A DNA stretch of 43,710 nt from a bacterium (GTDB taxonomy: Bacteria > Patescibacteriota > Minisyncoccia > Phycocordibacterales > UBA2100), in assembly GCA_030647655.1 (NCBI GenBank), contig JAUSJH010000002.1:1-43710 (forward strand), in the 5' to 3' direction. Positions within the stretch are counted from its first letter, which is position 1; every line of letters starts with the position of its first letter. The notes under the pieces were generated by a model that worked only from the letters and a program-made list of their open reading frames with translations, searched no databases and was not told where the DNA came from. Positions 1-43,710 of this stretch are shown in pieces. The position numbers and the translations under genes are program-made.

Positions 1-180
1 CTTAATGGTGCCCGGCAGAACCGAATCATTAAGAATATCGACTTTATTTCTTCTAAAATGTCTATAAGCAGAAGCATTAAGATCCTCACCTAAAATAGAC
101 ATCAGGGCATTTGCATCTCCTCTTTGGGAATCTTTTTTATCATCAAAGAAATCTAATAACTCCTTAATATTTAATCTCAT
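1..180 (-). CDS. Partial hypothetical protein of the defence operon (N-terminus only)
   Basis: An open frame runs from an ATG at 178-180 off the left edge, giving about 60 residues that begin MRLNIKELLDFFDD and contain GDANALMSILGEDLNASAYRHF. It starts 7 nt after the stop of the methyltransferase gene on the same strand, so it is probably the third gene of that operon. I do not assign a function. The GEDLNA-type N-terminus resembles, from memory, uncharacterised proteins found beside this kind of methylase, but I could not check this. No Shine-Dalgarno is obvious; translation may be coupled to the upstream gene. The C-terminal part, where a nuclease or other catalytic domain might lie, is outside the window. 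Confidence 0.6.
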   Translation of the reverse strand, partial: MRLNIKELLDFFDDKKDSQRGDANALMSILGEDLNASAYRHFRRNKVDILNDSVLPGTIK

Positions 181-187
181 ATATTTA

Positions 188-3100
188 CTATTTACTCGAA
201 GTTTCTACAATTTCTATTTCCTTCGGCGTCAGGTCGTAGAGCTTATACACGAGCTGGTCGATTTCGGCTTCTAGTGCAGATGTATCCGTCTCGGGATTTG
301 ATTTCTTAGCAAGAAGAATTTGTTTGACTAATAATTCGACGTTCACTGCGATCGCTTTCTTAGTATCAGAATCTAATAACGGTATGGGAAACTTTTTTAC
401 GTACATTGTCTTCATAACCAAAAAGCCACCTGGTATCGTGTTCGTGAGCTTATGGGCAAAATACTGAAGACACTTCGAAGAGAGAACGCCGAGTAGATAC
501 ATGTCCGACCCTGGAATGAAAAATAGATTCATATCTAGATAGAATCCGCAATCATCGTACGCAAACTTATAATACCTCGAAACATTTTGATAGATTATTT
601 TCGGCTCTTCAAAGTATTTGAATATGCCAGTTTGTGGCTGTTGTAACTCATACCATCTACTGGGGTCTATAGCTGCTCTTTGAGTAAGTGCATCTTTATG
701 TAACCGTAAGTGATTATGAATAGCGCCATAGTCTGAAATCTTTGTCGTTTTGCTCACGAATATAACGTACTTATTTGCCCAGTCGACTGTCCAATTCCCA
801 ATATCATTTCCCACAAGCCACCGTTTAATTATCTCAGCGGATTTCGGATCTGCCTTGATGAGTTCATCTCTTGTTTGTTCATCGATTATGAAAACATCGT
901 TTTTCCCAGTTTTTATTCCTGAAAATATCTTGTTCGATACATAGTCCCCCAATGGTTTGGATTTATGGGATAATTTATCAATTAAATCTTGGTGACTTTT
1001 CTCAACAAGCACCCAGCTATCTATGCCCAGATTCTCTTGTTTAATTTTTATACCGGCAACTGATGATGTAGTAACTAGATTTTGGACTTCGTCTCTTGAG
1101 CCAATCTCTAGAAAGATAAAGCTACTGTTGCGGGGCGCACGTTTTTCTGCCAAGAAAATGCATGTTTCAACGGTGGCCTCGAATATTGGTCGTTCGCCAA
1201 AGTCGATAATCGATAAGATCGTCGTTTTGTCACGTAAAAATGATCTTAACTTTTGAGCGTATCCTCTTGTGGTGAATTTATCAGAGCTTATGAAGGCTAC
1301 GACTCCTCCCGCCTTAAGTAGCAAGAAAGATTTGGCATAAAAGTACACAAATAAATCAGCTCGTCCACTATAGACATCGCACGTAGTATTGGGGCCGTAT
1401 TGATTTAAAAGGAACTCTTTATATTTAATTTCTTCCTGTCTGATATATGGTGGGTTTGCGATAACAACATCAAAACCACCCTTGTCTTCAAAAACTTCGG
1501 AAAAGTTCAGTTTCCAGAGAAAAAATGGCTTGACGTTCGATTTCTTGAATTGATCTAGTTTTTTCAGTGCCGAGATTTTATTCTGTTCCTTGAGCGTTGC
1601 TTCAATAAGTGTCCATTCCATATTACCAATCCGATCTCTCAATTCGTCCTTTCGAGTTTTGCTTGTTTCGGCAAAGAAACTTTTATGCAATTTCTGCAAT
1701 TCGTCACGAATCTCGTTCGATTCGACTACGTTTGTAAACAAATCTTTCTGCTCGACACCATCTTTCTTAATTTTCTTAACTTTTTTCAGCAATGTCCGAA
1801 TGTCATCTTCTAACTTTCTCACCTCCTCTGGTCGAGGAATACTCTTGTCGTTCATCCATTCCGGTTTCTTTACGTAATGTTTCATTAGTTCGCTCTGTAG
1901 CGAGATAATTTTTTGGTTGTCGGGTTCAAACATTCTCGAATCAATAATCATTGTCCCGAGAAGTCTCTCGTCGAGTAGCTTTATTCCCTCGAATTCCTCG
2001 AGCAAGCTGTTACCCTGCATTATCTTGTAATCGAGGTTCGGGAGAGGCTTGATCTGTTTTATGTCGTCCTCATCCACAATAAGAGACAGCCATAGTCGGA
2101 GCTTGGCGATTTCAACGGCCCCGGGATCGATATCGACGCCATAGAGAGAATTCTGAATGCACTCGAACTTGAAATCATATGGTGTCCTGCCGATACATAT
2201 GGAATCGCCTTCGCAAAGATATGCATTAAGCGTGGAACGGGTCTTGACGATGATATTCATCATGCCGACGGGAAAAGCTCCGGAGCCGATGGCAGGGTCG
2301 CAGACTTTGATATTTGCCAACTTTTCGTCTATCTCTTTGGAGTATTTCTGTATTGAATCCGGAAGTAGTCGCTTGTAGTCGCCGCCGTATTCCAGGTTCT
2401 CCTCCTTCGAGACCGATACCGCCTCATGTTCGACAACATTCTCGCCGGACCGTATCAATTGTTCTATGTCGTCTTTCGAGACCTTGCCGTCAAGCTCGGT
2501 AACAAGATAATTCACTAGACTTTGCTCGCACATGTAATGAACGATCTCGCGTGGCGTGTAGTACGTGCCTTTGGATTTCCGGTCTTTGACCTCTAATAGG
2601 TTCTCGAAAACTTTGCCGAGCATTTCCGGGTCAATGGCCACCTCTTTTTCCAACGGTTCGTCCTCTTTTACGGTGAAGTTGTAGCGATCAAAAATATCCA
2701 AGACACCGTCACCTGTATCGCCGTCTTTGGTCTTTCTGGTATTCGAGAAAACGTCATTGGGCAAGTCTATTGCTGTATTTACCCAGTCGTAATTGCTGAT
2801 CGGGTCGAAGAGACCACCGTTCAGGAATGGAATTTTGGATTCAAATCTGCTGTAGAAATCGTCGTCTCGGTCCTTGGCAAGAGCCTCGTAAAAGAGCGGC
2901 TCCAAATAATCGTTGAAGTAATTCTTACCTTTTGCAGCCGTCTCTTCGAATAGTGTGCGTAGGAATCTCTTATCGCCGCCGCCCCAGTTTTTATTCATGG
3001 GCACGCCAAACCAGCCCTTCTTTTGGAGGAAGTACAGGAAGACTATCTGCCCGAGCAATTTTTTAGAGAAATCAACGGGGTTCACACCCTTGTCGGTAAA

Positions 3101-3775
3101 ATCTTCCCGAATGTCAGGGTGGCGCTTCAGACAGTCGTTCAGGGTCTCGTGTACCCGCAAGAATAGCTCGCGATATTTCTCGAAGAATTCTTTGGTGACC
3201 CGTTCGATGCTGAAAGCATCTTCGAGTTCTTTCAGCGTGGGGTTATTCTGATCGTCTTCCACAATAGGGGCTAAGCGGCTCTGGGCCGTGTGGCTATTCT
3301 CGTTCTTGCCGACAAGAAACGACCAGCGTTTTGCAGGAGTGAATTCTTCTTTGATTTTGACGCGGGCCGATTTACCTTCGATAAATTTGTATTCCATTTT
3401 CACTAGAGAAAAGCGCCAGTCGGCCGGGTCTGGCGAAACAAAAGCGACCAGACCTGCATCCTTTTGATCCCGATCTTTGAGATAGCGGGCAACGAAATTG
3501 CGCTGAGCGGTGCGGGCTCGCTCGAGTGAGATCTCCTTTTGAAGATACACGACGAGAATATCTATCTTGCGGTCTTCAGAATCAGTGTATGTCGCAAGGC
3601 GCTCGTAGGTCTTAATAGATTTCTTGTAGGCCTCTGGTACATAGCCGTGCGCATGAAAGGCTTTCGATTCGTCTACCTTGTTGAGTAGGTTTTTTACAAA
3701 GTACAGAAACCGCTCCCGGCTGAAATCATTTTGCAAAGTTTCTTTGACGATGTTCTGTGCCTGCATTTTCTGCAT
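188..3775 (-). CDS. Eco57I-like adenine-specific DNA methyltransferase / type IIG restriction-modification protein
   Basis: A 1195-residue protein expected to bind SAM and methylate adenine in DNA. The amino-methyltransferase core shows motif I (DPAIGSGAF, D about 493) and the catalytic NPPY (774-777), in the order expected for the gamma/Eco57I class. The N-terminal ~170 residues include a segment with KIDILVVYL and SLERARTAQRNFVARYL; in type IIG enzymes this region can hold a nuclease, but I cannot define a PD-(D/E)xK triad with confidence. The C-terminal ~300 residues fit a TaqI-like target-recognition domain. The gene starts 1 nt after the stop of the helicase gene, so the two are co-translated or coupled. 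Size and architecture resemble PglX/DrmMI-type defence methylases. Whether it cuts, only modifies, or needs the helicase is unknown. Confidence 0.85.
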   Translation of the reverse strand: MQKMQAQNIVKETLQNDFSRERFLYFVKNLLNKVDESKAFHAHGYVPEAYKKSIKTYERLATYTDSEDRKIDILVVYLQKEISLERARTAQRNFVARYLKDRDQKDAGLVAFVSPDPADWRFSLVKMEYKFIEGKSARVKIKEEFTPAKRWSFLVGKNENSHTAQSRLAPIVEDDQNNPTLKELEDAFSIERVTKEFFEKYRELFLRVHETLNDCLKRHPDIREDFTDKGVNPVDFSKKLLGQIVFLYFLQKKGWFGVPMNKNWGGGDKRFLRTLFEETAAKGKNYFNDYLEPLFYEALAKDRDDDFYSRFESKIPFLNGGLFDPISNYDWVNTAIDLPNDVFSNTRKTKDGDTGDGVLDIFDRYNFTVKEDEPLEKEVAIDPEMLGKVFENLLEVKDRKSKGTYYTPREIVHYMCEQSLVNYLVTELDGKVSKDDIEQLIRSGENVVEHEAVSVSKEENLEYGGDYKRLLPDSIQKYSKEIDEKLANIKVCDPAIGSGAFPVGMMNIIVKTRSTLNAYLCEGDSICIGRTPYDFKFECIQNSLYGVDIDPGAVEIAKLRLWLSLIVDEDDIKQIKPLPNLDYKIMQGNSLLEEFEGIKLLDERLLGTMIIDSRMFEPDNQKIISLQSELMKHYVKKPEWMNDKSIPRPEEVRKLEDDIRTLLKKVKKIKKDGVEQKDLFTNVVESNEIRDELQKLHKSFFAETSKTRKDELRDRIGNMEWTLIEATLKEQNKISALKKLDQFKKSNVKPFFLWKLNFSEVFEDKGGFDVVIANPPYIRQEEIKYKEFLLNQYGPNTTCDVYSGRADLFVYFYAKSFLLLKAGGVVAFISSDKFTTRGYAQKLRSFLRDKTTILSIIDFGERPIFEATVETCIFLAEKRAPRNSSFIFLEIGSRDEVQNLVTTSSVAGIKIKQENLGIDSWVLVEKSHQDLIDKLSHKSKPLGDYVSNKIFSGIKTGKNDVFIIDEQTRDELIKADPKSAEIIKRWLVGNDIGNWTVDWANKYVIFVSKTTKISDYGAIHNHLRLHKDALTQRAAIDPSRWYELQQPQTGIFKYFEEPKIIYQNVSRYYKFAYDDCGFYLDMNLFFIPGSDMYLLGVLSSKCLQYFAHKLTNTIPGGFLVMKTMYVKKFPIPLLDSDTKKAIAVNVELLVKQILLAKKSNPETDTSALEAEIDQLVYKLYDLTPKEIEIVETSSK

Positions 3776-3776
3776 A

Positions 3777-6700
3777 TCATATATTCACCAGATACTCTGA
3801 CAGGATAACCTCTCGCTTGCCAAAGTGGTCGATGCCGATTTCGGCAAAATGCCCCTCAAGAAGTCGAGTGGAGATGTGGGATTGCAAGACTGACAAGATC
3901 TTGAGTGGATTGATGCCTTTTTCTAGTTCTTTATTGAGAGCCTGAAGCGTTACGCGCGTTGTTTGTTTCGGTAATCCTCCTTCCTCAAGCTGGGTGACGA
4001 CTTTCTTGAGATAGAGCTCCTGTTCTTCGGTAAATTGTCGGTTATCGTTCATGCTCGCTTTCAGAATTCTCAAGATTTGGGTGGCGCTGTCGCGTCCGCC
4101 GCGCATCTTTACATCCGGCGTTTCTTCAGTCGTTGCGAATATAAATGCTTTTTTGTTTTCCTCAAGCAACAGGTAGAAATCTGTGTCGACTTTCTGCCGC
4201 TTTGTGTCTCTTGAGGATTCAAGCACTTTCGCTGCGGAGATGAAATCCAACTCTTGCGAGCCAGCGGCTGTAGCTCCAAAGAATTTCTGTATTTTCCCGC
4301 GGCGAAAATACGAGACCAGTTGTCCAGCGTGCTCTTTATCCGTCTTCGCGGTTCGGGCCTTTTTTGGCAAACGCTTAATCTTTTCAAAAGTATCCGGGTC
4401 TTTATCTCGAATATCTTTGATGACGCGGAGATATTTGAGTTCACTCTCTTCGTTTTCGTTTTCGCCGGTAATAACTTCTTTTGAGGTGAGGCGGTTAAAC
4501 AGTTCGTGCGATCCGATTGGTTCGTTTTCGGTAAGTAGATGCGCGTCGCCACCGAGGAGGGATAAGAATGCGCTAATCTTCGCCTCGGCCGCCTCGCGAA
4601 GCTTGATCTGGTCATTGGCTTGTTTAGTCGGGAAGAAGTTGAACGTGTAGACTTTATCGAATTTGGTATCTACGCGGTTGACACGACCGACCCGTTGCAT
4701 CATGCGAGTCGGATTCCAAGGAAGATCGTAATTAACGACGACATTCGAGCGGTGCAAGTTCACACCTTCCGCCAATATCTCCGTGCAGACGAGAATCCGG
4801 TAATCATCTTTGGGAATTCTGACTTTAGCATCGAAGTTATCAGTAACCTGCGCCCGCACCGATGCACTTGAGGCACCGGTGAAGCAGATGGTCTCGTTCG
4901 GAAATTTAGCGTCTATGTTCTTCGCCAGATATTCAGCAGTCTCCTTCGACTCAGTAAAGATGATTATTTTATTCTTTTTGAGGATCGGATTTGTGGAAAG
5001 TTTCTCCAAAAACGCCGAGAGCTTGGGGTCGCGAGTGATACCAGCCCACATCTGATGGATTTCATTCAGAATATCGAGATCGCTTTGTAAGTCCGTTCTG
5101 AAATCTTCGCGGAACTCTTTGCTCGGCAATCGTTCGGCTTTGCCTTCGCTGATTAACGCCTCGACGGCATCTCCGTTATCGTCGGCAAGAAATTCAAAGA
5201 TCTTATTTGTGTACTTTTTGCTGACATATACGTTGCCATTATCGACCTCCGCTATGAACGACTCGTACGAATGGATGAAGCGGCCAATAGAATTCCGGAA
5301 TGCGTGGAAACTGCTCTCGAGCCGCTTGATGAGCAAGATTTTCATAAACTTCCCCATGTTCTTTTGAGCCAATGCTTCTGGCTGGGTGACTTCGCCCTTG
5401 TAGTACAGGATAGGAGTGTAACGGGCGTATTTGAATTTCTTGGCGATCAGCTCTATGGTTTTGGTAAAAACGGCGTCCTCCTCATCGTTAAGCTCGTAGA
5501 AAGCCGCTTCCGGTTTTTCTATGTCTGGGAACTTTAATTTTTGCGACGCAAGATCTTCTGCGAAATATTTGATAATTTCCGTGCGGGTTCGGCGGACCAT
5601 TAAATATTTGAGCACTTTCTCTCGGATTTCCTTCGCATTTTCTTTGACGACCGCGATGTATTCAGCATAGTCGCTCTGACGGTCAAGATTTTTAAGCTTG
5701 CGGTCAAGGCCTGCAAAGAACTGCTCTAGGTCCGGCAGATTTGGGATTGTGCTTTTCCGAGCCTTTTGGAAAAGCTTAATCTGGCTCAAAATATCTCTCG
5801 GTGAATTATTGTAAGGGGTCGCGGTAACCAGCACGACCTTTTTCCCACGGCAAATCTCGGCCAATTTTTCGTATGTCGCGTTATTCTCGGTACGGAAGCG
5901 ATGCGCCTCATCGACAAATAGATGTGAGTACTGCTCCACGCCTTCTTTAATTATCTTGTCGAGTTCACCGATAGACCGGAATGTGGCCGGTACATTGAAA
6001 TCCCTGAACACATTCGGCCATGATCCCGGATTGGTCTTGTCCAACAGTACCGGCGGCGCTATAACGAGAATTCTACCCTCATTCACGAGTTGACCGCCGA
6101 GCATTGCCGAAATGTACGTCTTTCCTAATCCCACGACATCGGAAATAAATACGCCGCCGTATTCGTCGAGAATTTTCTTCGCATTCAGAACGGCTTGTTC
6201 TTGGTACTCCAGTTTTTTGAATTCGGTCGGGAGATATCTGAGAAACACTTCATCGTGAGTGCCTAGATCATCCTTGAAGTATTCGTAGAGAAACTTCAGA
6301 TACAGCTCGTACGGGGTGATACTGTCACTGAGCCACGTTTTCGTCCGTATGGTGTCCACATATTTTTGACTGACATCGACTGAATCTCCCCACAATTCGT
6401 TGAATTTGCTTAAAGCAAAATCGTAATCGGCACTGTTCTTGAGTTCGACATTGAATTCCAGATTGTCCACAAAACCCGCTTGAGTAAAGTTGCTTGAACC
6501 GGTGATAACGCGGCCCTTGTCGCGGTCGCCCCCACCAAACGTCATGATGTAAACTTTTGCATGGATTTTCTCCGACGGATACGCGTGAATCTCCAATTTG
6601 CCGCTCTGTATCCACTCAATGAATTTGGTAACGCCACTCTCGGTTATTTCGCTGTCTTCGGAAGTCTCCATCTCCTGCTCGACAACTGCTCCGAGTTTTT

Positions 6701-6971
6701 CCTTCGTCTCTGCACTCGAGAACTGCAACGCACTCTGTTCCACCGGTTGCGCTTGCTGCATCAGATCGTAGGTGTGCGGGTCTGTGCTGATGCCGATCAA
6801 AATTCTGATCTTTTCCGTCTTTTCTAGAGACTTGTACACGGCATGGAAACCACTGGCATAAAAATAGCCGACAAGGCAGTCGAAGAATTTGGTGTCTTTG
6901 ATCAATACTCTAAATCTCTCCTTCAGATTCTGGCCACCCTCGTTGGTTATGAATGTAAGATCAGAATTCAT
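3777..6971 (-). CDS. PLD-nuclease / SNF2-type helicase fusion protein
   Basis: A 1064-residue protein. Residues 1-170 form a phospholipase-D-like domain with one HxK motif (H137, K139) followed by GSSN (158-161), as in PLD-family nucleases. The helicase core follows, with Walker A GLGKT (281-285), DEAH (354-357), a TATPYNN motif, and a C-terminal lobe containing TEILAEGVNLH and QRVGRVNR. The family is a superfamily-2, SNF2/DrmD-like motor. It is first in the minus-strand operon, followed after 1 nt by the methyltransferase. That fits a DISARM- or BREX-like arrangement in which a DNA translocase works with a modification enzyme; the fused PLD domain could supply cleavage (inference). A DISARM DUF1998 protein is not seen here but could lie beyond the left edge. 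Confidence 0.85.
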   Translation of the reverse strand: MNSDLTFITNEGGQNLKERFRVLIKDTKFFDCLVGYFYASGFHAVYKSLEKTEKIRILIGISTDPHTYDLMQQAQPVEQSALQFSSAETKEKLGAVVEQEMETSEDSEITESGVTKFIEWIQSGKLEIHAYPSEKIHAKVYIMTFGGGDRDKGRVITGSSNFTQAGFVDNLEFNVELKNSADYDFALSKFNELWGDSVDVSQKYVDTIRTKTWLSDSITPYELYLKFLYEYFKDDLGTHDEVFLRYLPTEFKKLEYQEQAVLNAKKILDEYGGVFISDVVGLGKTYISAMLGGQLVNEGRILVIAPPVLLDKTNPGSWPNVFRDFNVPATFRSIGELDKIIKEGVEQYSHLFVDEAHRFRTENNATYEKLAEICRGKKVVLVTATPYNNSPRDILSQIKLFQKARKSTIPNLPDLEQFFAGLDRKLKNLDRQSDYAEYIAVVKENAKEIREKVLKYLMVRRTRTEIIKYFAEDLASQKLKFPDIEKPEAAFYELNDEEDAVFTKTIELIAKKFKYARYTPILYYKGEVTQPEALAQKNMGKFMKILLIKRLESSFHAFRNSIGRFIHSYESFIAEVDNGNVYVSKKYTNKIFEFLADDNGDAVEALISEGKAERLPSKEFREDFRTDLQSDLDILNEIHQMWAGITRDPKLSAFLEKLSTNPILKKNKIIIFTESKETAEYLAKNIDAKFPNETICFTGASSASVRAQVTDNFDAKVRIPKDDYRILVCTEILAEGVNLHRSNVVVNYDLPWNPTRMMQRVGRVNRVDTKFDKVYTFNFFPTKQANDQIKLREAAEAKISAFLSLLGGDAHLLTENEPIGSHELFNRLTSKEVITGENENEESELKYLRVIKDIRDKDPDTFEKIKRLPKKARTAKTDKEHAGQLVSYFRRGKIQKFFGATAAGSQELDFISAAKVLESSRDTKRQKVDTDFYLLLEENKKAFIFATTEETPDVKMRGGRDSATQILRILKASMNDNRQFTEEQELYLKKVVTQLEEGGLPKQTTRVTLQALNKELEKGINPLKILSVLQSHISTRLLEGHFAEIGIDHFGKREVILSEYLVNI

Positions 6972-7127
6972 GAAATATCGTATTGTTAGGCAAAGACTAG
7001 CAAATTAGGGCGGTTTTACCAACGTCCGAATGCTTTAAGACACCTCTCTTGATTTCTATCAGCTCTTTTTGAGTTTCTTCGCATATTCACGGGGCCCAGA
7101 CTGCACTGACCTTCTTGTGGTGACGGT

Positions 7128-8117
7128 CTATAGGTAACTTGGCGCAAATCGCTGGTAACGGTTTCTCTCGACGAAGACGATAGAGTTTGCGTAGTGGAGT
7201 GTCGTTTCAAGGAGCGTATGTCTCAATTGGCTACGAAGGGATATGAGATCAGCTCCCCGGAGAAGCATGTTCGCTGTCATGGAATGGCGAAAGAGATGCG
7301 GATACACTCGCTTCTTGATTTCAGTTCTGCGAGCGATCACCAAGACTGTTTTTCTTACATCACCAGTGGATAATTGGTTTCTACGCACGAGCGTTGTAAA
7401 GAGAAAATCTTTTGCCTCCCGGGGAAATGCCGCGAAGTATTCAAGCAACACGGACGTACACTCGGGCGCTATCTCTGAAACACCGTCTTTGATGCCCTTG
7501 CCACGGATGATCCTAATTGCATTTTGAGTGACGAGGCAGTCTTGTACACGCAGATTACAGAGTTCCTGATTTCGTATTCCCGAGTACGCGAGAAGAGATA
7601 GGATCGCCTTCTCCCGTATATTTTTGCAGCACAGGATGAGTCTCGCGACCTCACCTTCAGTGAGGGTGTCCGTTACCATCGGTCGTGGCTTCTTCGGCCG
7701 TCCATATCGCGTGGGACGCCCAATGAAAGCAAGGTACTGTTCGAGTGCAAGCACCGTATTGAGTTTGTGATGATACGAGTACTCCGACGTGTATAATTTC
7801 TCGACGAATTCCTCCGCGCTTTCTTCAGTTGGATATTGCCCAACCTCTCGTGTAATTCGCTTCATCGCACCCGCATATCCTCTGACCGTAACTGGCTGTA
7901 GTCCTTTACGTGCGATTAAAAACCGCACAAATGTTTTTTCATCTCCCATAGTGGTAATACCTAGCCTCTGATAAAACGGCGAGGCAAGGATAAATCCCAA
8001 GAGAATACCCACACCGTTCCACCAGAGATACACGCGCGTCATCGTTAATGTGAGAACAATCCAAACAACCACGGCCAATGTGTTGAACTTGACGATATAT
8101 TTCCAGTTACGAAGCAT
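7128..8117 (-). CDS. Tyrosine recombinase with an N-terminal membrane module
   Basis: A 329-residue XerC/D- or integrase-type recombinase. All catalytic positions are visible: R182 (SGIRNQEL), K207 (RGKG), H274 and R277 (HLFRH), H300 (LRHT) and Y309 (TTLHYA). A SAM-like N-terminal core-binding domain spans about 57-145. Unusually, residues 10-45 are hydrophobic and contain YLWWNGVGILLG, matching a separate small membrane protein at 8641-8886. An internal ATG (M57, 7947-7949) would give a recombinase of normal form, so the membrane part may be a fusion or an alternative start. The gene overlaps the preceding gene by 11 bp, suggesting translational coupling. It may belong to the accessory region on either side. 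Its target site is unknown. Confidence 0.85.
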   Translation of the reverse strand: MLRNWKYIVKFNTLAVVVWIVLTLTMTRVYLWWNGVGILLGFILASPFYQRLGITTMGDEKTFVRFLIARKGLQPVTVRGYAGAMKRITREVGQYPTEESAEEFVEKLYTSEYSYHHKLNTVLALEQYLAFIGRPTRYGRPKKPRPMVTDTLTEGEVARLILCCKNIREKAILSLLAYSGIRNQELCNLRVQDCLVTQNAIRIIRGKGIKDGVSEIAPECTSVLLEYFAAFPREAKDFLFTTLVRRNQLSTGDVRKTVLVIARRTEIKKRVYPHLFRHSMTANMLLRGADLISLRSQLRHTLLETTLHYANSIVFVERNRYQRFAPSYL

Positions 8118-8589
8118 CGAGCTTGTATGCCATGCACGAAAAATACAGGTTTACGGTCTCGATACCCGTGTATTGATCGCTTATCGATTGGCAGTAATTC
8201 TCAGAGCTCACTACATTGCTTTTACTGCCACCGTATGTAGCTTTACCGCGCTCCACAAGATCGGATAAACAATCGCGATACGTAACGCCATCGGGGATAT
8301 AAAAAGGGCAGATTTCTTGGAGAGGACCTGCTACATATTCGACAAAAGCAGGATCGCCCACATTTCTGACGGCATTGATATGTGCTTCTGCAAATACCAC
8401 CAATATCTCCCTGCTTTCAGCGTTCCATTGCCGATCCTCTTTGTCGGCCGAAGTTTTCGTCTTCGGAACATATTGCGACAAAGCAACAGTCCCGACGAGA
8501 GCAAGGGCTACAAGAATGATCCATACATATTTGTTTGAGAGGTTCACACCGCTTTTGGTGGCGAATCGGCCGATAGTTTCATTTTTCAT
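8107..8589 (-). CDS. Hypothetical membrane-anchored extracytoplasmic protein
   Basis: A 160-residue protein with one transmembrane segment at about residues 22-42 (YVWIILVALALVGTVAL) after a short positive N-terminus, then a soluble domain. Four cysteines (ICPF, DCL, YCQ, SCM) lie on the predicted outer side and could form disulfides. I recognise no family. It lies in a minus-strand run of small membrane or exported proteins and its end overlaps the recombinase start by 11 bp. Function unknown. Confidence 0.6.
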   Translation of the reverse strand: MKNETIGRFATKSGVNLSNKYVWIILVALALVGTVALSQYVPKTKTSADKEDRQWNAESREILVVFAEAHINAVRNVGDPAFVEYVAGPLQEICPFYIPDGVTYRDCLSDLVERGKATYGGSKSNVVSSENYCQSISDQYTGIETVNLYFSCMAYKLDAS

Positions 8590-8640
8590 GCATTACATTT
8601 TTCTGCCCGCTCAGAAAACACAAGATTGTTGTAATCGTAA

Positions 8641-8886
8641 TCAGTCGTCACTTGCGGCACTCGCCATAAACAGACCCACAACACCAATACCCCACACGAT
8701 GAAATAGAGAACCGGAAAGACGCCGTCCATAAACCACGACAGCAGGGGGAACAATATCACTCCCGGAGCAAAAATAAGTCCCAAGAAAATGCCCACGCCA
8801 CCCCACCACCCGTACATGCTCGATATCATAAAGAACCAAAGCACGACACCCGCTCCGATCCATAAGACTGTTCCTAATGTTTTCAT
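8641..8886 (-). CDS. Small multi-pass membrane protein related to the recombinase N-terminus
   Basis: An 81-residue, strongly hydrophobic protein with two or three predicted membrane helices and a short acidic tail. The stretch YGWWGGVGIFLGLIFA matches YLWWNGVGILLGFILA in the N-terminal part of the recombinase encoded just downstream, so the two share a membrane module. No known function. The strand and spacing (15 bp after the upstream gene) place it in the same run of genes as its neighbours. Confidence 0.55.
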   Translation of the reverse strand: MKTLGTVLWIGAGVVLWFFMISSMYGWWGGVGIFLGLIFAPGVILFPLLSWFMDGVFPVLYFIVWGIGVVGLFMASAASDD

Positions 8887-8901
8887 ACTGCCGTATTAAT
8901 A

Positions 8902-9552
8902 CTAATAAGCTAATAAATACGATCCGAAATACGCGAGGTAGATGCCCCATGTGACGCTCAGAGCCGCCTGCGTCTGATGATCTAGGCTGGTGATCTCATG
9001 CCAGGTACTGCCGTCCTGCGAGTAGATGTCGGGGCGGAAGTCGCGATCGGTATCTCGCAGCAGCAGATGCGAGATAGCCCGGTCGGTCTGACGGTCCGTG
9101 ACCAATGACTGTATCAGGAGGTTACCATCGTCCGAAATGGTCCAATTGATGTTTGTTTTAGCTCCCCCGGCTTCTCCCGAGAGAAAGCTTGCTTGTACAC
9201 CTCCGCCCTGAGCGTGCCGGATCTGATTCGCCATCATCGTGAGTAGCTGCTGGGCGTTCGCCGAAATAGGAACGTAAGTACATTGCCGCGATTGCTCGAC
9301 ACCATTGCCTACACGGCACCCCTTTGGATACGCCTCGGTAACGACGCGGCTCTGCGCGCCTTCGGAACCGCAGAGCGACCATCGGGAATATTCAAAAGAC
9401 GTGCAATGAGGTGTAGCTGGCAAATCATCGGCCTGCTTCTGCGAAACCGGCTGCTGATCGGATGTAACTGCCGGTTCACTTCGGCTTCCGATCACAGACA
9501 CGAAGATGACAAGCGCGAGAATGCCACAGACAACTGCTATGATTATTTTCAT
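8902..9552 (-). CDS. Exported protein with a thrombospondin type-1-like domain
   Basis: A 216-residue protein with an N-terminal hydrophobic segment (residues 3-22) acting as a signal or anchor. Residues about 49-92 show the pattern C..F.YS.WS.C...G.Q.R.V....P.GC....E.S.QC.Y, typical of the TSP1-like repeats seen in some bacterial surface proteins. The C-terminal ~120 residues contain a stretch with DRDFRPDIYSQDGSTW and are unassigned. TSP1-like domains usually mediate surface binding, so a role on the cell surface is plausible (inference). It is next to other small membrane genes on the same strand. Confidence 0.6.
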   Translation of the reverse strand: MKIIIAVVCGILALVIFVSVIGSRSEPAVTSDQQPVSQKQADDLPATPHCTSFEYSRWSLCGSEGAQSRVVTEAYPKGCRVGNGVEQSRQCTYVPISANAQQLLTMMANQIRHAQGGGVQASFLSGEAGGAKTNINWTISDDGNLLIQSLVTDRQTDRAISHLLLRDTDRDFRPDIYSQDGSTWHEITSLDHQTQAALSVTWGIYLAYFGSYLLAY

Positions 9553-9580
9553 AAAATTATCTGTGAGCGTCTAATAATAA

Positions 9581-10006
9581 TTAAGTGGCGCTTCTGAAGC
9601 TTCGCCACACGAAAAAGAACGCGAGCAATAGGAAAAGGGCCGCGACGACTAGGCCGACGTAATCGAAAACGCCGGAAAATGCAACCGCAGCGTTCACTAC
9701 TTCCGTCTCGCACATCCACATCGTCGGAATGCTTGCGACTTGCTCGCGGAACGAGATGACGCCGATCTGGAACAGAAAATCCGCAAGATAGTTGTACGAG
9801 AGGATTGCGAGAGCTAATGAGGCGAGCGCAAAGGCACCCCCGCGAATATATCGTCGGAGCCACATCACATTCGTGAGAGCCGAGAGTATTTTTGCTTTGA
9901 TTTTTCCAAACATAAAGCCCGTCACCAGGAAGGCCTTGCGGCCCCTATAGGAGTTTCCTCCTACAACATGAGACATGCCCTGAATGACGGGTTTTCTATG
10001 TCTCAT
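9581..10006 (-). CDS. Hypothetical two-helix membrane protein
   Basis: A 141-residue frame with membrane segments at about residues 55-78 (GGAFALASLALAILSYNYLADFLF) and 115-134 (YVGLVVAALFLLLAFFFVW). The predicted loop between them carries one cysteine. The first ~31 residues are basic and unlike a normal N-terminus, so M32 (9911-9913, MFGKIKAKIL) may be the real start. No family recognised. A promoter-like pair lies upstream at 10105-10131. Confidence 0.5.
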   Translation of the reverse strand: MRHRKPVIQGMSHVVGGNSYRGRKAFLVTGFMFGKIKAKILSALTNVMWLRRYIRGGAFALASLALAILSYNYLADFLFQIGVISFREQVASIPTMWMCETEVVNAAVAFSGVFDYVGLVVAALFLLLAFFFVWRSFRSAT

Positions 10007-10104
10007 GATTTGAAACCGTGTCAGCAGCCGAAGCCACTGATTTAGGTTCTAGCGTCTATTTCAACGCCTATTCAATTTTGATGTCCCGTTGCCGGAACCT
10101 GCGT

Positions 10105-10131
10105 ATTGTAGCACCCGCCAAAATTACGCAA
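10105..10131 (-). promoter_or_regulatory. Candidate promoter for the 9581-10006 gene
   Basis: On the minus strand, TTGCGT (10126-10131) and TACAAT (10105-10110, preceded by TGC) are separated by 15 bp. The start codon is about 100 nt downstream. The short spacer lowers confidence, but the extended -10 compensates. It sits just after the terminator of the preceding minus-strand gene. Confidence 0.4.
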
Positions 10132-10137
10132 TAGGCA

Positions 10138-10172
10138 ACAAAAAAGGCGGCCCCCGGTACAGGGACCGCCGT
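10138..10172 (-). terminator. Intrinsic terminator of the 10191-10376 gene
   Basis: On the minus strand a GC-rich hairpin (GGCGGTCCC ... GGGGGCCGCC, 10146-10170) is followed directly by a run of six T. It lies about 20 nt after the stop of the 61-residue gene, and marks the end of the leftward arm of the integrated element. Confidence 0.8.
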
Positions 10173-10190
10173 TTAATGTTGGAAGATTTT

Positions 10191-10376
10191 CTACTCCACT
10201 CGCTCGACGCTGTGGACTTCGAGACAGCCTTCGGACATTTCGATAGATGTTTCCTCCCAAAGCGTGCCTTCGTAGATGTGAGCTTCTATCTTCCTACGAG
10301 CTTCTTCAGCGCTATCGGCTTCGAACTCAACCGGAAGCAACTCGGATTCTGAAAGCCAGACTCGGTACTTGGCCAT
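10191..10376 (-). CDS. Small hypothetical protein (61 aa)
   Basis: A small acidic protein beginning MAKYRVWLSESELLPVEFEA, predicted alpha/beta. The part with EADSAEEARRKIEAHI resembles short phage or plasmid proteins with a DpnD/PcfM-like pattern, but the match is too weak to name. It starts 3 nt after the end of the 196-residue gene on the same strand and is followed by a strong terminator, so it is the last gene of the leftward arm. Confidence 0.6.
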   Translation of the reverse strand: MAKYRVWLSESELLPVEFEADSAEEARRKIEAHIYEGTLWEETSIEMSEGCLEVHSVERVE

Positions 10377-10379
10377 ACG

Positions 10380-10970
10380 CTATCTCGCGAATCGCTGGAT
10401 GAGACTTGAGATCTCGTCCTTCGTCATGTCGTCCAGAGTAGATGCGATTTGCTCGCGGTCAGCCTCATCCTCGACGTTTAAGCTAAGCAGTTGACGAGCG
10501 TAGTCCTTCTGTTTGTCGGTCGCTCTGTCGAGGCTCACGTCGTGTCGAGCTCTGTACGCCTCCGCAAAGGCTGTCTTCTGCTCGTCTCGTTCCTCATCTG
10601 CACGATTTAGGTGCATCGTATCGAAGATGCGGCACGCGTGACCGGCTGCGGACATCCACGAGCCGTTGAAGGCCGCGTAGGCACACCGCTCAATCGATTT
10701 GTTGAGGCGAGTGATCGTCGAGAAACCCCTGCCTTGGGCGATAATACGATCCTTGTACTTAATCGTGCAGATTATTGCGGCCACGGGGATCTCGGAGAAG
10801 ACCTCGGATGTCGGGACGTCCGGCTCGAAGCTGATGCTGAGGGCGATGGTCTTGGAGAGCTTCTCGATTTCAGTACGCACTGGGTCGGATCCTTCATGCT
10901 GCAACTGCCGAGGCCGCAATGGTTGGATTGGTGAGAGGACTCGGGGTTTGTAGGCTGTTGATGTGTTCAT
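10380..10970 (-). CDS. Hypothetical element protein, possibly single-strand DNA-related
   Basis: A 196-residue protein. Residues 35-115 look like a small alpha/beta domain (TIALSISFEP, VAAIICTIKYKDRIIAQGRGFSTIT). The C-terminal part has ATDKQKDYARQLL, a motif style common at the C-termini of phage recombination or ssDNA-handling proteins, followed by a helical tail. A Rad52- or annealing-protein-like role is possible but is only inference. Its first 77 bp overlap the end of the SymE-like gene in another frame, and its end is 3 nt from the next gene, so the arm is tightly packed. Confidence 0.55.
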   Translation of the reverse strand: MNTSTAYKPRVLSPIQPLRPRQLQHEGSDPVRTEIEKLSKTIALSISFEPDVPTSEVFSEIPVAAIICTIKYKDRIIAQGRGFSTITRLNKSIERCAYAAFNGSWMSAAGHACRIFDTMHLNRADEERDEQKTAFAEAYRARHDVSLDRATDKQKDYARQLLSLNVEDEADREQIASTLDDMTKDEISSLIQRFAR

Positions 10971-11202
10971 GATTCTGTAATTTTCGAACCGTAATAATGT
11001 CGTGCCCGTATTCGATGCTCACTCGACTACCGACCTTGAAGCCGGATTCGAGTAGCATCCTGTTGGCTATTCGGAGCATGGGCTTCGGCTCTATGGTGCT
11101 GGACTTATCCGAGAAGCAGGTCTGGCCTCCCGGCGCATACCCGATAGACATCTCGCGCTTCGGGCCGTACGAGAGATACATCGTGAGTTTGACCCCGCTC
11201 AT
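10894..11202 (-). CDS. SymE/AbrB-like small protein
   Basis: A 102-residue protein. Residues about 40-74 (PMLRIANRMLLESGFKVGSRVSIEY, then DIITVRKL) match the pattern of SymE-type, swapped-hairpin AbrB-like domains: a hydrophobic strand, a helix with LxxxGF, VGxxV, then a strand. SymE is an SOS-induced toxin in Escherichia coli, but relatives also occur in mobile elements with other roles. Its ATG overlaps the stop of the upstream gene (ATGA), indicating coupling. The last ~25 residues overlap the next gene by 77 bp. The domain call is moderate; toxic activity is not shown. Confidence 0.5.
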   Translation of the reverse strand: MSGVKLTMYLSYGPKREMSIGYAPGGQTCFSDKSSTIEPKPMLRIANRMLLESGFKVGSRVSIEYGHDIITVRKLQNHEHINSLQTPSPLTNPTIAASAVAA

Positions 11203-11543
11203 ACCTTCTCTTTACGAGCCTCCACTTGCTTTACGTAGAACAAGAAGACCGACCGAGGGATCGTCTTGATCACGTTGCCCTGCGCATCCTTCTGCTCAAG
11301 ATAGGTCACAGAACGGATAGCTTTTTCCCCTTTGCGTGGGGCGTACCCGAGTGAGAGCCACCTGCTGAACGTGAGACAGTTGCGTTCGGCATCGTAGCGC
11401 TTCACCTCTGCTTTGCCCCAGCGATGCTCTATCTCTGTGGCTACCATGTCGCGGGTATTGGCCGACCCCGTGTACCCCGAGATCGCCGGCCCTGACATAA
11501 TTTCTTTCAAACTTTTCATGCCGTGTAATGCATGAGTCAACAC
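11199..11543 (-). CDS. ArdC-like N-terminal domain protein (possible anti-restriction or ssDNA-binding)
   Basis: Up to 114 residues from a GTG at 11541-11543; an ATG at 11517-11519 would give 106. The core (NCLTFSRWLSLGYAPRKGEK, a strand, then IPRSVFLFYVKQVE) follows the ArdC N-terminal pattern of W..LG..V.KGEK and a final F.V.QVE strand. ArdC N-domains bind single-stranded DNA and protect incoming DNA from restriction. The C-terminal peptidase domain of full ArdC is absent. It is first in the leftward arm and coupled to the SymE-like gene through ATGA. An anti-restriction role would suit a mobile element near a restriction system, but this is inference. Confidence 0.5.
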   Translation of the reverse strand: MLTHALHGMKSLKEIMSGPAISGYTGSANTRDMVATEIEHRWGKAEVKRYDAERNCLTFSRWLSLGYAPRKGEKAIRSVTYLEQKDAQGNVIKTIPRSVFLFYVKQVEARKEKV

Positions 11544-11814
11544 GCTCTCTGACGAGGAGTGCGCAAAGGGCTCTTGTTGGTATTAAGTAAGTCCTTCAAG
11601 AACTAAGTGGTATTGAATTGATAGGAGGGGGGGTATCCCCGGGGGATCTTGTCGACCCGATTAAGCATTTCTGCCGCCGCGAGGCCATTGATTTCGTTTT
11701 AGGCACGTAGGGGGGGTACGGGGGGAGTGATCTAGAATAAGGAGGTACACCAGCGGGAGAGGCTCTACAAAGGGACTCCAGACGGATTTTTTTGATTCTT
11801 GTAGAATTGACTGT
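11544..11814. other. Divergent gap with G-tracts, candidate origin/control region
   Basis: A 271-bp stretch without a convincing gene between the two divergent arms of the element. The plus strand carries runs of 7, 5, 7 and 6 G (11627-11633, 11641-11645, 11710-11716, 11720-11725) and a GGGG-TAT-CCCC hairpin. Related short motifs (GGTATTAAG and GGTATTGAA) also occur. Its position upstream of the HU-like and prim-pol genes would suit an origin or a shared control region (inference). A Shine-Dalgarno-like AAGGAGGT at 11739-11746 has no suitable start codon. Confidence 0.4.
11802..11807 (+). promoter_or_regulatory. -10 box for a leaderless HU-like mRNA
   Basis: TAGAAT ends 7 nt before the ATG at 11815 and there is no Shine-Dalgarno, predicting transcription start at or next to the start codon. 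No good -35 is seen. Confidence 0.45.
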
Positions 11815-12150
11815 ATGGCATGGGTACCACCGACGAAGCATCTGAAAACGAAGGAACTTACTGATAGCAAGCGCTTCTACCGTGAACTATCTGCGATGTG
11901 TAATTTCGTCGACGACGAAACCGCCACACAGTGGTACATAGGCTTGGTACGATTGATCAGTCAGGAACTGCGCAATAACAAATTCGTGCGTCTTCCCCAC
12001 ATAGGCGATCTTGCTCTATCACCCCAGAAACGGAAAGTCGCGTGGTGCGGCAAAGCGCACGTTTATTTGGGTCCTACGGAAACGCTGCGCTTCTACCCCC
12101 ATGACAAAATGAGGCGATACTTTGCAAAAAGGAAAAATCCCACTGTTTAA
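11815..12150 (+). CDS. HU/IHF-like DNA-binding protein
   Basis: A 111-residue basic protein. After about 30 residues it shows the HU-fold pattern: a helical pair (ATQWYIGLVRLISQELRNNKFVRLPHIGDLAL) where ELRNNKFVRLPHIG parallels EL..G..V.LP.IG of HU, then a short arm region and the closing FYPHDKMRRYF, which parallels F.P...LR. The arm is shorter and less conserved than in true HU. It would bend or coat DNA, perhaps at the element origin (inference). It is the first gene of the rightward arm, with a -10 box 7 nt upstream. A 14-bp palindrome (12152-12165, CCCGATATATCGGG) follows the stop and could be an operator or weak terminator. Confidence 0.5.
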   Translation: MAWVPPTKHLKTKELTDSKRFYRELSAMCNFVDDETATQWYIGLVRLISQELRNNKFVRLPHIGDLALSPQKRKVAWCGKAHVYLGPTETLRFYPHDKMRRYFAKRKNPTV

Positions 12151-12211
12151 CCCCGATATATCGGGATTGTTTGCAGAAGGTGCGTAGGAACGCGCAATAA
12201 ATCCATTCCCT

Positions 12212-12220
12212 TGCTAGGAT
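12212..12220 (+). promoter_or_regulatory. Extended -10 for a leaderless mRNA
   Basis: TGC followed by TAGGAT (12215-12220), ending 6 nt before the ATG at 12227. No Shine-Dalgarno is visible. Confidence 0.5.
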
Positions 12221-12226
12221 GCCATT

Positions 12227-13099
12227 ATGCAAGGACGTCACTTCAAACCAGTCGTCCGCGAAGATGGTCTTGCGCTTTTTCGAGACGGGAAAAACAAGCA
12301 ACGGCTGTACAGCCTCTTACAGATTTATGATGTGTTCAAGGACGTCATTGTTTTCTATGGTGAGAACGTTTCGCATCCTCCAGCCGAGCTGAATATTTTT
12401 TATATACGCACACTAGTACCAACTATAGAGGGGTTGGTAGAGGAGCTAGGAATGTCCCCCGCAGGAAAGGGTCCCATAAAATTGCCGGAGGATTACATCC
12501 CGTTTACTGACCTATTCACAGCGGAGAGCAAGTACCGCGGCAGGGGCCAGAAGCTTGAAGACGTGAAAATGAATGTCAATGCGGTCTACGGGCAAATCAA
12601 ACTACTCGCGGAACAGACCCACGTTGTGTTCGGTGTAAAAGCGATACCAGAGGTGGAGAAAGTTGTTGCGGATACAAGAGAATTGCTTCATCGTCTTTCG
12701 ACAACTGGTACACAACCCGAGGCACAAGAGGCCGGGGAGAAGATTTCGCTCGAAGGCAAACGCATCACGTATGACGCTAAAAAAAGGAAGATCGCGGTGG
12801 CAGATTCGGTTAATCGAACCTGCAGCCTTGTTGCCGCCCCGCTCGAAGCCTTCTTCGCGGAAGTAATGCTGAGCGGGACGAAAGATATTGGCGTGCCGTA
12901 TCCTTGGGACGTCGTATTCGTAGAATGGCTGAAGATAAGGGATGATCGGGTGACAATGAAAGACGTATTGCCTGAACGGCGGGAAGCGGAGCCGATGTAC
13001 AGCGCCATGAACAGGCTTAACGAAAAAGTCCTCTCTGATATTCCTACAGACGACATTTTATTTACATGGGAAGGTAAAACCATCCGCCGGAATTTCTGA
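12227..13099 (+). CDS. Hypothetical element protein with a possible C-terminal winged helix
   Basis: A 290-residue soluble protein without a recognised family. The N-terminal ~150 residues are mixed alpha/beta. From about 180 onward a pattern of short strands, helices and a final hairpin (MNRLNEKVLSD, DDILFTWEGKTIRRNF) resembles the end of a winged-helix DNA-binding domain of the OmpR C-terminal type. A regulatory role in the element is possible. It has its own extended -10 box and is followed by a terminator-like hairpin, so it seems to be a single-gene unit. Confidence 0.55.
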   Translation: MQGRHFKPVVREDGLALFRDGKNKQRLYSLLQIYDVFKDVIVFYGENVSHPPAELNIFYIRTLVPTIEGLVEELGMSPAGKGPIKLPEDYIPFTDLFTAESKYRGRGQKLEDVKMNVNAVYGQIKLLAEQTHVVFGVKAIPEVEKVVADTRELLHRLSTTGTQPEAQEAGEKISLEGKRITYDAKKRKIAVADSVNRTCSLVAAPLEAFFAEVMLSGTKDIGVPYPWDVVFVEWLKIRDDRVTMKDVLPERREAEPMYSAMNRLNEKVLSDIPTDDILFTWEGKTIRRNF

Positions 13100-13122
13100 G
13101 TCAATCTGACTCGGTCTGACTG

Positions 13123-13146
13123 TAAAAGTGAGCAGGCTCATTTTTT
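13123..13146 (+). terminator. Intrinsic terminator
   Basis: TGAGC-AG-GCTCA with flanking A and T pairs, followed by six T (13141-13146), 24 nt after the stop of the 290-residue gene. The 5-bp GC core is short, but the A/T flanks extend it. Confidence 0.6.
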
Positions 13147-13212
13147 CTATCATGCGCCGATGATATAAGTCGGTGTCCTTATCTCGTAATTTAATTCTAA
13201 GAGACATCAGTA

Positions 13213-15336
13213 ATGAGTAAGTATGAAGAAGAGAGGTGTCGAGATTATCGGATCCTACTTCGAGTCTCAAAAAATATGAGAGTCGCAAAAAACGAGGCGC
13301 TTGAAATGGCCCTTAAGTATTGTGAGCTTGGCTTCTCTGTCATCCCAGTCGGGGGTGATAAGAAGCCACTCGGAGAGTGGAAGAAATTCCAGACAGAACG
13401 TGCCTCGCCGGATCAAATCCGCGGGTGGTTCGACCACCGACCCGATATGAATATCGGTATCGTTACCGGTGCGATATCGGGAATCGTAGTGATCGATGTC
13501 GAAAAAGATGGGAGCAGCGAGGGATTCCCACCGACGGTGACCGCGTTTACCGGTGGAGGTGGGAGCCATCATTACTATAAGCATCCCGGAGTGCCCGTGG
13601 CGAACGGCGTTAGAGTGCGTGAGCTGATAGATATTCGAGGTGATGGTGGATATGTCGTAGCGCCTCCAAGCGAAACGACCAAAGGATCCTATGATTGGGT
13701 TATATCGCCGTGGGACACGGGCTTTGAAGAATTGCCCGCGTGGGTGTTGGAAAACCAGAAAGAGACGGCCGAGAATGATGCCGCCAAGCAAGATTGGGAA
13801 ACAATCTTTAGTGGTGACATCCTTGAAGGAATGCGAAATATGACCGCGACGAAGGTTGCCGGAAAAATGCTTCAGGCAATGCCGCCGGAGGCTTGGCCGC
13901 TCGGCCGAGAGCTGTTCAGAGCGTGGAATCAAAAACTCCCGAAGCCTTTGTCCCCGATGGAGCTCAGTCGTGTTTGGAAAAGTATTGAGCAATCCGAGAG
14001 GTTGAGCCGAAAGAAAAAGGCGGAGGAGCCCGTGAAAGCTGAACCGAGAAAACGAATCGCGAAGTGCCCGGCACCGAGCAAACCGGTCGCGTTTGAGGAA
14101 TGGGCAGATACGATTAGTACGAACTTTCTTGATCTCCGATTCGCCTCTGAAGTAGCCCTGTCGACGGTTTCCCAATTCCTGATAAAAGATATCACGAACC
14201 CTTTTGCGCTCGTGCTTGTCGATGTCCCGAGTTCCGGAAAAACGATTGCGATCAACTTCTTCGATGATATTCCAGAGCTTACCTATGCGAGTGATAAGTT
14301 TACTCCCGCGTCGTTCGTCTCTAATTCCGCGAATGTGCCGAAACAAAAGCTCGCGGAGATCGATCTGCTGCCGCGATTGCAGTATCGAATGTTCCTGATC
14401 CGCGATCTCGCGACCCTATTCTCGAAGAGGGAGGAAGATCTGACCGAAGCGATAGGGACCCTGACTCGCGTACTCGACGGCGAAGGATTGAATACGGATA
14501 CGGGTGTCCACGGCCAGCGAGGATATAGCGGTGAGTACCTTTTCATGGTCCTTGCCGCCTCTACGCCGATCCAGCCTCGTGTGTGGAAAGTGATGGGAAG
14601 CCTCGGCGCTCGCCTGTTCTTCCTCGGTATAAACTCTCGCGATAAGGACGCGAGTGAGCTTGCCCGCCAAGTCGTCGACCTCTCGTATAAGGAGAAAGAG
14701 AAGCTCTGCCGCGCCTCTACGCGAGACTTCCTGTATGGCCTCTGGAACTTGTATCCGGAAGGGATCGAATGGAATAAGAAAGGCGATGATCAAGCGCTCG
14801 TGGCGACTATCGCCCGTTGTGCTTCGTTGCTCGCGAGTCTGCGAGGAGTCGTCAATACCTGGCGCGATGATTTCTCCGGTGAGTTCAAGTATCAAACTCC
14901 GGTGATCGAGAAGCCAGATCGAATCACCCAGTTGTTCTATAACCTCGCGCGAGGCCATGCGCTCGTGTGCGGTCGAACTCAAATATCGCCGGAGGATATA
15001 CGCGCGATTGTCGAGTTGTGCATTGATGGTGCGCCATCCGGTAGAGCGAAGCTGTTCCGAAAATTGATAGAACGCGGCGGAGTCATGACGACATCGGAAG
15101 TCGAAACCGATATGCGTTGCTCAAAACCGTGGGCGCTTACGTTGATGAAGGATCTTGAAATTCTGAAAGTGTGTTCACGACATGAGGAGATGGGCGAAGA
15201 CAATGAGATACGTCTCGTGGACGACTTCGGTTGGTTCCTGAGCGATGAGTGCCGCGTGCTGCGAGGACTCGCGCCGGCTGCGGTGAAAGAGATAATAAAA
15301 GCTCCTGTGGAGGCTACGCCAGTAGCTCCTTTCTAA
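13213..15336 (+). CDS. Prim-pol / replicative helicase-type protein
   Basis: A 707-residue replication protein. The N-terminal ~200 residues form a bifunctional DNA primase/polymerase (archaeo-eukaryotic primase) domain: YCELGFSVIPVGGDKKP, GIVTGAISGIVVIDVE (metal-binding acidic residues), GGGGSHHYYKHP and IDIRGDGGYVVAPPS. A linker follows, then an ATPase-like region with a Walker A-like DVPSSGKT and a segment YRMFLIRDLATLF where Walker B would fall, although it is degenerate. The C-terminus looks like a winged helix (GGVMTTSEVETDMRCSKPWALTLMKDLEIL). Such proteins prime and unwind DNA for plasmids and phages. Start: ATG at 13213, or ATG at 13276 just before the conserved domain; neither has a clear ribosome site. 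The PolX-like gene starts 8 nt after its stop. Confidence 0.8.
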   Translation: MSKYEEERCRDYRILLRVSKNMRVAKNEALEMALKYCELGFSVIPVGGDKKPLGEWKKFQTERASPDQIRGWFDHRPDMNIGIVTGAISGIVVIDVEKDGSSEGFPPTVTAFTGGGGSHHYYKHPGVPVANGVRVRELIDIRGDGGYVVAPPSETTKGSYDWVISPWDTGFEELPAWVLENQKETAENDAAKQDWETIFSGDILEGMRNMTATKVAGKMLQAMPPEAWPLGRELFRAWNQKLPKPLSPMELSRVWKSIEQSERLSRKKKAEEPVKAEPRKRIAKCPAPSKPVAFEEWADTISTNFLDLRFASEVALSTVSQFLIKDITNPFALVLVDVPSSGKTIAINFFDDIPELTYASDKFTPASFVSNSANVPKQKLAEIDLLPRLQYRMFLIRDLATLFSKREEDLTEAIGTLTRVLDGEGLNTDTGVHGQRGYSGEYLFMVLAASTPIQPRVWKVMGSLGARLFFLGINSRDKDASELARQVVDLSYKEKEKLCRASTRDFLYGLWNLYPEGIEWNKKGDDQALVATIARCASLLASLRGVVNTWRDDFSGEFKYQTPVIEKPDRITQLFYNLARGHALVCGRTQISPEDIRAIVELCIDGAPSGRAKLFRKLIERGGVMTTSEVETDMRCSKPWALTLMKDLEILKVCSRHEEMGEDNEIRLVDDFGWFLSDECRVLRGLAPAAVKEIIKAPVEATPVAPF

Positions 15337-15344
15337 ATCCGCAT

Positions 15345-15872
15345 ATGAACCCAAAGAATGAATCGGCCGATAAGAAATTCCCGTACGCCGAGGCTCTCGA
15401 AATAGCCTCGGCCGTTCTGGAACAACTGAGGTCGCACTGTATACGCATCGAGATCGCGGGGAGCATACGGCGAAAGAAGCCCATGGTAGGTGATATCGAG
15501 ATTGTCGCCATCCCGAAACCGTATTCGACGGGGATGTTCGAAGATGGATTGGCATCTGTCGTGAATCAATGGGAAAAGGTCAAGGGCGAGATGATCTACG
15601 GGAAGGTCAAATACACTCAGCGGATATTGCCCGAAGGTATCAAGCTGGATCTTTTTTTCTTGGAGGAAAGCAACTGGGGGCATCTATTCGCAATCAGGAC
15701 CGGATCAGACGAATACAGTAAGATGTTGGCGTTGCGATGGACCCAACGAGGATTCAAAAGCGATGGAGGCTATCTGTTCCGAGATGGGGAGAGATATGAA
15801 TCACGCGAGGAAGCAGACCTATTCAAAATAGTCGGGCTGCCCTACGCGGAGCCGGAGGATCGAAATCTGTAG
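15345..15872 (+). CDS. DNA polymerase X-like nucleotidyltransferase
   Basis: A 175-residue protein with the Pol-beta superfamily pattern: AGSIRRKKPMVGDIEIVAIP (GS motif with metal-binding acidic residues), then IKLDLFFLEESNWGHLFAIRTGS, where the third carboxylate and the TGS are typical of family X, and LRWTQRGF in the thumb. It contains only the catalytic and thumb parts, without the PHP or lyase domains of full PolX. I chose the ATG at 15345 because it follows the prim-pol stop by 8 nt and precedes the conserved region; longer frames overlap the prim-pol gene. It may act in gap filling or repair during element replication (inference). Confidence 0.75.
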   Translation: MNPKNESADKKFPYAEALEIASAVLEQLRSHCIRIEIAGSIRRKKPMVGDIEIVAIPKPYSTGMFEDGLASVVNQWEKVKGEMIYGKVKYTQRILPEGIKLDLFFLEESNWGHLFAIRTGSDEYSKMLALRWTQRGFKSDGGYLFRDGERYESREEADLFKIVGLPYAEPEDRNL

Positions 15873-15878
15873 TTGTGT

Positions 15879-16106
15879 ATGACGAATCAATCGCAAGAAC
15901 ATGAGGCTTTTACCGCCGAGGAGAGGACAAACATTCTCGAATTCGGCGAGGTTCTGCGAGACATTCATACCCGCCTAGCGCGTGAGGGGTATTTCCTCTC
16001 TGACGGTAAGACATGGAATATCTTCAAAGTCGTGAAGCCACCGCCGTATAATCCGAAGGATTACCAAGATTACAAACCTGGGGATTATGACTTTTGTGAG
16101 GGATGA
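15879..16106 (+). CDS. Small hypothetical protein (75 aa)
   Basis: An acidic protein starting MTNQSQEHEAF and ending with a tyrosine/proline-rich tail (PPPYNPKDYQDYKPGDYDF). No family recognised. It starts 6 nt after the PolX-like stop and ends just before the integrase start, so it belongs to the rightward operon. Confidence 0.5.
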   Translation: MTNQSQEHEAFTAEERTNILEFGEVLRDIHTRLAREGYFLSDGKTWNIFKVVKPPPYNPKDYQDYKPGDYDFCEG

Positions 16107-16112
16107 TAAAAT
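16104..16112 (+). promoter_or_regulatory. Extended -10 for the serine integrase
   Basis: TGA followed by TAAAAT (16107-16112), ending 7 nt before the ATG at 16120. It supports this ATG over the earlier one at 16087 and predicts a leaderless integrase mRNA separate from the replication operon. Confidence 0.45.
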
Positions 16113-16119
16113 AACATCT

Positions 16120-17862
16120 ATGATTACGGAGAATGACATTGCAGCAATGGTTGTAATCAGCGACAACGTGTTGAGGGACATCGAGGCTGGAAAATACCGC
16201 GACCATTACCTGATCTACAATCGCAAAAGCACCGACGACACGGAGAATCAGCAAAATTCTATCGCCTATCAAAAGGCAGAGAATATGCGGCTCGTCCTAC
16301 GTGACAAACTGCGCATCGCCCCAGTCTCGATCAAAGGCTTCTGTGTGGACGGAGTGATCACCGAGAAGCATTCGGCCTTCAAGACCAACAGTGACATCGT
16401 ACTCACGAAAGACGGTCAGGTGCAATTTGTCATAGAGCGTCCGAAATTTCAGAGGCTCATGTACCTTCTCAGCAAGGGACTTTTCAAAGGCGTGGTGGTG
16501 CTCAGTTCTGATCGAGCAAGTCGTAACAGCAGAGATGAAATGGTCATTCGCGATCTCATGGACCGAGGCGTTGATTTTCGATTCGTAAATACCAAATATG
16601 ATAAGAGTAGTGCCGGAGAACTACATAAGGACATCGATGGCATGTTCGCGAAACATCGTTCACGCGATACTCGTGAGAAAGTGACGTATACCTTTCGGAA
16701 TCTGCGAGAGAAAGGAGTGGTCACGCATCGCGCGCCAATCGGTTATTTGAATCCCGGGGATATGTACAACAAGCCGTTCGACCCGGTTCGGGCTCCGATC
16801 ATCAAAAGGATGTTCGAGCTCTGCGCGACCGGAGAGTGGAGTCTTTCCGCACTTGCCCGATGGGCCAATGCCGAGGGGTTAACGATGACACCAATGCGCA
16901 GACGAAGAACAGCGGAGGAAAAAGCGGCCGAGGAGGACGATGAGGACACCATCGTTATCGAGCCGGTATGCCGACCGCTGGATCCGGGGGACGTGCAGCG
17001 AATACTGTACAACCCTTTCTTTTACGGGATGACGAATGGCAACGATGGCGAGCGGGTAAAGAGCATTAGTCATGAACCTCTCGTTTCGCAAGAGCTTGCA
17101 GAAAAGGCTCAGCTAGCGCTCAGGGGAAAGAGAACGAGCAAGCATTACAGCAAGAAACTCCCCTTATCGTATCGAGGGGTCCTCAACTGCTTTGAATGCG
17201 GTCGAGTCTACACTCCATATCCTAAAAAAGGTCATATCTATCTAGGAGCCCGATGTGCGAAAAGCTGTCCCAACAAAAGACGGAATGTGCCCGCCACCGT
17301 GCTAGAGAGCATGGTTGGCGATCTGATTACCCGTCTATCCTTCTCGAATGGTGAACTGACCGATCTGGATGGAAAGACGCAGTCGGACATCAGCGATATT
17401 GAGAAAAAAAGACAGGAGGTGTTGGAGCAGAGCGACCGCCGGAAAAAGAAGGTTCGCGAAGATCTCTCGTATTTGCGCGAGAATCGCATCCCGTTACTAA
17501 AGGCTGGAGTGTATTCGCCGGAAGGATACGTCGAGGAGGAGAATCGGCTCAATTCCGAGCTCGCACTGCTTCAAAAGGAAGAGCAGGCCGCTGATGCGTC
17601 GGCACACGAAGTGATCGTCGAGATCATCAAACTTTCCGAACTCCTAAAAGATGCCTATTTACATTACTATTATGGTGATTCGACGGAAAAAGAGCGAGTT
17701 ATGCGTACAGTGTTTTCCGAACTGAAGCTTTCCGGAAATACCTTGGAATATCAATGTAAAAACGGCTTCCGCTCATTGCAGAATCGCTTTTTACAATTTT
17801 GTGACCCTACCGGGAATCGAACCCGGGTTCCATGCTTGAAAAGCATGTGTCCTAACCGTTAG
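16120..17862 (+). CDS. Large serine recombinase (integrase)
   Basis: A 580-residue site-specific recombinase. The resolvase domain has YNRKS (the serine nucleophile context), ENQQNSIAYQ, and VVVLSSDRASRNSRDEM with the conserved D-R-x-S-R. A recombinase domain (APIGYLNPG to LARWANAEGL) follows, then a zinc-ribbon-like cysteine set (FECGRV ... GARCAKSC) and a long coiled coil (KTQSDISDIEKKRQ to KEEQAADAS), as in phage integrases. The first ATG (16087) overlaps the preceding gene; ATG 16120 has a -10 box at leaderless distance. The last ~20 codons (PTGNRTRVPCLKSMCPNR) are antisense to tRNA-Glu, so the natural C-terminus before integration may have differed. It likely inserted the element at this tRNA (inference). 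Confidence 0.9.
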   Translation: MITENDIAAMVVISDNVLRDIEAGKYRDHYLIYNRKSTDDTENQQNSIAYQKAENMRLVLRDKLRIAPVSIKGFCVDGVITEKHSAFKTNSDIVLTKDGQVQFVIERPKFQRLMYLLSKGLFKGVVVLSSDRASRNSRDEMVIRDLMDRGVDFRFVNTKYDKSSAGELHKDIDGMFAKHRSRDTREKVTYTFRNLREKGVVTHRAPIGYLNPGDMYNKPFDPVRAPIIKRMFELCATGEWSLSALARWANAEGLTMTPMRRRRTAEEKAAEEDDEDTIVIEPVCRPLDPGDVQRILYNPFFYGMTNGNDGERVKSISHEPLVSQELAEKAQLALRGKRTSKHYSKKLPLSYRGVLNCFECGRVYTPYPKKGHIYLGARCAKSCPNKRRNVPATVLESMVGDLITRLSFSNGELTDLDGKTQSDISDIEKKRQEVLEQSDRRKKKVREDLSYLRENRIPLLKAGVYSPEGYVEEENRLNSELALLQKEEQAADASAHEVIVEIIKLSELLKDAYLHYYYGDSTEKERVMRTVFSELKLSGNTLEYQCKNGFRSLQNRFLQFCDPTGNRTRVPCLKSMCPNR

Positions 17863-17873
17863 ACGATAGGGCC
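17802..17873 (-). tRNA. tRNA-Glu (UUC)
   Basis: A 72-nt cloverleaf on the minus strand: acceptor GGCCCTA/TAGGGTC with discriminator A, D arm, anticodon stem CATGC/GCATG with loop TTTTCAA (anticodon TTC), a 4-nt variable region, and T arm CCGGG-TTCGATT-CCCGG. CCA is not encoded. Its 3' half overlaps the end of the serine integrase gene on the other strand, marking it as an integration site. Confidence 0.95.
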
Positions 17874-18011
17874 GCCTTCGCTGAAGCTACGGCGAGCCGA
17901 AGGCCCTGTAGCTGCGAATTGTCAATAGTTTAGCGCATTTTTTCGTTATTCAAAAGTGTGCTATTTTGTGCGGAGTCAGATCATTTTGCGCCCCGCCTTC
18001 GGCGGGGCGAA
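17874..18011. other. Divergent tRNA promoter region with a GC hairpin
   Basis: This A/T-rich gap separates two divergent tRNA genes and should hold both promoters. A possible plus-strand -10 is TATTTT (17971-17976) with TGC before it; a possible minus-strand pair is TTTGAA and TAAACT. A hairpin GCCCCGCC-TTC-GGCGGGGC (about 17990-18008) sits just before tRNA-Ser. No gene. Confidence 0.4.
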
Positions 18012-18096
18012 GGAGAGGTGGCTGAGTGGTCGAAAGCACCGGTTTCGAAAACCGGCATGCCGCAAGGTATCGAGGGTTCGAATCCCTCCCTCTCCG
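18012..18096 (+). tRNA. tRNA-Ser (CGA)
   Basis: An 85-nt class II tRNA: acceptor GGAGAGG/CCTCTCC with discriminator G, anticodon arm CCGGT-TTCGAAA-ACCGG (anticodon CGA), a long variable arm (ATGCCGCAAGGTAT), and T arm GAGGG-TTCGAAT-CCCTC. CCA is not encoded. Its 3' end sequence is repeated three more times downstream. Confidence 0.95.
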
Positions 18097-18296
18097 AATC
18101 GACAATCTGAATGCATGCCCAGCATGCATTTTAAGATTGGCGACATGAGTGCAAAGAGGGATTCGAACCGCGGGCCGCAGGCTCCCGATTTTCAAGCCAG
18201 AATAGGGCTTAGAAAATCGCAGTCCTTTAGGGTCTCGATGAGAGACCGAAGGTTTCGAGTTGCAACAGCAACGAGAGGCGGATCCCTCCCTCTCCG
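18097..18296 (+). repeat. tRNA-Ser-tail repeat unit 1 (200 bp)
   Basis: Starts directly after the tRNA and ends in ATCCCTCCCTCTCCG, a copy of the tRNA-Ser 3' end. It is about 95% identical without gaps to 21518-21717 (by eye, about 10-11 differences in 200). It holds an inverted copy of the T arm (GAGGGATTCGAACC, about 18158-18172), a hairpin CGATTTTC ... GAAAATCG and a GGTCTC-GATG-GAGACC hairpin. Open frames across it (RGPQAPDFQ-type peptides) are not considered genes. Confidence 0.85.
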
Positions 18297-18466
18297 CAGT
18301 CTAGAGTACGCGTGTATCGCGACCGATTCCTATTAAAATAAGGACGGTAGGGCGGCCGTGTCCACGCAAAAAGTTCGAACCCCAAAAGGATTCGAACTTC
18401 TTAGAAATATTTGCTCTGTCATCAACGTGTTAGCATTAATCTGTTACTCGCTAATTCGTACTTAGT
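18297..18466. other. Gap before the small membrane gene, with a T-loop-like hairpin
   Basis: It contains a hairpin AAGTTCGAA ... TTCGAACTT (18371-18399) whose arms resemble tRNA T loops, then A/T-rich sequence that may carry the promoter of the cargo genes (TTGCTC near 18413 and an AT-rich -10 are weak). No gene seen. Confidence 0.4.
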
Positions 18467-18655
18467 ATGGATATTTTACAGAACTCGACGTTTGCGTGGT
18501 GGCAAGTTGTACTCTTCAAGCTCTCAGTCGCGACATTTGGTATTGCCATCGGCGTTTACTGGCAAAACGTATTTCTGCCGTATCTCACAGCACTCCTCGT
18601 AGTCGCGGTAGTAAGCGGGCTGTACGTCGGGTACGTCTGGTTTAAACAACATTAA
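18467..18655 (+). CDS. Small two-helix membrane protein
   Basis: A 62-residue hydrophobic protein (MDILQNSTFAWW start) with two predicted membrane helices at about 16-30 and 38-57. It precedes the P-type ATPase by 21 bp on the same strand, so the two are likely co-transcribed. It might be a small partner or regulator of the pump (inference). No family recognised. Confidence 0.5.
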   Translation: MDILQNSTFAWWQVVLFKLSVATFGIAIGVYWQNVFLPYLTALLVVAVVSGLYVGYVWFKQH

Positions 18656-18676
18656 TAATCTCCATCCCACTATTCC

Positions 18677-21376
18677 GTGATTACCTTATGGCACAAAGAA
18701 GGGCTACCAGCGGTCTTTGAGGCACTGCACGCTCATGAGAACGGGCTAAGTGCCAACGAGGCCATTCGGCGGCTCAAAGAAGACGGGCCTAACGCGCTGC
18801 CCGAAACGAAGCCTGACGGGCTACGGCTCATTTTCCTGCGCCAGTTTCAAAGTCCGCTTATATACATCCTACTTGCCGCAAGCGGGATCGTATTCCTTAT
18901 GGGCGAGGTCATCGACGGTTCGATAATTCTTGCCGTACTTTTGTTCAACGCTATCGTCGGTACTGTACAAGAAGGCAAGGCGCAGAACACGCTCCGGGCG
19001 CTTAAAAATTTCGTAGAGACGAGCGCGACTGTTCTGCGCGATGGCAAAGAACTTGTCATTCCCGACCGCGAGGTGGTACGGGGCGACATCCTCGTACTCC
19101 AAGAAGGAGAAAAAGTACCGGCCGATGCCCGCATTATTTCCCTCAGCGGTCTCAAAATAGATGAGGCATCCCTCACTGGAGAATCAGAGCCGGTAAGCAA
19201 GATAGTAGAACCGATTGATGCTGAGGTGGTTTCCGCCACTGAACAGCGCAACATGTTATTTAAGGGCACGAATATCGTCGCGGGTAACGGCAGGGCCGTG
19301 GTGGTGGCGACTGGTGCGAATACAATCATCGGCAAAATCGCCAAAGAAATATCTGCTATCGACTCTGAGATACCGCTCAAAGCGAACATCCGCCACCTCT
19401 CCCGCGCCATCATTGCCGTGGTAGCCGCTATCAGCACAATTCTTTTTATACTCGGTCTACTCAAAGGCCATGATCTGGTAACCATCTTTACTACTGTCGT
19501 GTCGCTATCTGTTTCCATCATCCCCGAAGGACTCCCTATTGTTATTACACTGGTGCTCGCTACCGGCGTGTGGCGCATGTCCAAGCGCAATGCGCTGGTC
19601 AAAAAACTACAGGCAGTCGAGGCCTTAGGCCAGGCGCAGATTATCGCGGTGGACAAGACAGGCACGATAACCAAAAACGAATTGGTTATACGGGAGGTAT
19701 GGACTGAGGGAAAGGTTTTCAAAATCAGCGGCGTTGGCTACGAGCCGAAAGGGTCAGTCGAATTCAATGGCTCGGTAGTTGACGCCGCTAATCATCCGGA
19801 GCTTCTTTTGGCTGGCAAAATGGCGGCATTCTGCGCTAATGCCCGAGTATCGTACTCCGAAGCCGAGAGCCGTTGGCGCGTTACGGGCGACCCGACTGAA
19901 GCGGCGATTGGAATATTCGGAGAGAAAATCGGTTTCAAGAAAGACGACCTGGTGCGCGAATCTCCCTTCGTCGCGGAAATTCCTTTCGATTACAAGCTAA
20001 AATATCACGCGACATCATATAACGTAGACGGCAAGAACCTTTTGGTGGTTGAGGGTGCACCGGAAGTTGTACTCGCGCTCTGCGCTCGCATGCATCGCGA
20101 TGGGGAAACTCATCCTTTAAGGAAGAAGGATATGGAAGAGCTCGAAGCCGCGCTTGCGGAAATGTCCGAGCGTGGCCTGCGCGTCGTGGCCGGGGCAATG
20201 CGTGAAAATATTTCATCGAATCTCGCGCCGGAGTCAGTCGAAGGCCTCACGTTCGTGAGTTTCTTTGGAATGCAGGATATCTTGCGGTCGGAAGTCGCCG
20301 GTGCGATGGGGCGCGCGACAGCCGCTGGTATTAAAGTTGTCATGATTACCGGCGATCATAAGCTCACCGCGCAAGCCATTGCTAAGGAGGCGGGCATTTG
20401 GAAGGAGGGCGACAAAGTACTCTCCGGCGCAGAAGTTGATGAAATGTCCGATGCTGAACTTGCGGCCCGGCTTCCGGATATCTCGGTCTTCGCGCGAGTG
20501 ACGCCAGAGCATAAGTTGCGAATCATCCAAGCATACAAGAGGCGCAGAGAGATTGTCGCCATGACCGGCGATGGAGTAAACGACGCGCCCCCACTGGTGG
20601 CAGCTGACCTTGGCGTCGCTATGGGCAAAATAGGCACGGAGGTGGCAAAAGAAGCGGCCGACATCGTACTCCTTGACGACAATTTCGGCAGCATCATCTC
20701 TGCAATTGAGGAAGGCCGGAGCATCTACAAAACCATCAAGAAAGTCATTCTGTATCTCTTTTCAACCAGTCTCGGCGAGGTGTTAGTAATTACCGCCGCG
20801 CTCTTGCTTGGGTATCCGCTGCCGGTTCTTGCGGCACAAATCATCTGGCTTAACTTTGTCACCGATGGATTCCTAGACGTGGCGCTTGCGATGGAGCCGA
20901 AGGAAGAGGGTCTGCTGTCCGGAAAGTTCGAGCGGCCGAATAAATACATAGTTGACAGTCTTATGGCGCGACGCATGATACTTATGGCACTCCCCATGAT
21001 GCTCGGCACGCTCTTCCTGTTCCAGGGATACTTTGAAAACGACATTGCAAAGGCATGGACTATCTCCCTCACCACGCTCGCCGTGTTCCAATGGTTCAAC
21101 GCATGGAACTGCCGGTCGGAGCGCAAGTCGATATTCCAAATGGACTTCTTATCAAATAAATGGCTGCTCGGGGCGACTACGGTTGTAATAATTCTTCAGA
21201 TGCTCGCGGTGTACAATCCGCTCCTTCAGTCGATTCTCCGCACCGTACCACTTACGATCTCTGAGTGGATGATGATAATACCTGTCGCCGCGTCAATAGT
21301 GGTAGTGGAAGAGGTTCGCAAGTTTTTCTATCGCAAAAAAATGGACCGCAAGGCTGTCCGGGTTGCAAGAGCGTAG
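18677..21376 (+). CDS. P-type cation-transporting ATPase, P2 (calcium-type) family
   Basis: An 899-residue ion pump beginning with GTG, preceded by an N-terminal cation-ATPase domain (GLSANEAIRRLKEDGPNALPE). Motifs: TGES (from T167, actuator), PEGLP in M4 (ion site, typical of Ca2+ and related P2 pumps), DKTGTITKNE (phosphorylated D326), KYHATS-type nucleotide region, and TGDGVNDAPP (from T630). Four membrane segments precede the phosphorylation domain in two pairs, and about six follow it, including the ion-site segment near IIWLNFVTDGFLD. Ca2+ is the likely ion, but Mn2+ or Na+/K+ cannot be excluded. It sits between repeats carrying the tRNA-Ser 3' end, so it appears to be cargo of an inserted cassette. 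Confidence 0.92.
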   Translation: MITLWHKEGLPAVFEALHAHENGLSANEAIRRLKEDGPNALPETKPDGLRLIFLRQFQSPLIYILLAASGIVFLMGEVIDGSIILAVLLFNAIVGTVQEGKAQNTLRALKNFVETSATVLRDGKELVIPDREVVRGDILVLQEGEKVPADARIISLSGLKIDEASLTGESEPVSKIVEPIDAEVVSATEQRNMLFKGTNIVAGNGRAVVVATGANTIIGKIAKEISAIDSEIPLKANIRHLSRAIIAVVAAISTILFILGLLKGHDLVTIFTTVVSLSVSIIPEGLPIVITLVLATGVWRMSKRNALVKKLQAVEALGQAQIIAVDKTGTITKNELVIREVWTEGKVFKISGVGYEPKGSVEFNGSVVDAANHPELLLAGKMAAFCANARVSYSEAESRWRVTGDPTEAAIGIFGEKIGFKKDDLVRESPFVAEIPFDYKLKYHATSYNVDGKNLLVVEGAPEVVLALCARMHRDGETHPLRKKDMEELEAALAEMSERGLRVVAGAMRENISSNLAPESVEGLTFVSFFGMQDILRSEVAGAMGRATAAGIKVVMITGDHKLTAQAIAKEAGIWKEGDKVLSGAEVDEMSDAELAARLPDISVFARVTPEHKLRIIQAYKRRREIVAMTGDGVNDAPPLVAADLGVAMGKIGTEVAKEAADIVLLDDNFGSIISAIEEGRSIYKTIKKVILYLFSTSLGEVLVITAALLLGYPLPVLAAQIIWLNFVTDGFLDVALAMEPKEEGLLSGKFERPNKYIVDSLMARRMILMALPMMLGTLFLFQGYFENDIAKAWTISLTTLAVFQWFNAWNCRSERKSIFQMDFLSNKWLLGATTVVIILQMLAVYNPLLQSILRTVPLTISEWMMIIPVAASIVVVEEVRKFFYRKKMDRKAVRVARA

Positions 21377-21392
21377 ACCTCATAACTAGAAA

Positions 21393-21517
21393 ATTTGACG
21401 GCGCGAGGATTCGAACCGCGGAGCGATGTCGAGCGAGTACGCAAGACCGCGAGCTGGTGACTAGCCCGAACCGAGCGACGGCGAGGTGAGAGGCGAAGGC
21501 GAATCCCTCCCTCTCCG
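21393..21517 (+). repeat. tRNA-Ser-tail unit 2 (divergent)
   Basis: This unit has the same ends as units 1 and 3: an inverted T-arm-like GAGGATTCGAACCGCGG (from about 21406) and a final GCGAATCCCTCCCTCTCCG. The ~85 bp between them are unrelated to the other units. It closes the ATPase cassette. The start coordinate is approximate. Confidence 0.6.
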
Positions 21518-21717
21518 AATCGACAATCTGAATACGTGCGGAGCATGCATTTTAAGATTGGCGACATGAGCGCGAGGTGGGATTCGAACCGCGGGCCGCA
21601 GGCTCCCGATTTTCAAGCCAGAATAGGGCTTAGAAAATCGCAGTCCTTTAGGGTCTCGATGAGAGACCGAAGGTTTCGAGTTGCAGCAGCAACGAGAGGC
21701 GAATCCCTCCCTCTCCG
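21518..21717 (+). repeat. tRNA-Ser-tail repeat unit 3 (200 bp)
   Basis: A near-identical copy of unit 1 (18097-18296), same length, ending in GAATCCCTCCCTCTCCG. The two copies bracket 3.2 kb that carries the membrane protein, the ATPase and unit 2. A hairpin GCCACGCT-GG-AGCGTGGC follows at 21723-21740. Confidence 0.85.
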
Positions 21718-21788
21718 ACTTCGCCACGCTGGAGCGTGGCTACGTCGTGACACAGTCCGACATAGCTACGCAAAAGCGGGGAAAAATT

Positions 21789-22022
21789 ATGTACTATGTA
21801 TATTCACTAAAGTGCAAAGATGGATTCTACGTTGGTTGCACAGATGATCTAAAAGGTAGAATAAGTCGACATATGAATGGGTACGTTCCGGCAACGAAAG
21901 GGCGTCGCCCTGTTTCGCTGGAGTTTTACATCGCTATTACTGATAAATATAAAGCATATGAGCTCGAGAAGTATCTTAAGACCGGTTCTGGTCGAGCGTT
22001 TCTGAAAAGACATCTGGTATAA
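21789..22022 (+). CDS. GIY-YIG domain protein (UPF0213/YhbQ-like)
   Basis: A 77-residue single-domain protein. MYYVYSLKCKDGFYVGCT shows the YV-Y and YVG strands that replace GIY and YIG; R at GRISRH and the late E (ELEKYLKTGSGRAFLK) match the YhbQ-like group. Such proteins have or are predicted to have nuclease activity; the cellular role is unclear. The ATG at 21789 was chosen because the frame upstream runs into the repeat unit. It sits just after the tRNA-tail repeats, so a link to the repeats is possible but not shown. Confidence 0.8.
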   Translation: MYYVYSLKCKDGFYVGCTDDLKGRISRHMNGYVPATKGRRPVSLEFYIAITDKYKAYELEKYLKTGSGRAFLKRHLV

Positions 22023-22114
22023 TCTTTGCATACTCATAGCCAGACACCATCACGAACAGAATCGTACATTTTGAGATTCATTCAAAGGATCCCGAACGCG
22101 AGATAAACTCGTGA

Positions 22115-22120
22115 GATAAT
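22115..22120 (+). promoter_or_regulatory. -10 box for a leaderless GTG-start gene
   Basis: GATAAT ends 6 nt before the GTG at 22127. It supports GTG as the start and a leaderless mRNA. Confidence 0.45.
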
Positions 22121-22126
22121 GCGCGG

Positions 22127-22717
22127 GTGGTTTACGATTATCATGTTGTCTTAGGCGCGATAGGAGCGGGCCTCGTCTTTGTCGGCGACACATTGTACAT
22201 ATGGAGCATTATCAAAGGGTCGACGAAACCCCACATTTTCACGTGGTTCATATACGTTCTTATAGATGGGACCGTATTTGCCGTTCAACTCTTGGAAGGA
22301 GGCGGTGCGGGTTCTTGGGTTCTTGGAACTGCGACGGTCGCGAATTCTATCATCATGATTCTTGCGTTATTTAAGGGGGAGAAAAACATCCGACCTATTG
22401 ATTGGGCGTGCCTCGTCGGTGCCGGCTTCGGGATTATTCTCTGGCAGGTAATCGAAAATCCGTTTGGAGCAGTAGTAATTCTCACGGTAGTTAATACCAT
22501 CGCCCTCATCCCTACATTCAGAAAAGCATTTGTCCGGCCGGCCGAAGAGTCGATAAGCGTGTGGCTCGTTGACGTCATCAGATTTAGTCTTAGTATCGCT
22601 GCGCTCGAGGTACGCACATTGACTACTGCTCTGTTTCCCGTGGGTGTCGTTTTGGTAAACTCGCTTCTCGTCGGCATCATCTTGCTCCGCCGGCGGCAAT
22701 TGGGTAGAATCTCCTGA
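22127..22717 (+). CDS. Multi-pass membrane protein, PQ-loop-like
   Basis: A 196-residue protein with about six or seven membrane helices. The segment GSTKPHIFTWFIYVLIDGTVF resembles the PQ-loop repeat pattern (P-H...W) of small transporters such as SemiSWEETs, and a second related segment follows (RPAEESISVWLVDVIRF). A transport role is possible, but the family is not certain. GTG start with a -10 box at leaderless distance. The promoter of the next gene lies inside its last codons. Confidence 0.6.
   Translation: MVYDYHVVLGAIGAGLVFVGDTLYIWSIIKGSTKPHIFTWFIYVLIDGTVFAVQLLEGGGAGSWVLGTATVANSIIMILALFKGEKNIRPIDWACLVGAGFGIILWQVIENPFGAVVILTVVNTIALIPTFRKAFVRPAEESISVWLVDVIRFSLSIAALEVRTLTTALFPVGVVLVNSLLVGIILLRRRQLGRIS
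22682..22710 (+). promoter_or_regulatory. Promoter of the shikimate kinase-like/pyrF operon
   Basis: TTGCTC (22682-22687), a 17-bp spacer, TAGAAT (22705-22710), then 11 nt to the ATG at 22722. The predicted leader is only about 5 nt. It lies inside the end of the preceding gene. Confidence 0.55.
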
Positions 22718-22721
22718 ATTT

Positions 22722-23240
22722 ATGAACATTACTCTCATCGGCATGGCTGGAGCGGGGAAAAGCTACATCGGACGACCGCTTGCAGAGCGGCTCGAACTTG
22801 AGTTCATCGACATCGATAAGCTCTTGGAAAGTGCGTATGGGAAGCCCATCCAAAGCATTCTCGACGAACTTGGCGCTACGAAATATGTGGAGACAGAAAG
22901 CGAGATGCTTATTCAGGGCACATCCGGTCGCGATAATCTCGTCATCTCTCCGGGCGGAAGCATCATTTACCGCGACAGGGCAATGGACCACACCAAAGAC
23001 ATCTCAACTTTGGTGTATTTAAAAGTGCCATTTGAGACGATTGAAGCGCGCCTCAAAGGTGCATCGCCGCGCGCGATCATAGGGCTTGGACAAAAGTCGC
23101 TTCAAGAACTCTACGACGAGCGCACCCCCTTGTATGAGCTCCACGCTGACATAATTGTCGACACCGCGCCACGGACGCTCGGGGAAGTCCTAGAGGAGAT
23201 AATTCGTCTGCTTCCTGATACAATGTCCCGCAATGGCTGA
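22722..23240 (+). CDS. aroK: Shikimate kinase-like protein
   Basis: A 172-residue P-loop kinase. Walker A GMAGAGKS (residues 7-14) and the FIDIDKLLE segment (D32 or D34 for Mg2+ and shikimate) are followed by SPGGSIIY, equivalent to the GGG shikimate site, and a RTPLYELHAD segment near the adenine-binding end. It would convert shikimate to shikimate-3-phosphate with ATP. The GGG motif reads GGS here and the arginine of the second shikimate contact is not clear, so a related small-molecule kinase is possible. The last 8 bp overlap pyrF, so the two are coupled. AroB is encoded 12 kb away, but no other shikimate genes are in the window. Confidence 0.7.
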   Translation: MNITLIGMAGAGKSYIGRPLAERLELEFIDIDKLLESAYGKPIQSILDELGATKYVETESEMLIQGTSGRDNLVISPGGSIIYRDRAMDHTKDISTLVYLKVPFETIEARLKGASPRAIIGLGQKSLQELYDERTPLYELHADIIVDTAPRTLGEVLEEIIRLLPDTMSRNG

Positions 23241-24072
23241 ACGCAACTTTCGGGAGCTCCTCGAAAATCAGTGGGAGCAGGACAAATTCCTCTGCGTGGG
23301 GCTCGACAGCGATTTTGAAAAAGTCCCCGAAGCCGCCCGTCCGCCAGCTGGCGGAGGGGTGGGCGAGACTATCGTCTCATTCAATCGTGCCATCATCGAT
23401 GCGACCAAGGACCTCGTGTGCGCTTTCAAGCCCAACAGCGCTTTTTACGAATCGCATGGTGACGAGGGTTGGAAAGCACTGCGGGAGACCATTCAATATA
23501 TTAATGAAGTGGCGCCGGACGTGCCGGTAATTCTCGACGCCAAGCGTGGAGATATCGCGAATACCAACGCAGCGTACACCGCATCTACGTTCGATCATCT
23601 GCGTGCAGACGCCGTAACCGTGCAACCGTATCTTGGTGGTGAGCCACTTGCACCATTTTTCGCCCGCAAGGACAAAGGGGTTATTGTTTTGTGTCACACC
23701 TCGAACCCCGGCGCGGGGGAGATACAAAACTTGATGGTAGAAGGAAAATTGCTCTACAAAGTGATTGCGCATCTTGCCGCGACCAAATGGAACGATAATG
23801 GCAACTGCTGCGTCATGGTGGGGGCGACCTATCCACAAGAACTTTCCGAAGTGCGAGAAATCGTTGGTGATATGCCTATACTCACGGCCGGTATCGGGGT
23901 ACAAGACGGCGATCTCAAAAAGACGGTTCAGGCGGGCAAGGATCGTCGCGGTAGAGGTTTTATTATCAATGCCTCACGGTCAGTGATATTCGCCTCAAAC
24001 GGCAAAGACTTTGCGGAAGTTGCCCGAAAGAAAGCCACAGAGCTCCATGGCGCGATTACGAATGCGTTGTAG
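23233..24072 (+). CDS. pyrF: Orotidine 5'-phosphate decarboxylase (type 2)
   Basis: A 279-residue enzyme that decarboxylates OMP to UMP, the last step of de novo pyrimidine synthesis. Catalytic pattern: LCVGLDSD, AFKPNSAFYE, and LDAKRGDIANTN (the DxKxxD catalytic array), with PYLGGEPL and GRGFIINASRSV closing the phosphate site. Between VPE and ETIVSFNR an extra RPPAGGGVG segment is encoded by a 16-bp perfect palindrome and its flank (23335-23363); this looks like an in-frame palindromic insertion. It overlaps the kinase gene by 8 bp, and pyrE follows 76 bp downstream. Confidence 0.92.
   Translation: MAERNFRELLENQWEQDKFLCVGLDSDFEKVPEAARPPAGGGVGETIVSFNRAIIDATKDLVCAFKPNSAFYESHGDEGWKALRETIQYINEVAPDVPVILDAKRGDIANTNAAYTASTFDHLRADAVTVQPYLGGEPLAPFFARKDKGVIVLCHTSNPGAGEIQNLMVEGKLLYKVIAHLAATKWNDNGNCCVMVGATYPQELSEVREIVGDMPILTAGIGVQDGDLKKTVQAGKDRRGRGFIINASRSVIFASNGKDFAEVARKKATELHGAITNAL
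23335..23363. repeat. Palindromic insertion inside pyrF
   Basis: The perfect 16-bp palindrome TCCGCCAGCTGGCGGA (23340-23355) with GC-rich flanks is translated in frame as RPPAGG at a position where other PyrF proteins would have a short loop. Its form resembles palindromic elements that enter coding sequences. Confidence 0.6.
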
Positions 24073-24148
24073 AATGCCCCTTATCCCTCGTTGCACTCGG
24101 GATGTAAGATTTTCTAAACTCGTAATATTCGTTAACAAAATCTAACAT

Positions 24149-24805
24149 ATGAACGAAGATGAAATGCTTGCCCTTCTCCAAAAAGTCGGTGCGTTCCGGA
24201 GCGGGCATTTTGTATTCACGTCCGGCAGGCACAGCGGTTCGTACGTGCTCAAAGACGCTATGTATGCGTACACGCGCGAGACCTCACGGGCGTGCCGCGC
24301 GATTGCGGAGCGTTTCTCAGCCGGAGGCGGGTCCTCCTCCGGAGGAAAAGATTTCGGAGTCGAGGCGGTCATCGGGCCTGCTATTGGTGCGGCGATTCTT
24401 TCGCAATGGACAGCCTATCATTTGAGTGAACTCACCGGACGAGAGGTGTTTGCCGTGTACGCGGATAAAGACGGAAAGGGAGGATTCGTCATCAAGCGCG
24501 GATACGATCAGGTCATAAATGGCAAAAAGACATTGGTCGTTGAGGATTTGACGACGACGGGCGGTTCTATCAAGAAGGTGGTCGAGGCCGCGCGCGCGGC
24601 AGGAGCGGATGTCATAGGTGCAATTGCGCTCGTTAACCGCGGCGAGGTGAAGAGGAAAGATGTCGGAAATCCGCCGGTTTTCCAGCAACTCTTGAACCTT
24701 CAGCTTGATTCGTGGGAAGAGGGGGAGTGCGAATTATGCCAGAGCGGGATTCCTGTCAACACCGACGTAGGCCACGGAAAGGAATTCTTGGCAAGAGGGA
24801 AATAG
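24149..24805 (+). CDS. pyrE: Orotate phosphoribosyltransferase
   Basis: A 218-residue enzyme that makes OMP from orotate and PRPP. It has HFVFTSGRHSGSYVLKD, a flexible-loop region (AVYADKDGKGGFVIKRGYDQVINGKKTLV) and the PRPP-binding VVEDLTTTGGS. A short glycine/serine segment (SAGGGSSSGGKD) near residue 60 is encoded around the palindrome TCCTCCGGAGGA (24335-24346) and looks inserted. The final CELCQSGIPVNTDVGHGKEF tail is typical of the bacterial and archaeal branch with a C-terminal extension. It forms a functional pair with pyrF. The upstream 76 bp contain a possible -10 TAATAT. Confidence 0.92.
   Translation: MNEDEMLALLQKVGAFRSGHFVFTSGRHSGSYVLKDAMYAYTRETSRACRAIAERFSAGGGSSSGGKDFGVEAVIGPAIGAAILSQWTAYHLSELTGREVFAVYADKDGKGGFVIKRGYDQVINGKKTLVVEDLTTTGGSIKKVVEAARAAGADVIGAIALVNRGEVKRKDVGNPPVFQQLLNLQLDSWEEGECELCQSGIPVNTDVGHGKEFLARGK
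24335..24346. repeat. Palindrome inside pyrE
   Basis: The perfect palindrome TCCTCCGGAGGA is translated in a Gly/Ser-rich loop between a helix and the GVEAVIGPAIG strand. Its core resembles the intergenic palindrome at 30906-30939. Confidence 0.5.
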
Positions 24806-24819
24806 AACTTCATACGTAG

Positions 24820-24940
24820 TATAATAACGCTACATTATTAAAAAGTAGTAATAAAAAGCAGAGAGCGTCGCGCTCTAAAGGACAATTGCGTCCGTCGCTC
24901 CTTAGTGGACGTGGGAGCGACACGATGTCGCGACACCGCC
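24820..24940 (+). promoter_or_regulatory. TATAAT box and structured leader of the cupredoxin gene
   Basis: TATAAT (24820-24825) is followed by about 125 nt before the chosen ATG. The leader holds several stems: AGAGCG-tcg-CGCTCT (24862-24876), GGAC/GTCC (24880-24893), GTCGCTCC/GGAGCGAC (24894-24921) and GCGACA/TGTCGC, the last two sharing bases so that they exclude each other. This may be a regulatory RNA or clustered palindromic repeats. Confidence 0.4.
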
Positions 24941-24951
24941 TGCAGAATCAC

Positions 24952-25428
24952 ATGCAAAATACATTGATTTGGATAGTGGCCGCGGTAATTATTCTTGGAG
25001 GTGGATATTGGCTGTGGCAGTCGCAGACTCCTGCGACGGACACGGGCACCAATGTTGGTATTGTAGACACTGGCGCAGGTTCGCAAGTCCCGGTTGAAAC
25101 GGGGCCGGTGAATACAGGAATGACAGCGACAGTGAAATACAATGGGAGCACATTCTCTCCCGCGGAAGTTACGATTAAAGTCGGCGGGACAGTTACATTT
25201 GAAAGTGAGGGAGGCAGTAGCATGTGGGTCGCTTCCGGCCCGCACCCCGAACACACGGGATATAGCGGTACCACTCGGTCGGCCCACTGCCCGGACACAT
25301 CCAACGCCTCGTTCGACCAATGTGTAGCGGGCGATAGTTACACCTTTGCCTTCAAAAAGATCGGGACGTGGCCTTACCACAATCACATGAATGCAGGTGT
25401 ATTCGGTAAAGTTACCGTTGTTGAGTAA
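24952..25428 (+). CDS. Membrane-anchored cupredoxin-like protein
   Basis: A 158-residue protein: an N-terminal membrane anchor (LIWIVAAVIILGGGYWLW), a Thr/Gly-rich linker, then a cupredoxin domain (STFSPAEVTIKVGGTVTFESEG) with candidate copper ligands H in GPHPEHTG and H in WPYHNHMNAGVFGKVTV; a cysteine in the SAHCPD/FDQCVAG region may form a disulfide or act as a ligand. The arrangement resembles plastocyanin/azurin-like exported electron carriers or copper-binding proteins. Longer starts (TTG 24886, ATG 24925) extend into the palindromic leader; ATG 24952 gives a normal signal-anchor. Confidence 0.75.
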   Translation: MQNTLIWIVAAVIILGGGYWLWQSQTPATDTGTNVGIVDTGAGSQVPVETGPVNTGMTATVKYNGSTFSPAEVTIKVGGTVTFESEGGSSMWVASGPHPEHTGYSGTTRSAHCPDTSNASFDQCVAGDSYTFAFKKIGTWPYHNHMNAGVFGKVTVVE

Positions 25429-25452
25429 TTCGACAAGCTCACTACAGGTAGC

Positions 25453-25842
25453 ATGAACCCCGAGAGAATTGCGCATATAGCACTGCGGGTAGGAGTGGCA
25501 TTCGCCTTTTTGTACCCGCCGCTGAATGCGCTCTGGAACCCTTATTCGTGGATAGGGTATTTTCCACAGTTCGTGAGGGGGTACGTACCCGACGAGGTGC
25601 TCCTACACACTTTCGGTGTCGCGGAGGTCGTCATTGCTCTCTGGATACTCTCGGGGTGGAGGATATTCTGGCCGTCGGTCGCCGCAACCGCGATGCTTCT
25701 CGGCATCGTCGTCTTCAACCCCGCGAATTTCGAAGTGCTTTTCCGCGATCTCGCAATAGCCGCAATACCTTTTGCGCTCGCTGTGATAAGCTATGGTGAT
25801 GAGCGCCGGAAATTCGGATTTTCCCGAGGAACTGAGTCTTAA
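25453..25842 (+). CDS. DoxX-like membrane protein
   Basis: A 129-residue protein with four predicted membrane helices. It starts [22 protein letters not shown], and the pattern G-A-x-E-x-x-x-x-x-W in [15 protein letters not shown] resembles the DoxX/DoxD family. Role uncertain; family members are linked to redox or membrane respiration functions. It starts 24 nt after the cupredoxin stop, so the two may function together in exported redox chemistry (inference). Its end overlaps the purH start by about 50 bp. Confidence 0.6.
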
Positions 25843-26773
25843 TCTCAAGCGGGGCGAGCTCCTGCGCTACGGAGAGAATCCGCACCAGAAGGCGGCTTTG
25901 TATCTTAATCCAAAAGACAAGCGGCCCGCTGTGGCGACAGCGCGCAATGTGCAAGGCAAAGAACTAAGCTACAACAATCTACAGGATGCTGATGCGGCCT
26001 TTGAGTGCGTGGCGGAATTCGAAGAGCCTGCCGCCGTTATCGTGAAGCATATGAATCCATGCGGAGTGGCCGTAGCCGAGAGTGCGCACGAGGCATACCT
26101 GCGTGCGCTCGCGTGCGACCCTGTTTCGGCATTCGGTGGTATCGTCGCCCTGAACTCTACCTTAACGGCGGCACTCGCTACGGAATTGGTGAAGATATTC
26201 CTCGAAGTTGTTGTTGCGCCAGACGCAGAAGACGATGCACTCGCTATCATCTCTGCAAAGCCGAATATCCGAGTACTCCTTACTGGTGGAATGCCGGATC
26301 CGGCGGAGAAGCGAACGGTAATAAAATCCATCGCCGGCGGCGTTCTCGTTCAGTCTGCGGACGACAAAATATTCGATGGGGAAGTCAAAACGGTCACAAA
26401 GCGCGCTCCCACTTCTACCGAACTTTCTGACCTCATGTTCGCATTCACGGTCTGCAAACACGTTAAATCCAATGCCATAGTGTATGCGAAGGATGGAGCG
26501 ACGGTCGGCATCGGCGCAGGGCAGACGAGCCGCATCGACTCGGCGCGTATCGCGTGGCACAAGGCACAGCACGCAAATCTCTCGCTCGCAGGTTCAGTCA
26601 TGGCATCCGATGCCTTCTTCCCGTTCCCCGATTGCGTGCAAGCTGCCGCCGAAGCGGGAGCGACCGCCATCGTCCAGCCCGGCGGCTCCAAGAACGACCA
26701 AGAGTCCATCGATGCCGCCGACAAAGCGGGCATCGCCATGGTCTTCACTGGCATACGCCATTTCAGGCATTAG
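25793..26773 (+). CDS. purH: AICAR transformylase (PurH C-terminal domain only)
   Basis: A 326-residue protein that should transfer a formyl group from 10-formyl-THF to AICAR, giving FAICAR. It begins at [12 protein letters not shown], a conserved start of the transformylase domain, and shows KHMNPCG (catalytic Lys-His context), [27 protein letters not shown], and [10 protein letters not shown]. Full bacterial PurH is about 520 residues with an N-terminal IMP cyclohydrolase (MGS-like) domain of ~200 residues, which is entirely missing; no frame for it lies upstream. Cyclisation would need another enzyme. ATG at 25793 or 25799. It is followed by a hairpin terminator at 26776-26804. Confidence 0.88.
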
Positions 26774-26775
26774 AA

Positions 26776-26804
26776 AGCCGCGCCGGAGGATACCCGACGC
26801 GGCT
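26776..26804. terminator. Bidirectional hairpin terminator between convergent genes
   Basis: AGCCGCGCCGG ... CCCGACGCGGCT between the stops of purH (plus) and the 113-residue gene (minus), with short T-rich stretches on either side. Confidence 0.65.
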
Positions 26805-26828
26805 AACTTTCGTGAAGAAAGATCGCGG

Positions 26829-27170
26829 CTAATGCAACACGAAACGAAACTTCCAGTTGATATAGAACTCGACCTTGTGGAGCCTCGTTCTGCCGTACTT
26901 GGTCTGCAGGTGCCGCCGGACGAACGTTTCCACGGCTTCGATTTCCCAGCTTCGCCACATCGATGCATAGCTTTCGCGCGAATCTGGCTCCAACAACACC
27001 TTTTGGGCCTCAGCCTCAAGGTGTTTCTGGATTCTAATGAGCCCGCGGACTTCCTGGGGCACCTCGATCAGTTCTGCGTTCTCGGGCGGGATCTCCTCGA
27101 ATGGGCACCGAATGTCAGTTTCATCCCCAAAAGCCAGTACGGCTTTTTCGTAAAGCGATAGATTTTTCAT
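26829..27170 (-). CDS. Hypothetical protein (113 aa) with a strong promoter
   Basis: A soluble protein, acidic in the first half (DETDIRCPFEEIPPENAELIEVP) and basic near the end (RRHLQTKYGRTRLHKVEFYINWKF). I recognise no family. The ATG follows an AAGGTGAGGG Shine-Dalgarno, and the promoter at 27230-27258 is close to consensus, so it is probably well expressed. It ends at the bidirectional terminator. It belongs to the group of genes with leaders and terminators. Confidence 0.65.
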   Translation of the reverse strand: MKNLSLYEKAVLAFGDETDIRCPFEEIPPENAELIEVPQEVRGLIRIQKHLEAEAQKVLLEPDSRESYASMWRSWEIEAVETFVRRHLQTKYGRTRLHKVEFYINWKFRFVLH

Positions 27171-27229
27171 GGGATTCCCTCACCTTAGTTGGTTTGCAGG
27201 GGTATCGTCGCGTATTCGAACTAGGCCGA

Positions 27230-27258
27230 ACTATACATCCTCTAACGCATCATGTCAA
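27230..27258 (-). promoter_or_regulatory. Near-consensus sigma70 promoter
   Basis: TTGACA (27253-27258), a 17-bp spacer and TATAGT (27230-27235) on the minus strand, about 60 nt before the start of the 113-residue gene. This is the best -35/-10 pair in the window. Confidence 0.75.
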
Positions 27259-27311
27259 CTCGCGCCCGTATGGTCAAGCTGCCGCCAACAAGGTTAAGCC
27301 TCGCTGGTATT

Positions 27312-27344
27312 AAAAGAAAAAAGGGACCACCCGAAGGCGGTCCC
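27312..27344 (-). terminator. Terminator of lysC
   Basis: A hairpin GGGACCGCC-TTCG-GGTGGTCCC (UUCG tetraloop) followed by TTTTTTCTTTT on the minus strand, 15 nt after the aspartate kinase stop. Confidence 0.9.
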
Positions 27345-27358
27345 AGTTTCGTTGCTCG

Positions 27359-28708
27359 TTATCTTTTGAACTTTTTGGAGAACTTGCGGTCGATTGCACG
27401 AACCGCCCGCGGACCGTTTTTTTCTTTCACTCCACGCATGACATTGATCTGCGAACCTCCTTGCAGCTCAATCTCGACGTTGGTGCGTGACGTAGCGATC
27501 GCGTCGCTGACCGCTGCCGATACGCCGACCCGGTTCCGCATGCCCTCCCCGACGGTGCAGATGAGGGCGATATTGTTTTGCACGCGGATATCGTCCGGCT
27601 GGAACCTCTTCAGCTTTTTGAGAATGAGATCTCGAACGGGCTTGAAGAGTTTCGTCTCGACGATAACCGTCACCGAATCGATGGAGCCCGTTGTATTCAC
27701 GCCGACGCCTTCTTGCGTGAATACGCGTTCAATCCGACCCTGGACACCCAGGTTGTCGTTCAGTCCATACTTCTCTAGGGTGACGATTGAGAAGCCGTTT
27801 CTGCTTGCCACACCGGTGACGATGGGGCGGCGGCCTTTCGGTAGTTTTTTCACGATAATCGTGCCCTGTTTCTCCGGAGTCATCGTGCATCTGACGTGGA
27901 TCGGGATGTTGGCATCGCGGACGAATGCCACGGCGTCTTCGTGGAAGACCTTGAAGCCCATGAACGTGAGCTCGCGAAGTTCCTTGTAGGTCATCAGGCC
28001 GTTCTTCCGCGGGTTTCTGACGATGTGCGGATGAGCGGCAAAGATGCCGGCGACGTCAGTCCAGTTCTCATAGACTTTCGCCCTGACCAACACCGCAACG
28101 ATTGCTCCGGTGATGTCCGAGCCGCCTCGGGAGAACAGCGTCGGGCGGACGGTACCCGAGGATGCCCGTCCGTAGAAGCCGCCGACGACGATACCGTGAC
28201 GTGTTTTTCCGACAAGACCGATTTGCTCTGCAAGGCGCTTTGTTGCAGAAAGCTTGCAGTGTCCTTTCCTGTCTACAACGATGAACCGAAGTGCGTCGAC
28301 GAACTCGAAGTCCAGGGTAGCGGCAACGATTTGTCCGTTGACCCACTCGCCACGACTCACTGCGTAGTGATACAGTTCGTCGATGAGTTCGCTAGACCGA
28401 AGGTCTTCGCAGTGGGCTTGTATTTCTCGGAACATTGCATCGATGTCGAGTGAAAGTTCAAGTTCGCGGGCTATCCTTGCGAATCGCCTGCGGACACTGA
28501 CCATGATTACGTCTTTGGTCGGACGGGATTGGTCGATGAATGACTTGACCCACCTGATCAACATGTTCGTTACGCCAGCGGGTGCCGACACGACAATTGC
28601 GCGTCTGCGCGGGTCGCAACGGACGATATTGTCTCGCAGATGAATGATACTTGCTGCATCCTCCACCGACGTTCCGCCGAACTTGGCGGCAATGATTGCG
28701 TTTGGCAT
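27359..28708 (-). CDS. lysC: Aspartate kinase
   Basis: A 449-residue enzyme phosphorylating aspartate at the head of the lysine/threonine/methionine and diaminopimelate pathways. KFGGTSV at residues 9-15, VSAPAGVTNML, GGFYGRASSGTVRPTLFSRGGSDITGA, and the ENWTDVAGIFAAHP kinase signature are present. Two ACT-like segments follow (GFSIVTLEKYGLNDNLGVQGRIERVF; NNIALICTVGEGMRNRVGVSA), suggesting allosteric control by an end product. A Shine-Dalgarno (GAGGAG) precedes the ATG; a promoter lies at 28775-28803. It is divergent from an ACT-domain protein and has a strong terminator. No other lysine or threonine genes are in the window. Confidence 0.93.
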   Translation of the reverse strand: MPNAIIAAKFGGTSVEDAASIIHLRDNIVRCDPRRRAIVVSAPAGVTNMLIRWVKSFIDQSRPTKDVIMVSVRRRFARIARELELSLDIDAMFREIQAHCEDLRSSELIDELYHYAVSRGEWVNGQIVAATLDFEFVDALRFIVVDRKGHCKLSATKRLAEQIGLVGKTRHGIVVGGFYGRASSGTVRPTLFSRGGSDITGAIVAVLVRAKVYENWTDVAGIFAAHPHIVRNPRKNGLMTYKELRELTFMGFKVFHEDAVAFVRDANIPIHVRCTMTPEKQGTIIVKKLPKGRRPIVTGVASRNGFSIVTLEKYGLNDNLGVQGRIERVFTQEGVGVNTTGSIDSVTVIVETKLFKPVRDLILKKLKRFQPDDIRVQNNIALICTVGEGMRNRVGVSAAVSDAIATSRTNVEIELQGGSQINVMRGVKEKNGPRAVRAIDRKFSKKFKR

Positions 28709-28774
28709 GCCTGAGTTTCTCCTCGTTTGCCTATGGATTTGCGTATTTGTGCAGGACTTACCTGCCTAGGCTAG

Positions 28775-28803
28775 ACAGTAAATAGATTTAAGCCTCAAGG
28801 CAA
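28775..28803 (-). promoter_or_regulatory. lysC promoter
   Basis: TTGCCT (28798-28803), a 17-bp spacer and TACTGT (28775-28780) on the minus strand, with a leader of about 60 nt that can form GCAGG/CCTGC. It is back to back with the promoter of the ACT-domain gene. Confidence 0.5.
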
Positions 28804-28818
28804 GTTTTCGGGGGATAG

Positions 28819-28846
28819 TTGCAAATATGTAACGATTTGTTATAAT
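28819..28846 (+). promoter_or_regulatory. Promoter for a leaderless ACT-domain gene
   Basis: TTGCAA (28819-28824), a 16-bp spacer, TATAAT (28841-28846), then 7 nt to the ATG at 28854. Transcription would begin at or next to the start codon. Confidence 0.7.
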
Positions 28847-28853
28847 CCTGACA

Positions 28854-29504
28854 ATGAGAACCATAAGTCATGTTGTGGAGGAGATTATTCAACGTTCGCC
28901 CTTTCTTGCCGAGGCTATGGCCGAAGGGGTGGCCAACAACGCGCAAATCGCGCGCAAGATAAAGCCGGAAGTGGAGAAGCGTATTTATGAGAAAGTCTCG
29001 GATGCCGCCATTGCGATGGCTCTTCATCGTATGGGAAAGAAATTCCGCCGCGCGCCCTACAGCGAGAAACTTTTGAAGCAGATGAATGATATCACCGTGC
29101 GCTCTAATTTGGTGGAGCTTGTGTATCCGAACTCTATTGAATTATCGTCGTTGCTCAAAGTTATTTCCGAAAGTACAAAACACCGCAAAGACACGTTCGT
29201 GAATTTTTCGCGCGGGTTGCACGAGGCGCTCCTGATTATTGATGCAGAATCCGAAAAAGAAGTCGCATCATTGCTCAAAAAAGAGAAAAGTATCCGCCGG
29301 CAGGGCGATCTCTCGGCGCTTACGATGCGTATGCCCGAATCGAGCCTTACCGTGCCGGGGATGTATTACCCGATACTGAAAGCCATCGCCGAGGAGGGCA
29401 TCAGCTTCGTCGAGGTCATGTCGGTGCGCACCGAATTTTCCATCATCTTCAAAGACGAGGACATCGACCGCGCGTTCTCTGTATTGAAGCGGATCACGTC
29501 GTAA
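28854..29504 (+). CDS. ACT-domain protein divergent from aspartate kinase, possible regulator
   Basis: A 216-residue protein. The first ~70 residues (VVEEIIQRSPFLAEAMAEGVANNAQIARKIKPEVEK) are helical and HTH-like. Residues about 75-140 form a first alpha/beta unit (NDITVRSNLVELVYPNSIE to LHEALLIIDAES), and the C-terminal region (SSLTVPGMYYPILKAIAEEGISFVEVMSVRTEFSIIFKDEDIDRAFSVLKRI) has the beta-alpha-beta-beta-alpha-beta form of an ACT domain close to those of aspartate kinases. Being divergent from lysC with overlapping control sequence, it could be an amino-acid-sensing regulator of lysC (inference). DNA binding is not proven. Confidence 0.6.
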   Translation: MRTISHVVEEIIQRSPFLAEAMAEGVANNAQIARKIKPEVEKRIYEKVSDAAIAMALHRMGKKFRRAPYSEKLLKQMNDITVRSNLVELVYPNSIELSSLLKVISESTKHRKDTFVNFSRGLHEALLIIDAESEKEVASLLKKEKSIRRQGDLSALTMRMPESSLTVPGMYYPILKAIAEEGISFVEVMSVRTEFSIIFKDEDIDRAFSVLKRITS

Positions 29505-29531
29505 AGAGCGTTGCGCACTCTATCGTCAAGC

Positions 29532-29561
29532 TTGACCTTCGAGCTCGTAACCTGATATGTT
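29532..29561 (+). promoter_or_regulatory. Promoter of the 90-residue gene
   Basis: TTGACC (29532-29537), an 18-bp spacer and TATGTT (29556-29561) preceded by TGA (extended -10), about 55 nt before the start. Confidence 0.6.
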
Positions 29562-29616
29562 TACTAGGACAAGCTCGCATTCCGCTTGCTTTCGTCATTG
29601 TTCTTGGGAGGAAGAT

Positions 29617-29889
29617 ATGTCGTCTCAGGATTCGAGAGACCCTGTCGCCGCAGACAAGACCTTTCTTTTAGGCGTCTACCCCGCCAGATCGGGACCGCAC
29701 ATTCTTCAAGGCAAGACCTGGAGGCTTTCCGGGAAGCTGTACGGCCCCTGTTGCAACGGCGGGGGAGACATCGGGGACTTGGTCGAACAGGTTGCGGGGA
29801 TTACCCAGAAAAGGTCACGACTTCACCTGCTGGAGCTGAAAACCGGAACGCTGTTCGAAATCAGGGGCAAAGCAAAAAGGCGCGGGTAA
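29617..29889 (+). CDS. Hypothetical protein (90 aa)
   Basis: The ATG at 29617 is preceded by GGGAGGAAGAT, a clear Shine-Dalgarno, which decides against the longer frame from 29557. The protein is soluble and basic at its end (LELKTGTLFEIRGKAKRRG), with a CCNGGGD segment in the middle. No family recognised. It has its own promoter and a terminator hairpin 21 nt downstream. Confidence 0.65.
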   Translation: MSSQDSRDPVAADKTFLLGVYPARSGPHILQGKTWRLSGKLYGPCCNGGGDIGDLVEQVAGITQKRSRLHLLELKTGTLFEIRGKAKRRG

Positions 29890-29910
29890 CGCCGAGCAAG
29901 CTTGCCGATG

Positions 29911-29940
29911 AAGGCGCGCGAAGACTTAGTAGCGCGCCTT
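29911..29940 (+). terminator. Hairpin between convergent genes
   Basis: AAGGCGCGC ... GCGCGCCTT followed by a partly T-rich stretch on the plus strand. It ends the 90-residue gene and may also serve trxB from the other side. Confidence 0.65.
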
Positions 29941-29941
29941 C

Positions 29942-30874
29942 TCAATTTCTTCGCAAGTTCATATAAATATCCTCAAGTGCTTTGACGGCGTCGCCGGCGG
30001 CGATGTTGTTCTGGTGGTAGAGGCCGTCGGTACAATCGCCTGCGGCCCAGACGCGCGGATGCGAAGTGCGATGAGTTTTGGGATCAACTTTGACCTGCTT
30101 CACATCATTCGTCTCGACGGCGCTACCAATCCATGCAGTATTCGGGATGAGGCCGATTTCGATAAATACGCCTTCTACAGGCAGCAATTGCTCTTTGCCG
30201 CTTTTTGTATCCTTCCAGCGGATACCGGTCACGAACTGCTTGCCTTCGATCGCAACGGGCTCTGCATTGAGTATCCCGTGCATTTTGGGATTCGCAAGCG
30301 CGGCGTCCACGCTTATCTTATCGGCTCTATACGATTCGCCTTTGTGGAGAAGCGTCACGCTTTTGCAATAGGTGAGAAGCTGGAGAGCACTTTCGAATCC
30401 CGCGTTGCCACCACCGACGACAACGACGTCTTTGTCGGCAAAAAGCGGGCCGTCACAACTCGCACAATAGGTGAGTCCCTTTTGATCATATTCAGCCGCG
30501 CCCGGCACTTCAAGCTTTCGGCGATTGGCGCCGGTCGTAATCAAAGCGGTTTTTGCCTTGTACACTGTCTTGTCCCGCAGTGTGATATCTACGGAGTCAT
30601 CATGTGGTGTGATTGATTCTGCGAATGCAGGGGAGATAATCGTAAGCCATTCTCCTTTGTATGCCTCGACGTGTTTGCGCAGATTCGCCGCAAGTTCAGT
30701 GCCAGAAAGCGAGGGAGTGCCTATCCAATTCTGAACGTCGATCGAGACGGTGCTTTGACCGCCCCATTCGGAAGTGATAAAAATCGTCTTAAGGCGTTTG
30801 CGCGCGGCGTAAATTGCCGCGGCGGCCCCTGCGGGGCCGCCGCCTATTATGGCGAGTTCGTATTCATCCGACAT
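29942..30874 (-). CDS. trxB: Thioredoxin reductase
   Basis: A 310-residue FAD/NAD(P)H flavoprotein that reduces thioredoxin. FAD motif GGGPAGAAAAIYAARK at the N-terminus, redox-active CASC in TYCASCDGPLFADK, NAD(P)H motif VVVGGGNAGFESALQL, and the final FAD motif RVWAAGDCTDGLYHQNNIAAGDAVKAL. Length is normal for the family. A TAGAAT box 6 nt before the ATG predicts a leaderless mRNA. FtsZ lies upstream on the same strand, separated by a palindrome. Confidence 0.94.
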   Translation of the reverse strand: MSDEYELAIIGGGPAGAAAAIYAARKRLKTIFITSEWGGQSTVSIDVQNWIGTPSLSGTELAANLRKHVEAYKGEWLTIISPAFAESITPHDDSVDITLRDKTVYKAKTALITTGANRRKLEVPGAAEYDQKGLTYCASCDGPLFADKDVVVVGGGNAGFESALQLLTYCKSVTLLHKGESYRADKISVDAALANPKMHGILNAEPVAIEGKQFVTGIRWKDTKSGKEQLLPVEGVFIEIGLIPNTAWIGSAVETNDVKQVKVDPKTHRTSHPRVWAAGDCTDGLYHQNNIAAGDAVKALEDIYMNLRRN

Positions 30875-30880
30875 CGGACT

Positions 30881-30886
30881 ATTCTA
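30881..30886 (-). promoter_or_regulatory. -10 box of trxB
   Basis: TAGAAT on the minus strand, 6 nt before the ATG. There is no Shine-Dalgarno, so a leaderless transcript is predicted. Confidence 0.5.
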
Positions 30887-30905
30887 CCCTATTGCGGCTA
30901 GCGAG

Positions 30906-30939
30906 CGAAACCGCGTCCTCCGAAGGAGGACATGGTTCG
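30906..30939. repeat. Intergenic palindrome between ftsZ and trxB
   Basis: An inner stem GTCCTCC-GAA-GGAGGAC with an outer stem CGAAACC/GGTTCG. It lacks a T-run, so it is REP-like rather than a terminator. Confidence 0.55.
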
Positions 30940-30974
30940 TGAGTGAAGAGCAAAAAGACGCAAGCCGCGGCTTA

Positions 30975-32183
30975 TTATTTGCGGCGTAAAAATGAGGGAA
31001 GTCCGCCCCAACTCTCGTCTTCCTCCTCTTCCACTCTACTTGTGACTTTCACCGGCTCGTGGCGTGGAGATTCTTTTTTGCCGAAAGAGGACGCTCCTTT
31101 GGCGGAAGTATCATCATCGGATTTCTTCATATCCTCGCGTGTGCGGGGATTGACTGGCGGGACGTCTTGGTCTTTCTTGGCTACCAGTCGTTGAGAACCT
31201 GAAAAAAGTGTAGAGCGCTGACTCGCCTCGGGGAAGCCGGTCGCAATGACCGTAACGCGTACCTGACCCTTCTTGAGCGAGCCGTCGGTGACGGCGCCGA
31301 AGATGACCTTGGCGTCCGGATCGATGGCTTCGGTGATGACATTGGCCGCATCTTGTACTTCAAGCATGCCGAGGTCTTCGCCGCCGGCGACCGAGAAGAG
31401 GACCCCTTTGGCGCCATGGATGGAAACTTCGAGCAGAGGGGAATTGATGGCGGCACGCGCGGCCATTTCAGCTCGGTGCTCGCCTATCGCGGTTCCGATA
31501 CCCATGAGTGCCGAGCCGGCGTTGTGCATGATGGCGCGCACATCGGCGAAGTCCACGTTGATAATACCAGTTGTCGTGATGAGGTCGGAGATACCTTCGA
31601 CTGCCTGTTTCAAAATATCGTCGCACATCGCAAAGGCATTCTTGATACCAGTTTCGCGGCTTACGATCGCGAGGAGTTTGTCGTTGGGGATTATGATGAG
31701 CGCGTCTACCGCCTTGCGTAGCTCGGCCAATCCTTGTTCCGCCAGCCGCATGCGCTGTTGGCCTTCGAATCCGAATGGTCGTGTGACGACACCAACCGTG
31801 AGTGCGCCAAGTTCGCGCGCAATCTTGGCGATGGTCGGCGCCGCACCAGTCCCCGTACCGCCGCCCATGCCGCAGGTGATGAAGACCATGTCGGAGCCTT
31901 TCACTGCTTCTTGTATTTCTTCACGCGTTTCTTCCGCCGCTTGTTTGCCGAGCTCGGCATTCATACCAGCTCCCAAACCTCGCGTGAGATTCTTTCCGAT
32001 GTGAATTTTACGCTTCGCTTTGTTCTTGTGGAGGTCCTGTGCATCCGTGTTGATGGCGATAAAATCAACGCCCATCACGTGCGAGGCTAGCATGTGATTG
32101 ACTGCATTTCCTCCTGACCCTCCGATTCCTATCACTCGAATACGTGCAAACGACTCAACATCCGGCTTCACTTGCTTGGTCAT
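30975..32183 (-). CDS. ftsZ: Cell division protein FtsZ
   Basis: A 402-residue tubulin homologue that builds the division ring. It has GIGGSGGNAVNHM, the GTP signature GGGTGTG (107-113), NPDKLL-like PNDKLLAI and the T7-loop region NVDFADVRAIM. A variable, charged linker (about 330-390) ends in the conserved tail peptide LPSFLRRK, which binds FtsA. The longer frame (to 32306) is rejected because ATG 32183 precedes the conserved part and has TATGAT (32193-32198) 9 nt upstream. ftsA is encoded nearby, also on the minus strand, but in a separate transcription unit. Confidence 0.95.
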   Translation of the reverse strand: MTKQVKPDVESFARIRVIGIGGSGGNAVNHMLASHVMGVDFIAINTDAQDLHKNKAKRKIHIGKNLTRGLGAGMNAELGKQAAEETREEIQEAVKGSDMVFITCGMGGGTGTGAAPTIAKIARELGALTVGVVTRPFGFEGQQRMRLAEQGLAELRKAVDALIIIPNDKLLAIVSRETGIKNAFAMCDDILKQAVEGISDLITTTGIINVDFADVRAIMHNAGSALMGIGTAIGEHRAEMAARAAINSPLLEVSIHGAKGVLFSVAGGEDLGMLEVQDAANVITEAIDPDAKVIFGAVTDGSLKKGQVRVTVIATGFPEASQRSTLFSGSQRLVAKKDQDVPPVNPRTREDMKKSDDDTSAKGASSFGKKESPRHEPVKVTSRVEEEEDESWGGLPSFLRRK

Positions 32184-32192
32184 AGTGTGGCC

Positions 32193-32198
32193 ATCATA
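32193..32198 (-). promoter_or_regulatory. -10 box of ftsZ
   Basis: TATGAT on the minus strand, 9 nt before the ATG, with a weak TTTGCG -35 about 16 bp further upstream. The predicted leader is 0-3 nt. Confidence 0.5.
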
Positions 32199-32221
32199 AC
32201 ACTTTGAAAAAAAGCGCAAAC

Positions 32222-32250
32222 TTGACTCAATGGAGGTAAGATGTTTGAAT
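32222..32250 (+). promoter_or_regulatory. Promoter of the 87-residue gene
   Basis: TTGACT (32222-32227), a 17-bp spacer and TTGAAT (32245-32250), 48 nt before the ATG at 32299. Confidence 0.5.
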
Positions 32251-32298
32251 TGCGACTGCGCTCTGCACTGCTGCAGAGGCAGATGAAAGGGAATCGCC

Positions 32299-32562
32299 AT
32301 GGTCAAAGGTACGTCAGCCGCGGCAGTCGATGATCCGCGCAGATCAACCGTCAGGAATTTCCTCGAGCAGGCATTGAAGGCAAAAAAAATCAGGGCAAAG
32401 ACGGCCGACTACGTCATTGGCGAACTTAATGCCAACGCCATGATAAGCTCCGGCACCTTCTTTCTGTTGATGCTCGCGCTCGGCGAAAGGATACAGCACG
32501 GCACTGGCGGCACGCCCGCCGATGATGCGCTTCTGATTATCAACACGATCAAGAACGATTAG
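32299..32562 (+). CDS. Hypothetical protein (87 aa)
   Basis: A small soluble protein (MVKGTSAAAVDDPRRS start) with predicted helices, no family recognised. A Shine-Dalgarno-like AAAGGGAA lies 6-7 nt before the ATG, a promoter lies at 32222-32250, and a large terminator follows, so it is an independent gene inserted between ftsZ and ftsA on the opposite strand. Confidence 0.6.
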   Translation: MVKGTSAAAVDDPRRSTVRNFLEQALKAKKIRAKTADYVIGELNANAMISSGTFFLLMLALGERIQHGTGGTPADDALLIINTIKND

Positions 32563-32598
32563 TTCTATTCGTAAATACCACGGGCCTGACCGCCCGCC

Positions 32599-32657
32599 AA
32601 GAAGAACCACCGACCTCGTCGGGACATTCTTTCTCGGCGAGGCGGTTCTTCTTTTTT
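32599..32657 (+). terminator. Long intrinsic terminator
   Basis: A stem AAGAAGAACC/GGTTCTTCTT, continued by CCTCG-rich inner pairing (about 32613-32643), followed by a T-run. It ends the 87-residue gene. Confidence 0.85.
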
Positions 32658-32665
32658 GTGGCTAA

Positions 32666-32688
32666 AACATTTCGCAACGCGAAATGTT
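32666..32688. repeat. Perfect palindrome downstream of ftsA
   Basis: AACATTTCGC-AAC-GCGAAATGTT, a 10-bp perfect stem without a T-run; REP-like. Confidence 0.55.
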
Positions 32689-32711
32689 CGCCCGACCCGT
32701 CTTTGGCGGGT

Positions 32712-33881
32712 TTAGGGTAACAGACTCCGAAGGCCTTGTTTCAATGAATCCCAGCCGTCGCTCAAGACCCCAATGAGTGTGTGTGAGCGGCCGGACGTGT
32801 CTTCTGCGTATGCCCAGCGGCAGAGGCCATAGGCGACAGCCCACGTTGCGTCCACGCCCGATGAGCGCGGCAGGTGACCTATTTGCGAGACTTGCGAGGG
32901 CAACTGGAGTACTGCGCGGGCAATCTCGGCGGCCGAGGTGAGGCCCGAGCCGCCGCCCGTGATGACGATGCCCGCGGGGAGCAAGCGATGGCGGCCGATG
33001 GATTTGAGGTGAGCATTAATAAGCATATACATTTCTTTGAGTTGTGTGCCGATTATGGCACTCATCCTGCGCTCGGGGATGTCGCTCCCCGTGACACCAC
33101 CGCGCTTCAGACTTTCGGCTTCGGAGAGGGGAATTTTAAACGAGAGCGCGATTGATTCTGTGATTGCCGATGAGCCGGTTGGAAAGACTTTGAGCGAGAT
33201 TGGCGTGTCTTCTTCAAAAACAACCACAGATAGGGTCTCCGAGCCGATGTTGGCGAGGACGACACCCGCGGTTTTCTGTTGCTTAGTGAGTGTCACGAGG
33301 CTCGCCGCCAAAGGCGAAGCCATGACACCTTCTACCTCGATGCCGGCCGCCTCGACCGCATCTATGATGTCGTCTTGGTGTTGCGAGAGCATGGTGATGA
33401 GAAGGGTATCCACCGCAAGCTTCGTACCCTGCAGGCCTAAAGGCTTGCCGAAGACCTTGGCTCCGCCGACGCGGTATTCGAGCGGGATGCAGTGGATGAC
33501 GGTGCGATTCGTCAACTTGGGCGAGGCGCGCTTTTCGCTTTCGCGGAGCGCCCGCTCTATCTCGCGCTCGGTTACAATCCCGCCCGAGGCGGTAAGCGCG
33601 ACCTCGGCGCTGGAGCGGATTTCTTCGAGCCCGATGCCGCCAAGTCCCACGCGCGCGCCGCGCACTTTCACTTTGGCCGCGCCGGCCGCACGCGAAAGCG
33701 CCTCGCGGATACTTTTGGTCGCCTCCTTCGTATCAATGATATATCCACGACGCATCCCGCGTGAGGCCGAAGTGCCGGTGCCGATTATCGAGAGGGGGAG
33801 TTCCGGATTCTCGCCCAAAGTAGCGATGACAACCTTGACGTGATAGGTGCCTATGTCTATGCCGGTGTAGATCCTTTGCAT
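32712..33881 (-). CDS. ftsA: Cell division protein FtsA
   Basis: A 389-residue actin-like ATPase that tethers FtsZ to the membrane. It has YTGIDIGTYHVKVVIA (phosphate-1), RGMRRGYIID and the 1C domain typical of FtsA, VLANIGSETLSVVVFE (phosphate-2) and GIVITGGGSGL (adenosine site), with a C-terminal amphipathic helix (DGWDSLKQGLRSLLP) for membrane binding. The ATG at 33879-33881 was chosen over 33962; it overlaps the end of ybeY by 25 bp, so translation is probably coupled. Operon order: rpsU, ybeY, ftsA. Confidence 0.92.
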   Translation of the reverse strand: MQRIYTGIDIGTYHVKVVIATLGENPELPLSIIGTGTSASRGMRRGYIIDTKEATKSIREALSRAAGAAKVKVRGARVGLGGIGLEEIRSSAEVALTASGGIVTEREIERALRESEKRASPKLTNRTVIHCIPLEYRVGGAKVFGKPLGLQGTKLAVDTLLITMLSQHQDDIIDAVEAAGIEVEGVMASPLAASLVTLTKQQKTAGVVLANIGSETLSVVVFEEDTPISLKVFPTGSSAITESIALSFKIPLSEAESLKRGGVTGSDIPERRMSAIIGTQLKEMYMLINAHLKSIGRHRLLPAGIVITGGGSGLTSAAEIARAVLQLPSQVSQIGHLPRSSGVDATWAVAYGLCRWAYAEDTSGRSHTLIGVLSDGWDSLKQGLRSLLP

Positions 33882-34279
33882 GGGAAATTGAAAGCGCGCA
33901 GGGTGCGTCGCTCCTTGCTCTCCATTATACGCCCATGTCGAAGGCCTTTTAAGTGAAAGCACCCGTGGACAAGGAGGTGTGCCAACCGCTCGCGTAGAGG
34001 TATATTGAACTGTTTTGCTTCGCGCGCCGCCGCGCGCACATTGAGAAATATTTCACCCTCTTGTTTAAAAAGTGGGAACGAGAGCACGTTGGGCGCGTAT
34101 ATTTTCTTTCTGTAGGTCTTGTTCATTTTGCGCGCGAGAAAGTCTCCACAAATCACAAGCGAGAGCTCATACTTTTTACCCAACACCGAGTGTGCGATTT
34201 TCTCAAACGGAATTCGCCCCTTACCACTTTTTGAGAAAAGTGGTAAGGGGCGGACAGTGACCTTTATGTCTACGGACAT
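33857..34279 (-). CDS. ybeY: Endoribonuclease YbeY
   Basis: A 140-residue metal-dependent RNase for rRNA maturation and ribosome quality control. The zinc site is HLLVHGCFHLKGLRHG (HxxxHxxxxxH), and NKTYRKKIYAPNVLSFP matches the conserved NxxYR...TNVLSFP. Residues about 10-22 (RPLPLFSKSGKGR) are encoded entirely by a perfect 38-bp palindrome, which looks like an in-frame insertion at the N-terminus. The ATG overlaps the rpsU stop (TAATG). Its end overlaps ftsA by 25 bp. Confidence 0.88.
   Translation of the reverse strand: MSVDIKVTVRPLPLFSKSGKGRIPFEKIAHSVLGKKYELSLVICGDFLARKMNKTYRKKIYAPNVLSFPLFKQEGEIFLNVRAAAREAKQFNIPLRERLAHLLVHGCFHLKGLRHGRIMESKERRTLRAFNFPCKGSTPA
34215..34252. repeat. Perfect 38-bp palindrome translated inside ybeY
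   Basis: Two 17-bp arms, CGCCCCTTACCACTTTT (34215-34231) and its exact complement (34236-34252), around a 4-nt TGAG loop. It is read in frame by ybeY. Confidence 0.9.
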
Positions 34280-34614
34280 TAGCGAACGACGGGAGGGGTC
34301 GTAGTCTCCGCGGGACGCGGGGTGGATGACTGCTCCGTTTGAGGAGAACGATACGATGGCCTGCCTCCGTGTCCGTGGCGGGTCGGAGCCTCGATAACCT
34401 TGCCCTCTTTGATGAGCTGTTTGTATTCCGCGCGGCGCTTTATCATCTTGAGAGCGCGCTTTTTCTTGACGATTTTCGAGGCACTTCGCACAAAATAGCG
34501 CTGGCCACGGACTGTTCTTACCAAGCCTGTGCCCTGCACGCGGCGGCTGAATTTGCGAATGGTAGAAAGCGTGCTCTCGTTGCCGCTTTTTGAGACTTCT
34601 ACATTGATGGACAT
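34279..34614 (-). CDS. rpsU: 30S ribosomal protein S21 with a C-terminal extension
   Basis: A 111-residue protein. The first ~70 residues (VEVSKSGNESTLSTIRKFSRRVQGTGLV to KKKRALKMIKRR) match S21, including the basic helix. The tail (about 75-111) is rich in Pro, Thr and Ser and is not part of the usual 58-71-residue protein. The ATG at 34612-34614 follows TAGACT by 8 nt, so the mRNA is probably leaderless. It heads the rpsU-ybeY-ftsA operon. Confidence 0.85.
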   Translation of the reverse strand: MSINVEVSKSGNESTLSTIRKFSRRVQGTGLVRTVRGQRYFVRSASKIVKKKRALKMIKRRAEYKQLIKEGKVIEAPTRHGHGGRPSYRSPQTEQSSTPRPAETTTPPVVR

Positions 34615-34622
34615 TAGCGAAG

Positions 34623-34651
34623 AGTCTACCACGCCTTTCCGCGGCAGGCAA
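34623..34651 (-). promoter_or_regulatory. Promoter of rpsU-ybeY-ftsA
   Basis: TTGCCT (34646-34651), a 17-bp spacer and TAGACT (34623-34628), ending 8 nt before the ATG. It starts just after the aroB terminator. Confidence 0.6.
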
Positions 34652-34655
34652 TAAG

Positions 34656-34683
34656 AAAAGGGCGCCGACATCAGCCGGCGCCC
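34656..34683 (-). terminator. Terminator of aroB
   Basis: A hairpin GGGCGCCG-gctgatgt-CGGCGCCC followed by TTTTC on the minus strand, 23 nt after the stop. Confidence 0.85.
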
Positions 34684-34706
34684 TCAGTTCTCTGCCCATG
34701 ACCCGA

Positions 34707-35810
34707 TTATTGCCTCAGGCTGGACAGAGCTGTTTTTACGACCGCATCGGACACGGGATGTGCGTACCGTCCGCCATCTACACGAACTCCTCCGATGGAA
34801 TTTAGAAGGATGTAGTGCGGCTGTCCGCCAAGGGTCTTTTTGTCACTTCGGGTCGCCGCCAGGATATCGGCGATGGAGTACTTCCTGAGCTCGCTGCGAT
34901 GTATTCCGAACGCAGCGAGATATTTTTCGAGCAAGTCAGCGTCGTTCGACGAGAGAATACCGAGGCGCTCGGAAATTCTCGCCTCGACCAACATGCCGAG
35001 AGCCACGCAAAAACCATGGGGCTTGCGATATCCGGAGAGCGATTCGATTGAATGCCCCACCGTATGACCGAAGTTCAGGATTTTGCGCTCATGCTGCTCC
35101 TTTTCATCGCGCTGCACGACGCCCGCCTTCAGGCGGACGGCGCGCCACACGATTTCCTGTAGGACATCGGACGTTTTGAGCGGGTTCACGAGGTTCAGTT
35201 TCCTCGCAAGTTCGAGCGAGCGACGCTGGCGTATGAACGACATCTTGATTGCTTCGAACAGCCCGTTCAACACTTGCCGCTTCGGAAGTGTGGAGAGAAA
35301 GTTCAGGTCCACGATAACCGCCCGCGGCTGATTGAACGCGCCAATCAGATTCTTGACGTTGTTCATGTCGTACCCGACCTTACCGCCGACCGAGCTGTCC
35401 ACCATCGCGAGAAGCGTGGTGGGTACTTGGATGAAGGGCACGCCGCGTTGATACGTCGCCGCGACGAACCCAGCGATGTCACCCACGACACCGCCGCCGA
35501 AGGCCATGATAAGCGTATCGCGACCAAAGCGGCGCTTCTGCAATTTATCGTACAACGCCGAGACGGTTTCTCCGGTTTTGTGGCGTTCACCGGCTGGAAA
35601 CCTGAGCAGAGCCGGTTCATGGCTAAGACCCCGCAGAGCCCAGATGATGTGCGGCCCCCAGAGTTCGCCGACCCTTGAGTCGGTGATTACCGCGATGCGA
35701 TGACGAGGATGCATCGCAACACGTTTCCGGAGTTCACCCTCCAGATGACGGCCAATCGTGAGGGGATAGGCATTCCCGCCGACTTTGACCGAAAACGAAC
35801 GGGTTTCCAT
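34707..35810 (-). CDS. aroB: 3-dehydroquinate synthase
   Basis: A 367-residue NAD+- and metal-dependent enzyme turning DAHP into 3-dehydroquinate, the second shikimate step. It shows AGERHKT, AFGGGVVGDIAGFVAATYQRG (NAD site), VPTTLLAMVDSSVGGKVGYD, and metal ligands in FEAIKM, LNFGHTVGHSIES and KPHGFCVALGM. Shine-Dalgarno AAAGGGG before the ATG, a promoter at 35886-35915 and a strong terminator make it a single-gene unit. It may supply a pathway with the kinase at 22.7 kb, or be a leftover. Confidence 0.93.
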   Translation of the reverse strand: METRSFSVKVGGNAYPLTIGRHLEGELRKRVAMHPRHRIAVITDSRVGELWGPHIIWALRGLSHEPALLRFPAGERHKTGETVSALYDKLQKRRFGRDTLIMAFGGGVVGDIAGFVAATYQRGVPFIQVPTTLLAMVDSSVGGKVGYDMNNVKNLIGAFNQPRAVIVDLNFLSTLPKRQVLNGLFEAIKMSFIRQRRSLELARKLNLVNPLKTSDVLQEIVWRAVRLKAGVVQRDEKEQHERKILNFGHTVGHSIESLSGYRKPHGFCVALGMLVEARISERLGILSSNDADLLEKYLAAFGIHRSELRKYSIADILAATRSDKKTLGGQPHYILLNSIGGVRVDGGRYAHPVSDAVVKTALSSLRQ

Positions 35811-35885
35811 AAGCTTCCCCTTTATGGAAGACGAAAAGAGCTAGCAATACATAGGCAGTGAATCCGCCTACAGCTACTCCCGTAC

Positions 35886-35915
35886 TATCTAACTCTTACC
35901 GGGGACGGAAGTCAA
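35886..35915 (-). promoter_or_regulatory. aroB promoter
   Basis: TTGACT (35910-35915), an 18-bp spacer and TAGATA (35886-35891), with a leader of about 70 nt. Confidence 0.5.
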
Positions 35916-35963
35916 TGAAATGCTTACGCGTGTGATTCCACGTGCCCGCATATGCGGCGAGCT

Positions 35964-36644
35964 TTAACCGAACAGCCGTGATATATCGACTTCGTCAAGC
36001 CGTTCAATGGTTTCACTAACGCCCTCTATCTTTTGTAAACTCTGATGCGACTCCTTCGGTCCGATAGCGATTATATGACCGATGCCAGCGCTGTGCGCGG
36101 CGGCTATTCCGGAACTCGCATCTTCAATAACCACGCAATCTTCGGGCTTCAAAGAAAGTACGTGCGATGCCTTCACATAGACATCCGGGGCGGGTTTCCC
36201 CGGAAATGTTTCGTCATCGCAAACTATTTTCTGCATGTCGAACCACCTATCCAATCCGAGCATTTCGTTGAAAAATCCGATATTCATCGTCGGCGACGAC
36301 GTGGCGATTGTATAAGGAATATTGCGTTGCCGGAGCGCGTCGAGCAATTTTGTGGCGCCAGGAGCAAGCGTGTATGCCGCACCGACTGTGCGGGCCAATG
36401 CTTGATATGCCAGCTCTTTCTTCGTCACCCATAGCTCGAGTTCGTCGCCGACGAGAGGTCGTTTAAACAAATACTCAAGAACAGATCTGTTCGTTCTTCC
36501 GTGGAAAATATTCTTTATTTCATCCTCGGAAACTTCTCGTCCGATAATCTCCGCTGCCACTTTTTTCCACATCGCATCATGGAGGTGTTGGTCCAAAAGC
36601 AGGACCCCGTTGAAGTCAAAGATGAGACCTTTGAACCTTCTCAT
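35964..36644 (-). CDS. HAD-superfamily hydrolase (beta-phosphoglucomutase-like)
   Basis: A 226-residue protein. Motif I is IFDFNGVLL, with the nucleophile Asp but Asn in place of the second Asp; TIATSSPTMN is motif II; K in FPGKPAPDVY is motif III; VIEDASSGIAAAHSAG is motif IV. The cap domain lies at about 16-85. The Asn in the DxN motif removes the usual general acid/base, so it may act on substrates not needing it, or slowly. It starts 3 nt after the HisRS-like stop, in the operon lepB - HisRS-like - HAD. Confidence 0.85.
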   Translation of the reverse strand: MRRFKGLIFDFNGVLLLDQHLHDAMWKKVAAEIIGREVSEDEIKNIFHGRTNRSVLEYLFKRPLVGDELELWVTKKELAYQALARTVGAAYTLAPGATKLLDALRQRNIPYTIATSSPTMNIGFFNEMLGLDRWFDMQKIVCDDETFPGKPAPDVYVKASHVLSLKPEDCVVIEDASSGIAAAHSAGIGHIIAIGPKESHQSLQKIEGVSETIERLDEVDISRLFG

Positions 36645-36647
36645 TGT

Positions 36648-37889
36648 TTACGCGTGTGCTTCTTGGTGCCACGTGCCAATACGGCGGCGCTTCAGATAAT
36701 TGGGAAGTTCGGGGAGAGGAATGGCGTCCTGCGAATTGGTCGCGACTTCGCGGACGAGGATGGTGCCTTCCATTGCTTCCTTGTGACCCATGATGAGGAT
36801 GTAGGGCACGGCGAGCGTGCGGGCCGCTGTCATCTGCTCGCCAATGCGGTCATACCAGAGCCCTTGGTGCACGGGGATTTGTGCGTGCCGCAAATTCTCC
36901 AATACGAGAAGTGCGCGGCGGCGCGCCTCACCTCCGAGGTGCGCAAAATATATCGCGGGCTGTGCCTCTTCTTGAGACGCTTTCACTTCGCGCTTGATGC
37001 GCGTCTTGCCGCGCACCTCACAATTGATGGATACCATCGTGCCTGTTGCCGGCGTGCGCATAAAGCGGCTCGCGAGAGCATCGTAGCGCCCGCCAAATGC
37101 CATCACCATACGGGCGCCGCTTTCAGGATCAAGTGTCGAGATCTCGAAAAGGGAATGCGACCAAAGATCGCGACTGCCGAGAATGTGCGCATTTAATTCA
37201 TATGGGAGTCCGAATACTTCGAGATATTCCAGAAGTTCCCAAAACCTGCGCCGCTCGTCTTCGGTAAGATATTCCATCGCTTGCGGTGCCCGAGGCGCCG
37301 CGGGGTGCCCGCGCTCAATGAGCTGCACCAAGGTGCCGAGTGGGTCGGTCGCTGCACGCGGGCGAAGAGTAGGCGAGATGGACTCAATGTGCTTGCGTAA
37401 GTAAAGTCCGACGTCGCGGACAAAACGATTCGAGGAATCCGGCGAACCGATGTTGTTGATGGAAAGAGCACGCTCGGCAATACCCGATTCTTCGGCAATC
37501 GCATTTGCGACAACGATGAGGAGCGCTTCGGCAATCGCACTTGAGGAACCGACTATGTGGAGCTCAAACGATAACGACGGGATGCCGGAGGTGTTTCCTT
37601 GTGTCCGCCACGCAAGGAGCGCCACATCGTTCTGGCCTGGCACGTGTTGCACGCGCGTGAGGCACTTGCGCACCGAAGAGAGCAGAGGACGCTCGTCGCG
37701 TCGCGCGAACGATATTTCTGATTCCACTTTTGAAACTGGCATGATTGCGCGTCGCGCACTTCCACCTGCGGGAACTACTGCGCGCGGGATGCTGTCGAGG
37801 TGTGCGAATCCGTAGTATTCGGCAATGCGAATAGCACTCGCCAAAAAGGAAGCTGTGTTTTGGTGATGAGTGTCTTTAAGACGGAGCAT
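36648..37889 (-). CDS. Histidyl-tRNA synthetase-like protein, probably degenerate
   Basis: A 413-residue protein related to class II HisRS: a RIAEYYGF N-terminal helix, ERPLLSSVRKCL in the motif region, LHIVGSSSAIAEALLIV (matching the IGS-x-x-x-A-x-A-E strand), GGRYDALASRF, and a C-terminal anticodon-binding-like domain (AIYFAHLGGEARRRALLVLENLR to LPELPNYLKRR). The motif 2 residues that bind ATP and histidine (FRYERPQ..R.REF) are not conserved, so it may be a HisZ-like or regulatory paralogue rather than an active synthetase. It follows lepB by 9 nt in the same operon. Whether another HisRS exists is not visible here. Confidence 0.7.
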   Translation of the reverse strand: MLRLKDTHHQNTASFLASAIRIAEYYGFAHLDSIPRAVVPAGGSARRAIMPVSKVESEISFARRDERPLLSSVRKCLTRVQHVPGQNDVALLAWRTQGNTSGIPSLSFELHIVGSSSAIAEALLIVVANAIAEESGIAERALSINNIGSPDSSNRFVRDVGLYLRKHIESISPTLRPRAATDPLGTLVQLIERGHPAAPRAPQAMEYLTEDERRRFWELLEYLEVFGLPYELNAHILGSRDLWSHSLFEISTLDPESGARMVMAFGGRYDALASRFMRTPATGTMVSINCEVRGKTRIKREVKASQEEAQPAIYFAHLGGEARRRALLVLENLRHAQIPVHQGLWYDRIGEQMTAARTLAVPYILIMGHKEAMEGTILVREVATNSQDAIPLPELPNYLKRRRIGTWHQEAHA

Positions 37890-37898
37890 ACTCGCTTT

Positions 37899-38504
37899 TT
37901 ATTTATCTGGATATCTTGATACGGAAGGAAACACACCTATCTTATCGAGCGGATACAGACGCAGGAAGACGCGGCCGACGATATCTTTGCGCGGCAAGGT
38001 CCCCCAGATGCGCGAATCGGATGAGACGCGGCGATTATCGCCGAGGACGAAATATTCGTCCGCCTCGAGCGTGACCTCCATCGCATTTGTGCCGGTGAGA
38101 TTGGCCGGATCGAGGTACGGCTCGTCGAGCGTGATACCTTTTAGGTTTTGCTCATTGATGATTGTGATTTTTTGCCCGGAAAGTACAACGGTATCGCCGG
38201 GAAGTCCGATGACACGCTTGATGAGCGCCCGACCGGACTCCCCGGGAAGGTCGAAAATGATGATATCGCCGCGTTCGGGCTCTTTGAAGTCGTATGAAAG
38301 CCTATCCACGATCAGGTATTGCCAATCATGGAAGTTGGGTTCCATCGAGGCTCCCGAAACGACGTACGGAGCGGCGATGAAAAAGCGAATAAAGAGTGCG
38401 AGACCGAGGGCGACGACTGTGTAGCCGAGCAAACTTCGTTGATTACTTTGATTTCTCTTGGGAGTTTCCAGTGATGGATGATTTTGCACCACAGGATCAG
38501 GCAT
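37899..38504 (-). CDS. lepB: Signal peptidase I
   Basis: A 201-residue membrane protease that cuts signal peptides. One N-terminal membrane helix (LLGYTVVALGLALFIRFFI), catalytic Ser in SGASMEPNF, Lys in LIKRVIGLPGD, and the GDNRRVSSDSRIWG box. The ATG at 38502-38504 was chosen because TAGAAT lies 7 nt upstream; the longer frame to 38750 runs through the palindromic element. It heads a minus-strand operon with the HisRS-like and HAD genes. Confidence 0.93.
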   Translation of the reverse strand: MPDPVVQNHPSLETPKRNQSNQRSLLGYTVVALGLALFIRFFIAAPYVVSGASMEPNFHDWQYLIVDRLSYDFKEPERGDIIIFDLPGESGRALIKRVIGLPGDTVVLSGQKITIINEQNLKGITLDEPYLDPANLTGTNAMEVTLEADEYFVLGDNRRVSSDSRIWGTLPRKDIVGRVFLRLYPLDKIGVFPSVSRYPDK

Positions 38505-38511
38505 GTGCGAT

Positions 38512-38541
38512 ATTCTACCGCCGTGAAGGTGTTGACACCAA
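38512..38541 (-). promoter_or_regulatory. lepB promoter
   Basis: TTGGTG (38536-38541), an 18-bp spacer and TAGAAT (38512-38517), 7 nt before the ATG; a leaderless mRNA is predicted. Confidence 0.55.
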
Positions 38542-38568
38542 GTGGTTGGAGTGTTGCATGTCTCTTCG

Positions 38569-38664
38569 GCGCGATATGGTTTCTGGAGTACGAGATTTTT
38601 CAGCAGAAAAATCTCTCGGCTCTCACTCCGTCGAGCTCGAGAGCCTCCAGAAACCATATCGCGC
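38569..38664. repeat. Three-way-junction palindromic element between lepB and pth
   Basis: Outer arms of 20 perfect bp (38569-38588 and 38645-38664) enclose two further stems: GAGATTTTTC-AGCA-GAAAAATCTC (38592-38615) and GGCTCTC ... GAGAGCC (38618-38645). Together they can fold as a cloverleaf-like structure on either strand. It lies between two divergent promoters and has no T-run. Confidence 0.9.
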
Positions 38665-38704
38665 TTCATTCGCACGGTGTGGGTGGGGAAATTAGTAAGA
38701 AATC

Positions 38705-38713
38705 TGGTACAAT
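38705..38713 (+). promoter_or_regulatory. Extended -10 of pth
   Basis: TGG plus TACAAT (38708-38713), 8 nt before the ATG; no clear -35 and no Shine-Dalgarno. Confidence 0.5.
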
Positions 38714-38721
38714 GCCGCGTT

Positions 38722-39312
38722 ATGGCATGGATTATCGTCGGTTTGGGCAATCCCGGGCCTGAATATCAAGGCACGCGGCACAATTGCGGCCGCATGGCAC
38801 TCGAGATGTTCACAAAAGCGATGGATTTTGGCGATTGGAAAGAAGATAAAAAGGCTAAAGCGCATGTCACAAGCGGCATGGTAGGGAAAACGGCGGTTGT
38901 ATGTATTGCACCCGATACATTTATGAACAAATCCGGCGTAGCAGTCGGAAAGTTTGTGAAGACGCAGAAGGCGGCAGAGCGCATGGTCGTCATCTATGAC
39001 GACTTGGACCTTCCGCTCGGCTCTCTCAAGCTTTCATTCAATAGAGGGAGTGGCGGGCACAGGGGAGTCGAGTCCATCATGAAGGCGGTGAAGACCAAAA
39101 AGTTCACGCGTGTGCGCGTCGGCGTCTCTCCTGTAGCTGGCGCGGGCAAACTCAAGAAGCCATCAGGCGAGAAGGAGGTCGTTGATTTCATTCTCGCGAA
39201 ATTCAAACCGGCCGAACTCGACGAAATGAAAAAAGTCTTCAAGAAAGTCTCACAGGCGCTCGAATCAATCGTCGCCGACGGTCCCGAGCGCGCGATGAAC
39301 AAGTTCAATTGA
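38722..39312 (+). CDS. pth: Peptidyl-tRNA hydrolase
   Basis: A 196-residue enzyme that frees tRNA from dropped-off peptidyl-tRNA. It has IIVGLGNPGPEYQGTRHNCG (the catalytic His in TRHN), PDTFMNKSG, IYDDLDLPLG and SGGHRGVESI, all family signatures. ATG 38722 was chosen because it starts the conserved N-terminus and has a -10 box at leaderless distance. Confidence 0.95.
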   Translation: MAWIIVGLGNPGPEYQGTRHNCGRMALEMFTKAMDFGDWKEDKKAKAHVTSGMVGKTAVVCIAPDTFMNKSGVAVGKFVKTQKAAERMVVIYDDLDLPLGSLKLSFNRGSGGHRGVESIMKAVKTKKFTRVRVGVSPVAGAGKLKKPSGEKEVVDFILAKFKPAELDEMKKVFKKVSQALESIVADGPERAMNKFN

Positions 39313-39329
39313 TTGATATGCTATAGGCT

Positions 39330-40007
39330 ATGGCCGATATAGACCTTGAAGCTCAGGATAGTATTAAGTTTGCGTCCATCGAATCTCTCGTCTCTGGGAT
39401 ACAAACCAAAGGGCTCGCGCTTGCACGGCCAGGGCTTTACATTGCTACGTCTGCTTATCCAGAGGATACGCGGGACGAACCTCTGTCGCAGGCGCATAAT
39501 GTGTTGAAGAAATTAACTTCCAAAGATGCTATTTCGGAAGCTCGGTTAGCCGAGCTTACAGAATATTTGCAGGGTAGGACGTTGGTCGATCTTGGAGCGG
39601 GCAAGACAACAAACGGATATCAGATTGCACGTATGTGTGGCGCTAAAGGATACGTCGCCATCGAGGCCAATCATTTCTCAGAGTTACGGAATGTACTTGG
39701 AAAAATTAGGAGTACGAACTCAGGAAAGATGCCTGTATGTGTCGTGGGAGAAGATATGCGCGATTTTGTAAAAAGAATACCGGACGGTTCTGTTGCTGTA
39801 TTCGCTTTCAACATTGACGAGTACATACTCAACAAAATGCCCATGACAGATATGGAACAATTAAAGCAGAATATTTCACGAATACTCGCTTCGGGTAGCG
39901 CATATATCGGATCAAGCACGAGCATACCTGTGTCGGGTCTGCGCGAAATAGATCGCTATGACCCGCCGTATGATCCCGGATATTACATCATCCGGATAAA
40001 GTCGTAA
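39330..40007 (+). CDS. Putative SAM-dependent methyltransferase
   Basis: A 225-residue protein with a Rossmann-like SAM motif, TLVDLGAGKTTNGYQIARMCG, followed by YVAIEANHF (the acidic residue after strand 2) and VAVFAFNIDEYIL after strand 4. No substrate-specific motif is seen. It follows pth by 17 nt and may share its transcript, although a TATAGG box lies just before the ATG. It converges with rpsA. Confidence 0.6.
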   Translation: MADIDLEAQDSIKFASIESLVSGIQTKGLALARPGLYIATSAYPEDTRDEPLSQAHNVLKKLTSKDAISEARLAELTEYLQGRTLVDLGAGKTTNGYQIARMCGAKGYVAIEANHFSELRNVLGKIRSTNSGKMPVCVVGEDMRDFVKRIPDGSVAVFAFNIDEYILNKMPMTDMEQLKQNISRILASGSAYIGSSTSIPVSGLREIDRYDPPYDPGYYIIRIKS

Positions 40008-40020
40008 CGCAATTGCGTGA

Positions 40021-41145
40021 TTACGCAGCGGGCTTGAGGGTCATTCTCCTGTCCTTCGGCTCGAAGAAGGTGATGGTGAAAGGATACACTTTGCCGAGCT
40101 CGAGCTTCGCGCGGAGGTCGTCTTCGCCAGCGAATTCCGATATGTGCACCAACCCAGCGACACCCTCTTCGATAGAGGCGAGTGCGCCGTGCTTGTTGTA
40201 CTTGATGACGACCGCATCCACCTTCTGGTCTTTTTTGTATTTTGCACCGGCGGCGGTCCACGGATCTTCGAGCAGTGCTTTAATAGAAAGCGATATCTTG
40301 TCGTCCTTTATCTCGATGACCTTCACTTTGACCGGCTCGCCGGCCTTGTAACGCGTCTTCGGATTCTCGACGAGCGCCCAATCCATTTCCGAAATGTGCA
40401 CCAATCCCTCGAGGCCCTCCTCAAGCTTCACGAAGACGCCAAATTCGGTCGCGCCTGTCACAACCCCCTCCAGAGTGTCGCCAACTTTGTATTTTTCGAC
40501 GAGTGATGCGCGTTCGGTCTGGCCCGCACCTTTTTCGCTAAAGATGAGTTTCTGCTCCTTCGGACTCGCGGTGATTATCATCACCTCGAATTTAGTTCCC
40601 ACCATGCGCTTGAGCTCTGCAAATATCTTTTCTTTATCTCCATCTGGGACGCGCGGATAGTGCGCCGGCGCAAGCTGGGAAGCAGGCAGAAATCCTGCCA
40701 AGCCGTTCCAATTGATGATGAGTCCGCCCTTGTTGGCGTCAGTGACCGGAAGCTCAAATACTGTTTTCTTTTGCACCGCCTGTTCGGCTTCGTTCCAGAT
40801 GACGGCCGCGCGTGCCTCGCGCAACGAAAGCTCGATGTAGCCTTCGGCGTTGTCTATACCGACCACTTTGGCAGTCACCGTGTCGCCGATGTTTACATTT
40901 TTCAGCGCTTCGCGCGCGGAGAGATACTCGCGGCCGTAGATAATGCCGGTGCCGTAGGGCGGAAGATCGATGAATACCCGCGCGCGGCCTATCGCGACCA
41001 CAGGGCCTTCGACGACGTCATCTATTGCGGGTGGCGTACCGGAGCGCTGGAGCAGGTCGGCCATCGGCCCCTCCTTCTCGATTATTACCTCCGTTTCGTT
41101 CTCCTCACCTCCAACAACCTTCTTTTCTTCAGGTTCAGTAACCAT
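40021..41145 (-). CDS. rpsA: Ribosomal protein S1 (four S1 domains)
   Basis: A 374-residue RNA-binding protein. Four S1-like repeats are visible: GPVVAIGRARVFIDL, FELPVTDANKGGLIINWNGLAGFLP, GVVTGATEFGVFVKLEEGLEGLVHISEMDW and AVVIKYNKHGALASIEEGVAGLVHISEF. S1 usually has six domains in proteobacteria and fewer in other phyla, so the short form is not unusual. It helps mRNA binding to the 30S subunit, although leaderless mRNAs need it little. The acidic N-terminus (EEKKVVGGEENETEV) precedes domain 1. Confidence 0.88.
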   Translation of the reverse strand: MVTEPEEKKVVGGEENETEVIIEKEGPMADLLQRSGTPPAIDDVVEGPVVAIGRARVFIDLPPYGTGIIYGREYLSAREALKNVNIGDTVTAKVVGIDNAEGYIELSLREARAAVIWNEAEQAVQKKTVFELPVTDANKGGLIINWNGLAGFLPASQLAPAHYPRVPDGDKEKIFAELKRMVGTKFEVMIITASPKEQKLIFSEKGAGQTERASLVEKYKVGDTLEGVVTGATEFGVFVKLEEGLEGLVHISEMDWALVENPKTRYKAGEPVKVKVIEIKDDKISLSIKALLEDPWTAAGAKYKKDQKVDAVVIKYNKHGALASIEEGVAGLVHISEFAGEDDLRAKLELGKVYPFTITFFEPKDRRMTLKPAA

Positions 41146-41280
41146 TGTGTTTGACGTTCGGACTATCCTGCCTACGCTACCGTGTCAGTCTGCAGGGAAG
41201 CCTTACCGAACGCTTCTATTAATTAATAATCGGGCCTAAGCCCGTTAGGAGCAATATATATGATGTTTGTTCTTGAAGCA

Positions 41281-41323
41281 AGGAAAATAGTAGGAGCCTA
41301 GCCGCAGATGCAAGCTAGGCTCC
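41281..41323 (-). terminator. Minus-strand terminator of an unidentified transcript
   Basis: GGAGCCTAGC ... GCTAGGCTCC, a 10-bp stem, followed by TACTATTTTCCT on the minus strand. Confidence 0.7.
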
Positions 41324-41393
41324 CAGAGCGCGGCCTTCAGGTAAGCCTTAGGGCCAAGTCATTGTGACCTCCCTTGGAGTTTTCCGAGGCCGT

Positions 41394-41516
41394 TCAGCCG
41401 ACGTTGATTGCCGTCGCGGTGTGCACGATAGCCTGGTGCTGCGTTTGACGCTCGTTCGCGTCCGGACGGCATTGGTCCTGCAGCATGGCAATCGCGAGCA
41501 ACGAGGTTTGAGCCCG
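41394..41516 (-). CDS. Possible small peptide gene (40 aa) upstream of the terminator
   Basis: An ATG at 41514-41516, preceded by AAGGA with 9-nt spacing, opens a frame for MRAQTSLLAIAMLQDQCRPD and about 20 more residues. Other starts in the same frame reach 41594. A competing frame (41348-41551) also starts near a weak ribosome site. The terminator supports a transcript, but the product could equally be a small RNA. Confidence 0.3.
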   Translation of the reverse strand, partial: RAQTSLLAIAMLQDQCRPDANERQTQHQAIVHTATAINVG

Positions 41517-41673
41517 CATTGGGCACCATCCTTGTTGTCGGTGTAAGTCATACCTAACTTTCGGAGTCATCCCCAAAAGCGCATGACCCGGCATCCACTA
41601 AAGAGAGCTTCTGCCTACGCTCAAGCTACTCTCTCTCTCCTTACTAGTCAACCCCGCGCGGGGGGACAAAATT

Positions 41674-41703
41674 TTGCCTGCTTGCCTGCCGACAGGCTAT
41701 AAT
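41674..41703 (+). promoter_or_regulatory. Promoter of the MBL-like gene
   Basis: TTGCCT (41674-41679), an 18-bp spacer and TATAAT (41698-41703), 6 nt before the ATG at 41710; a leaderless mRNA is predicted. Confidence 0.65.
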
Positions 41704-41709
41704 GCCCAC

Positions 41710-42327
41710 ATGATTTTGACTTTTCATGAAGGCGCGTGCATTCGCGCACAGGCAGGAGACACAACGCTTGTCTTTGGGCCGATATCAAAAGATTCAAAGA
41801 ATTTCAAGCCGACAAATTTCGGCGCCGATGTCGCTTTTATCCCCCTCAACCACCCCGACATGAACGGCGCCGAGGAAGCGGGACGCGGAGAGAAGCAACC
41901 GTTCATCATTTCCGGACCCGGTGAGTACGAGATAAAAGATATTACCGTTGCGGGATTCTCTGCCGGTTCCAGATATGGTGGCGAGCCTCGTATCAACACC
42001 GTCTACTCCGTTCATTTCGACGGCATGTCTCTCCTCTATCTCGGCGCTTTGGGCGACCTCGACCTGCCAAGCGATGTCTTGGAGATGGACTCGCCAGATG
42101 TACTCATCGTTCCCATCGTGGGAAATGGCGCCTTGAATCCCGCCGAGGCCCAAAAGCTCGCGGTGAAGCTTGAAGCAAAAATCATCATACCGATTCTCTA
42201 CGACGAAAAATCGCTCAAACAACTTCTGAAAGAAACCGGAGAGGACGTAAAAGCGGTGGATAAACTCACGCTCAAGCCGCGCGATCTCGCGGGCAAAGAA
42301 AATGAAGTCGTCGTTCTTTCCTCGTAG
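41710..42327 (+). CDS. MBL-fold (Lactamase_B_3/UPF0173-like) protein lacking the metal motif
   Basis: A 205-residue protein with the fold pattern of UPF0173-type metallo-hydrolases: DTTLVFGP, ADVAFIPLNHPD, IISGPGEYEIKDITVAGF, LLYLGALGDLD and KIIIPILYDEKS. The usual HxHxDH zinc motif is replaced by NHPDMNG and other ligands are missing, so it is probably not a zinc hydrolase. The start at 41710 is set by the TATAAT box. The next gene follows by 12 nt, so both form an operon. Confidence 0.65.
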   Translation: MILTFHEGACIRAQAGDTTLVFGPISKDSKNFKPTNFGADVAFIPLNHPDMNGAEEAGRGEKQPFIISGPGEYEIKDITVAGFSAGSRYGGEPRINTVYSVHFDGMSLLYLGALGDLDLPSDVLEMDSPDVLIVPIVGNGALNPAEAQKLAVKLEAKIIIPILYDEKSLKQLLKETGEDVKAVDKLTLKPRDLAGKENEVVVLSS

Positions 42328-42339
42328 TACAATGGTGCG

Positions 42340-42711
42340 ATGGTAGTCCAGAAAGCGCTCAACAATCTGAAAGAAGGCTCGAAGGACGACAAGGTCGCCG
42401 TCGCAGGCGGTATCGCCGTCTCGGTCGTGGTCGTCTTGCTTGCCGCTTGGGCGATATTATTTTTTCGCAGTGTCGCGAGTGGAACACAACAGATTAATTT
42501 GAGCGGCGGCGCGCAGGACGAATTTAATTTCTCAAATGTGAAAGATGCCCAGCAAAAATTGCAGGAATCGTATTCGAATACCGCCGACGAGATTCGCCAG
42601 CTCCGCGATGATGCAGCGGCCTCTCAACTGCAAACCGAGCAGCAGATGAACGTCCAGCCGATACAAGGGAGTGGCACCGACCAATTTGGCGGCTCTGGCA
42701 CCGTCGAGTAA
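42340..42711 (+). CDS. Hypothetical single-pass membrane protein
   Basis: A 123-residue protein with one membrane helix (AGGIAVSVVVVLLAAWAILFF, about 23-43), then a helical, glutamine-rich extracytoplasmic part (DAQQKLQESYSNTADEIRQLRDDAAASQLQ) that could form a short coiled coil, and a Gly/Ser tail. It follows the MBL-like gene by 12 nt. No family recognised. Confidence 0.65.
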   Translation: MVVQKALNNLKEGSKDDKVAVAGGIAVSVVVVLLAAWAILFFRSVASGTQQINLSGGAQDEFNFSNVKDAQQKLQESYSNTADEIRQLRDDAAASQLQTEQQMNVQPIQGSGTDQFGGSGTVE

Positions 42712-42713
42712 AT

Positions 42714-42751
42714 AAAAAAATACCCGCCGCGTCACATCGTGCGCGGCGGGC
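42714..42751 (-). terminator. Terminator of the minus-strand HTH operon
   Basis: A hairpin CCCGCCGCG ... CGCGGCGGG (42723-42750) followed by ATTTTTTT on the minus strand. It also separates the convergent genes. Confidence 0.85.
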
Positions 42752-42758
42752 CTAAAAC

Positions 42759-43187
42759 TCATAGCAGCTTCAGCTGCCCTTTGTGTCTCGGGCGTGCATC
42801 TTCGGTAAACTTCCGTTCCTTTGAACGGGGAGGCGCACGCACACCGGCGCTCTTTCGTTTACGCGCGGCCTCCTTACTCACCCGCGCGCTCCGGCCGGCA
42901 TAGATCTTCATGACCGCGCCTTTGTACGCTGCACGCTTGTGCGCCTCCTCCTTGTTTGAAAGCGGTACACCCTGGTGCACGACTTCGGTGACGAGATCGG
43001 GAAGCGACGGACCTCTCTGCGAGCTCCGGCGTTCATTGGCCGTGTTCATGAGCACACGCAACATATCGCAGTCTATGTCTTTTTCGTACTGCGACTTTGC
43101 CCACGCAACGCCGGTGTCGAGCTCTTGCTCGGTCGGCGGCGGGAACTTAACCGCTTCGTTCTTAAGAACGGGTTTCTGAAAAGTCAT
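42759..43187 (-). CDS. Hypothetical protein (142 aa)
   Basis: A mostly helical protein with a strongly basic C-terminal third (SKEAARKRKSAGVRAPPRSKERKF), suggesting nucleic-acid binding. The ATG at 43185-43187 has a strong AGGAGGGG Shine-Dalgarno and overlaps the upstream stop (ATGA), which decides against the longer frame to 43265. No family recognised. It is second in an operon with an HTH protein and has its own terminator. Confidence 0.65.
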   Translation of the reverse strand: MTFQKPVLKNEAVKFPPPTEQELDTGVAWAKSQYEKDIDCDMLRVLMNTANERRSSQRGPSLPDLVTEVVHQGVPLSNKEEAHKRAAYKGAVMKIYAGRSARVSKEAARKRKSAGVRAPPRSKERKFTEDARPRHKGQLKLL

Positions 43188-43531
43188 CAACCCCTCCTCT
43201 TTTCGAGCGCCTGGTGAACCGGAAGCGCGCAGTAGCGCGAATTCGGCTCTTTCACATACGCACACTGATGACCGTCAGCCTTCGCTTCGCACTGTCGAGA
43301 TTCGATGACTGCGAGACGCAACACAACGCCACTCGAGCTTTTCGGAAGCTCCTCGAATCCTGCCGACCTCTTAGAGTCGATACCGTAATCGCGACAGATG
43401 CCCATAATACGGCCTCGCCCGACAGCGAATTTCTTCGCCACCGAGCCGTACGAACCGCCGTCTTCCATCAGTGGTCTGACAACATCGGCTTGCTCTTTGC
43501 GGGTCAATTTCAGAAAGGGCTTTTTCTTCAT
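43187..43531 (-). CDS. HTH protein with a C-terminal cysteine motif
   Basis: A 114-residue protein starting MKKKPFLKLT. Residues 9-50 (RKEQADVVRPLMEDGGSYGSVAKKFAVGRGRIMGICRDYGI) resemble a resolvase/homeodomain-type HTH. The C-terminus (RQCEAKADGHQCAYVKEPNSRYCALPVH) has three Cys and two His, loosely like the end of GcrA-type regulators, and may bind zinc. A Shine-Dalgarno (GGAG) precedes ATG 43529-43531. The stop overlaps the next ATG. Probable transcription regulator (inference). Confidence 0.6.
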   Translation of the reverse strand: MKKKPFLKLTRKEQADVVRPLMEDGGSYGSVAKKFAVGRGRIMGICRDYGIDSKRSAGFEELPKSSSGVVLRLAVIESRQCEAKADGHQCAYVKEPNSRYCALPVHQALEKRRG

Positions 43532-43592
43532 CGCTGGTTTCTCCGATTGAGGGGAAACGCAGACGCTACACACAACTTTTTACTGCCAGAAA

Positions 43593-43620
43593 GAATACAT
43601 TAATAATGCGAAAAGTCAAT
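43593..43620 (-). promoter_or_regulatory. Promoter of the HTH operon
   Basis: TTGACT (43615-43620), a 16-bp spacer and TATTCT (43593-43598), with a leader of about 55 nt and a Shine-Dalgarno. Confidence 0.6.
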
Positions 43621-43660
43621 TTACACGCACAGATTCTAGCGTGCATTTTGGCTCATTTAT

Positions 43661-43669
43661 TGCTATAAT
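43661..43669 (+). promoter_or_regulatory. Extended -10 for the rightmost gene
   Basis: TGC plus TATAAT (43664-43669), 9 nt before the ATG at 43679. Confidence 0.55.
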
Positions 43670-43678
43670 TGCCTCAAC

Positions 43679-43710
43679 ATGGCACGCCCACACACTAACT
43701 TTGCCATCAT
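43679..43710 (+). CDS. Start of an unidentified gene (partial)
   Basis: An ATG with a -10 box 9 nt upstream opens a frame (MARPHTNFAI) that leaves the window. Too short to identify. Confidence 0.45.
   Translation, partial: MARPHTNFAI

Follow-up and report, generated by a model that had tools for sequence, protein, structure and literature searches.

The palindrome in the gap between lepB and pth was one old copy of a large and apparently undescribed family of mobile palindromes of ~120 bp. It probably belongs to a class of non-autonomous mobile palindromes of Paceibacteria-type bacteria, here called T-elements, which fold as single strands. A covariance model (R1) built on the 66-nt core, in which one stem bears two hairpins, matched relatives in 127 of the 195 genomes of the order. 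The family is widespread, reaching some two thirds of the genomes sampled from this order of streamlined bacteria, whose mobile DNA has been little described, and it provides a handle for finding the enzyme that moves it.

Structure of the palindrome

In the window (the whole stretch of 43,710 nt that was analysed), perfect inverted repeats of 20 bp at 38569-38588 and 38645-38664 form the outer stem of a fold that also contains a 10-bp stem (38592-38601/38606-38615) and a 7-bp-based stem (38618-38645). The sequence-only reading had described 20-bp perfect arms around two further stems, and this was borne out by the inverted-repeat check and by the fold. The minimum free energy was -61.4 kcal/mol vs. 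-28.5 ± 3.4 for shuffled sequences (z = -9.8), and none of 200 shuffles was as low. The same reading had placed the palindrome between divergent promoters. It does lie between the gene starts of the divergent pair lepB and pth; the outward-facing promoters were a reading by eye, and a consensus promoter scan found none. No T-run follows the hairpin, as had been noted before. The site thus does not fit an intrinsic terminator; across the family, T-runs numbered 19 vs. 18 in shuffled sequences on the plus strand and 31 vs. 20 on the minus strand. The features of the locus are as follows.

37899-38504, minus strand: lepB, signal peptidase I (Peptidase_S26), by domain match
38546-38553, no strand: possible decayed target duplication, left, TTGGAGTG
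38554-38677, minus strand: whole element, ~124 bp, with inferred ends; from the junctions in G005 and G006, the unit lengths in G042 (121 bp) and of copy L054 (123 bp), and the strand fold energies
38569-38588, plus strand: left outer arm, 20 nt, fully complementary to the right arm; from the fold and the covariation of arms across 148 copies
38584-38649, plus strand: conserved core, 66 nt; match to R1, 90.3 bits
38592-38615, plus strand: stem-loop 1, GAGATTTTTC-AGCA-GAAAAATCTC; from the fold and the core model
38618-38645, plus strand: stem-loop 2, with a CGTC-type loop; from the fold and the core model
38645-38664, plus strand: right outer arm; from the fold and the inverted repeat
38678-38685, no strand: possible decayed target duplication, right, TGTGGGTG (weak)
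38722-39312, plus strand: pth, peptidyl-tRNA hydrolase (Pept_tRNA_hydro), by domain match

Comparison with relatives suggested that the unit is probably longer than 96 bp and extends over about 38554-38677 (124 bp). Its largest frame was 41 codons from stop to stop. The possible target duplication around it was graded weak because five of the eight bases match between TTGGAGTG and TGTGGGTG. The minus strand, on which stem 2 comes ahead of stem 1, was the better folder of the unit (-65.4 vs. -62.0 with RNA parameters and -39.6 vs. -37.4 with DNA parameters).

Distribution of the family

Copies in the same genome and in its relatives, which the earlier reading had proposed to look for, were found in both. 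No second exact DNA copy existed in the 0.9-Mb genome of the window; the core model detected two full copies, that of the window and one at C1:4147-4212, and one weak match. BLAST in relatives returned a common centre with unrelated flanks. Copy bursts were observed in G042, G014, G026, G185, and G073, some of them of more than 20 copies; copy numbers per genome are to be read as at least the values given, since 26 candidates were scored per genome. The detailed family set comprised 148 copies from 57 genomes. Among named records, the stem 1 motif occurred in Kaiserbacteria, Nomurabacteria, and other Paceibacterota, which suggests what sort of host carries it, and it had no match in viral contigs. 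Searches of the open-access literature found no such family described for Patescibacteria. The idea of a one-off sequence therefore failed: copies were many, and G005 and G006 carried the palindrome at this site too.

Conserved core and variable arms

Across the 148 copies of 57 genomes, the core was conserved, but the outer arms were variable and still paired. The median arm pairing score was 15, compared with 1 (maximum 11) for arms cross-paired between copies, and 95% of the copies exceeded the 95th percentile of these controls. AT, TA, GC, and CG pairs were all common at most arm positions. The covariance model and the compensatory changes suggested as checks were thus both obtained, R1 being accompanied by covarying arms in the family and by compensation among the orthologs of the locus. 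Some copies had identical cores, namely L095, L096, and L097 in G014 (0/64 differences) and L101, L102, and L103 in G185 (0/67), and these differed at 5-10 of 20 positions per arm (4 in one arm comparison). This reflects either strict selection on the core for recognition, with pairing as the sole requirement on the arms, or homogenisation of the core among copies.

Identical cores with different arms would also be expected if the core alone were mobile and inserted into the loops of existing palindromes (REPs or terminators), the arms being host DNA. Stop codons of neighbouring genes lay 20-35 nt from the core on either side, inside the arm or often just beyond it (many copies, L053-L186), and REP dimers within longer palindromes have been reported in other bacteria (PMC3733652). 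However, the copies in G042 have arms in common and are bordered by 8-bp repeats beyond those arms, the G042 assembly contained no palindrome that has these arms but lacks the core, and T-runs were at or slightly above the shuffled level. We therefore give this explanation little credence. Long perfect palindromes with arms of 22-31 bp and GC-rich or other centres were present in G042 (C2:29133-29229, C19:15545-15648, and C4:79422-79505) and in the lepB-pth gap of G033 (L029). These are possibly sister families of the T-element.

Target duplications and mobility

The genome of G042, fetched nearly whole, contained 11 full copies of ~121 bp (120-122), each between 8-bp direct repeats. Ten of these repeats were exact in the automatic test, and that of L084 was recognised by eye with one mismatch. 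The insertions often had TGTG before them or CACA after them. Copy L054, whose core is close to that of the window, formed a unit of 123 bp and also had an 8-bp repeat (GTCATATC). Since both the G042 units and this near-window copy lie between 8-bp direct repeats, the family was considered mobile and MITE-like. In 19 of 147 copies, compared with 0.8 in controls, the flanks contained an exact 8-bp direct repeat at the appropriate spacing; ten of the 19 were in G042, and another was L054. Clean duplications were mostly limited to G042 and G014 and most copies had none, which counts against the T-element explanation. So do the half-copies of G042, about 16 in number (12 right and 4 left), which were cut inside the core.

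Half-elements of G042 (e.g., C10:3499-3560, C11:10331-10391, and C21:26658-26710) adjoined a target sequence resembling TTATCCACA. This DnaA-box-like sequence was mildly enriched beside the G042 insertions (18 vs. about 5) and not unusual in the window. It was therefore dropped as a signal of its own and attributed to the preference for TGTG targets.

In the G042 assembly, neither a longer element sharing these ends nor an autonomous partner with these ends and duplications was found. The transposase domains PF12762 (IS1595-type) and PF01609 (DDE_Tnp_1) were absent from G042 and G014. These negative results also count against the T-element explanation. One option put forward earlier was a mobile palindromic element of REP or MITE type; mobility was upheld by the many copies, the bursts, and the 8-bp duplications, and so was the likeness to MITEs, but the REP/RAYT part did not hold.

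In the mechanism that we propose, a trans-acting enzyme would recognise the element in its folded single-stranded form, reading the core and requiring of the arms no more than that they form a helix. This enzyme would insert the element through a staggered cut of 8 bp, and in G042 would often do so next to TGTG. The lepB-pth copy would have been inserted long ago and would have retained its structure since. The constant 8-bp length of the duplication suggests a cut-and-paste enzyme acting on duplex DNA; this is awkward to combine with single-strand handling and counts against the scheme. It is rather doubtful that an element class exists which is recognised through the folded shape of one DNA strand, with arms that drift while paired, and which yet makes a fixed 8-bp target duplication through a trans-acting Paceibacteria enzyme. 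If true, it would be a transposition route combining single-strand hairpin recognition with staggered-cut integration.

Strand preference

Isolated mismatches in the arms were unevenly distributed. On the core-plus strand, 77 were A.C and 30 were G.T (p = 6e-6; 27 vs. 10 genomes), and a bootstrap over genomes gave 0.64-0.79 for this bias. The A.C mismatches of the plus strand are G.T wobbles on the minus strand. Mismatches containing G, the stable kind, numbered 122 on the minus strand vs. 42 on the plus strand. With DNA parameters, the minus strand had the stabler fold in 138 of the 148 copies and in 54 of the 57 genomes; with RNA parameters it did so in 131 copies, and the two parameter sets together gave 52-54 genomes. 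Because both the tolerated mismatches and the fold stability favour this strand, one folded single strand seems to be under selection. This agreed, though indirectly, with the single-strand recombination substrate suggested earlier. The conserved core, the covarying arms, and the one preferred strand make up a sequence signature of DNA handled as a folded single strand, which can be tested in vitro.

In another explanation, the family is mobile as described, but its arms stay paired without selection on a folded strand, as a passive result of gene conversion or of palindrome-templated (quasi-palindrome) repair. Conversion could give identical cores beside diverged arms, and the compensated change of three neighbouring positions (TTT to CGG) between the window copy and G005 would suit templated repair. 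However, a strand bias is expected of a folded single strand, and neither a pure duplex palindrome nor templated repair gives a reason for the strand-specific mismatches and stability. We regard passive pairing as unlikely.

An RNA read from the minus strand could yield an identical strand bias, which counts against the T-element explanation. The covariation and the minus-strand wobbles would both suit a structured RNA, either a regulatory element or an sRNA. However, Rfam contained no match, whether at the gathering score or with E values allowed up to 5, so that the structured RNA proposed earlier has no known Rfam identity. Copies occupied gaps of all three kinds (tandem, divergent, and convergent), their orientation relative to genes was not significantly biased, and the non-significant trend ran against the minus-sense (40 vs. 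25); these context counts are approximate, as they came from a crude ORF finder. Moreover, the bursts and target duplications show DNA mobility, and the lepB-pth copy sits between two gene starts. A structured RNA is thus very unlikely. As the folded form of the T-element, ssDNA (lagging-strand or excised) is favoured over RNA, given that the elements lack a significant orientation bias relative to genes.

The lepB-pth locus in relatives

The comparison of this locus covered the lepB-pth gaps of 30 relatives, that of G029 being read separately from L137. The window copy (G000) and those of G005 and G006 shared the same junctions (TTGCATGT..CTTCGGC..). Other family members were present in the gap of G012, G028, G029, and G030, and the gap of G033 contained a variant whose first hairpin is GC-rich. 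Many other relatives (G001, G003, G008, G013, G014, G016, G019, G022, G027, and G035; L013-L039) had a second class of palindrome with degenerate heptamer arms of the AGTTAATAGTT... / ...AACTATTAACT type. The palindromes recurring at this position may reflect a hotspot or a use, and a host role at lepB-pth is possible.

Among the three orthologs, five pairs were changed on both sides, which was reached by none of 500 shuffles. The pth protein of G000 was only 64-65% identical to those of G005 and G006. The shared site, the compensatory changes, and this low identity indicated that the window copy has long been in place and has kept its structure. The perfect pairing had been taken earlier as a sign of recent insertion or strong selection; recent insertion did not apply to the window copy, as G005 and G006 share it at this position and show compensatory changes in it. 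Its structure was kept either by selection or by palindrome-templated repair. In the pth tree, G000 fell outside the group of G005 and G006, and therefore loss, replacement, repeated insertion, or transfer occurred.

Comparison with known elements

The footprint of the T-element is most like that of a MITE, and its single-strand signature is like that of REP or attC. It shares with MITEs a short length, the lack of an ORF of its own, inverted ends, 8-bp target duplications, bursts, and an intergenic bias. Fixed-length target duplications (in the window copy, a doubtful decayed trace only), terminal inverted repeats, and no coding capacity were all observed. In contrast to MITEs, no parental or related autonomous IS with T-element ends was found in the G042 assembly, the three-way junction is conserved, the arms drift with compensation, and the fold is strand-biased.

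The AAV-type inverted terminal repeat is likewise T-shaped, with an outer stem bearing two small hairpins. Unlike it, the T-element has no viral or replicon context, and its stem 1 motif is the one without viral matches.

T-elements resemble integron attC sites in their shape-based single-strand hairpin logic, preferred strand, extrahelical bases, and position just past stop codons. However, their centre is conserved and their outer part varies, opposite to attC, and they have no cassette orientation. The box pair RYYYAAC ... GTTRRRY occurred in 0/147 copies on either strand, and attC identity thus did not hold.

A REP/REPIN-type element moved by a cellular RAYT (Y1 HUH transposase) was also considered. 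T-elements are likewise short, palindromic, extragenic, and near stop codons, and their strand-specific folding fits the strand-specific single-strand recognition of the known RAYT (TnpA-REP) systems (PMC8266576). Y1_Tnp genes were detected in 70 of 96 genomes, with four in the genome of the window, and copies and Y1 genes were weakly correlated (Spearman 0.24, p = 0.02). However, the T-element is T-shaped and about 121 bp long, recent copies have 8-bp target duplications, and seven genomes with at least four copies have no Y1 gene. The GTAG tag was found 5′ of the hairpin in 0/148 copies, the commonest tetranucleotides being GCAC, GTAC, and GTCG. REP/RAYT identity therefore failed, and movement by a RAYT is improbable.

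For CGTC-tagged REPs, some of which lie inside longer palindromes, a dedicated transposase is not known, and CGTC is an unpaired tag beside a stem of 8-9 bp (PMC3733652). In the T-element, a CGTC-like motif instead forms the loop of stem 2, and the two hairpins of the core differ from each other. That study, with its REP dimers in longer palindromes and its CGTC REPs lacking a transposase, is the closest published lead.

Other features of the window

A 218-nt direct repeat (95% identical) was present at 18079-18296 and 21500-21717. Its first copy begins within the 3′ end of a tRNA-Ser gene (18012-18096), and one large ORF of 899 aa (18677-21376), by eye a P-type cation ATPase, lies between the two copies. 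The arrangement resembles tRNA-end integration or duplication. A LOOT RNA (RF03000) was found at 9930-10048 on the minus strand (75 bits).
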